A stretch of 34,863 bases of DNA from an uncultured delta proteobacterium. GTDB lineage: Bacteria; Myxococcota_A; Polyangia; Polyangiales; Polyangiaceae. How positions within the stretch are numbered: position 1 is the first letter of the stretch; each line of letters begins with the position of its first letter. A model generated the notes under the pieces. It worked only from the letters and a program-made list of their open reading frames with translations, did not search any database and was not told where the DNA came from. Position numbers and translations under genes: made by a program. This document shows positions 1 to 34,863 of this stretch, in pieces. The DNA lies in the NCBI GenBank assembly GCA_903894755.1, contig CAITRH010000303.1, positions 1-34,863 on the forward strand, written 5' to 3'.

Positions 1-545
1 CGGCGGGAGCGAACGGAGGCGTGGCGTGAAGTAAGGACGCCGTCTTCGGGAGCGCAGTTTTGAGGACCGGTTCTGAAGAAGGGAGCCGCGTTACCAAATG
101 CCGCAAAAAGTCGGTCCACCGGGGATGTGGAAGCCAGCGTCGACGAGAAAGAAAGGACGACGATGGCCCAAGACACCCTGGAACTCCGGAACCCTTCGCA
201 ACATCGACCGACCCCAGTCGGGCGACGCGAATGGGCGCTCCGAGAGTGGTCTGGCAAACCTGGGCAACGGCCACGAAGCCGTTACCAGATAAACGAAAAG
301 GTTCCACGGGGGGCCGTTACCATCGGGGGCCATCGGTGGATCGCCGCGATCCGTCCTCGACCCGTTCGGAGTTCGGACGGGGCTACGCGCCAAACCAAGG
401 CGTTCCAAGGAGGCGACGCGCCGTCAAATCCGAAGCGATTGCCATCTTCCGACACGCTCCTCACCCCGAACCCACCTCTCTTTCGACATCCTTCTTGCTC
501 ATTCGGTCGCAAGGATGCTCTCGAGGGAAAGGGAGGTTAAGGGAT
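1..545. other. No recognisable gene
   Basis: Open frames exist on both strands here, but none gives a protein I recognise. They are rich in Arg, Pro and Ser, as expected from random frames in high-GC DNA, and they overlap each other without a preferred frame. I see no RNA gene. The stretch ends where the first 21-bp array begins. Confidence 0.5.
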
Positions 546-629
546 GACATCGCTCATGGCGACATCGACATCGCTCATGGCGACATCGACATCGCTCATG
601 GCGACATCGACATCGCTTAGGGCTACATA
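546..629. repeat. Tandem array A, 21-bp unit, about 3.7 copies
   Basis: Three identical 21-bp units begin at 546, 567 and 588. Each starts GACATCGCTCATGG and ends CGACATC. A fourth, decayed unit begins at 609. On the plus strand the unit translates as a seven-residue period (DIAHGDI), but no gene is recognisable around it. There are no spacers, so this is not a CRISPR. The core GACATCGCTC resembles GACGTCGCTC of the next array, so the two may share an origin. Confidence 0.9.
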
Positions 630-653
630 GATGCAATATTGAGTGTCCTTGCC

Positions 654-1073
654 GTAGCTACATGGTACGTCAACGTCGCTCATCATTTTATAGTCGCCGC
701 TCAGGATTGCGGTGACGACGCTTCAAATTGCAGTAACGACGCTCGAAATTGCAGTAACGACGCTCGAAATTGCGGTGACGACGCTTCGGATTGCAGTAGC
801 GACGCTCGACATTGCAGTAACGACGCTCGAAATTGTAGTGACGACGCTTCGGATTGCGGTAACGACGTTCCAGATTGCGGTGACGACGCTCCAGATTGCG
901 GTGACGTCGCTCAGGATTGCAGTGACGACGCTCCAGATTGCGGTGACGTCGCTCCGGATTGCAGTGACGTCGCTCCAGATTGCGGTGACGTCGCTCCGGA
1001 TTGCAGTGACGTCGCTTTGAACTTTCTAGTTGTCGCTTGGTTTTTTCTTGACGTAGCCCGGAGCGACGTCGCA
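654..1073. repeat. Tandem array B, 21-bp unit, 15 good copies plus decayed flanking copies
   Basis: From 696 to 1010 there are exactly 15 units of 21 bp with no indel. The consensus begins GACGTCGCTC or GACGACGCTC, followed by an ATTGCRGT block and GAC. More diverged units in the same register extend the array to 654 on the left and 1073 on the right, so copies decay towards both edges. All units are a multiple of three, so several frames stay open (period-seven peptides such as VTTLQIA on plus, or RRHRNPE on minus). These frames are a by-product of the period and are not good evidence for a gene. The array lies just beyond the 3' end of the GGGtGRT operon. Confidence 0.92.
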
Positions 1074-1186
1074 GTTGCCTGGCGGGAAGGCACGTCAGGA
1101 TGTCGAGTCGAGGGAGGCGGGAAGGGAGGTCTGCGCGAGTGGGAAAGTTGCGGTTCTCGAGGTCGACGAGGGCGAGCGGTTCGAGG

Positions 1187-2191
1187 TCAGCCCCGTCCCA
1201 ACGCCTGCGACACCGCGACGGCCACCGCCACGGTCGCTCCCACCATGGGATTGTTGCCCATCCCAAGGAACCCCATCATCTCCACATGCGCGGGCACCGA
1301 CGAGCTCCCTGCGAATTGCGCGTCTGAATGCATCCGCCCCATCGTATCGGTCATGCCATACGACGCGGGCCCGGCTGCCATGTTGTCTGGATGTAGGGTG
1401 CGTCCCGTCCCTCCACCCGAGGCTACGGAGAAGAAGCGACGGCCTTGTGCGACGCACTCTTTCTTGTAGGTTCCTGCAACGGGATGCTGAAACCGAGTCG
1501 GATTGGTGGAGTTTCCTGTGATGGAGACGTCGACCCGCTCGTGATGCAGGATCGCTACCCCTTCACGGACATCGTCGGCGCCAAACACACGGACCTTGGC
1601 TTTATCGCCATGGCCATAGGCAAGCTCCCGTACGATGGCGAGGGTTCCCGGGCCATAGTCGAACTGGGTCTGGACATAGGTAAAGCCATTGACCCGCGCG
1701 ATAATCTGTGCAGCGTCCTTGCCAAGCCCGTTGAGGACCACGCGCAACGGGACCTTGCGGGCCGTATTGGCGTAGCGCGCGATGCCGATGGCCCCCTCGG
1801 CGGCGGCAAAGGACTCGTGCCCCGCAAGGAAACAGAAACACTCGGTCTCGTCACGAAGCAACATGGCTCCTAGGGCGCCGTGACCGATGCCAACCTTGCG
1901 GTCTTCGGCGACGGAGCCCGGGATGCAGAACGCTTGGAGTCCCACGCCGATCGCTTCGGCGGCTTCGGCGGCGACCTTGCATTTTTTCTGCACTGCGATG
2001 GCGGCCCCTACGACGTAGGCCCAGGCGGCGTTTTCGAAACAGATGGACTGGATGCTCTTGGGGATCCCGTAGGCGTCGATGCCTTTGTTGTCGCAGATGG
2101 CGCGGGCTTCTTGGACCGACGCGATCTGGTAGGTCTTGAGGACTTCGTTGATTTTGCCAATGCGGCGCTCGTACCCTTCGAAAAGTGCCAT
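1187..2191 (-). CDS. GGGtGRT family protein
   Basis: This 334-residue protein carries the family signature GGGTGRT at about residues 258-264. It is followed by a Gly/Met-rich tail (HPDNMAAGPASYGMTDTMGR, then EMMGFLGMGNNPMVGAT). The family is known from sequence (Pfam GGGtGRT) but has no established biochemical role. Several Cys residues (in ICDNKG, SICFEN, KKCK, FCIPGS, ECFCF and KKECV) could bind metal or a cluster, which is inference. It starts at ATG with an AAGGAG Shine-Dalgarno nine bases upstream, inside the end of the preceding scaffold gene. Only six bases separate it from that gene's stop codon, so the pair is one operon. The pairing suggests a role in Fe-S assembly or delivery. There is no signal peptide, so it is probably cytoplasmic. 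Confidence 0.88.
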   Translation of the reverse strand: MALFEGYERRIGKINEVLKTYQIASVQEARAICDNKGIDAYGIPKSIQSICFENAAWAYVVGAAIAVQKKCKVAAEAAEAIGVGLQAFCIPGSVAEDRKVGIGHGALGAMLLRDETECFCFLAGHESFAAAEGAIGIARYANTARKVPLRVVLNGLGKDAAQIIARVNGFTYVQTQFDYGPGTLAIVRELAYGHGDKAKVRVFGADDVREGVAILHHERVDVSITGNSTNPTRFQHPVAGTYKKECVAQGRRFFSVASGGGTGRTLHPDNMAAGPASYGMTDTMGRMHSDAQFAGSSSVPAHVEMMGFLGMGNNPMVGATVAVAVAVSQALGRG

Positions 2192-2197
2192 GGGAAA

Positions 2198-2890
2198 TTA
2201 CTCCTTGCGGGGGTCGATGGTTCGCGTCGCTTCGTCGAAACGGCCATAGGAGCCAGATGCTTTTTTGAGGGCGTCGGCGGGTTCGGTCCCTTTGCGGATC
2301 ATTTCCATCATTCGACCGAGGTGCACGAAGCGGTAGCCGATGATCTCGTCGTGGTCGTCGAGGGCAAGCTGGGTGATATAGCCTTCGGCCATTTCGAGGT
2401 AGCGGGGGCCTTTGGCGACGGTTCCGAACATGGTGCCGATCTGGCTACGGAGACCTTTTCCGAGGTCCTCGAGGCTAGCGCCGATGGGGAGTCCCCCTTC
2501 GGAGAAGGCGGTCTGGGTCCGTCCATAGGCCATCTGGAGGAACAGCTCGCGCATGGCGGTGTTGATGGCGTCGCAGACAAGGTCGGTGTTGAGGGCCTCG
2601 AGGAGGGTTTTTCCCGGGAGGATTTCGGCGGCCATGGCGGCCGAGTGGGTCATGCCGGAGCATCCCACGGTTTCGATGAGGGCCTCTTCGATGACCCCGT
2701 TTTTGACGTTGAGCGTGAGTTTGCACGCGCCTTGTTGGGGGGCGCACCAGCCGATACCGTGGGTAAGCCCCGCGATATCTTTGATTCCTTTGGCCTGCAC
2801 CCAGCGTCCTTCCTGGGGGATGGGCGCGGGACCGTGGTTGGGTCCTTTTGCCACGCAGGTCATGTGCTCGACTTCTTCGGAGAGCTCCAT
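2198..2890 (-). CDS. NifU/IscU-like iron-sulfur cluster assembly scaffold protein
   Basis: This 230-residue cytoplasmic protein resembles the NifU N-terminal/IscU scaffold fold, on which [2Fe-2S] or [4Fe-4S] clusters are built before transfer. Candidate cluster ligands are Cys49 and Cys56 in GWCAPQQGACKL, Cys77 in VGCSGMTHSA and Cys106 in LVCDAINTAMREL. The last two match the spacing of conserved NifU motifs. It is longer than IscU (about 130 residues), with an extra C-terminal region of unknown role that includes a YRFVHLGRMMEMI segment. The ATG has a strong AAGGAG six bases upstream. It is the first gene of a two-gene operon with the GGGtGRT protein. No cysteine desulfurase gene is visible nearby, so sulfur must come from elsewhere. 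The specific substrate is unknown. Confidence 0.85.
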   Translation of the reverse strand: MELSEEVEHMTCVAKGPNHGPAPIPQEGRWVQAKGIKDIAGLTHGIGWCAPQQGACKLTLNVKNGVIEEALIETVGCSGMTHSAAMAAEILPGKTLLEALNTDLVCDAINTAMRELFLQMAYGRTQTAFSEGGLPIGASLEDLGKGLRSQIGTMFGTVAKGPRYLEMAEGYITQLALDDHDEIIGYRFVHLGRMMEMIRKGTEPADALKKASGSYGRFDEATRTIDPRKE

Positions 2891-3013
2891 GTTTGCTCCT
2901 TACGACCGCGCATCAACGCGCAGCGTGACGGGGATGCGAACGCGTAAGGCGTCTTCTGTCAAGCCCCCTGGCATTGACGAACTTGGCGACACGCGTAAGC
3001 TCTCGCGGTCCCC

Positions 3014-3475
3014 ATGCGAACCTGGCCAGTCGGCACCAAGATCTACATCGTCAGCAACACCAACGACCACAACTACACCGTCGGCAAAGCCTACGTGATC
3101 GCGGAGGTGGATACGGACGGCACATTGAAAGCTCGCGACCCCGAGACGAAGGTCGTGGGCAACTGGCTTCGGTGGGTGGATGTCGACACGGTCGCCCCGA
3201 TCGGCTGGAACTACTGCAAACGTGTGTTGTCCTCCGAGACCGTGGCGTTCTTGAGCGCTTTTTTGGGGATCGAAAACATCGTGTTGCGAAACGACGTGAA
3301 GAACCGTCTTTTGCAGAACTTGCCCAATCTGTACGACTCGATCCTAGCGACCGTGCAGGAGTCGGAAGCGCGGGCGAAAGTGACGGTTCTCAGGGCGGTC
3401 CCGACGACGAGAGAAGCCGTGGATGACGACGATGACGACGACGTCATCGAGAGCGACGAACGCGATCCCGAGTAA
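3014..3475 (+). CDS. Hypothetical protein with acidic tail
   Basis: This 153-residue protein is not recognised. The N-terminal 60 residues (KIYIVSNTNDHNYTVGKAYV and the following VDTDGTLKARDP) look like a small beta-barrel of SH3 or KOW type, which is inference from the strand pattern. The middle is helical. The C-terminus is a run of seven Asp followed by VIESDERDPE, a very acidic tail of the kind seen in proteins that mimic or contact DNA-binding surfaces. It begins at ATG 123 bases from the divergently transcribed Fe-S scaffold gene, so the two could share a promoter region. There is no signal peptide. Codon pattern and length support a real gene. Confidence 0.6.
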   Translation: MRTWPVGTKIYIVSNTNDHNYTVGKAYVIAEVDTDGTLKARDPETKVVGNWLRWVDVDTVAPIGWNYCKRVLSSETVAFLSAFLGIENIVLRNDVKNRLLQNLPNLYDSILATVQESEARAKVTVLRAVPTTREAVDDDDDDDVIESDERDPE

Positions 3476-3486
3476 GGGAATTCCAA

Positions 3487-3586
3487 GACCTCACCCCCCC
3501 GCGACTTCGCGCTCCTACAAATTCCCCCTCCCCATCGATGGGGAGGGGGACGATGTGAACGCTTCGAATCGTGTGGGGGTGAGGTC
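3487..3586. repeat. REP-like palindromic element
   Basis: A perfect 12-bp inverted repeat (GACCTCACCCCC at 3487-3498 and its complement at 3575-3586) encloses a perfect 26-bp palindrome at 3524-3549 centred on ATCGAT and flanked by C-runs and G-runs. The transcript would fold as a cruciform-like branched hairpin. A further C/G-rich partly palindromic block follows to about 3650. Elements of this look are often dispersed between genes in high-GC bacteria. It lies between the convergent ends of the 3014-3475 gene and the lipoprotein on the other strand, so it may also act as a two-way terminator. Confidence 0.8.
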
Positions 3587-3611
3587 CGCGGGAGTACTCC
3601 TCTCGCAGCGG

Positions 3612-4094
3612 TTATTTCCCCCCCCGCAGGGGACGGAGGGGAGGAATATCGACGCCTTGTTTTTGCGCCGCCTCGTGCAAGGCGCGGGTCGCCTTGGCCA
3701 GCTTTCCCCATGCACGTCGGCAGCTTCGATAGCAGTCCATCGCGGGACGCGCGTTCTCGGCGATGCCGCAGCCATTGGAGATCTCGCCGAAGTCCTTGAC
3801 AGCTCCCGCAAGGTCGCCCGCGAGACGCGACGCCGTGGGGGACGTGTAATTTCCTGACGCTAGCTGGATCTTCGCCACAACTGCACGAACCTCACCGCAC
3901 GCACGTGAGGCATCGACCACCTTTTCGACCACTTCGGCCGACTGCGTGTCCTCGTCTCGGCCCGGGTTCAGCCTGGCGTCAAACGGCGCTAGCTCCCTCA
4001 GAGTCGGAGAGACAGCCGTCGCTATGGCTTGAAAGTCCTTCTTTTCCCCACCGCACGCCGCAAGGCCAACGAATACAAAAACCCATGAACGCAT
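3612..4094 (-). CDS. Small lipoprotein, function unknown
   Basis: The 160-residue protein starts MRSWVFVFVGLAACGGEKK. It has a short signal peptide with a lipobox LAAC and Cys14 as the lipidation site. The frame stays open 80 codons further upstream into the next gene, but that extension overlaps the neighbour and lacks a signal peptide, so I chose the internal ATG at 4094. The mature part is largely helical with three Cys (SRACGEV, NGCGIA, MDCYRSCRR). No family is recognised. It follows the SH3/peptidase-like gene by 19 bases on the same strand and may be co-transcribed with it. It is expected to be membrane-anchored in the cell envelope. Confidence 0.65.
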   Translation of the reverse strand: MRSWVFVFVGLAACGGEKKDFQAIATAVSPTLRELAPFDARLNPGRDEDTQSAEVVEKVVDASRACGEVRAVVAKIQLASGNYTSPTASRLAGDLAGAVKDFGEISNGCGIAENARPAMDCYRSCRRAWGKLAKATRALHEAAQKQGVDIPPLRPLRGGK

Positions 4095-4113
4095 GACAGA
4101 CCTCGTATCAGAC

Positions 4114-5055
4114 TCAATACCCCGCCCGCCGGATCGCGTGGTAGGCACTTCCCACCGTGCGCAGATTGTACACGCACCCCTCCGCACAACCCTTGCACTC
4201 GTACGCATACACCGAACCCCACGGGTCCTCCGAAGCGTAAAGGAAAATGTGCCCGGCGCCGTTGGCGTTGTACACGAAAGCGTCGGCAGGTTGAACACTC
4301 CCCCGTGCCACCGTGGACCAGTCTTTCGTGTCAACTACATACGATGCGGTCCCAGGACCGTGATTGTCCACCGTCAGGTCCGTGTTGCCCGCCGGAATCT
4401 GCCAGACCTTGCTCGCCAAACCCGAGCAATCGGCCCCGTACGAGCCCGTGTGCGTGCAGCTCGGGCAATTGCCCGCGCAGGTTCCTCGGTTTGCTGACGT
4501 AGCCCCTTGTGGAAGCCACCTCGCATGGCCCCACCAATAGGAAAACCCAACCGCCGAGCGAGCCCTCTCGAGCGCCTCGGTGCGCGGCGACGAAATCACC
4601 CCGCCCTCCGACACGCCCGAATCACCGAGTGCGATCGCGTCCATGCCCGCGTCGTCGCCTTGAGGAGCCGCCCCTCCGTCCATGGCTTGCGATCCCTGGA
4701 TCTGGAAATATTTTCCAAAGGCCCACCCCACCGTTCCGTTGTGGTCGACACGGTAATACCCGTCCACAGGAACCGATTCGACCACACGAACAAGGCTTGC
4801 GATCGGGATCACCCGCAAGATGCGCTCGCCAGTCGAAGGCCCGATGCGCAGGTTCGCGTTCGCCGTCGCACGCAGCATCGTTCCGACGGCAAGAGGCGCG
4901 GTGACCGCTCCGGTGGGGTCTTCGACGGCTCCAACGATGTCTTCCGTGTTGGCTGATGTGCCGCTGCATCCTTGCGCCGCCAAGAGAAGCGTTACGAGGG
5001 CCGCTACGGTCACGGAAACGACGCGCGGTATCAAACGAAACCCTGCGATGGCCAT
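4114..5055 (-). CDS. Secreted SH3-domain protein with NlpC/P60-like cysteine peptidase or amidase domain
   Basis: The predicted 313-residue envelope protein has a signal segment (VVSVTVAALVTLLLAAQGCSG, described in parts: hydrophobic core VTVAALVTLLLAA then QGCSG), possibly a non-canonical lipobox. A bacterial SH3 domain follows at about 57-120 (ANLRIGPSTGERI ... VGWAFGKYFQ), then a Gly/Asp-rich linker and a C-terminal domain resembling NlpC/P60. Candidate catalytic residues are Cys210 in GADCSGLASKVWQ and His269 in GAGHIFLYAS. Such proteins usually cut peptidoglycan peptides. Four extra Cys (GTCAGNCPSC and ECKGCAEGC) suggest disulfides. The frame is open to 5151, but the ATG at 5055 has a GAGG seven bases upstream and puts the hydrophobic segment close to the N-terminus. 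It is followed by the small lipoprotein on the same strand. The substrate is inferred only. Confidence 0.72.
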   Translation of the reverse strand: MAIAGFRLIPRVVSVTVAALVTLLLAAQGCSGTSANTEDIVGAVEDPTGAVTAPLAVGTMLRATANANLRIGPSTGERILRVIPIASLVRVVESVPVDGYYRVDHNGTVGWAFGKYFQIQGSQAMDGGAAPQGDDAGMDAIALGDSGVSEGGVISSPRTEALERARSAVGFSYWWGHARWLPQGATSANRGTCAGNCPSCTHTGSYGADCSGLASKVWQIPAGNTDLTVDNHGPGTASYVVDTKDWSTVARGSVQPADAFVYNANGAGHIFLYASEDPWGSVYAYECKGCAEGCVYNLRTVGSAYHAIRRAGY

Positions 5056-5143
5056 TGCAAACCTCGGACTGGAACGGTTTCGACGCATGTCAAACTTACG
5101 CGTTGGTGCAAACAGGATCCATCCTCGCGAGCAAAAGAGCTCG

Positions 5144-5875
5144 TTAGTCAAGAGCCACCCGCCGTCCCGCCACGACCGTGCCCGCGATCACGGCCACGTC
5201 AAGAGACTTGCGGCCGGCGTCGGGCGAGCCGCGTGAGGCGAACGCGAGGTCGAACACAAGCCCCCAGTTCATGACGTCGTCGGCCCCCACGAAGAGCGCG
5301 GGACCGTTGCAGAGTGCAGCCGTGGCGCGGAGTCCTTCCGAACCGAGGGTCATGTCAGGTCCGCCAAAGCCGCGAGGAAACTTTTTGGCAACCGTACCTC
5401 CTACGGTCCATACGGAAATGCTCGCGTCCTTGCCGATGAGAGCCACCGCGCTGCAGTTGGGGACCGCAACGGACAAGAGCGTCACGAGAAGCTCGGTGGG
5501 GGTTCGATTGCGGTCGTCCGTGGTGACTTTAGAGGAAGTTGCGTGGGCGCGGCGAAGGGCTCGAAGGGCGGTGACCACGAACGATGGTTTGGCGTTGCGA
5601 GCCGCGTCGACAGGGAACGGCTCTGCGCTTGCGTAAGGCTCGAGGACACCGGTGAGCCGGTCGCCCTCGGAAGGGCCGATAAAGCTGCCGTCGATGCGGA
5701 ATCCGGTGTCATCAATGAAGAGACGCGAGCGTTTTGGGAGCGCGGCGGGCGCGATGGGGGCGACGGCGACCGAGGCCGCGGGGGACGATGCGGCGGCACT
5801 GGCGTCGGCGGAGGTCTGAAGCGGTGGGCGCTCACAGGCTGCGGCGAGTAGAAAACAGAAAACGAAGGTACGCAT
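5144..5875 (-). CDS. Hypothetical lipoprotein
   Basis: The 243-residue protein begins MRTFVFCFLLAAACERPP, a signal peptide with a relaxed lipobox (AAAC). An Ala/Ser/Pro-rich tether (SADASAAASSPAASVAVAP) leads to a globular domain. No family is recognised. The globular part contains FIDDTGFRIDGSFIGPSEGDRL and two Cys (VPNCSAV, ALCNGP), and ends in an Asp/Arg-containing segment. A TTG codon five codons upstream is in frame, but the ATG at 5875 gives the more typical signal peptide. No clear Shine-Dalgarno is visible. The palindromic repeat at 5937-5987 lies just upstream and separates it from the hydrolase gene on the same strand. Confidence 0.65.
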   Translation of the reverse strand: MRTFVFCFLLAAACERPPLQTSADASAAASSPAASVAVAPIAPAALPKRSRLFIDDTGFRIDGSFIGPSEGDRLTGVLEPYASAEPFPVDAARNAKPSFVVTALRALRRAHATSSKVTTDDRNRTPTELLVTLLSVAVPNCSAVALIGKDASISVWTVGGTVAKKFPRGFGGPDMTLGSEGLRATAALCNGPALFVGADDVMNWGLVFDLAFASRGSPDAGRKSLDVAVIAGTVVAGRRVALD

Positions 5876-5936
5876 GGGTGGGGACGGCAAGATACCCCGG
5901 AGTCATGGCTTCACGTCGACCGGAGTCTTCGCCTAG

Positions 5937-5987
5937 TAAACCAAACCCATTTTGAAAACCTGCGGTTTTCAAAATGGGTTTGGTTTA
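5937..5987. repeat. Perfect inverted repeat, 24-bp arms and 3-base loop (dispersed repeat family 1)
   Basis: The left arm (5937-5960, starting TAAACCAAACCC) and right arm (5964-5987, ending GGGTTTGGTTTA) are exact complements around TGC. Partial copies of the right arm occur at 6924-6948 and 12425-12453 in the same orientation, so this is a dispersed repeat and not only a terminator. It sits after the alpha/beta hydrolase gene and before the lipoprotein gene, both on minus. It could end the hydrolase transcript, although there is no clear U-run. Confidence 0.93.
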
Positions 5988-6008
5988 GCTCGCGGCGGAA
6001 GTCCTGAC

Positions 6009-6830
6009 CTACCTGGCAAACAGAGGACGCAAGAACGACATACAAGCATCGTTGACCTCGACGGGACGCTCCAGCGCGGAAAGATGACCCGCACCGTCAA
6101 TAACGACCAGCCGCGCTTCGGGTAACGCCCGCGCGATCTTCTCTGATTCTGACGGAGGCTGGGCACGGTCTTCACGGCCACACAGCACCAACGTCGGCAC
6201 CCGAACTTCCCCGAGACGCTCAAGAACGCTCGTGCGCTTGACCACCACCGCCTTGGCTGCGCGAGCAACCCCGTCACGGGGAAATCCATGGGCACTACGC
6301 ACGAAATCCTCGATCAGGTCGGGACGCTCTGCGCGCGTGCTCGGCGCAAACATGAGTGGAACCACCTGCGCATCAAGCAACCACGGCGCAAGCCCAAGAC
6401 GACGTCCAACAGATGCGAAAAGACGGTATTTGAGGGCATTTGCTCGGGGCTCGCGATCTGCGCTCGTGTCCATCAGCACCATCGCCTGAACTCGCGACGG
6501 GTGCTTGATTGCAAGACGCATGGCCACCATGCCGCCCCACGACAGCCCGATGGCGATGACGGTATGAATCCCGAGGTCGGCAAACGCATCGGTGAGTGCG
6601 TCCGCGTGATCCTCGAGGGTGAACGGCGGCGGCACCTCACTTCGTCCATGCCCAGGGCCATCGATCAGCACCACCCGACCGAGCGCGGCAAACGTCCCCA
6701 CCTGATTGCGCCACATGCCTCCGTCGCAAAGAAGGCTGTGAAGCAATACGAGCGTGGGGTCTTCGAGACGAACCGAAGTCCCTCGCTCTTCTACGAACCA
6801 ACGTCCCAAACGAGTTCTGACATAGGCCAT
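6009..6830 (-). CDS. Alpha/beta-fold hydrolase
   Basis: The 273-residue cytoplasmic protein has the full alpha/beta hydrolase pattern. The nucleophile elbow is GLSWGG (Ser97), the oxyanion region is LLHSLLCDGGMW, the acid lies in LCGREDRA and the catalytic His in GAGHLSALERP. Overall it resembles the enol-lactonase/esterase branch (PcaD-like), but substrate cannot be read from sequence and no catabolic genes are adjacent. It starts at ATG (MAYVRTRLGRW). Related sequences at 5964-5987 and 6924-6948 flank it in the same orientation, which suggests it could have moved as a unit or that the repeats are intergenic elements. It is on the same strand as the poly-ferredoxin gene upstream, separated by 115 bases. 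Confidence 0.88.
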   Translation of the reverse strand: MAYVRTRLGRWFVEERGTSVRLEDPTLVLLHSLLCDGGMWRNQVGTFAALGRVVLIDGPGHGRSEVPPPFTLEDHADALTDAFADLGIHTVIAIGLSWGGMVAMRLAIKHPSRVQAMVLMDTSADREPRANALKYRLFASVGRRLGLAPWLLDAQVVPLMFAPSTRAERPDLIEDFVRSAHGFPRDGVARAAKAVVVKRTSVLERLGEVRVPTLVLCGREDRAQPPSESEKIARALPEARLVVIDGAGHLSALERPVEVNDACMSFLRPLFAR

Positions 6831-6923
6831 GGTGATCGAGGAGCCTACCTGACCGCTCTTAGGACGTCATCTCCGAGTCCACCGTGCCTGGGCTGTTCTA
6901 ATTCGCACCGTCTGCTAGCGAAA

Positions 6924-6948
6924 TGCGGTTCAAAATGGGTTTGGTTTA
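6924..6948. repeat. Partial copy of dispersed repeat family 1
   Basis: This stretch (starts TGCGGTTC, ends GGGTTTGGTTTA) matches the loop and right arm of the palindrome at 5961-5987, with two T missing in the T-run. Its last three bases are the complement of the TAA stop of the membrane poly-ferredoxin gene, so the repeat supplies that gene's stop codon. Confidence 0.85.
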
Positions 6949-8697
6949 CCGCGAGGTCGTGTAACTCGTGTTCTCGAGCAGGATCACATTGGTCTTCGAC
7001 CTCGTCTCCCCAACACTGGTCACGTACACCGCCGGCTGATCCTGCACAGGACACACCTTCTCACACGCCCCGCAGCCAATGCATAGACTCGGGTCTACAT
7101 GGGGACGCTGCAACTTGACCAGCTTCATCGCCGGCTCGGTCCCGTCCGCCCCAAACTTCGCTTCCCGCATCGGCGCCATCACCTCCTCGACCCAAATGGC
7201 CTTCGGAGACGTGGGACAAAATTCCTCGCACACGATGCAAGGTGTCCCCATCGACCATGGCAAACACCTCCCATGGTCGTAAAACGCAGTCCCGATCTTC
7301 ACCGGCGCCATCCCTATCCCGGTCTTTTCCTTCTCCGTGATCTTCTGGATCGCTCCCGTAGGACACACCTGACCGCAAAGTACACACGAGTGCTCGCAAT
7401 ACCCTACCCGCGCAATCAGGATCGGACTCCATATCCCTTCGATGCCTGCCTCCAACAAGGACGGATGAAGCGCATTGTTGGGACACACCTTCATGCATTC
7501 GGCGCAGCGAATGCACCGCTCGAGAAACGCACGCTCCTCTACAGCACCCGGCGGACGGATTACCTTGGAATGATAGTTTACGTCCAGCGCGTCGGCCACC
7601 CTCACAGCAGGAAGAAACGCTGCCCCCGCCCCCACTGCAGCAAGCGTCGTGCGACGGTCCACATCCGGGGTCACAAGGGCGCTCTTGCGGTTTGGAAGCA
7701 GCCTGAACTTGATCACATCCTCCGGACACGCCCCCTCGCAGTTCATGCACATGTGGCACTCGTCCTGACGCCACTTGACCCCTCCTTGCGGACTGTCGGC
7801 CCCTTGGCAATTCACCAAGCACAAGTTGCAGTCCGTGCACTTCGCATGCGCCTTCTCCATCCCAAAGAGCGCAAAGCGCGCAAGCACCCCAAGGAACGCT
7901 CCCAGCGGGCAGAGCACACGGCACCAGAAGCGCGGAATGATGCGGTTGGCAAACAGTACCGCGATCAGAAGGAACACAATGAGCCAGGTCTGATGAAAAT
8001 AGAACTGACGGCTTTGCCAGATCGTGCGCGCCAGGAAGTCCTGCGTGTGATCGGCTCCCCTCTGCACCGCCCCGACAGGAACATTCTGCGCAAACCCAAG
8101 CCCCCGTCCCGTCACATACTGCGCAGCGGGGATCACCCCTAGCCCAATGGACCGCACCGCGACGCAGATGGGATCGAACATGCCGCCTATGGCGCTCCCC
8201 CCAACGGCTGCCAACAAGAAGGCGTACATGAGATAGTACTTCGCCCGCTGGTAGCCGTGCGTCTTGTTGGCCTCGACCCGTACGCCCCCCCGACCTCGCT
8301 TCGAGGGGAGAAGCCAAGCAAAGAAGTGATGGAGAGTCCCGAAAGGACAAAGCCACCCGCAGAATACCCTTCCAAACACCAGCGTCAGCGCCAATATCCC
8401 TAGGCTCCATAGAAGCCCTCGGTACACCGTGTGCGTCGAAAGCACAGTCATCGCTGCCACGAACGGGTCGGCCAAGAGAAACGCTTCGACAGGAAGTGGC
8501 AAGCGTACTGCGGTGTCTGCCTTGGCTGCGAAGCTCCCTCGAAAGGCGGTCTGGAACAAGAAGTACATGAACAGGCCAAAGAAGAAGACCTGCGAGAACC
8601 TGCGAAGCCATACGAGCGACCGGATGATGGGACGTGCTGGGGTCCCCAGTCGCTTCTGTCCTCGCTTCTTTTCCCCTACCGGCTCCTTGGATTGCAT
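6946..8697 (-). CDS. Membrane poly-ferredoxin, NapH-NapG-like fusion (4Fe-4S binding protein)
   Basis: The 583-residue protein has an N-terminal membrane part (helices near 34-50, 95-115, 155-172 and 236-252) with the NapH/NosR-type motifs FCGWLCPFG (113-120) and WCRVLCPLG (258-266). Ferredoxin-type Cys clusters follow: CTDCNLCLVNC (287-297), CHMCMNCEGACP (314-325), CIRCAECMKVCP (395-406), CEHSCVLCGQVCP (434-446), CIVCEEFCP (487-495) and CIGCGACEKVCP (539-550). At about 348-365 there is a second hydrophobic stretch preceded by Arg-Arg (DRRTTLAAVGAGAAFLP), as if a Tat-type NapG were fused behind NapH. The likely role is electron transfer from quinol or to a partner redox enzyme at the membrane. 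It starts three bases after the stop of the DUF362 gene, so translation is coupled. Its stop lies in a dispersed repeat, so the original C-terminus may be altered. Confidence 0.88.
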   Translation of the reverse strand: MQSKEPVGEKKRGQKRLGTPARPIIRSLVWLRRFSQVFFFGLFMYFLFQTAFRGSFAAKADTAVRLPLPVEAFLLADPFVAAMTVLSTHTVYRGLLWSLGILALTLVFGRVFCGWLCPFGTLHHFFAWLLPSKRGRGGVRVEANKTHGYQRAKYYLMYAFLLAAVGGSAIGGMFDPICVAVRSIGLGVIPAAQYVTGRGLGFAQNVPVGAVQRGADHTQDFLARTIWQSRQFYFHQTWLIVFLLIAVLFANRIIPRFWCRVLCPLGAFLGVLARFALFGMEKAHAKCTDCNLCLVNCQGADSPQGGVKWRQDECHMCMNCEGACPEDVIKFRLLPNRKSALVTPDVDRRTTLAAVGAGAAFLPAVRVADALDVNYHSKVIRPPGAVEERAFLERCIRCAECMKVCPNNALHPSLLEAGIEGIWSPILIARVGYCEHSCVLCGQVCPTGAIQKITEKEKTGIGMAPVKIGTAFYDHGRCLPWSMGTPCIVCEEFCPTSPKAIWVEEVMAPMREAKFGADGTEPAMKLVKLQRPHVDPSLCIGCGACEKVCPVQDQPAVYVTSVGETRSKTNVILLENTSYTTSR

Positions 8698-8700
8698 GAC

Positions 8701-9726
8701 TCAGACCTCCTTTACGCGAAGAGTTTCCCAGTACATGGTCCCCAAGCCGCGCTCGTGACCCATCTTGAGGTACGGCAAGTTGTCGCGATGTTGCCCAATC
8801 AGTGTGCACCCGTAAGCGTCGGCGGCCACTTGGTCGACAGTGGCCAGGATCGTGTGCTTGTCCTTGGCGTCATCCATGTTCCCCCCCTGCGGGCCGTTGC
8901 GCATCAGGACCCGGATTGCGTCGACGATGACCAGCGATGGACGCATGAAGGTGGCAAGATCGGCAATGGAGGTGTCGATGTTCTGATGGAGCCGATTGCG
9001 TCGTCCCCCGAGCACTCCGTACCAGTTTTTCATCGCCGCCGTGTACTTGGCGAGGTTGTGGTGCTTGGCAATGGGGACATTGATCACCTTGTCGGCTTCG
9101 ACGAGAGTCGTGAAGATAGGCCACTCGTCGAGCACATCCCCCTTGAGACGCATGTTGCGGAAACGATGCTCTTGCGGCAATACGACCTCGGCGCCAAGGT
9201 TGTAGGCAGCACGCCAGATGCCCGAGCGCTGGAAACAACGGTTTGGGTCGTTGCAGGACCCATCGGCCACCACCACTCGTTTTGCCCCTGCGTCGAACAC
9301 GAGTTTGATCACCGCTGCAACCACGTCGGGATTGGTGTTGGCTGCATGGACTGGCATGCGGTCCCATCCGATGTTGGGCTTGATCACGACGACATCGCCG
9401 CGACTGACAAAGCGTTGCATTCCGCCCATGGCGTCGACGGCCCGCCGAACCAGCGTGTCGGGGGTGGGAGGCTCCTGGTCGTCGGGACGAGGACGGGCAA
9501 TAGCGAGCTCGGCGAGCTCTTGGGATGCAGTGGCAATCCGGTAGTCGCGCACCTGGCGTGTTGCGCCCGACTGAGCGACACCAAAGCCGCCGCGATCCCG
9601 CAGCGCACGGCCGAGGACTGCAGATGCTGCGAGCACACCGGCGGCGCCTCCTACGCGGACCAGCAGCTCGCGGCGCGAAGGGCGATCGGACAGTTGTGAT
9701 GGGGTTCGGGTGTCGGAGGAGCTCAC
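8701..9726 (-). CDS. Tat-exported DUF362 domain protein
   Basis: The 341-residue protein has a twin-arginine signal (PSRRELLVRVGGAAGVLAAS, Arg18-Arg19), so it is exported folded. The mature part matches the DUF362 pattern, with VVIKPNIGWDR, ADGSCNDPNRCF, VINVPIAKHHNLAKYTAAMKN and LVIVDAIRVLMRNGPQGG. DUF362 proteins are often found with ferredoxin domains, and their exact reaction is unsettled. It uses GTG as start with no strong Shine-Dalgarno. It is the first gene of a two-gene operon with the membrane poly-ferredoxin downstream (three-base gap), so the pair probably forms one envelope redox complex, with the DUF362 protein outside and electrons passing through the membrane partner. Two Cys in the SCNDPNRC segment may matter. 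Confidence 0.87.
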   Translation of the reverse strand: MSSSDTRTPSQLSDRPSRRELLVRVGGAAGVLAASAVLGRALRDRGGFGVAQSGATRQVRDYRIATASQELAELAIARPRPDDQEPPTPDTLVRRAVDAMGGMQRFVSRGDVVVIKPNIGWDRMPVHAANTNPDVVAAVIKLVFDAGAKRVVVADGSCNDPNRCFQRSGIWRAAYNLGAEVVLPQEHRFRNMRLKGDVLDEWPIFTTLVEADKVINVPIAKHHNLAKYTAAMKNWYGVLGGRRNRLHQNIDTSIADLATFMRPSLVIVDAIRVLMRNGPQGGNMDDAKDKHTILATVDQVAADAYGCTLIGQHRDNLPYLKMGHERGLGTMYWETLRVKEV

Positions 9727-9830
9727 GGAATGGCTTTACCCCATGGCCTGCGCGAGGCGCAACCGAAGAGCGATGGGCATCGAACGCGTGACGGCGGGGG
9801 GAGAAATATGGCAAAGACGGCACATCCTCC

Positions 9831-11312
9831 ATGTCGAAACCGGCCTCACGGCGCATTGTTGACGGGTTTTTGCCTTACGAAATCGCGCGCTTTGGGACTC
9901 CCCTTGCGGTGGGGATGGCGCTCCAGACGACCTTCAACCTGGTGGATGCGTACCTCGTCGCGCAGCTTCCTGCGTCCGAGGTCGGCGCGGCCATCGGGGC
10001 GCTTGGCCTGTGCGATCAGATCGCGGCCCTCGGGACCATCGTGAGCTACGGGGTTTCGACGGCGACCGCGGCGCTTCTGTCGCAGCAGCGGGGGGCGGGC
10101 GACGAGGCTGCGGTGCAGCGCACGGCCTGGCAGTCGCTGCTCGTGGTGGGGGCGCTCAGTCTGGTGTTTGCGTTCATTGGGGTGGCGCTCGCAGGGGTGA
10201 TTGTCGAGGACCTGGTGGGAGCCAAGGGGGAGGTCGCGGCGGTTGCAACGCGCTACTTGCGGGTGATCGTAGGGGGGAGCTTCTCGATCTTTTTCCTTTT
10301 GCAGCTGACCAGCATCATGCGAGCGCTGGGGTCGGCGAAGACGCCGGTGGCGCTGCTCGTGACGGGCAATGTGCTCAACGTGGTGTTTGCCATCGTGGCG
10401 ATCTACGGTCCGGGACCGTCCCCTGCGCTGTTTCGTTGGGCGGCGCCGGTGGCCGAGGCGCTGCACGTGCCGCGCATGGGGATGGTAGGGGCGGCCTGGG
10501 CGACCATCTTGGCGCGGACACTGGTGTTGATTCCGATTGTGGTGGTGCTGGTGAGGCGGTTTCGGATTGTGCGTCCGCCGCTGGGAGCACGTGGGCCGGA
10601 CCGGCGCGAGCTGGGGCGACTCTTGGGGATTGCATGGCCGTCCAGTGCGCAGTTCGTGATCCGGATTCTAGGGATGCTTCTGGTGAACTCGCTGGTGGCG
10701 CGGTATTTCACGACGCAGGAGGATCAGACGGCAACGACTGCGATGGGCCTGGTATTTCGTCTCGACACGATGGCGCTCTTCGTTGCGATGGGGTGGGGGA
10801 GCGCGGCGCAGACGTTCGTGGGGCAGAACCTTGGGGCTGGCCGGCCTTATCGGGCGGTGCGCAGTGGGTGGATCACCGCGGTCTACGATGGGCTGACCAA
10901 CGTGCTCTTGCTGGTGGCGGTGGTGGTAGCGGGGGAGAGCATCTTGCGGATCTTCGACAACGAGGCGGGTCCAGTAGGGATTGCACTTGCGTACCTTCGG
11001 ACCGTGGCGCCGAGTTACGTAGCGTTGGGGATTGGGGTGGTCTTGGGCAATGCGATGGCGGGGGCTGGGGCGACTCGGACGACTCTGTTGACCGACGTTG
11101 GAGTGATCTTGGGCTTTCAGTTTCCTGTGTCGGTGGTGGCAGTGGCGGTGTGCGGGGCGCAGATGTCGACGTTGTTTCATCTGGTGGCGGCGACGAACCT
11201 AGTGGGTGCTGTGGCGTATGCGGTGGTGTACGGGCGAGGCTCATGGTTACCGTCGCACCGGATTGCGAGTGTAGAGACGGCGGAGGGGGACGCTGTTCAG
11301 ACGGCTGGCTAA
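9831..11312 (+). CDS. MATE family efflux transporter
   Basis: The 493-residue polytopic inner-membrane protein has about 12 hydrophobic segments and internal two-fold similarity, as in MATE (multidrug and toxin extrusion) Na+/H+ antiporters. Recognisable stretches are GTPLAVGMALQTTFNLVDAYLV near the start (parts: GTPLAVGMALQ, NLVDAYLV), QQRGAGDE after helix 2, FLLQLTSIMRALG in the middle and WGSAAQTFVGQNLGAGRP in the second half. It likely exports organic cations or metabolites; the substrate is unknown. It starts at ATG 104 bases from the divergent DUF362 gene. Its 3' end runs into the remains of an IS66 transposase on the other strand, so the last residues (VETAEGDAVQTAG) may not be original. 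Confidence 0.9.
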   Translation: MSKPASRRIVDGFLPYEIARFGTPLAVGMALQTTFNLVDAYLVAQLPASEVGAAIGALGLCDQIAALGTIVSYGVSTATAALLSQQRGAGDEAAVQRTAWQSLLVVGALSLVFAFIGVALAGVIVEDLVGAKGEVAAVATRYLRVIVGGSFSIFFLLQLTSIMRALGSAKTPVALLVTGNVLNVVFAIVAIYGPGPSPALFRWAAPVAEALHVPRMGMVGAAWATILARTLVLIPIVVVLVRRFRIVRPPLGARGPDRRELGRLLGIAWPSSAQFVIRILGMLLVNSLVARYFTTQEDQTATTAMGLVFRLDTMALFVAMGWGSAAQTFVGQNLGAGRPYRAVRSGWITAVYDGLTNVLLLVAVVVAGESILRIFDNEAGPVGIALAYLRTVAPSYVALGIGVVLGNAMAGAGATRTTLLTDVGVILGFQFPVSVVAVAVCGAQMSTLFHLVAATNLVGAVAYAVVYGRGSWLPSHRIASVETAEGDAVQTAG

Positions 11313-12110
11313 GCGCGGATTCATGTGCACTCCTCGCAGTCGATCCTGGATGTAGTCCACAATACAGACGCCATGTTTCCTAGCCGTGGGAACAATCGAT
11401 TGGAACGTGTCCCAGGCTGCCAAGCCTTCGATTGAATGCGCCGACAAGCTGAAGTCGCGCTTGCGCACACGGTCGCGCGCAGCCAGCTCCGCCTCGTTGT
11501 TGTGCAGCGGCAGCTCTGGATGCGTGAGCACCAGCTGGCTCATCGGTGCTCCTGCGGTAACCCTCCACAAGGCATGCATCTGAGATCAATTTCCATGGGC
11601 TGCTCTTCAGCCCGCATCGAAAAGCTCGGTTTTCTCCTGGTGGAACTGCTCCAGGTTCCGCCTGAGGAGATTGGAGATCTCGCCAGAAGAGATTTGGATC
11701 CCCGTGCTTTCAAGGAACGCTTGGAGTTTTGGCTGCGTCACCCCGCACGCATGGTGAAGAACGAGCACCATACTGCGGACCCCAGGCCCAACCTCTGATG
11801 CTGTAAACTCCGCGGGAAGGGGCGCGAGAAAGCTTCTGCCCTCCATAGCCGAGTAGTACTTCTCTCGCTCGAACGCGATGTTGTTTCGGCGCAGCACAAG
11901 GTCCTAGATGATAGTCTGCTCGCCCCCTTTGAACTCTGCATCGGGCGGCAGGAGCGATCGGTTCATGCAGAGGCGTTGCGTCGTATCGATTTCGAGCGGC
12001 TTTCGCCGGTGTTCTCGTGGCTTGCTCTCTTGGCGCTCGTTCTCGAACGAGCGGTTTTTAGGTGGGTTACTGGGCTCGGGTGGCTTTCCCTCTCCCTTGG
12101 AGGTGGAGGA
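11247..12110 (-). pseudogene. Decayed IS66-family transposase
   Basis: Pieces in one minus-strand frame match IS66-type TnpC. In order they are a basic linker (KGEGKPPEP, then KPLEIDTTQ and SLLPPDAEFKG), a helical region (DLVLRRNNIAFEREKYYSAM ... GPGVRSMVLVLHHACGVTQP ... GEISNLLRRNLEQFHQEK) and the C-terminal block (HPELPLHNNEAELAARDRVRKRD ... GLAAWDTFQSIV). An in-frame TAG at 11904-11906 replaces the Gln expected in the IIQDLVLR context. A TGA at 11607-11609 lies exactly where most of the catalytic core (roughly 150-200 residues) has been deleted. The N-terminus is also incomplete, and no partner orfs or terminal repeats are recognised. The element is dead. Its 3' end overlaps the end of the MATE gene, so insertion may have trimmed that gene. 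Confidence 0.88.
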
Positions 12111-12329
12111 GCGACGGCGCCGAAGAGTCGAGAGGCATCTGAAGGAGTCGGAGCTGCCAAGAGAGAAGACGCTTGCAACGCTGACGCGAACAAGGCTCCC
12201 AACGAAAGTGTGGCAAGCATCCTTGAAGACCCAGAGAAGACGATTTTCGTGGCAGACTGCAAGCTGTGCGACAAGACCAGTCTAGGTGCTCGCTGCGGAA
12301 GTCCTTGGACACTCCGGGGCAGCCGAGCC

Positions 12330-12406
12330 CGCGACACCCACGACCCAGGGTTACCCATCCTGGGCTGTCAGCCCAGGGTGGGTAACCCTGGATCGCGGGT
12401 GGCGCG
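12330..12406. repeat. Large imperfect palindrome, 38-base arms (dispersed repeat family 2)
   Basis: Arms at 12330-12367 and 12369-12406 are complementary except for four positions, around a single T. The centre reads CCTGGGCTG T CAGCCCAGG. The right arm and its continuation to 12414 recur at 22611-22644 with one difference in 34 bases. The right arm is followed by GGTTCGGACC twice, then by a copy of repeat family 1. The surrounding DNA from 12110 to 12636 holds no gene that I recognise. Confidence 0.88.
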
Positions 12407-12424
12407 GTTCGGACCCGGTTCGGA

Positions 12425-12453
12425 CCTGCGGTTTTCAAGATGGGTTTGGTTTA
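12425..12453. repeat. Copy of dispersed repeat family 1
   Basis: The sequence matches 5959-5987 (CCTGCGG ... GGGTTTGGTTTA) with one A-to-G change. It has the same orientation as the other two copies and lies directly after the large palindrome. Only the right arm is present. Confidence 0.88.
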
Positions 12454-12636
12454 GGTGCTCTTCGCGGCCAAAATCTGCAAGTGGTCACCTTTATGCCAAA
12501 GACATTTGCGCTCCATGCGCAACTGCTCGAGCAGGCGCGCACACACGGCCGTCCGATTCCAGGCGGTTGCGGCCACGTTAGTGAGAGAGGGGGCTGGTGA
12601 AATCTGCGCGTGCGACTGATCGAAGTAGGGTAGACG

Positions 12637-13347
12637 TTAGGCGACCCGCCGTCGCCACATCTTGTTCGTTGCCGTCGTTCGCGGTTCAAGGTCTTGAGCC
12701 CCAAGCCGCTCGACCATGAACAACACATTTCCATCCGCTACCTGCCCAACTGTCTTGACAAGGCCAAGCACTTTACCAACCTGACCTTCCACAGTGCGAT
12801 GCGCAGCATCCACAATGCGACGGTAGATCCCATCGAAACCGCTTGGGTCAATGCGGTGCTCGTAGTCTCCAGCCCGATGCGCGGCGTCGAGCTCCTCGAA
12901 GCGTCGCACCAGATGCGCTAGGTTCGCACTGAGCAGCGCAAAAGCCGATTCAATGCGGGCCGCTTCCGCCGACGCAACAATCGTGGGGCCTACTGGCTCC
13001 AACTCTCCCGCGGCAAGACGCTCGAGGCGATCCGCAACATGCCCGGTTTCCGCCGGACCAAGCGCCCCCGCATGCCTTGTCAGATGATCGAGCGCCTTGT
13101 TGAGCAATACGACCGTATCGTGATCTTCGCCCTCGAGCCCCGATGGATCGAGTCGCGCCGCACTTCGTCCCTCAAGAATGGCCTCCGCCAGATGACGCGC
13201 CTCGCGCCGTAACGTACTTTTTTTTGACTTCGATGAGCTGGTCTCTGGAACTGAAAAATGCTCGCACACAGTTTCCTCGTCTCGGAATGCGGTGGCACGG
13301 GCGCCGGGCGTCCGCTTCTTTCCAACTTTCGAGCCAACACAGCACAA
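12637..13347 (-). pseudogene. Truncated HAMP-type signalling protein fragment
   Basis: The 236-residue frame contains helical segments like the HAMP and linker repeats of myxobacterial chemoreceptors and histidine kinases: LAEAILEGRSAARLDPSGLEG, then RLERLAAGELEPVGP, then AHRAGDYEHRIDPSGFDGIYRR and a VADGN segment near the end (each quoted in part). No kinase, MCP signalling tip or membrane segment follows. The frame ends in a basic tail (NKMWRRRVA) unlike the family. The only start is a weak TTG. I read it as a 3'-truncated remnant in a region rich in repeats and transposase debris. It could instead be a small stand-alone cytoplasmic HAMP protein. Confidence 0.5.
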
Positions 13348-13490
13348 TGGGCATTATTCCCGGATAGACCCGGTCGGTTGAGGGGAGCTTGACGCGAGCC
13401 TGGCCCCTCGCCGCACGCGGGCTTTTCGCTCAGGCGCAACCTCATCTGCTCCCCAGCCGCCCCTGGCACTGCGTCCGTCGAAGGCTCGCC

Positions 13491-14123
13491 CTATCGAAGG
13501 AACGGGTTGCCGCCCCTCTCCTCTCCTATGGTGGTCGAGTCACCGTGCCCGGGAACCACCAGCGTCTCATCGTCCAGGCACATCAGCTTGTTCTCGATGG
13601 ACCGAAACAGTGTCCGCCCGTCTCCTCCCCACAAGTCCGACCGTCCAATGCCGCGTCGAAACAGCGTATCGCCGCTAAACACGATGGTCCTTCCCGAGAA
13701 CGACCCAACAAAGCAGACACTTCCAGGGGAATGCCCAGGCGTGTGCAAAACAGCCAGCTCCACATCACCCGCAGACAATGCGAAGCCGTCCACCAGCGAC
13801 CCCTCCACCTCGGCTTTCCCGGGGACTGCGAAGCCGAACATGGCCGCCTGGATAGGCACCAGATCGAAGAGGAACCGGTCCGCCTCGTGGATATGCGCCG
13901 CAGCGCGTGTGCTCTGCTGCAGCTCCGCGGTGCTTCCCAGGTGATCGAAGTGCGTGTGGGTGTGTACGATGGCGGTCACGGTCAGGTTGCGTTTGGTTAG
14001 GCGCTTTTGAATGACCTCGTAGTCGCCGCCCGGGTCGATCACGATGGCGCTCTTCTTCTCAAGGTCCGCCACGATCGAGCAGTTGCATCCAAGCGGACCC
14101 ACGGCAAATGTTTCAACATGCAT
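13491..14123 (-). CDS. MBL-fold metallo-hydrolase (GloB-like)
   Basis: The 210-residue cytoplasmic enzyme of the metallo-beta-lactamase fold has the metal-binding motif THTHFDH (His56, His58, Asp60, His61). Further ligand regions are LHTPGHSPGS, FSGDTLFRRGIGRSD and VPGHGDSTT. Length and the GRSDLWGGD block match the short glyoxalase-II-like hydrolases common in bacteria, which act on thioesters such as S-lactoylglutathione or related compounds. The C-terminal substrate domain of classical GloB is absent, so the true substrate is open. It starts at ATG and lies 15 bases after the lipoprotein gene on the same strand, probably in one transcript. Confidence 0.88.
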   Translation of the reverse strand: MHVETFAVGPLGCNCSIVADLEKKSAIVIDPGGDYEVIQKRLTKRNLTVTAIVHTHTHFDHLGSTAELQQSTRAAAHIHEADRFLFDLVPIQAAMFGFAVPGKAEVEGSLVDGFALSAGDVELAVLHTPGHSPGSVCFVGSFSGRTIVFSGDTLFRRGIGRSDLWGGDGRTLFRSIENKLMCLDDETLVVPGHGDSTTIGEERGGNPFLR

Positions 14124-14138
14124 AGGCCAGAGGTCCTA

Positions 14139-14774
14139 TCACGGCTTTTGTAGACTGCCATGGGGCGCGTCGGTCCGATCGAGCCGAAGCCCTCCGACGA
14201 CCGTGAGACGAATGGCTGCAAGGCGAGACGTCAGCGCCGCTTGGTCGTCCGGTCCGGCGACGCGAGTCGCGAAGTGCAGCACAAAACATTTCCGCAGGTG
14301 CGCACCGAACGCGAACACGTGCCCCACCAACGAGCCCTTCGAGTCAAGCTCGATCGGGACCCAAACCCGCATGTCGAACGGCTCGAGCTCCACTGTGTCT
14401 TCCACCGTGCGCAAGGCGACCTGGTTGTGCGGCGGACGTCGGCTCTCGCAGATGTGACGGTTCACTGGGGTTTGCTCGCGCCACAACACGAAGGTCAGCA
14501 CCGACTCGGTGGGAGCATGCGTCGCCACCAGCTCGGCGCTCGAGTGGTCGTCGATGCGCCAAGTGCGCCCGTCTGGAAAGGGGATCGTGGCGTGAAAGCG
14601 CTTAGAAAAAAAATGCGACGGGGCCGCGTCTGCAAACGGCGGCGCAAACGACCGCGCCGGCGGACGAAGAGGAACGTCCGGCGGGGACGGCGTCGTCGCC
14701 GCACAACCGATCAGAAGCAGCGAAAGGAACCTCGCGCGATGCAAGGTTGGAGCGCCTACACCCACCGAAACCAA
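14139..14774 (-). CDS. Hypothetical lipoprotein
   Basis: The protein has a clear lipobox, LLLIGC, after a basic n-region (HRARFLSLLLIGCAATTPSPP). The start is uncertain. The frame is open from a GTG at 14804, but the TTG at 14774 has an AAGGGG seven bases upstream and gives a signal peptide of normal size (211 residues in all). The mature domain holds HATIPFPDGRTWRIDDH, LTFVLWREQTPVNRHICESR and VWVPIELDSKGSLVGHVFAF (quoted in parts), a beta-rich pattern I cannot assign. It is divergent from the flotillin gene across about 116 bases and precedes the MBL hydrolase. Confidence 0.6.
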   Translation of the reverse strand: MVSVGVGAPTLHRARFLSLLLIGCAATTPSPPDVPLRPPARSFAPPFADAAPSHFFSKRFHATIPFPDGRTWRIDDHSSAELVATHAPTESVLTFVLWREQTPVNRHICESRRPPHNQVALRTVEDTVELEPFDMRVWVPIELDSKGSLVGHVFAFGAHLRKCFVLHFATRVAGPDDQAALTSRLAAIRLTVVGGLRLDRTDAPHGSLQKP

Positions 14775-14890
14775 ACCGCAAGCCCCTTCCCAGGCAAACG
14801 GCACGCGTCAGGAGGCGCATGTCGGTTCCTGTCGAAAGGCTCGTATGCCGTCGCCATTGAGGCTAGCCTCACGGTCCTTCGGAGGTTGCC

Positions 14891-17059
14891 ATGGCTGGGG
14901 TCATTCCTGTTCTCATCGTTATCGGCATTGTGGTGCTCGTGATTTTCGGCACCTTGGTTATCGTCGCCCGCTTCTATCGACAGGTCGATCAGGGCGACGC
15001 GCTCATTGTCAACACCATGCGTGCCGAGCCGGTCGTCACGTTTACCGGCGCTGTGGTGTATCCCATCATCAACCGCGCCGAAGTGATGGATATGTCGGTC
15101 AAAATGATCGAGATCGACCGACGCGGCAAAGAAGGGCTCATCTGCAAGGACAACATCCGCGCCGATATCAATGTCAACTTCTTTGTCAGGGTCAATAAGA
15201 CCCAAGAGGACGTGCTCAAAGTAGCCCAGTCCATCGGATGCGTCCGTGCGTCGGACCTCAAAGCACTCCGCGAGCTCTTCACCGCCAAGTTTTCCGAGGC
15301 CCTCAAGACCGTAGGCAAACACTTCAACTTCGAAGACCTCTACAAGATGCGCGAGGAGTTCAAAGACCAAATTATCAAGGTCATTGGACGCGACCTGAAC
15401 GGGTTTATCCTCGACGACGCCGCTATTGACTTCCTCGAGCAGACTCCTCTCGCAGCTCTCGACCGCGACAACATCATGGATGCCGACGGTATCCGCAAGA
15501 TCACCGACCTCACAGTGATCCAAAATGTCCAGACCAACGAGCTCCGCCAGAAGGAGCGCATGGAAGTGGGAAGCCAAAACCTCACGGCCGACGAAGCCGT
15601 GTTCAAGTTCGAGCAGCGCCGCTCCGAAGCGGAGGCCAAGAAGAACCGGGAGGTCGCTGTAGCCCAGTCCCGCGAACAGAACGAGGCCATGCGCATCGGA
15701 AGCGACGAGCACAAGAAGACCCGTATTGTCGAGCAGAAAAACGAAGAAGAGTCGCTGATCGCTGGCGAGGCCAAGGCCCGCGGGGTCGCCGTCGCTCAGA
15801 AAAACCGCGAACGCGAGATCGCCGTCGAAACCGAACGCGTCGAAAAAGCTCGACAGCTCGAAGTGATCCAGCGGGAGCGAGAGGTCGCGCTCGTCTCCAT
15901 TGCCAAGGAAAAGGAAGTCGAGACCCAGAAGAAAGAGATCGCTGACGTCATCCGCGCTCGCATCGTTGTCGAGAAGACCGTTGCAACCGAAGAAGAGCTG
16001 ATCAAGGACGTGCGCGCCCTCGCGCAAGCCAACCGCGAGAAGGAAGTCCTCCGCATTGGCGCCGAAGCTTCGGGACAGGAAGCGCTGGTCAAACAGGTCA
16101 AGGCAGCACAATCGGCCGAAGAGGTCGCCAAGCACAAAGCGCGGGAACGTCTTATCCTCGCCGACGCCGACCTCGAAGCCTCGGACAAACAGGCGCGGGC
16201 CAAGATCCGTCTGTCCGAGGGGCTCCAGGCCGAAGCTGCTGCAGACGGCCTTGCCAAAGCGCGAGTCCGCGAGGCCGATGCAGTGGCCACCGAGAAGCAA
16301 GGGCTTGCGGAAGCACGGGTTACCCTTGAAAAGGGGCAAGCTGCCACCACAGGTGAAGAGAAACAAGGGCTGGCGCGGGTCCGTGTGAAAGAAGCGGATG
16401 CTGCCGCTGTCGAGAAACAGGGGAAAGCCGTTGCCAGTGCACTGCGCGAGAAGATGATCGCCGAAGCTGCCGGCCAAGAGCAGCAAGGGATGGCCGGTGT
16501 GCATGTCAAGGAAGCCGAAGCCTCCGCCATCGAGAAGCGCGGGCTTGCGGAAGCCAATGCCATGCGCGAAAAGCTGCTCGCGGAAGCTACGGGGATTGCC
16601 CAAAAAGCCGAGTCCATGAAAGCGCTCGACGAGGCTTCCCGTGGCCACGAAGAGTTCCGCCTGCGGCTCGACAAAGAAAAGACCGTGGAACTGGAACAGA
16701 TCCGGATTCGACGCGATGTCGCCACCGCCCAAGCCCAGGTGCTTGCCCAAGCTTTCGGCAACGCCAAGATCAACATCGTAGGAGGCGACGGGGCCTTCTT
16801 CGACCGCTTTGTACGCGCCATCAGCCTTGGACAGTCGGTAGAAGGCGTGTTGGGACAGAGCGACACTGTCAAGAGCCTGGTCGAAGGGCTCCTAGCGCCT
16901 GGCCCTACTGGCCCTGCAGGTGAAGGCGCTTCTTCTGTCACGTTGGCGTCGGTTCTCGAGAAGCTGATGTCTGGGGCCGATGACACGTCCCGGACAAAAC
17001 TGCAGGCTCTTGCCAAGCGGTCCAAAGAGCTAGGCCTTGACCAGCTCCTTCCTCGCTAA
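14891..17059 (+). CDS. Flotillin/SPFH (band 7) family membrane protein
   Basis: The 722-residue protein has one N-terminal membrane helix (about 5-27, IPVLIVIGIVVLVIFGTLVI), an SPFH domain (about 30-205, including FYRQVDQGDALIVNT and VGKHFNFEDLYK), and a very long charged coiled coil (about 210-630). Within the coil, from about 455 to 560, runs of EKQGLAEARV and VKEADAAAVEKQG recur as imperfect repeats of 20-25 residues. A short C-terminal domain ends in KELGLDQLLPR. It is longer than E. coli YqiK (about 550 residues), mainly through the coil. Flotillins oligomerise and organise membrane microdomains. The ATG has GGAGG five bases upstream. Its stop is three bases before the AAA gene, so the two are co-translated and probably work as one membrane-anchored complex. 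Confidence 0.9.
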   Translation: MAGVIPVLIVIGIVVLVIFGTLVIVARFYRQVDQGDALIVNTMRAEPVVTFTGAVVYPIINRAEVMDMSVKMIEIDRRGKEGLICKDNIRADINVNFFVRVNKTQEDVLKVAQSIGCVRASDLKALRELFTAKFSEALKTVGKHFNFEDLYKMREEFKDQIIKVIGRDLNGFILDDAAIDFLEQTPLAALDRDNIMDADGIRKITDLTVIQNVQTNELRQKERMEVGSQNLTADEAVFKFEQRRSEAEAKKNREVAVAQSREQNEAMRIGSDEHKKTRIVEQKNEEESLIAGEAKARGVAVAQKNREREIAVETERVEKARQLEVIQREREVALVSIAKEKEVETQKKEIADVIRARIVVEKTVATEEELIKDVRALAQANREKEVLRIGAEASGQEALVKQVKAAQSAEEVAKHKARERLILADADLEASDKQARAKIRLSEGLQAEAAADGLAKARVREADAVATEKQGLAEARVTLEKGQAATTGEEKQGLARVRVKEADAAAVEKQGKAVASALREKMIAEAAGQEQQGMAGVHVKEAEASAIEKRGLAEANAMREKLLAEATGIAQKAESMKALDEASRGHEEFRLRLDKEKTVELEQIRIRRDVATAQAQVLAQAFGNAKINIVGGDGAFFDRFVRAISLGQSVEGVLGQSDTVKSLVEGLLAPGPTGPAGEGASSVTLASVLEKLMSGADDTSRTKLQALAKRSKELGLDQLLPR

Positions 17060-17062
17060 GCC

Positions 17063-20000
17063 ATGAGCACTGCAGAGTCCCCGGAAACGCTCGACGGTGG
17101 GAGCTACGAGGTCATTCGCCGGCGGCTCCTCGAGCAGGCCGCCGAGCTTGCAACCAAGGCCGAGACGCTCAATGCGCGCCGCAAAGAGGTGTTCGGCGGC
17201 ACCGAGCTCGCCCTCCTTGCCAACGAGCGCGTGCGCACGTCCAACAACTGCATTCCTCGCGACGTTGTCAGCGTCGACGGCCACCTGCTCCTGGGTTTCG
17301 AGGTCTTCCTGGGCCTTCGACAAGAAACCGGCGTTGGCGATGTCTTGAGCCTCCACAAGTTCCAGAAGACTGCCGAGGGGTACGACCTCGAGGCGGTTCC
17401 TCTGACTGCAGGAGGAGCAGGGGCATTCCTGGCAGACCCCGCCTTTGTCAAAGATTTCCGCGACGCGTTCCGGTACATGAAGGACGCTCGCCTCGCGCAG
17501 CTTCTCAGGACCGACACGCGTCTTCTTGCAGTGGTGCAGGTTGGGGCGTCGGCCCGGGATATCAAGGCCTTTCGTTGGGCGCTCGATGCCAAGGGGCGCC
17601 TTACCTATATGGACCCACGCGGGGACGAAGACTATGTGTTGCCTCGTCAGCACGACTTCGTCTGGACCCAGACCACGCGAGAGAACCAGGTTCCTGGGCT
17701 TTACCCACATGTGAGCATTCTCGACCAGGTGTTTGTCGAGACCATTGGGGGCGACCTCACCATCAAGGTGGAGAACAACACCCGCGAGGGGCGCGGCATT
17801 TACAGCGAGCCTGTGGTCGACCCGAACCAGACGCTCGATGACGCGGACATTGCGTACGCTAAGGTAGGCTCGCTGATTTTGCTGCGCGTTCATCCATTTC
17901 GGGAAGAGAGCAGCCGGTACTTGGTGTTCGACGTGCGCACCAAGCGGGTGCAACGCATCGATGCGATTGGGCAGGCGTGCCTGGAGCTCCCCGAGGATCA
18001 CGGCATTGTCTTCCCAGGTGGGTTTTGCCTGCAGTCGGGCGAGATCAAGCTGTTCGAGGGGGACACGCTGGGCATGCAATTCGAACGCGTGCTGCCGTCC
18101 CCCAATGGCGAAGATGTCCTGTACGTGTTCTACCGAGCTACGGACGGGCAGTACATTCTTTGTCCCTACAATGCAATCCGCAAGGAGATCGCGTCACCGC
18201 TTCGCTGCCATGGCTACAGCCTATTTTCCGATGGCACCATGGCACTTCTGCGGGCCTCGGCAGAACCTACCAGGGTGCATCCCATTCAGATTTGGCGCAC
18301 TCCGTTTGTGAGCGCGGAGCATGCAGCGACGGCTCCTACGGGAGGTTCCTATCTCGCAAAGGTAGGCAATGCAGAACTGGTCCGAGGGATCAGCGAGGCC
18401 CTTGGACTCCGTAGGCTGGCAGTCACCGAGAGTCCGACGCGTGCGACCTATGAAGAGGTCGCCGCGGGTGCAGCTCGGATGGTCGATGCGTTCTATTGGC
18501 TTGGGCATGCGGAGGCCGAGAACCTTGTCAGCACTGTCCAGGCGCTTCGCAAGACCAGCGAGCTCATTCTAGACGAGTTCGACAAGGCGCTGGCTGTACG
18601 GAAACGCGCCGACGAGGCGATTGCAGCAGCAGGCAAGGCGCAAAAGGACCTTCTTGCAAGCACCCAGCCAGACAGCCTTACCAATATCGAGGCGTTTCTT
18701 GCGGCGCTCACGTCCCTTCGCAAGCAGCGGGGACAGCTGATCGCGCTAAAGGAGCTTCCTGGTGTCGACCTGTTGCGCATCGAAGCGTTCGAGCGCGAGG
18801 TCACCGAGGCCCAGGATGCTGTGGGACGGGCATGTGTGACGTTCCTGCTGCGTCAGGAGGCGTTTCAGTCGCTCGGGACCCGTCTCACCGAGCTGGCGGC
18901 CCAATGCGAAGGGGCCACGAAGGCGACGGAGCTCCAACCGTTTGGCAAGACCCTCGAAGAGCTCGAAGCTGGCCTCTCGCTGCTCACGGAGATCGTTGGC
19001 AACCTGGCGATCGACGACACGACAGTCCGCACGCAGGTGCTCGAGGGGGTGAGCGCCACCTATGCCCAGCTCAATGCTGCGAGGGCAACGTACCAAGCAA
19101 AGAAGCGGGATCTAGGAGCGCGCGAGGGACGTACCGAGTTTGCTGTGCAGTTCAAGCTCCTTGGACAAAGTGTAACAGCACAACTGGCGTCGTGCGACAC
19201 TCCGGAGCGCTGCGACGAGGCGCTGACCAAGCTTCTTTTGCAGCTTGAGGAGCTCGAGGGACGGTTTGGGGAGTTCGACACGTTTGTAAGCGACCTGCTT
19301 ACCAAGCGTCAGGAGGTCAGCGACGCCATTGGAGCTCGGCGCCAGCAGCTTGTAGACGAGCGTCAGCGAAGGGCACAGAGTCTTGCAACGGCTGCAGACC
19401 GGATCCTGCAGTCCATCACCCGCAAGGCGCGGACACTGGCCACCAGTGAGGAGCTTCACGCCTACTTTGCTGCCGACGCGATGGTGCACAAGCTGGGAGA
19501 GCTGGAACGCTCCCTGACCGAGCTGGGCGACTCGGTACGTGCTGAAGAAGTGGCTTCGAGGCTCAAGGCGACCCGGCAGAACGCGCTTCGAGCGCTTCGC
19601 GATCGCACCGAGCTGTTTGAAGGCGACGAAGGGATCCTGAAACTAGGTTCCCATCGTTTTCGGGTGCAGACGCAGCCACTCGAGTTGGTGCTTCTGGCTC
19701 GCGACGGGGCTCTTGCAGTGCATCTGACGGGGACCGACTTTTACGAGCGTCTTGGCGACGCCGAGCTCGATGCGGTGCGAGAGCTCTGGGAGCAAAGCCT
19801 TGTTTCCGAGAGTCCCGAGGTCTACCGAGGCGAGTTCTTGGCAGCGTCGATGTTTTTCGATGCAGAGACCGCGCGCGCAGGACTCGACTTTCCCACCTTG
19901 GAGACAGCGGTTCGTGACGGCAACCTGACAGCACGGGTGCGAGCGTATGCCGAGGAGCGGCTGGACGAAGGCTACGAGCGTGGCGTGCACGACGTAGATG

Positions 20001-22561
20001 CAGCAGCGATCCTAGGGCATCTGTTGGCTCTGCGTTCTGGGGCAGGGCTCCTGCGGTTTGCATCGGCGACGCGGGCGCTAGGGGTGCTTTATTGGAGCGA
20101 GCGTCCCAGCGAAGAGCGCGAGCTGGTACACCGTCGGGCCCGCAGTGTGGGAAGGGTGCGGACCGACCTTGGGGATTCGGGTCCGCAGCGCGCATTGGCC
20201 CAGGAGCTCGAAGCAGGCCTGCGGGCTTTTGCGTTGGAGAAGCAGCTAGAGGCGCTGGGTGCGAAGGAGGCCAGTGCGTACCTGGTCGAGGAGCTTGCAG
20301 CGGAGCGTCCACGGTTTACCACGAGTGTGGACGCAGTAGCATTGAAAGATGCGCTTCTGACGGAGCTTGACGGTCGGGGATTACGTCGGAGCCTCGAGGA
20401 AGACTTGCGGAGTCTCGAGGATCACCGGACCGAGCGGCTAGGTCTTGCAAGGGCGTACACGGAAGCCTTTGGGCGCAGTCGGGCACCACGGTTTGCTCTG
20501 GAGGCTGCGAGCTTGCTTGTGACCCGTCTCGATCGGGACTCGAGTGCAGCAGCCACGGAGGTTACAGCAACGGGGCTACTGGGGGCCCATGGACGGATCG
20601 AGGGGCGGAGTCTGCGCATCGTGCTCGACGAGTTTCTGTCGCGGCTCGATCGCTTCGTCACCGAGCGGGCGCCGCGCTTCAGGGCCTATCAGAAACTGCG
20701 GGCGTCAGTACTGGCTCGTGAAAAGGAGCGGCTTCGATTGCAGGAGTTTGCCCCTCGGGTGCTCACGTCGTTTGTGCGAAACCGTGTGATCCAAGAGGTC
20801 TACCTTCCCCTCATTGGTGCGAACCTGGCCAAACAGCTCGGCGCAGTTGGGGAGAAGAAGCGCACGGACCTCATGGGACTGCTCCTTCTCGTGTCTCCTC
20901 CTGGCTACGGCAAGACCACGCTGATGGAGTACGTGGCAAGTCAACTTGGGTTGGTGTTCGTGAAGGTGAACGGGCCTGCTCTAGGACGCGACGTGACCAC
21001 GCTGGATCCCGCCGAGGCCAAGAGCCTGACTGCGCGTCAAGAGGTCGACAAGATCAACCTTGCTCTCGAGATGGGCAACAATGTGATGCTGTACCTCGAT
21101 GATGTCCAGCACACGTCGAGTGAGTTCCTGCAAAAGTTCATCTCGCTGTCGGACGCGCAACGGCGCATCGAAGGGGTGTGGCGGGGGCGTTCCAGGACCT
21201 ACGACTTGCGAGGAAAGCGCTTCTGCGTGGCTATGGCTGCCAATCCCTACACGGAGTCTGGGTCAAGGTTTCAGATCCCGGACATGTTGGCTAACCGTGC
21301 CGATACGTACAACCTGGGGGAGGTCCTCGACGGCAAAGACGAGCTCTTTGCTCTGAGTTACCTGGAAAACGCCCTGACCTCGAACAGCGCCCTTGCCCCG
21401 TTGGCAGGACGAGATCCAGCGGATATTACTAAGTTACTTCAACGCGCCCGTGGTGAGGAAGTTCCGGTATCTGACCTCTCCTATGGCTACTCGGGCGCCG
21501 AGGTTGACGAGATCTCCACGGTATTCCGGCATCTTCTGAAACTGCAGCAGACTGTGCTCAAGGCCAACAGGCAGTATATCCTTTCGGCTTCCATGACGTA
21601 CCGGGACGAGCCTCCGTTTGTGCTGCAGGGAAGCTATCGGAACATGAACAAGCTGGCCGAGAAGGTTGTCGCTGCGATGAACGACGACGAGCTAGAGCGT
21701 CTACTGGACGACCACTACACGTCGGAGGCGCAGACGTTGGCAACGGGGGCAGAGCACAACTTGCTCAAACTGGCGGAGCTGCGGGGGCGTATGACTGCAG
21801 TGCAAGAGGAGCGCTGGAAGACTGTCAAGGAGAGCTACAAGCGTGTCTCTCGTATGGGAGGAGAAGGGGATGACCCGGTGACGCGGCTTACGGGGACCCT
21901 CAGTGGGCTGGATGTGCAGCTTGGAGGGATTCGCGAGGTGCTCGATCGTGGGTCTCAGGGAGCGGCGCTGGGGGAGAAGCTTGATAGCCTAGGAAAGGCG
22001 TTGTTGAGACTGGCGCGTCCACAGCTCGATGTGCGGGTGGAGGCTCCGAGCAGGCAGGAGGCCTTTGACGTATTGGCCAAGCAGATGGAGCTGCTTGAGA
22101 GGTCGTTGGTGCCGGTGGTGGAAGCAGCCACGAAGGCGCTTGCAGGGACTGCGGAGGGGGGACAGATGCGCGAGCAGCTTGCGGAGCTGCAGGGGACCTT
22201 TGACCGTCTCGAGACTCGGCTTCGTCGGCCCAGCATGGTTCCGCAGCAGATGCACGTCACGTTGGACATGGACAGCGCAAGCCACTTCTATCGTGGTCTT
22301 GGGGAGGGCGATGTGCTGTCTGACGGGGGGCTCTTTGTGTCGACCTATGGGAAGGTCCCGGGGGAGGGGAGTGTGGTGACGCTTCGGGTAGGGTTTCCGG
22401 GTGGACGTGGCTGCGAGGTGGTGGGCCAGGTGATGTTTGTACAGGAGGCGGGCGAAGACGTGGCGCCAGGGGTAGGGGTGCGGATCACGGAGATTACGGA
22501 CGAGGGCAAGGCGCTGGTAGCGCGCTATGTGGCGCATCGGGCGCCGATGCTGCGAGCCTGA
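17063..22561 (+). CDS. Giant DUF3686-AAA ATPase with C-terminal PilZ-like domain ('DNA repair ATPase' family)
   Basis: The 1832-residue protein has an N-terminal region of the DUF3686 type (about 90-560), found with AAA domains in proteins annotated as DNA repair ATPases. A long helical, coiled-coil stretch follows (about 480-1200), then an AAA+ core: Walker A in SPPGYGKTTL (about 1278), Walker B in VMLYLDDVQ (about 1341), sensor 1 in VAMAANPYTE and an arginine-finger region MLANRADTY. After the AAA lid comes more coiled coil. A PilZ-like domain lies at about 1730-1832, with SHFYRGLGEGD, LSDGGLFVST and PGVGVRI. The repair role is a family label and not shown here. Tight coupling to the flotillin gene suggests it is recruited to membrane domains. 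The PilZ-like part lacks a clear N-terminal RxxxR, so c-di-GMP binding is doubtful. Confidence 0.87.
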   Translation: MSTAESPETLDGGSYEVIRRRLLEQAAELATKAETLNARRKEVFGGTELALLANERVRTSNNCIPRDVVSVDGHLLLGFEVFLGLRQETGVGDVLSLHKFQKTAEGYDLEAVPLTAGGAGAFLADPAFVKDFRDAFRYMKDARLAQLLRTDTRLLAVVQVGASARDIKAFRWALDAKGRLTYMDPRGDEDYVLPRQHDFVWTQTTRENQVPGLYPHVSILDQVFVETIGGDLTIKVENNTREGRGIYSEPVVDPNQTLDDADIAYAKVGSLILLRVHPFREESSRYLVFDVRTKRVQRIDAIGQACLELPEDHGIVFPGGFCLQSGEIKLFEGDTLGMQFERVLPSPNGEDVLYVFYRATDGQYILCPYNAIRKEIASPLRCHGYSLFSDGTMALLRASAEPTRVHPIQIWRTPFVSAEHAATAPTGGSYLAKVGNAELVRGISEALGLRRLAVTESPTRATYEEVAAGAARMVDAFYWLGHAEAENLVSTVQALRKTSELILDEFDKALAVRKRADEAIAAAGKAQKDLLASTQPDSLTNIEAFLAALTSLRKQRGQLIALKELPGVDLLRIEAFEREVTEAQDAVGRACVTFLLRQEAFQSLGTRLTELAAQCEGATKATELQPFGKTLEELEAGLSLLTEIVGNLAIDDTTVRTQVLEGVSATYAQLNAARATYQAKKRDLGAREGRTEFAVQFKLLGQSVTAQLASCDTPERCDEALTKLLLQLEELEGRFGEFDTFVSDLLTKRQEVSDAIGARRQQLVDERQRRAQSLATAADRILQSITRKARTLATSEELHAYFAADAMVHKLGELERSLTELGDSVRAEEVASRLKATRQNALRALRDRTELFEGDEGILKLGSHRFRVQTQPLELVLLARDGALAVHLTGTDFYERLGDAELDAVRELWEQSLVSESPEVYRGEFLAASMFFDAETARAGLDFPTLETAVRDGNLTARVRAYAEERLDEGYERGVHDVDAAAILGHLLALRSGAGLLRFASATRALGVLYWSERPSEERELVHRRARSVGRVRTDLGDSGPQRALAQELEAGLRAFALEKQLEALGAKEASAYLVEELAAERPRFTTSVDAVALKDALLTELDGRGLRRSLEEDLRSLEDHRTERLGLARAYTEAFGRSRAPRFALEAASLLVTRLDRDSSAAATEVTATGLLGAHGRIEGRSLRIVLDEFLSRLDRFVTERAPRFRAYQKLRASVLAREKERLRLQEFAPRVLTSFVRNRVIQEVYLPLIGANLAKQLGAVGEKKRTDLMGLLLLVSPPGYGKTTLMEYVASQLGLVFVKVNGPALGRDVTTLDPAEAKSLTARQEVDKINLALEMGNNVMLYLDDVQHTSSEFLQKFISLSDAQRRIEGVWRGRSRTYDLRGKRFCVAMAANPYTESGSRFQIPDMLANRADTYNLGEVLDGKDELFALSYLENALTSNSALAPLAGRDPADITKLLQRARGEEVPVSDLSYGYSGAEVDEISTVFRHLLKLQQTVLKANRQYILSASMTYRDEPPFVLQGSYRNMNKLAEKVVAAMNDDELERLLDDHYTSEAQTLATGAEHNLLKLAELRGRMTAVQEERWKTVKESYKRVSRMGGEGDDPVTRLTGTLSGLDVQLGGIREVLDRGSQGAALGEKLDSLGKALLRLARPQLDVRVEAPSRQEAFDVLAKQMELLERSLVPVVEAATKALAGTAEGGQMREQLAELQGTFDRLETRLRRPSMVPQQMHVTLDMDSASHFYRGLGEGDVLSDGGLFVSTYGKVPGEGSVVTLRVGFPGGRGCEVVGQVMFVQEAGEDVAPGVGVRITEITDEGKALVARYVAHRAPMLRA

Positions 22562-22565
22562 CCGG

Positions 22566-22591
22566 AGGTCTCAACTTCAATCATGAGACCT
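22566..22591 (+). terminator. Short hairpin after the flotillin-AAA operon
   Basis: The 8-bp arms AGGTCTCA (22566-22573) and TGAGACCT (22584-22591) enclose a 10-base loop just past the ATPase stop codon. There is no T-run after it, so a factor-independent terminator is uncertain; it may only protect the transcript end. Confidence 0.4.
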
Positions 22592-23286
22592 GGGCAGTCT
22601 CAGATGCTGGGGTAACCCTGGGTCGCGGGTGGCGCGGTTCGGACAAGGTCACCTCGCGGGAACGCCGATCGCGCCTCCGTCCGGTAGAACCCCACTCGCA
22701 AAACGTTGCGGGGGGTCCTCTCGCCGGCCGGAGCGTCACCGGTAAGGTTGCAGGGGGGTCTCTGGACACCCGAACACCTCCCAGCAAAATCGACGGAGCC
22801 TTCTAGACGCCAAAGCACCCCGCGGCAACACTTTGTCTGGACAGTTGCCGGGGCTGAAGCCCGTCGAGCAGCGTTCCTTTCCGGGACCCTTTCCGGGGGC
22901 GTAACGACCCCCGACAAAATGGACTCAGGTCCTCCAGCCGTCCGAAGAGCCCCCGGAAACTTCTCAGGATCCTCTAGCCGCGCGCAGCTCGCCTGACGCA
23001 ATTCTGCTCCCCAGGCCTTCGGAGCTTCGAAAGGCTCGTTGAACAGTTTTCCACCCGGCCTCTCTCCATCGGAATGGTCGTCTGCAAGTTTTGTCAGGAG
23101 CTGTCTGGCCTCCGCGCGCATCGACGGCCAAATTTGCGATGGGGAGGTCCATTTCCACTTCGGCTTGTCGGAAACTTTGGACTGGGCCTTCTGGAGATCG
23201 TCCATCGGCTTGGAGAAAATTGGCCCCCTGCTCTTCATGCGCCGTCTCGTGGTCGGCAACACTCTCCAACCTGAAACTCCCCGTTG
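22592..23286. other. Spacer without recognised gene; minus frame 22600-23262 is doubtful
   Basis: The minus strand is open for 220 codons, with parts that could be coding (KWKWTSPSQIWPSMRAEARQ, LLTKLADDHSDG). Its last third is Arg/Pro-rich and runs through the dispersed repeat at 22611-22644, so the C-terminus at least is not conserved sequence. I recognise no family. It may be the remnant of a gene interrupted by the repeat, or noncoding. Confidence 0.35.
22611..22644. repeat. Copy of dispersed repeat family 2 (half palindrome)
   Basis: The 34 bases match 12381-12414 with one difference (GGTAACCCTGG ... GGCGCGGTTCGGAC). Only the right-arm half is present here, about 10 kb from the full palindrome. 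Confidence 0.9.
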
Positions 23287-23814
23287 TCAGCCACCACCCG
23301 CGGCGTCGTGAACAGGCTTTTCCTCCACCGGCCATGGAAGCGGCCAGCGGCGGTCCGTAGCGCGATCCAGGAGCTCCAATCGAATGCCGCGCGCAGTCGC
23401 CGGAAACACCACCCCGATGCGTGTCGAAAGCCCACGCTCTAACCCACTGTCGGACACCCCCGCACCTAACAACGGAAAGTCGAAACGAACCCGCTCTACC
23501 AACGCGGGCCCCTCGAAGAGCTCCAACGCAAACCGCCCCATCATCCTCGGCGTCGCCACCGCTACCCCTCGGTCAAAACGGCGAATCCCGAGCAACGACA
23601 GCTCGCCCCTCACGTACCGAAGCTCGAACACCCACTGCTGCCGCTCCACCAACGCAGGCGGATCGGGCGCAATGCGAGATACCCCCCCCGAGTCCTCACC
23701 ATGGCGCAGCGGCCTCGTGTTGACCCGCACTAATGGTCGTTCGGCGGAGGCCATCCATGGAAGCCCCGCCACCACCAACACCACAAGCGACGTTACAACC
23801 GGTCGAGAGAACAC
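23287..23814 (-). CDS. Secreted hypothetical protein
   Basis: The 175-residue protein has a typical Sec signal peptide (FSRPVVTSLVVLVVAGLPWMASA, quoted in part: VVTSLVVLVVAGLPWMASA, cut before ERPL). The mature part is beta-rich (WVFELRYVRGELSLLGIRRF, FALELFEGPALVERVRFDFP) with no Cys and no family that I recognise. It starts at GTG and overlaps the end of the pseudouridine synthase gene by 22 bases, so it belongs to that transcript. It is expected to be periplasmic or extracellular. Confidence 0.65.
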   Translation of the reverse strand: MFSRPVVTSLVVLVVAGLPWMASAERPLVRVNTRPLRHGEDSGGVSRIAPDPPALVERQQWVFELRYVRGELSLLGIRRFDRGVAVATPRMMGRFALELFEGPALVERVRFDFPLLGAGVSDSGLERGLSTRIGVVFPATARGIRLELLDRATDRRWPLPWPVEEKPVHDAAGGG

Positions 23815-24707
23815 TGAAGCGCCCTATCCCACGCCGAAGGCTCCCCGCCAAGAGCCATCCAGAGCGACGTCAACACCTCGGGAATCGGTGCCTTGACCTC
23901 GAGTCGGCTCCCATCGGCCAGAGGGACCCCCACGCAGGCACAATGAAGCGCCACGCGGTCCGGAGCGAGCACCCGTCCCGACGGCAACACCACACGCGTC
24001 CTTGCCCCGTAATCGCGGTCGCCCACCATGGGACAGCCCGCATGGGCCGCATGCACCCGAAGCTGGTGGGTCCGTCCCGTCACCGGCTCGAGCGCCAACA
24101 GCGCAAAGGACAACGCCGAATCCACCACGCGAAAATGCGTCGTCGCCGTCGTCGCCTGTTCGCCGTTGGGGGCGCGAAGCTTCGGGTCCCGGGCGCGTCC
24201 AATAGGGACATTCCAGGTGCCAAACGACGACGCCGGGGGACGCTCGACAAGGGCCACGTAGCGTCTCACGTACGTGCCTTGGGTGCGAGCAAGGGCGAGA
24301 CGATCGCGGGCGTCTTTGGTCAAGGCAAACGTCACCGCGCCGCTCACATCGCGGTCCAGACGCGACGTTGCATGAAGACGCGCCTCGTCGAGCCCCAGAA
24401 GACGCGCCGTCAGCGCCTGCGCCGCGTGGTGACGTCCCTGGTGATCGGCAATGGTGGCGATTCCAGCGGGCTTGTTGATCACGACGAGGTCGGACGCACG
24501 CGCCAACAGAGTGACTGGCGGCGACTCCACATGGCTCGCAACCCGCAGCGTCTCGCCCGCATGAATAGCGTCAGCCTCGCTGCGAGCGCGTTTGCGTCCT
24601 ACGAAAACCCGTCCTTCGTGCACCGCAGCGAGGTCGACTCCGGCACGTTGCAGAAGCGCTCCGACCGTGGCGCCGTCGTCAGGACCGGCGATCCACACGA
24701 GCGACAT
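23793..24707 (-). CDS. RluA-family pseudouridine synthase
   Basis: The 304-residue enzyme converts uridine to pseudouridine in rRNA or tRNA. The family motif reads SRLDRDVSG, with Asp118 as the catalytic nucleophile. The hallmark HRLD is altered to SRLD. Other family blocks are LVVINKPAGIAT, YVALVERPP, LLALEPVTGRTHQLRVHAAH and CPMVGDRDYG. The N-terminal 60 residues resemble an S4-like RNA-binding domain (LLQRAGVDLAAVHEGRVFVG). The ATG at 24707 overlaps the stop of the upstream regulator gene (ATGA), which indicates translational coupling. The target site cannot be told from sequence. The hydrophobic C-terminal extension (LTSLWMALGGEPSAWDRALQ) overlaps the next gene. Confidence 0.88.
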   Translation of the reverse strand: MSLVWIAGPDDGATVGALLQRAGVDLAAVHEGRVFVGRKRARSEADAIHAGETLRVASHVESPPVTLLARASDLVVINKPAGIATIADHQGRHHAAQALTARLLGLDEARLHATSRLDRDVSGAVTFALTKDARDRLALARTQGTYVRRYVALVERPPASSFGTWNVPIGRARDPKLRAPNGEQATTATTHFRVVDSALSFALLALEPVTGRTHQLRVHAAHAGCPMVGDRDYGARTRVVLPSGRVLAPDRVALHCACVGVPLADGSRLEVKAPIPEVLTSLWMALGGEPSAWDRALQCSLDRL

Positions 24708-25834
24708 CAACGGACCAGAGGACCGTGCAGCAGCTGGCAGCCGAGCTGGATGACACTCTCGCGTTCGACCTCTTCTTCGAGCCCCTCGGCAAGGACTTGA
24801 GCCCCTATGGCGGTCGCCAGCTGGACTAAGCCCCGCACGACCGCCTGCACGCCAAGGTCACGAGCGACACCGCGAAGACGTGCGAAGTCGATGCGCAAAA
24901 TTTCGGGGCGAATGATCGCGAAGGCAACGAGAGAAGAAGGGGTCGCCATGAGCCCGTCCGCGGCAAACCGGAATCCGAGCTTGCGAATGGACGCGACCCG
25001 TCCGTGAAGGCTGGCGAGGGCATCATGGGGCACACCGCCGGCCACCTCGAGGACAAGCCTGGATGCGTGCTTGGCAAAGAGATTGTCCGCCACCGCCAGG
25101 GAGCCATCCTGCAGGTCGTGGGCATGAATGGGAACCATCGTGGCGACAGTGGCTGGAAGGGTCCGGAGGAAGAACGCGATACGGTTTCGCACCGTGCGTC
25201 CGAGAGTTCGGAGACGGTCCACTTGTTGGGCGGTCCCGATCAGCGTGTCGCGGTACGACTGCTTGGGGTCGTTTGCGTGGGGGGCGGCCACATAGCCGAA
25301 AAGCTCCCCGGAGCTAGCCACGCGCACAGGCTCGTAGGCCACTTCTATCGAGCTGAGGGTTTTCCAAAAGGCCGACTCGAGCTCCTCGCGATCGGCGGCT
25401 TGGCCCGCGCCTCCGACCTGCTCGAGCGCCTCTCGCTTCTTGGACTCCAAACGACGTAACCGGACCGCGTCGGCTACCACGTCGACAAGCTGCTGAGGAC
25501 CAAACGGCTTCATCAAGTAGTGAAGCGCCCCGAACTCGACGGCGTCGATGGCCGTCTTGAGCTGCGGCGCTCCGGTGATCAACACCACCGGCACGTTGCT
25601 GTCTTGAGCGCGTACACGTCGCAGGAGCTCTAGACCGTCGATTCCAGGCATCGCGATATCGCTCACGATGGCATCGAAGGCCCCCGGCGAAAGGTAGTTG
25701 GTAGCCACCTGGCCATCTTCGGCCCCCTGCACGGTGAACCCCGCTTGGGTGAGGGCCCGCGTATAAACTCGCAACAGCATGGCCTCGTCATCGACAATGA
25801 GCACACGGCCGCGGGAGGAAGACTCATTCGACAT
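24707..25834 (-). CDS. Response regulator with degenerate EAL domain
   Basis: The 375-residue protein has a receiver domain (1-125) with all key residues: acidic Asp15-Asp16, phospho-acceptor Asp59 in SDIAMPG, Thr87 and Lys109 in LMKPFG. A domain with EAL-fold landmarks follows (about 145-375). The catalytic motifs are lost: the EAL triad position reads GYVAAP, the DDFG position reads ADGL and the ExxE region reads LAEGLEEE. RPEILRID and GCQLLHGPLV remain recognisable. It is therefore probably a c-di-GMP-blind signalling protein that acts by protein contact. The frame continues upstream, but ATG 25834 has a GGAG nine bases before it and fits the receiver start. It lies 44 bases after the Ig-repeat gene and overlaps the pseudouridine synthase start. 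Confidence 0.87.
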   Translation of the reverse strand: MSNESSSRGRVLIVDDEAMLLRVYTRALTQAGFTVQGAEDGQVATNYLSPGAFDAIVSDIAMPGIDGLELLRRVRAQDSNVPVVLITGAPQLKTAIDAVEFGALHYLMKPFGPQQLVDVVADAVRLRRLESKKREALEQVGGAGQAADREELESAFWKTLSSIEVAYEPVRVASSGELFGYVAAPHANDPKQSYRDTLIGTAQQVDRLRTLGRTVRNRIAFFLRTLPATVATMVPIHAHDLQDGSLAVADNLFAKHASRLVLEVAGGVPHDALASLHGRVASIRKLGFRFAADGLMATPSSLVAFAIIRPEILRIDFARLRGVARDLGVQAVVRGLVQLATAIGAQVLAEGLEEEVERESVIQLGCQLLHGPLVR

Positions 25835-25878
25835 CAAACCACGCTCCGGCCCCCACCATAACCGTTCTTTCTCCTGTG

Positions 25879-28800
25879 TCAGAGAAAAAATTCGTCCCGG
25901 CCACGTCGACGCCACACTCGTTGCCACAAGACCGCGATCGCGAGAGCAAAGGCCGCCCACATCGGAGACGCCGAACGAGCCCTTGGCGCAGTCGCACAGC
26001 CTCCGCTGTCTGCCCCCACCGGCCGGATCCCTGAGTCCGCCGACGCATCGAAAGTCGCCCCTGCATCGGGCCCGGCCAGCGCATCGGGTCCCCATGTCCC
26101 ATCGATGACCGCATCTGCCCCCGACGAGTCCTTGCCTCCGTCAACCCCGACATCGGGCCCCGCATCGGAGATCAGTCCTCGTCGCACATCGTGAAAAACG
26201 CGCGGCGATACGCTCTGCAAGAACCCGTCGGTCCCCTCGTAGCGCGCCTGTAAGATCACCGTCCCCTCCACAAGGCCGTCGAGAAACCATCGCGCCGTGC
26301 CATCCGTAGCGACTTGGACAACGGCGAAACTTTCAAAACCGGTCCCGTTATCCCGCAAAAACGTAACGACCCCTTGGGGCATTCCAGAGGGCACTTGCAC
26401 CGTCGCTGTCAACGTGACCCGATCGCCCAGGGACGACGGATTGGGAGCCGACTGCAACACGGTCCCCGTCAGCGCCGACTGCACCATCAGCGACACTGAT
26501 GGCGATGTGCTTGCCGCTCGATTCCGAGCCCCTTCGTAACGTGCCGACAACACGTGTGCCCCACGCGTTAGCACCCGAGTCACAAGTGTCGCCCCCCCGT
26601 CAACGTCAATGGGAACCTCTCCTAAAACATCGGTCCCATCCAGAAACGTCACCGTACCTTCGTATGCAAACGCCCCTGGTCCCAACACCCTTGCCGTCAA
26701 CGTGACCTCGCCGCCCCAGGTTGCGGGATCGGGCCCGACCACCAAGCCCGTGGTCGTCTCCGCAGCCCGCACAACTTGAACGATCGACGTCGCGTTGGCG
26801 GCTTCATCCGTCGCCGACACCACCAGGGCCCCCGCCGCAAGTGACGTGGACGACACCGTCGCAACGCCATCGATCAAGGGGGCCGCACCTAGAAATGCCC
26901 CGTCCACTAAGAGCGTCACCATCCCAGTCATGGGGCTCGACGAGGTGAAGGTCACGCGCTCGCCAAAGAGCGACGGCGCGGGTCCCGCCACAAGAGCAAG
27001 GGTCGAAGTCCCCACGGTCATCACCGTCGATGTCGAGCTTCCGAAACGCGCCTCGCCGCCATAGGACGCGGACACCAAATGGAGACCTGACGAGAAAGTC
27101 GGCGCAAACACCGCCACTCCGTCCGCCCCCAACAGCACCGTCGCTAGACTCTTTCGAGCTTCGAAAAACGTTACCGTCCCCGATAACGTCGCCCCTGCAG
27201 GCGCTCCTGACACCACCGCCGTAAGCAGCACCGGATTGGCCCCCACCGCCAGCGTCGTGGTCGTTGACGCAGTCTGCACGTTGCCTGGTGCCTCGAGAGA
27301 CGTGCTTGCAGCAAAGTTTTCATCGCCTCCGTACGTCGCCACGAACTTATGGAGTCCTAGCGCCGCAGCTCGAAGCGTGAGTGCGGCGATCCCTCGCTCG
27401 TTCAGGACCGCAGTCCCAATCGTGAGGTCCCCCTCGCGTAAGAAAACGATCCCCGACGGCATGGTCTTGCCGGTCGACGTCACCGTTGCCGTGAGCGTGA
27501 TGGGCGCACCAAAAGGGGCCGACGACGAGACCACGTCGAGCGTCGTGGTGGTGGGAGCCCTTGTCACTCGGTGCGTAAAAGGAGTCGACGTGCTGGCCAC
27601 GAAGATGGCGTCCCCCTGGTATTCGGCCGTGAGCACATGATCTCCAGGAGTGAACCCGGCAACGTTGACCTCCGCGATCCCGGCTGCACATGACGCGGCA
27701 CCGACCCACACCGCGCCCTCGCGAAACACGATGAGCCCTGAAGGCGCAGCGTCCGAGAATTCCCACAACACGGTGGCTCGAACCGTCGCCGGGGCCCCCG
27801 AAACTGCCGTCGACGAAACCGCCAGCGTCGTCGAGGTCGCCACCTTCCCAGCCCGATACGTCACGGGTGGCGACACGCTGCCGACAAACGTGCCGTCGCC
27901 CCCGTACACTGCAGAATACGTGTGCTCTCCAGGAGCAATGATCGGAATGGCCAGGGTCGCCGTGACCCCTGGTCCCAAGGCGACTTCCGAGACCGAGGAC
28001 GTGCCTTCCATGAAGGTGACGCTGCCTGATGGCGTACTGCCGGCGTATTCCGAGGTGACCTGCGACGTGAGAGTCACCCCCTGCCCGCGTGCCGCAGCAG
28101 TAAGCGTTGTCACCGTATCGGCCCCGTCCACCCTGTACGCGAGCTCGATCGATTGGCTGTCTGCAAAGTTGGCGTCCCCCTCGTACCGTGCGGTGATGCG
28201 ATGAACCCCCACACTGAGCGTCGGCACGACCAGCGACACCACACCGCTGGTGGTGGAGAGCGCCGTACTCCCAAGGCGACTTGCCCCGTCGAAAAACGTC
28301 ACGGTGCCACTCGGACGCGCAGCTGGGTAGTTGTCGACGACAGTGGCCGTCAGCGTGAGGGGACGTCCCACGATCTGCGAGGTCGGAGACGCGTCAACGG
28401 TGGTCGCCGTGCCCGCCTTTGCAACGGCGATGGACACCGGGTTGGAGGTCCCTTGGGTCAGGCGTACGTCTCCTCCATAAGACGCCGTGATCCAATGGGC
28501 TCGGACCGCGAACGACGGGACCAAAAGGAACGCTGCTCCGAGCGAGTCGAGGTCCAGGGTGCCGAGGAGCGACAAGTCGTCGTAGAACGAAACGGTGCCT
28601 GTCGCCGGCGCTCCACCGCGCGTCGAGGATACCGTCACCGAGAGCATGACCGTGGCTCCAGCGGCGGGATTCAGAGGGCTTGCCGTGAGCGTCGCGACCG
28701 AGGGGATTCGGGCGACCGTTTGCGTGACCGTTTCCGACCAGCTGGGACCGAAGATGTCGTTGCCGCCGTAGGACGCTGAAAGCGTGTGGCTGCCTGGACT

Positions 28801-30528
28801 GAGCGACGACAAGCTCCACGTGGCGAAGCCGTCCGCAGCCACCGGGCTGGTCCCGAGCGACGTAGCGCCTTCGTGGAAGGTCACGGTGCCTGAGGGGCGT
28901 TGTCCCGTGCAGGTGCTGCAGCTCACGGAGGCCGTAAGGCTCACCGCATCGCCCAAGATCGTGGCAGCTGGGGTAACGACGAGCGAGATGGCCGAGGGGG
29001 TCTGATCGACGCTGTAGATGATCTCGGCAGAAGTCCCCGAGGCAAAGGACGTATCCCCTGAATAGGCCGCTGTCAGAATGTGACGTCCCACGTTCAAGCC
29101 CGCAAGCCTGAGGCGGGCGACGCCGGACGTATCCAAGGTTGGTGTGCCCAGGCTCGTTTGCCCATCACGAAAGTACACCGTACCGGTGGGGACAAACCCT
29201 TGGTAGGTCGATGTGACCGTTGCGGTCAACGTGATCGGCTCGTTGATTTTGGCGGTTGGCCAGGGCGAGATGGTGAAGCCGACGTTTGACGTTGCCTGGG
29301 CCACCAGGCACTGAAACGGCGCCGATGTGCTGGCCAGGAACACCAAGTTCCCTGAATACGAAGCGGTAAACCGATGCTCGCCCATGGCCAGCGACGCAAG
29401 GTTGATGGACACGGTGCCGTTGGCGCCAAGCGGGACGGAGCCGACCAGCACGGTGGCATCACGGAAGGTGATCGTGCCAGTCGGAGGAGTAGCTCCGAAA
29501 CTCGACGTCAGCGTGGCGGTAACGGTCACCACGGAACCAAGAGGAGCAGGAGATGGACTCGCAGAAACCACTAGAGTCGTAGGGGCTTGGGCCACCGCGT
29601 GCTGAGCCAGACCGGAGCTTCCCGCAAATTGCCCGTCGCCCGAATAGGACGCTACAATCACAACGTTGCTTCTCGTGGTGGCAAAGGACATGGTGATCTG
29701 GGCCACGCCCTGAGCATTGAGCGGGGCGGTATCGACAAACGTGCTCCCGTCGTAGAAGGTCACCCAGCCACTAGGAGTGGCTCCCGGATAGGTCGATGAG
29801 ACGGTGGCAAACACGGTCACCGATTGGCTTACAAAGGACGGGCTGGGGGAAACGACGACATGGGTGGCGGAAGCGGATGCGGTGACGCCATGCGCAACGC
29901 CGGCGGAAGTGCTTGCGACAAAGACCGTGTTGCCGCCATAGTGGGCCGTGAGCACACGGTTTCCAAATTCCAGTGTAGTGAGCTCGATCGACACGGTCCC
30001 GTTCGAAACGGACGCCGACCCCACCGGCGTGGCCGTAGCCGCGTCGTAGAAGGTCACCACACCTGTGACTGCGGCCCCCTTATAGGAAGACGACACGGTA
30101 GCGGTGAGGGTGACGCGGGTTCCCAGGGGGGCTTCGGAGGGCGAAACGACAAGCCCAATGGTGGTGGGGGCGACGTTGACCACTTGGGTGACAACGGACG
30201 ACGTGCTTGGTGCGAAGCCGGTAGCACCGACGTATTGGGCAGCGATGGAATGCGTGCCAGGGCTTAGCTGGGACCAGTCGAACTGGGCCACGCCGCTCGC
30301 GTCCATGTAGACGCTTCCGAGCGCAACCCCCCCATCGGTGACCGTGACCAGGCCGGTCGGTATGCCGCTAGCGGCACCGACGGTGATGCCGAAGCGGACA
30401 CTTTCGCCTCCGCTCGAAGGATTTGGCATTGCGGCCAGGGTAGTGGTCGTGGTTATCAGCGCGACCGCGGAGGCGCTCGAGAGGGAGACCAAAAGCAGGG
30501 TTATCAACGATAGCAGCCACCGATTCAC
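25879..30528 (-). CDS. Large Ig-like repeat surface protein with MYXO-CTERM-like anchor
   Basis: The 1549-residue protein has a signal peptide (WLLSLITLLLVSLSSASA) and 15 tandem domains of about 90-100 residues of the bacterial Ig-like group (Big_3/5 type). Each follows the pattern TTTxLxVSPSPxxxG, VTLTATVSS, PSGTVTFxDG, LGxVxLxxxG, LSPGxHxLTAxYxGD, FxxSTS. They run from about 27 to 1440 with no other domain inserted. A low-complexity Asp/Gly/Ala stretch (about 1450-1505) leads to GGCATAP, a hydrophobic helix and a basic WRRRGR end. This resembles MYXO-CTERM, the anchor processed by a myxosortase in Myxococcota. It starts at GTG with AAGAGG six bases upstream. Likely role: surface stalk or adhesin, by analogy with other Ig-repeat proteins; the ligand is unknown. 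It heads the transcript with the REC-EAL gene 44 bases downstream. Confidence 0.87.
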   Translation of the reverse strand: MNRWLLSLITLLLVSLSSASAVALITTTTTLAAMPNPSSGGESVRFGITVGAASGIPTGLVTVTDGGVALGSVYMDASGVAQFDWSQLSPGTHSIAAQYVGATGFAPSTSSVVTQVVNVAPTTIGLVVSPSEAPLGTRVTLTATVSSSYKGAAVTGVVTFYDAATATPVGSASVSNGTVSIELTTLEFGNRVLTAHYGGNTVFVASTSAGVAHGVTASASATHVVVSPSPSFVSQSVTVFATVSSTYPGATPSGWVTFYDGSTFVDTAPLNAQGVAQITMSFATTRSNVVIVASYSGDGQFAGSSGLAQHAVAQAPTTLVVSASPSPAPLGSVVTVTATLTSSFGATPPTGTITFRDATVLVGSVPLGANGTVSINLASLAMGEHRFTASYSGNLVFLASTSAPFQCLVAQATSNVGFTISPWPTAKINEPITLTATVTSTYQGFVPTGTVYFRDGQTSLGTPTLDTSGVARLRLAGLNVGRHILTAAYSGDTSFASGTSAEIIYSVDQTPSAISLVVTPAATILGDAVSLTASVSCSTCTGQRPSGTVTFHEGATSLGTSPVAADGFATWSLSSLSPGSHTLSASYGGNDIFGPSWSETVTQTVARIPSVATLTASPLNPAAGATVMLSVTVSSTRGGAPATGTVSFYDDLSLLGTLDLDSLGAAFLLVPSFAVRAHWITASYGGDVRLTQGTSNPVSIAVAKAGTATTVDASPTSQIVGRPLTLTATVVDNYPAARPSGTVTFFDGASRLGSTALSTTSGVVSLVVPTLSVGVHRITARYEGDANFADSQSIELAYRVDGADTVTTLTAAARGQGVTLTSQVTSEYAGSTPSGSVTFMEGTSSVSEVALGPGVTATLAIPIIAPGEHTYSAVYGGDGTFVGSVSPPVTYRAGKVATSTTLAVSSTAVSGAPATVRATVLWEFSDAAPSGLIVFREGAVWVGAASCAAGIAEVNVAGFTPGDHVLTAEYQGDAIFVASTSTPFTHRVTRAPTTTTLDVVSSSAPFGAPITLTATVTSTGKTMPSGIVFLREGDLTIGTAVLNERGIAALTLRAAALGLHKFVATYGGDENFAASTSLEAPGNVQTASTTTTLAVGANPVLLTAVVSGAPAGATLSGTVTFFEARKSLATVLLGADGVAVFAPTFSSGLHLVSASYGGEARFGSSTSTVMTVGTSTLALVAGPAPSLFGERVTFTSSSPMTGMVTLLVDGAFLGAAPLIDGVATVSSTSLAAGALVVSATDEAANATSIVQVVRAAETTTGLVVGPDPATWGGEVTLTARVLGPGAFAYEGTVTFLDGTDVLGEVPIDVDGGATLVTRVLTRGAHVLSARYEGARNRAASTSPSVSLMVQSALTGTVLQSAPNPSSLGDRVTLTATVQVPSGMPQGVVTFLRDNGTGFESFAVVQVATDGTARWFLDGLVEGTVILQARYEGTDGFLQSVSPRVFHDVRRGLISDAGPDVGVDGGKDSSGADAVIDGTWGPDALAGPDAGATFDASADSGIRPVGADSGGCATAPRARSASPMWAAFALAIAVLWQRVWRRRGRDEFFL

Positions 30529-30714
30529 GTCGAACCTCTTCTTGAGAAGGGCAGCGTCCAGGACACCGCACCCGAGGAGGTTACTCCGAGTGCATCGAGA
30601 GGCGAGCGGTACCGTTGCTGTGGACTCTTGAACCGTCTCGGTAGACTCTCAAGCTCGCGCTCGCGACAGGGGTTTGCGATTGACTCCGCCCCCTACCGGG
30701 ACAAAGGATACGCC

Positions 30715-31452
30715 ATGGTTGATTTGGAGGGGAAGTCCCTGGATGCCGCTTGTTTCGCGCGGATCGTTGCGACCACACCGGATGGCATCGCCCTCGTGGA
30801 CCACTCCTACGTCTACCTCATCGTCAATCCGACCTATCTTCAGTGGCATCGCAAGACCCAGGAGCAGATCGTCGGCCACACGGTGCAGGAGCTGTTGGGC
30901 GACGAGGTCTTCTTCTCCACGGTGAAGCCGCAGATCGATCGCGGCCTCGCGGGGCAGACCGCCCGCTACGAATTTTGGCTTCCGTTCAACGACGGGGTCC
31001 GACGCTTCATCAGCGTGACCAACGCCCCGTACATCGAGGACAGCGGAGAGCTCACCGGCGTGGTGGTCACCGTTCGGGACATCACCGCCCTAAAGGAGGC
31101 GAAGACTCTCCTTGCACGGCATGCGGCTCGAGAGCAGACGGTCAACCGGGTAGTGCAGGCTATTCGCAGCTCCCTCGCCCTCGACGCGGTTTTTTCCATT
31201 GCGGTGCAGGAGGTGGGCAAGGCGGTCTCGGCAACGCAGACGATCCTGGCGAGGCGCCAGCCGCAGGATAAGTTCTGGTTGCACATCGCGGAGTACCGTG
31301 CCGACCCAATGGTCCCCGTCTCCTTGGGCCTGCGGATTCCAGACGACGGCAATCCCGTTGTGGAAGCGCTGCTTCGGGGCGAGCGGGTGCAGCTCGCGAG
31401 CACCTCGTGGACATTCCCCTTGCACAGACCTTGCCGGGCCATGTGTTCCTAG
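30715..31452 (+). CDS. Sensor half of a frameshifted hybrid histidine kinase (PAS plus partial GAF)
   Basis: The 245-residue frame starts at ATG 30715 with AAGGA six to seven bases upstream. A TTG 87 bases earlier is in frame but less likely. It holds a PAS domain (about 15-130, TTPDGIALVDHSYVYLIVNP ... VVVTVRDITALKEAK) and the first half of a GAF domain (AREQTVNRVVQAIRSSLALD ... LLRGERVQLAS). The GAF then breaks. The rest (DIPLAQTLPGHVFLVPLTIE) is in another frame starting near 31398, and this frame ends at a TAG at 31450. Both halves are needed for one GAF, so this is a single gene split by an indel near 31395-31410, from mutation or sequence error. Confidence 0.82.
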   Translation: MVDLEGKSLDAACFARIVATTPDGIALVDHSYVYLIVNPTYLQWHRKTQEQIVGHTVQELLGDEVFFSTVKPQIDRGLAGQTARYEFWLPFNDGVRRFISVTNAPYIEDSGELTGVVVTVRDITALKEAKTLLARHAAREQTVNRVVQAIRSSLALDAVFSIAVQEVGKAVSATQTILARRQPQDKFWLHIAEYRADPMVPVSLGLRIPDDGNPVVEALLRGERVQLASTSWTFPLHRPCRAMCS

Positions 31453-33188
31453 TGCCGCTCACCATCGAGGGGCAGGTCTGGGGATGCCTTGGTCTGCGGC
31501 GCATTGCAAAACCCTGGCTCGAGGAGGAGCAAAGCCTTGCCTGCCGATTGGCCGACGAGCTCGCCCTGACCATCCACCACGCAAGTCTCCACGACCGGCT
31601 TCAGAAGGAGCTCGCGGAGAGGCTTTCCATCGAGGCGTCGCTGCGCCGGTCCGAAGAGCGACTGCGGCTTGCCCTCGACTCCGGCCGCCTCGCCTTCTGG
31701 GACTGCGACCCGGACACGGGACAGATGGTCTGGAGCGACCGGGAGATGGACCTCCTGGGATATACGTCCCACTCAGTGACCCCCAGCTTCGAGGCCTGGC
31801 TTGCCAGGGTCCATCCCGAGGACCGTCCCCGAATCGATGCAGCACTGGCAGCGCTGAGCAGCGGTGCAAGCACGATGGAGATGGAGCACCGTGTAATTCA
31901 CCCAGACGGCAAGGTCCTCTGGTTGCGCGCCACCGTTCGGATCGTCACAAGCGAGGGGGGACACAAAGTTCGCATACTCGGCACGAACATCGATATCACC
32001 GCAGACGTGCTCGCCAGGGAGGACCTGAAGCGAGCAAAGAAGGCCGCCGAAGCCGCGACCCAGGCCAAAAGCGATTTCCTTGCGGCCATGAGCCACGAGA
32101 TCCGAACCCCCATGAACGCCGTGCTAGGCATGGCGGAGCTGCTTCGAACAACTCCTCTCACCCCCAACCAGCATCACTTGCTGAACACAGTCCTCAGCAG
32201 TGGCGACGTGCTCTTGACGCTGGTCAACTCAATCCTGGACTTCTCCCGCGTCGAAGCCGGGCAAATCGACCTGACGGAAGCTCCCGTGGACCTTCGCCGC
32301 TGCGTTGAGGAAATCGTGGAGCTGCTCTCGCTGCGCGCCGCAGAGAAGTCCCTCACGCTCAAGGCACTGGTGGACGTTCGGGTGCCTACGTCGCTCCTTA
32401 CAGACGCTACTCGGGTGCGGCAGGTGCTCTTCAACGTAGTAGGCAATGCTGTCAAGTTCACCGAGCGGGGGAACGTGACTGTGACCATGTGCTCAAAGGC
32501 AGTCGAAACGGGGCTGCACGAGGTGGAGATCGCGGTCACGGACACTGGGCCGGGCATTGCGGCGGACGCTCTGCAGGGGCTGTTTCTCCCCTTTCATCAA
32601 GTCGATCGCTCCTTGGCAAGGCGCTTCGGAGGGGCGGGGCTAGGACTCGCCATCAGCCAGCGTCTTTGTCAGCTTATGGGAGGAGGTATCCAGGTAACGA
32701 GCCAAGTGGGCAAGGGCTCGACGTTCCGCTGCACCTTCCGAGCGCGGTCGGTTCCCCTGTCCGCTCCGCTGCCGCAGCTGCCCCCGAGCATCTTCGACGC
32801 CACCTTCGCCAGCAGGTTCCCTCATCGGATTCTGGTGGCAGAAGACGACGCGATCAGTCGCGACGTAGTCGAGTTGATGCTCGAGCACCTCGGCTACACT
32901 GCGGACTTTGCGACGAACGGGCGTGAAGCGCTGGAGGCGTTGGAGCGCGAGTCCTACGACTTCGTGTTGATGGACGTGCAGATGCCGGAGCTCGATGGTC
33001 TCGACGCCACGCGGCGTCTACGCCAGCGGAACATCAAGCACCTCTGGATCGTAGGGCTCAGTGCCCACGCCTTTCAGAGCTCGCGGGACGAGGCCATGGC
33101 GGCCGGCATGAACGATTACCTTACGAAGCCCGTCTCGGTCGCTTCCCTGGCCGAGGCGTTCAATCGTGCCCCGCCGCGTCCGGCCTGA
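31407..33188 (+). CDS. Kinase half of the hybrid histidine kinase (GAF end, PAS, HisKA, HATPase, REC)
   Basis: The 593-residue frame carries the rest of the GAF (to about 65), a PAS with PAC (about 90-210, LRLALDSGRLAFWDCDP ... GTNIDITADVLAREDLKRAK) and HisKA with H-box SHEIRTPMN (His230). HATPase follows with N-box NVVGNAVKFTERG, DTGPGIA and GGAGLGLAIS. A C-terminal receiver has Asp523 in LMDVQMPELDG and Lys in YLTKPV. All kinase and receiver residues are intact. It has no Shine-Dalgarno at the GTG 31407 and its GAF lacks a first half, so it is not a proper independent start. The whole protein would be a soluble tandem-PAS/GAF hybrid kinase, with no transmembrane segment. Next to it are the 21-bp array and an acyl-CoA ligase remnant. 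Confidence 0.88.
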   Translation: MDIPLAQTLPGHVFLVPLTIEGQVWGCLGLRRIAKPWLEEEQSLACRLADELALTIHHASLHDRLQKELAERLSIEASLRRSEERLRLALDSGRLAFWDCDPDTGQMVWSDREMDLLGYTSHSVTPSFEAWLARVHPEDRPRIDAALAALSSGASTMEMEHRVIHPDGKVLWLRATVRIVTSEGGHKVRILGTNIDITADVLAREDLKRAKKAAEAATQAKSDFLAAMSHEIRTPMNAVLGMAELLRTTPLTPNQHHLLNTVLSSGDVLLTLVNSILDFSRVEAGQIDLTEAPVDLRRCVEEIVELLSLRAAEKSLTLKALVDVRVPTSLLTDATRVRQVLFNVVGNAVKFTERGNVTVTMCSKAVETGLHEVEIAVTDTGPGIAADALQGLFLPFHQVDRSLARRFGGAGLGLAISQRLCQLMGGGIQVTSQVGKGSTFRCTFRARSVPLSAPLPQLPPSIFDATFASRFPHRILVAEDDAISRDVVELMLEHLGYTADFATNGREALEALERESYDFVLMDVQMPELDGLDATRRLRQRNIKHLWIVGLSAHAFQSSRDEAMAAGMNDYLTKPVSVASLAEAFNRAPPRPA

Positions 33189-33218
33189 GCGTCGCAGCTT
33201 GGGCCTCACGCTTTGTCC

Positions 33219-33324
33219 GCAGCACTTTTGGACCGACCCGCAGCACTTTTGGACCGACCCGCAGCACTTTTGGACCGACCCCGCAGCACTTTTGGACCGA
33301 CCCGCAGCACTTTTGGACCGACCC
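33219..33324. repeat. Tandem array C, 21-bp unit, 5 copies
   Basis: Five identical 21-bp units (each beginning GCAGCACTTTTGG and ending ACCGACCC) start at 33219, 33240, 33261, 33283 and 33304. One extra C between the third and fourth unit shifts the register by one. The period equals that of arrays A and B, but the sequence is unrelated. The array begins 30 bases after the kinase stop codon and ends directly at the acyl-CoA ligase remnant. Confidence 0.93.
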
Positions 33325-33993
33325 GCAGCCTCGATGTGGGGAGAGCTCGCGGCAAGCTTGACACCCCACGCCCCATCGGGGTTCATGGTGTCCATGCCCA
33401 CCGACCTCGAAGCCTACTTTGCAATCCCCTGCATGGGGGCCGTGCTCCACCCCCTCAACCTGCGACTCCACCCCAACGAGCTCGGCTACATCGCTCGCCA
33501 CGCTGAAGACCGCCTGGTCCTTGTCGACGAGTCCCTCTTGCCGCTCCTTCAACAGTTTCTCCCCCAGGTCCCCTCCGTCGAACATGTGATCGTCCTGCGA
33601 GACGGCCCTCCCCCAGGCGATGAACGCCTCGACTACGAAACCCTGCTCGCCGCCGAACGTCACGGCTTCGAGTTCCGCAGACTCGAGGAAAACCAGGCAG
33701 CCATCATCTGTTACACCTCGGGCACCACTGGCAATCCCAAGGGGGTTGCCTACAGCCACCGTTCCACTGTGCTTCACACCCTCGTGGCTTGCATGGCCGA
33801 CACCATCGGCGTTTCCGAGGCCGACTCGGTCCTGCTGACGCAGCATCTCGAGGCGAGGTTTGCCAAGTTTTGGCTTCCTGACGACTACGTCTTCGTGCAT
33901 CAGATTCCTCGTACTTCGACAGGCAAGTTTCAGAAGCTACGGCTGCGAGAGGAACACGGAGACCTTCTGGTGCGTCGTCGCCCGCCCCCGTGA
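33325..33993 (+). pseudogene. Acyl-CoA ligase (AMP-binding enzyme) remnant
   Basis: The frame contains recognisable adenylate-forming enzyme blocks: LEAYFAIPCMGAVLHPLNLRLHP and DELGYIARHAEDR-like text (here NELGYIARHAEDR), then the AMP-binding P-loop YTSGTTGNPKGV and the C-terminal IPRTSTGKFQK. The order is right but the size is wrong. After SEADSVLL the sequence jumps directly to LEARFAKFWLPDDYVFV, so roughly 300 residues are missing, including most of the adenylation core. The N-terminal part is missing too and the upstream frame runs into array C. It cannot be active as such. Its stop overlaps the GTG start of the next gene (GTGA), so the operon junction survived the deletion. The intact ancestor was probably a medium- or long-chain fatty-acid CoA ligase. 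Confidence 0.85.
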
Positions 33994-34685
33994 ACTTTCT
34001 AGGCCACGACGTGGTTTTAGCGACCGATGCGTCTTCTTTAGTGCGCATTGGGGCAGCGATACCGGACCTATGGCCACTGCTTCCACGTCGTCCGCTCCCC
34101 ATGGTGATTGTACGTGAGCTCGAGGCGAGTCCGATGGCAGCGGCACGGGAGGTAGGCCTAGGGTTGGCGAGCCATCTGCGGGCGGACGCGGTGTTTCATC
34201 GGCATCCAGCGTTTCACGAGCGCATGGATCTACTTAGGCCACGGGTACGGGAGCTTTGGCCTGGGGCGAGGGATCCGGAGCTTGTGGCACACGTACTGAT
34301 CGAGATGCTGCTCGACCGCTGGTTGATGGCGGGGGACTCGACGCTACTTACGCGGTACTACGGGGCATTTCGACGTGACCAGCGGGACTTTGCGGCGAGC
34401 ATGGCAGCTAGCGATGAGGCGTCGCGGGCAGCGCTTGGGGAGGTGCTCGAGCGTTTTGTGAGCTCGAGGATGTTGGTTCAGTACGGGAATGCCGACGGGC
34501 TTGTAGCGCGTCTGGTGCGGGCCTTGGGTCGGATCCCTCGCTTCTTTCGCGACCCACCGGTTGAAAGTCGGCTAGCGGAGCGTGTAGACGCCTGGTCACG
34601 GGAGATCGAGGGGGGGTTCGACGAGCTCCTTGGCTTTGTGCGAGCGGCTTTGCAAAAGGAAAGGGCGACAGTCCGACCCGCTTGA
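33990..34685 (+). CDS. AcpH-like (DUF479-type) hypothetical protein
   Basis: The 231-residue protein starts MNFLGHDVV, like the MNFLAH start of acyl-carrier-protein phosphodiesterase AcpH. It retains matching acidic and His residues: IPDLWP, SHLRADAVFHRHPAF and HVLIEMLLDRWLM. These could be metal ligands. AcpH removes phosphopantetheine from acyl carrier protein, but similarity here is remote, so function is uncertain. It uses GTG with its first base shared with the preceding TGA (GTGA), coupling it to the decayed acyl-CoA ligase. The link with acyl-CoA metabolism is suggestive. No signal peptide or membrane helix is obvious. Confidence 0.55.
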   Translation: MNFLGHDVVLATDASSLVRIGAAIPDLWPLLPRRPLPMVIVRELEASPMAAAREVGLGLASHLRADAVFHRHPAFHERMDLLRPRVRELWPGARDPELVAHVLIEMLLDRWLMAGDSTLLTRYYGAFRRDQRDFAASMAASDEASRAALGEVLERFVSSRMLVQYGNADGLVARLVRALGRIPRFFRDPPVESRLAERVDAWSREIEGGFDELLGFVRAALQKERATVRPA

Positions 34686-34795
34686 GGAGCCTTCCTTTGT
34701 CGAGAGTGAGCACCTGGGAGACGTTTACCGCCGAGTCTTTCCGATGCGTTCCCGGCTTTGCTGGACTTCACAGGGTCTTGCCGTAGGGTGGGCTC

Positions 34796-34863
34796 ATGAT
34801 GCAACCGCAGCCGCACTCGATGCCTTCCGGAAGCGCACGTCCCCGGATCGGTCTCACCTACGA
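34796..34863 (+). CDS. Start of a gene running off the window (partial)
   Basis: An ATG-ATG pair at 34796 and 34799 opens a frame (QPQPHSMPSGSARPRIGLTY) that reaches the window edge. The upstream bases GGTGGG could serve as a weak ribosome binding site. Too short to assign. The 110 bases before it hold no gene. Confidence 0.35.
   Translation, partial: MMQPQPHSMPSGSARPRIGLTY

Follow-up and report, generated by a model that had tools for sequence, protein, structure and literature searches.

Plasmid iterons, the binding sites of Rep proteins, are direct repeats of about 20–22 bp with a spacing near two helical turns, and they occur as a single family next to a rep gene and an AT-rich region. 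A survey of prokaryotes identified non-coding dispersed satellite families only in Leptospira interrogans (46, 46, 37 and 69 nt) and Methanocella conradii (37 nt), and published prokaryotic satellites follow no common length rule beyond multiples of a codon (Subirana and Messeguer 2019, PMC6749651). In Beggiatoaceae and cyanobacteria, direct repeats of the heptamer TAACTGA lie near start codons (PMC4679880). Literature searches on Polyangiales and myxobacteria turned up no tandem repeats of 21 bp, an absence that is weak evidence.

The window, the whole stretch of 34,863 nucleotides that was analysed, has a tandem array at 33217–33329 (+ strand), in which the unit CCGCAGCACTTTTGGACCGAC is repeated 5.3 times (TRF: 97% match, score 217). 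The 19-mer GCAGCACTTTTGGACCGAC is present as five exact copies starting at 33219, 33240, 33261, 33283 and 33304 (span 33219–33322) and shuffles of the window contain no such run, which bears out the five identical units reported by a sequence-only reading of this DNA. The uniform 21-bp period given there stands for three of the spacings (21/21/22/21); the remaining one is 22 bp because unit 4 is preceded by an additional C, which makes the array not strictly 21-periodic. Rfam gives no match on the window, and a scan at the array finds neither promoter nor terminator. Two other arrays of the same length class, A (546–628, unit GACATCGCTCATGGCGACATC) and B (698–1016, 15 units of CGCTCCAGATTGCAGTGACGA), both given without strand, have exact 21-bp periods, and the unit of the 33217–33329 array is, as had been noted, unrelated to theirs in sequence. 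Array B contains an open frame of 102 aa (712–1020 of the window) built of TTLQIAV-type heptads. This frame, called coding by the codon model used here, is probably a side effect of a period of exactly 21 bp.

The array at 33217–33329 can itself be read as PQHFWTD repeats, 21 bp being the seven codons of a heptad (coiled-coil) protein, and the genome does contain some coding heptad repeats of 21 or 42 bp. Decay of such a coding repeat into non-coding DNA is nevertheless the least probable of all the explanations considered. At the 22-bp spacing the reading frame changes from PQHFWTD to PAALLDR, so that codon phase is not constant, and there is no match to a protein family. Periods of 22, 41, 43, 85 and 86 bp, all found in the genome, are not multiples of a codon, and 51 of 56 strong arrays with periods of about 21n are intergenic (counted in every tenth contig plus the loci with the unit of this array).

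Upstream of the array, the ORF of a hybrid sensor histidine kinase (31407–33188, + strand; H-box and receiver motifs read from sequence) has an intact 3′ end, and its stop lies about 28–29 bp from the array start. A further 107 genomes of the family contain no close homologue of the kinase that could serve as a synteny anchor. Downstream lies the remnant of an acyl-CoA synthetase (AMP-binding, PF00501; 33406–33993, + strand), composed of an N-side piece (33406–33834) and a C-side piece (33805–33969). An intact 545-aa synthetase is found in relatives (L202) and is 68% identical over the N-side piece; compared with such homologues, the remnant is short of ~78 residues at its N terminus and of a further ~265 internal residues (222 to about 487), its frame being still open despite the internal deletion. 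The array had been described as lying exactly between the kinase end and a ligase with N-terminal loss. It does lie between the two, but 77 bp separate its end from the first residue homologous to acyl-CoA synthetases (33406), and the truncation comprises, besides the N-terminal loss, the internal deletion that the earlier description overlooked and at which there is no array.

The unit is dispersed through the genome. A search allowing up to three mismatches finds arrays of this family (F1) at eight intergenic loci: C303 (the contig of the window), C531, C94, C451/C464, C137, C565, C753 and C317. The last was found by a two-unit pattern, and C451 and C464, which overlap inside one F1 array, are counted as a single locus. 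Within each array the units are near-identical, locus-specific variants having been homogenised; between loci CCGCAGCACTT is constant and the remainder is variable (TTGGACCGAC, CGGGACCGAC, TCGGACGGAC, CGGAACCCAC, CCGGACGCAC). Units of 22 bp occur at about six different positions in the F1 unit and units of 20 bp do not occur. The unit is absent from 58 relatives, and an exact-pattern scan for the two-unit core gives no hit in 84,980 GTDB species (r220) and viral contigs. F1 is probably young or genus-specific, since the compared relatives are all of other genera.

Flanks differ between most F1 loci, and the genes next to the other F1 arrays are of the housekeeping kind. On C303 and C531 the arrays break off at an identical phase and are followed by a common right flank, CCGCAGCCT-CGATGTGGGGA ... 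AGCTCGCGGCA, which in the window occupies 33330–33360 (+ strand; CCT-CGATGTGGGGA ... AGCTCGCGGCA, with one gap of ~18 bp); this shows that array and flank were copied or inherited as one. At C531 (L031:3679–3800) the array has a divergent gene on one side and the ribosomal rpmI-rplT genes (L35-L20) on the other; no array stands at rpmI-rplT in the nearest named relative (L218, Lake Erken MAG, 81% L20 identity). A 42-bp array at L161 (C630):2–149 alternates the F1-like units CCTCAGCACAAAAAGAACCGA and CCTCAGCGCCCGATCGCGCCT, forming a dimeric higher-order repeat.

Since the array and ~31 bp of right flank are a block homologous to the C531 locus, the 5′ break of the ligase lies beyond it, at ~33360 to 33406, that is 31–77 bp from the array. 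The sequence-only reading had suggested the array as a possible cause of the ligase's N-terminal loss; with the break beyond the shared flank and a second deletion that has no array, this suggestion is not supported. No array of this kind is seen near intact ligase homologues in relatives, which are of other genera. The decay of the ligase and the array are probably separate events, although the array may have had a passive part in the loss. Some insertion sequences have repeated termini with several near-identical units of about 20 bp in a row; the array resembles these, and its unit is dispersed. A relic of a mobile-element end (for example with IS21-type repeated termini, which are multiple and lie at both ends of istA/istB), inserted in or by the ligase and truncating the gene, is even so highly improbable, as the scanned genes flanking F1 loci give no transposase profile, there is no inverted partner array, the flanks mostly differ, and the array lies off the breakpoint.

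Periods were counted in a sample of every tenth contig (0.60 Mb unmasked) of the 6.8-Mb draft genome (778 contigs), with genes called by a simple codon model (80% coding); 17 short sampled contigs are fully masked, and arrays are often at contig ends. This random sample contains 32 strong intergenic arrays with 20–90 bp units, whose periods are 21 (nine arrays), 22 (two), 26 (one), 41 (two), 42 (eleven), 43 (three), 63 (one), 85 (one) and 86 bp (two). Twenty-nine of the 32 fall within 21.3n ± 1.4 (31 if 41 bp is counted) and none has an odd multiple of 10.5 bp (31–33 or 52–54 bp). Compared with a uniform spread, the binomial P for 29 of 32 is about 1e-19. The same pipeline places near 21n four of ten arrays in relatives (0.58 Mb, 14 relatives) and one of five in diverse controls (1.31 Mb, 80 loci), giving a Fisher P of 1e-4 for the comparison with relatives and diverse loci pooled. 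Autocorrelation of intergenic 5-mers has peaks at 21, 42, 63, 84, 105, 126 and 168 bp, and with the detected arrays masked residual peaks are left at 42, 43, 85, 86, 128 and 170 bp; that of the relatives has codon multiples only, without 21n preference. The period is not single-valued (21.0, 21.3, 22, 41.5, 42 and 43 bp). There are higher-order repeats, in which 43 is 21 + 22, 64 is 21 + 21 + 22 and 86 is four units, and many 42-bp units have no internal 21-bp similarity. By the criteria used here total array density is unexceptional, at 45 per Mb against 43 per Mb in relatives (coding included); the exceptional features are the intergenic share and the length quantisation only. Two relatives carry single intergenic arrays, of 43 bp (G002) and 22 bp (G006), so that the class may extend beyond a single genus.

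A class of elements defined by length had been suggested from the three arrays of the window, and the tandem-repeat tally upholds it, with peaks at 21, 42–43, 63 and 85–86 bp and about 30 unrelated sequences in a tenth of the genome. As a class it is missing from the relatives and the diverse genomes that were sampled. The array at 33217–33329 is a member of an intergenic satellite class set by unit length (21–22, 41–43, 63 and 85–86 bp), not by sequence. Elsewhere in the genome, three short adjacent 21-bp arrays at L096 (C150):12936–13256 have a common start, TGCCT[GC]CTTC, differ in the rest of the unit and are set apart by repeats of GAGGCCGGATGGTGACCATC. The 21-bp array at L159:7389–7742 has an inner higher-order period of ~11 units, its autocorrelation dropping to 0.45 and coming back to 0.76 at 232 bp.

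With 5.3 copies of 21 bp, an intergenic position and a unit found at eight loci, the array falls within Subirana and Messeguer's definition of a non-coding, dispersed satellite (at least four regular repeats of 10–200 nt). Like the Leptospira and Methanocella satellites, the arrays of this genome are intergenic and species-specific, with several dispersed families per genome and presumed satellite transposition; the published families within a species have no length quantum in common and follow no 21n rule, whereas here about 30 unrelated families lie on 21-bp multiples, and the units are shorter. Array density is ~53 per Mb intergenic, a figure obtained with criteria not directly comparable with the published ones (PMC6749651). 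The TAACTGA repeats are likewise many intergenic direct-repeat arrays across one genome, but consist of one conserved 7-nt sequence, whereas here there are many sequences of 21 bp without start-codon preference. In contrast to iterons, the families are many and unrelated, no rep gene or AT-rich region is seen, and the array adjoins a sensor kinase and an AMP-binding fragment in place of an initiator gene. CRISPR loci are also tandem direct repeats between genes; here the near-identical units are contiguous, without spacers, and on informal inspection no cas gene is recognised beside the array. The length-quantised class is a new form of the known bacterial intergenic satellites.

Clustering of the units gives ~21 groups, or ~30 when they are grouped more strictly. 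No 5–8-mer is common to the ~30 array families beyond shuffles, dyad symmetry shows no excess in the units and is absent from F1, and single-stranded DNA folds worse than shuffles, setting the units apart from the palindromic ones of REP/BIME type. There is no 10.5-bp composition harmonic (the alphabets tested excluded G, T, C) and no tendency in RNA folding relative to shuffled-unit arrays. The gene context (12 ++, 7 −−, 8 divergent and 7 convergent) reveals no promoter bias, and the neighbours are ordinary (rpmI-rplT, a Ham1-family gene, ftsK, proC, tetR, kinases). A dispersed REP-like intergenic repeat (GATTGGCAGCCCCGAAGGGGCGAATCAGAACAGCCCAGGG...CGGTTCGGACCTGCGGTTTTCAAGATGGGTTTGGTTTAG) is found beside many arrays (L096:13312–13394, L171:1147–1227, L081:11506–11559, L033, L161, L147, L166, L042 and others).

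A second family, F2, has a 42-bp unit (GGAGGCACTTCGGG...), whose pattern matches 56 times across at least 13 contigs and not once in other genomes of the family. Among the ten F2 loci examined the left flank GAGATCCCCTTCGCCGATGCGACCGAG is common to many, and at five loci the right-hand flank continues into a PDDEXK_2 (Rpn-type, PF12784) gene or remnant; common flanks are found at C117/C753/C180/C40/C620/C1/C290. The common flanks at several F1 and F2 loci show that arrays were copied along with neighbouring DNA, both families having spread as blocks of this kind. F2 arrays lie a short way upstream of PDDEXK_2 genes or remnants and share their orientation, the distance being 46–48 bp at three of the loci, on C117 (L082:56–240 and 8507–8693; L041:13695–13924), C753 (L037:326–432) and C180 (L099:74–270), and the two C117 genes also contain in-frame 7-aa GEKRGIE repeats. 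PF12784 is patchy in the family, with nine matches here and 12 in one relative; the 22.7 kb of that relative that were sampled contain no 21n array, so that the Rpn-type nuclease is not supported as a sufficient driver.

The travelling of F2 with PDDEXK_2 genes and common flanks would be expected had one ancestral 21-bp satellite spread in mobile cassettes and diverged, the 42-, 63- and 86-bp periods being its higher-order repeats. Such common descent would also account for GCACTTCGGG, which is common to F1 and F2, for the dimer of F1-like units at C630 and for the weak relatives at C690 and C665. It is unlikely, because the 30 families have no k-mer in common beyond chance, near-identical units within arrays mark the arrays as young, and such an ancestor would not readily yield 42-bp units that lack internal 21-bp similarity.

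The many unrelated sequences of one length, with no common motif, structure or context, are what would be produced by a mutational generator that duplicates anywhere with a fixed step of ~21 bp, slippage then amplifying functionless arrays; homogenised units within arrays are also as local slippage predicts. Candidates for such a generator are the filling-in of paired nicks two turns apart, or a polymerase that switches template on a protein-bound loop. Isolated two-copy duplications argue against it, since only two of seven intergenic and one of 12 coding pairs are in 21n, compared with 35 of 39 loci with at least three copies after merging (Fisher P = 0.0016; the counts of isolated duplications are small and the set includes loci chosen for carrying F1). 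An apparent excess of two-copy 21-bp duplications was discarded, nearly all being pieces of longer arrays. Coding tandem repeats have no 21-bp excess either, except in heptad coiled-coil genes, though an in-frame 21-bp duplication should be tolerated. We therefore regard the generator as a somewhat unlikely explanation. The lack of a 21-bp excess in isolated pairs and its presence at three or more copies favour selective amplification or retention over it, and amplification or retention, not birth, appears to be length-selective.

The account that we prefer, though only tentatively, combines length-selective amplification or retention through phased nucleoprotein arrays with later dispersal in blocks. 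Tandem duplications would arise at any length, and only steps of two helical turns (or multiples) would be amplified and kept. Units on one face of the helix would hold a row of a putative bound protein, as phased, iteron-like nucleoprotein arrays, and copies would then disperse with flanking DNA. Phased binding by a row of protein is proposed because 21 bp has no simple physical meaning other than two turns of B-DNA. The families have no motif, dyad, 10.5-bp harmonic or fold in common, from which it follows that no single sequence-specific protein can bind all of them. The several period values make the helical phase only approximate, and the absence of odd turn numbers is better accounted for by a 21-bp footprint than by phase alone. 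It is conceivable, and put forward with reserve, that this is a satellite class set purely by length (two helical turns and even multiples), comprising dozens of unrelated sequences in one genome and kept or amplified by dedicated, as yet undescribed length-measuring machinery, which may be an enzyme that duplicates two turns at a time or a DNA-binding protein in phased array.

Many intergenic satellites would not be expected in a bacterial genome. If the class holds, the sequence of an array alone would be a poor guide to kinship between repeats. About 30 unrelated families under one length quantum would, if true, make the control of unit length directly testable, and would separate the birth of duplications, which is not length-selected here, from their amplification or retention, which is.
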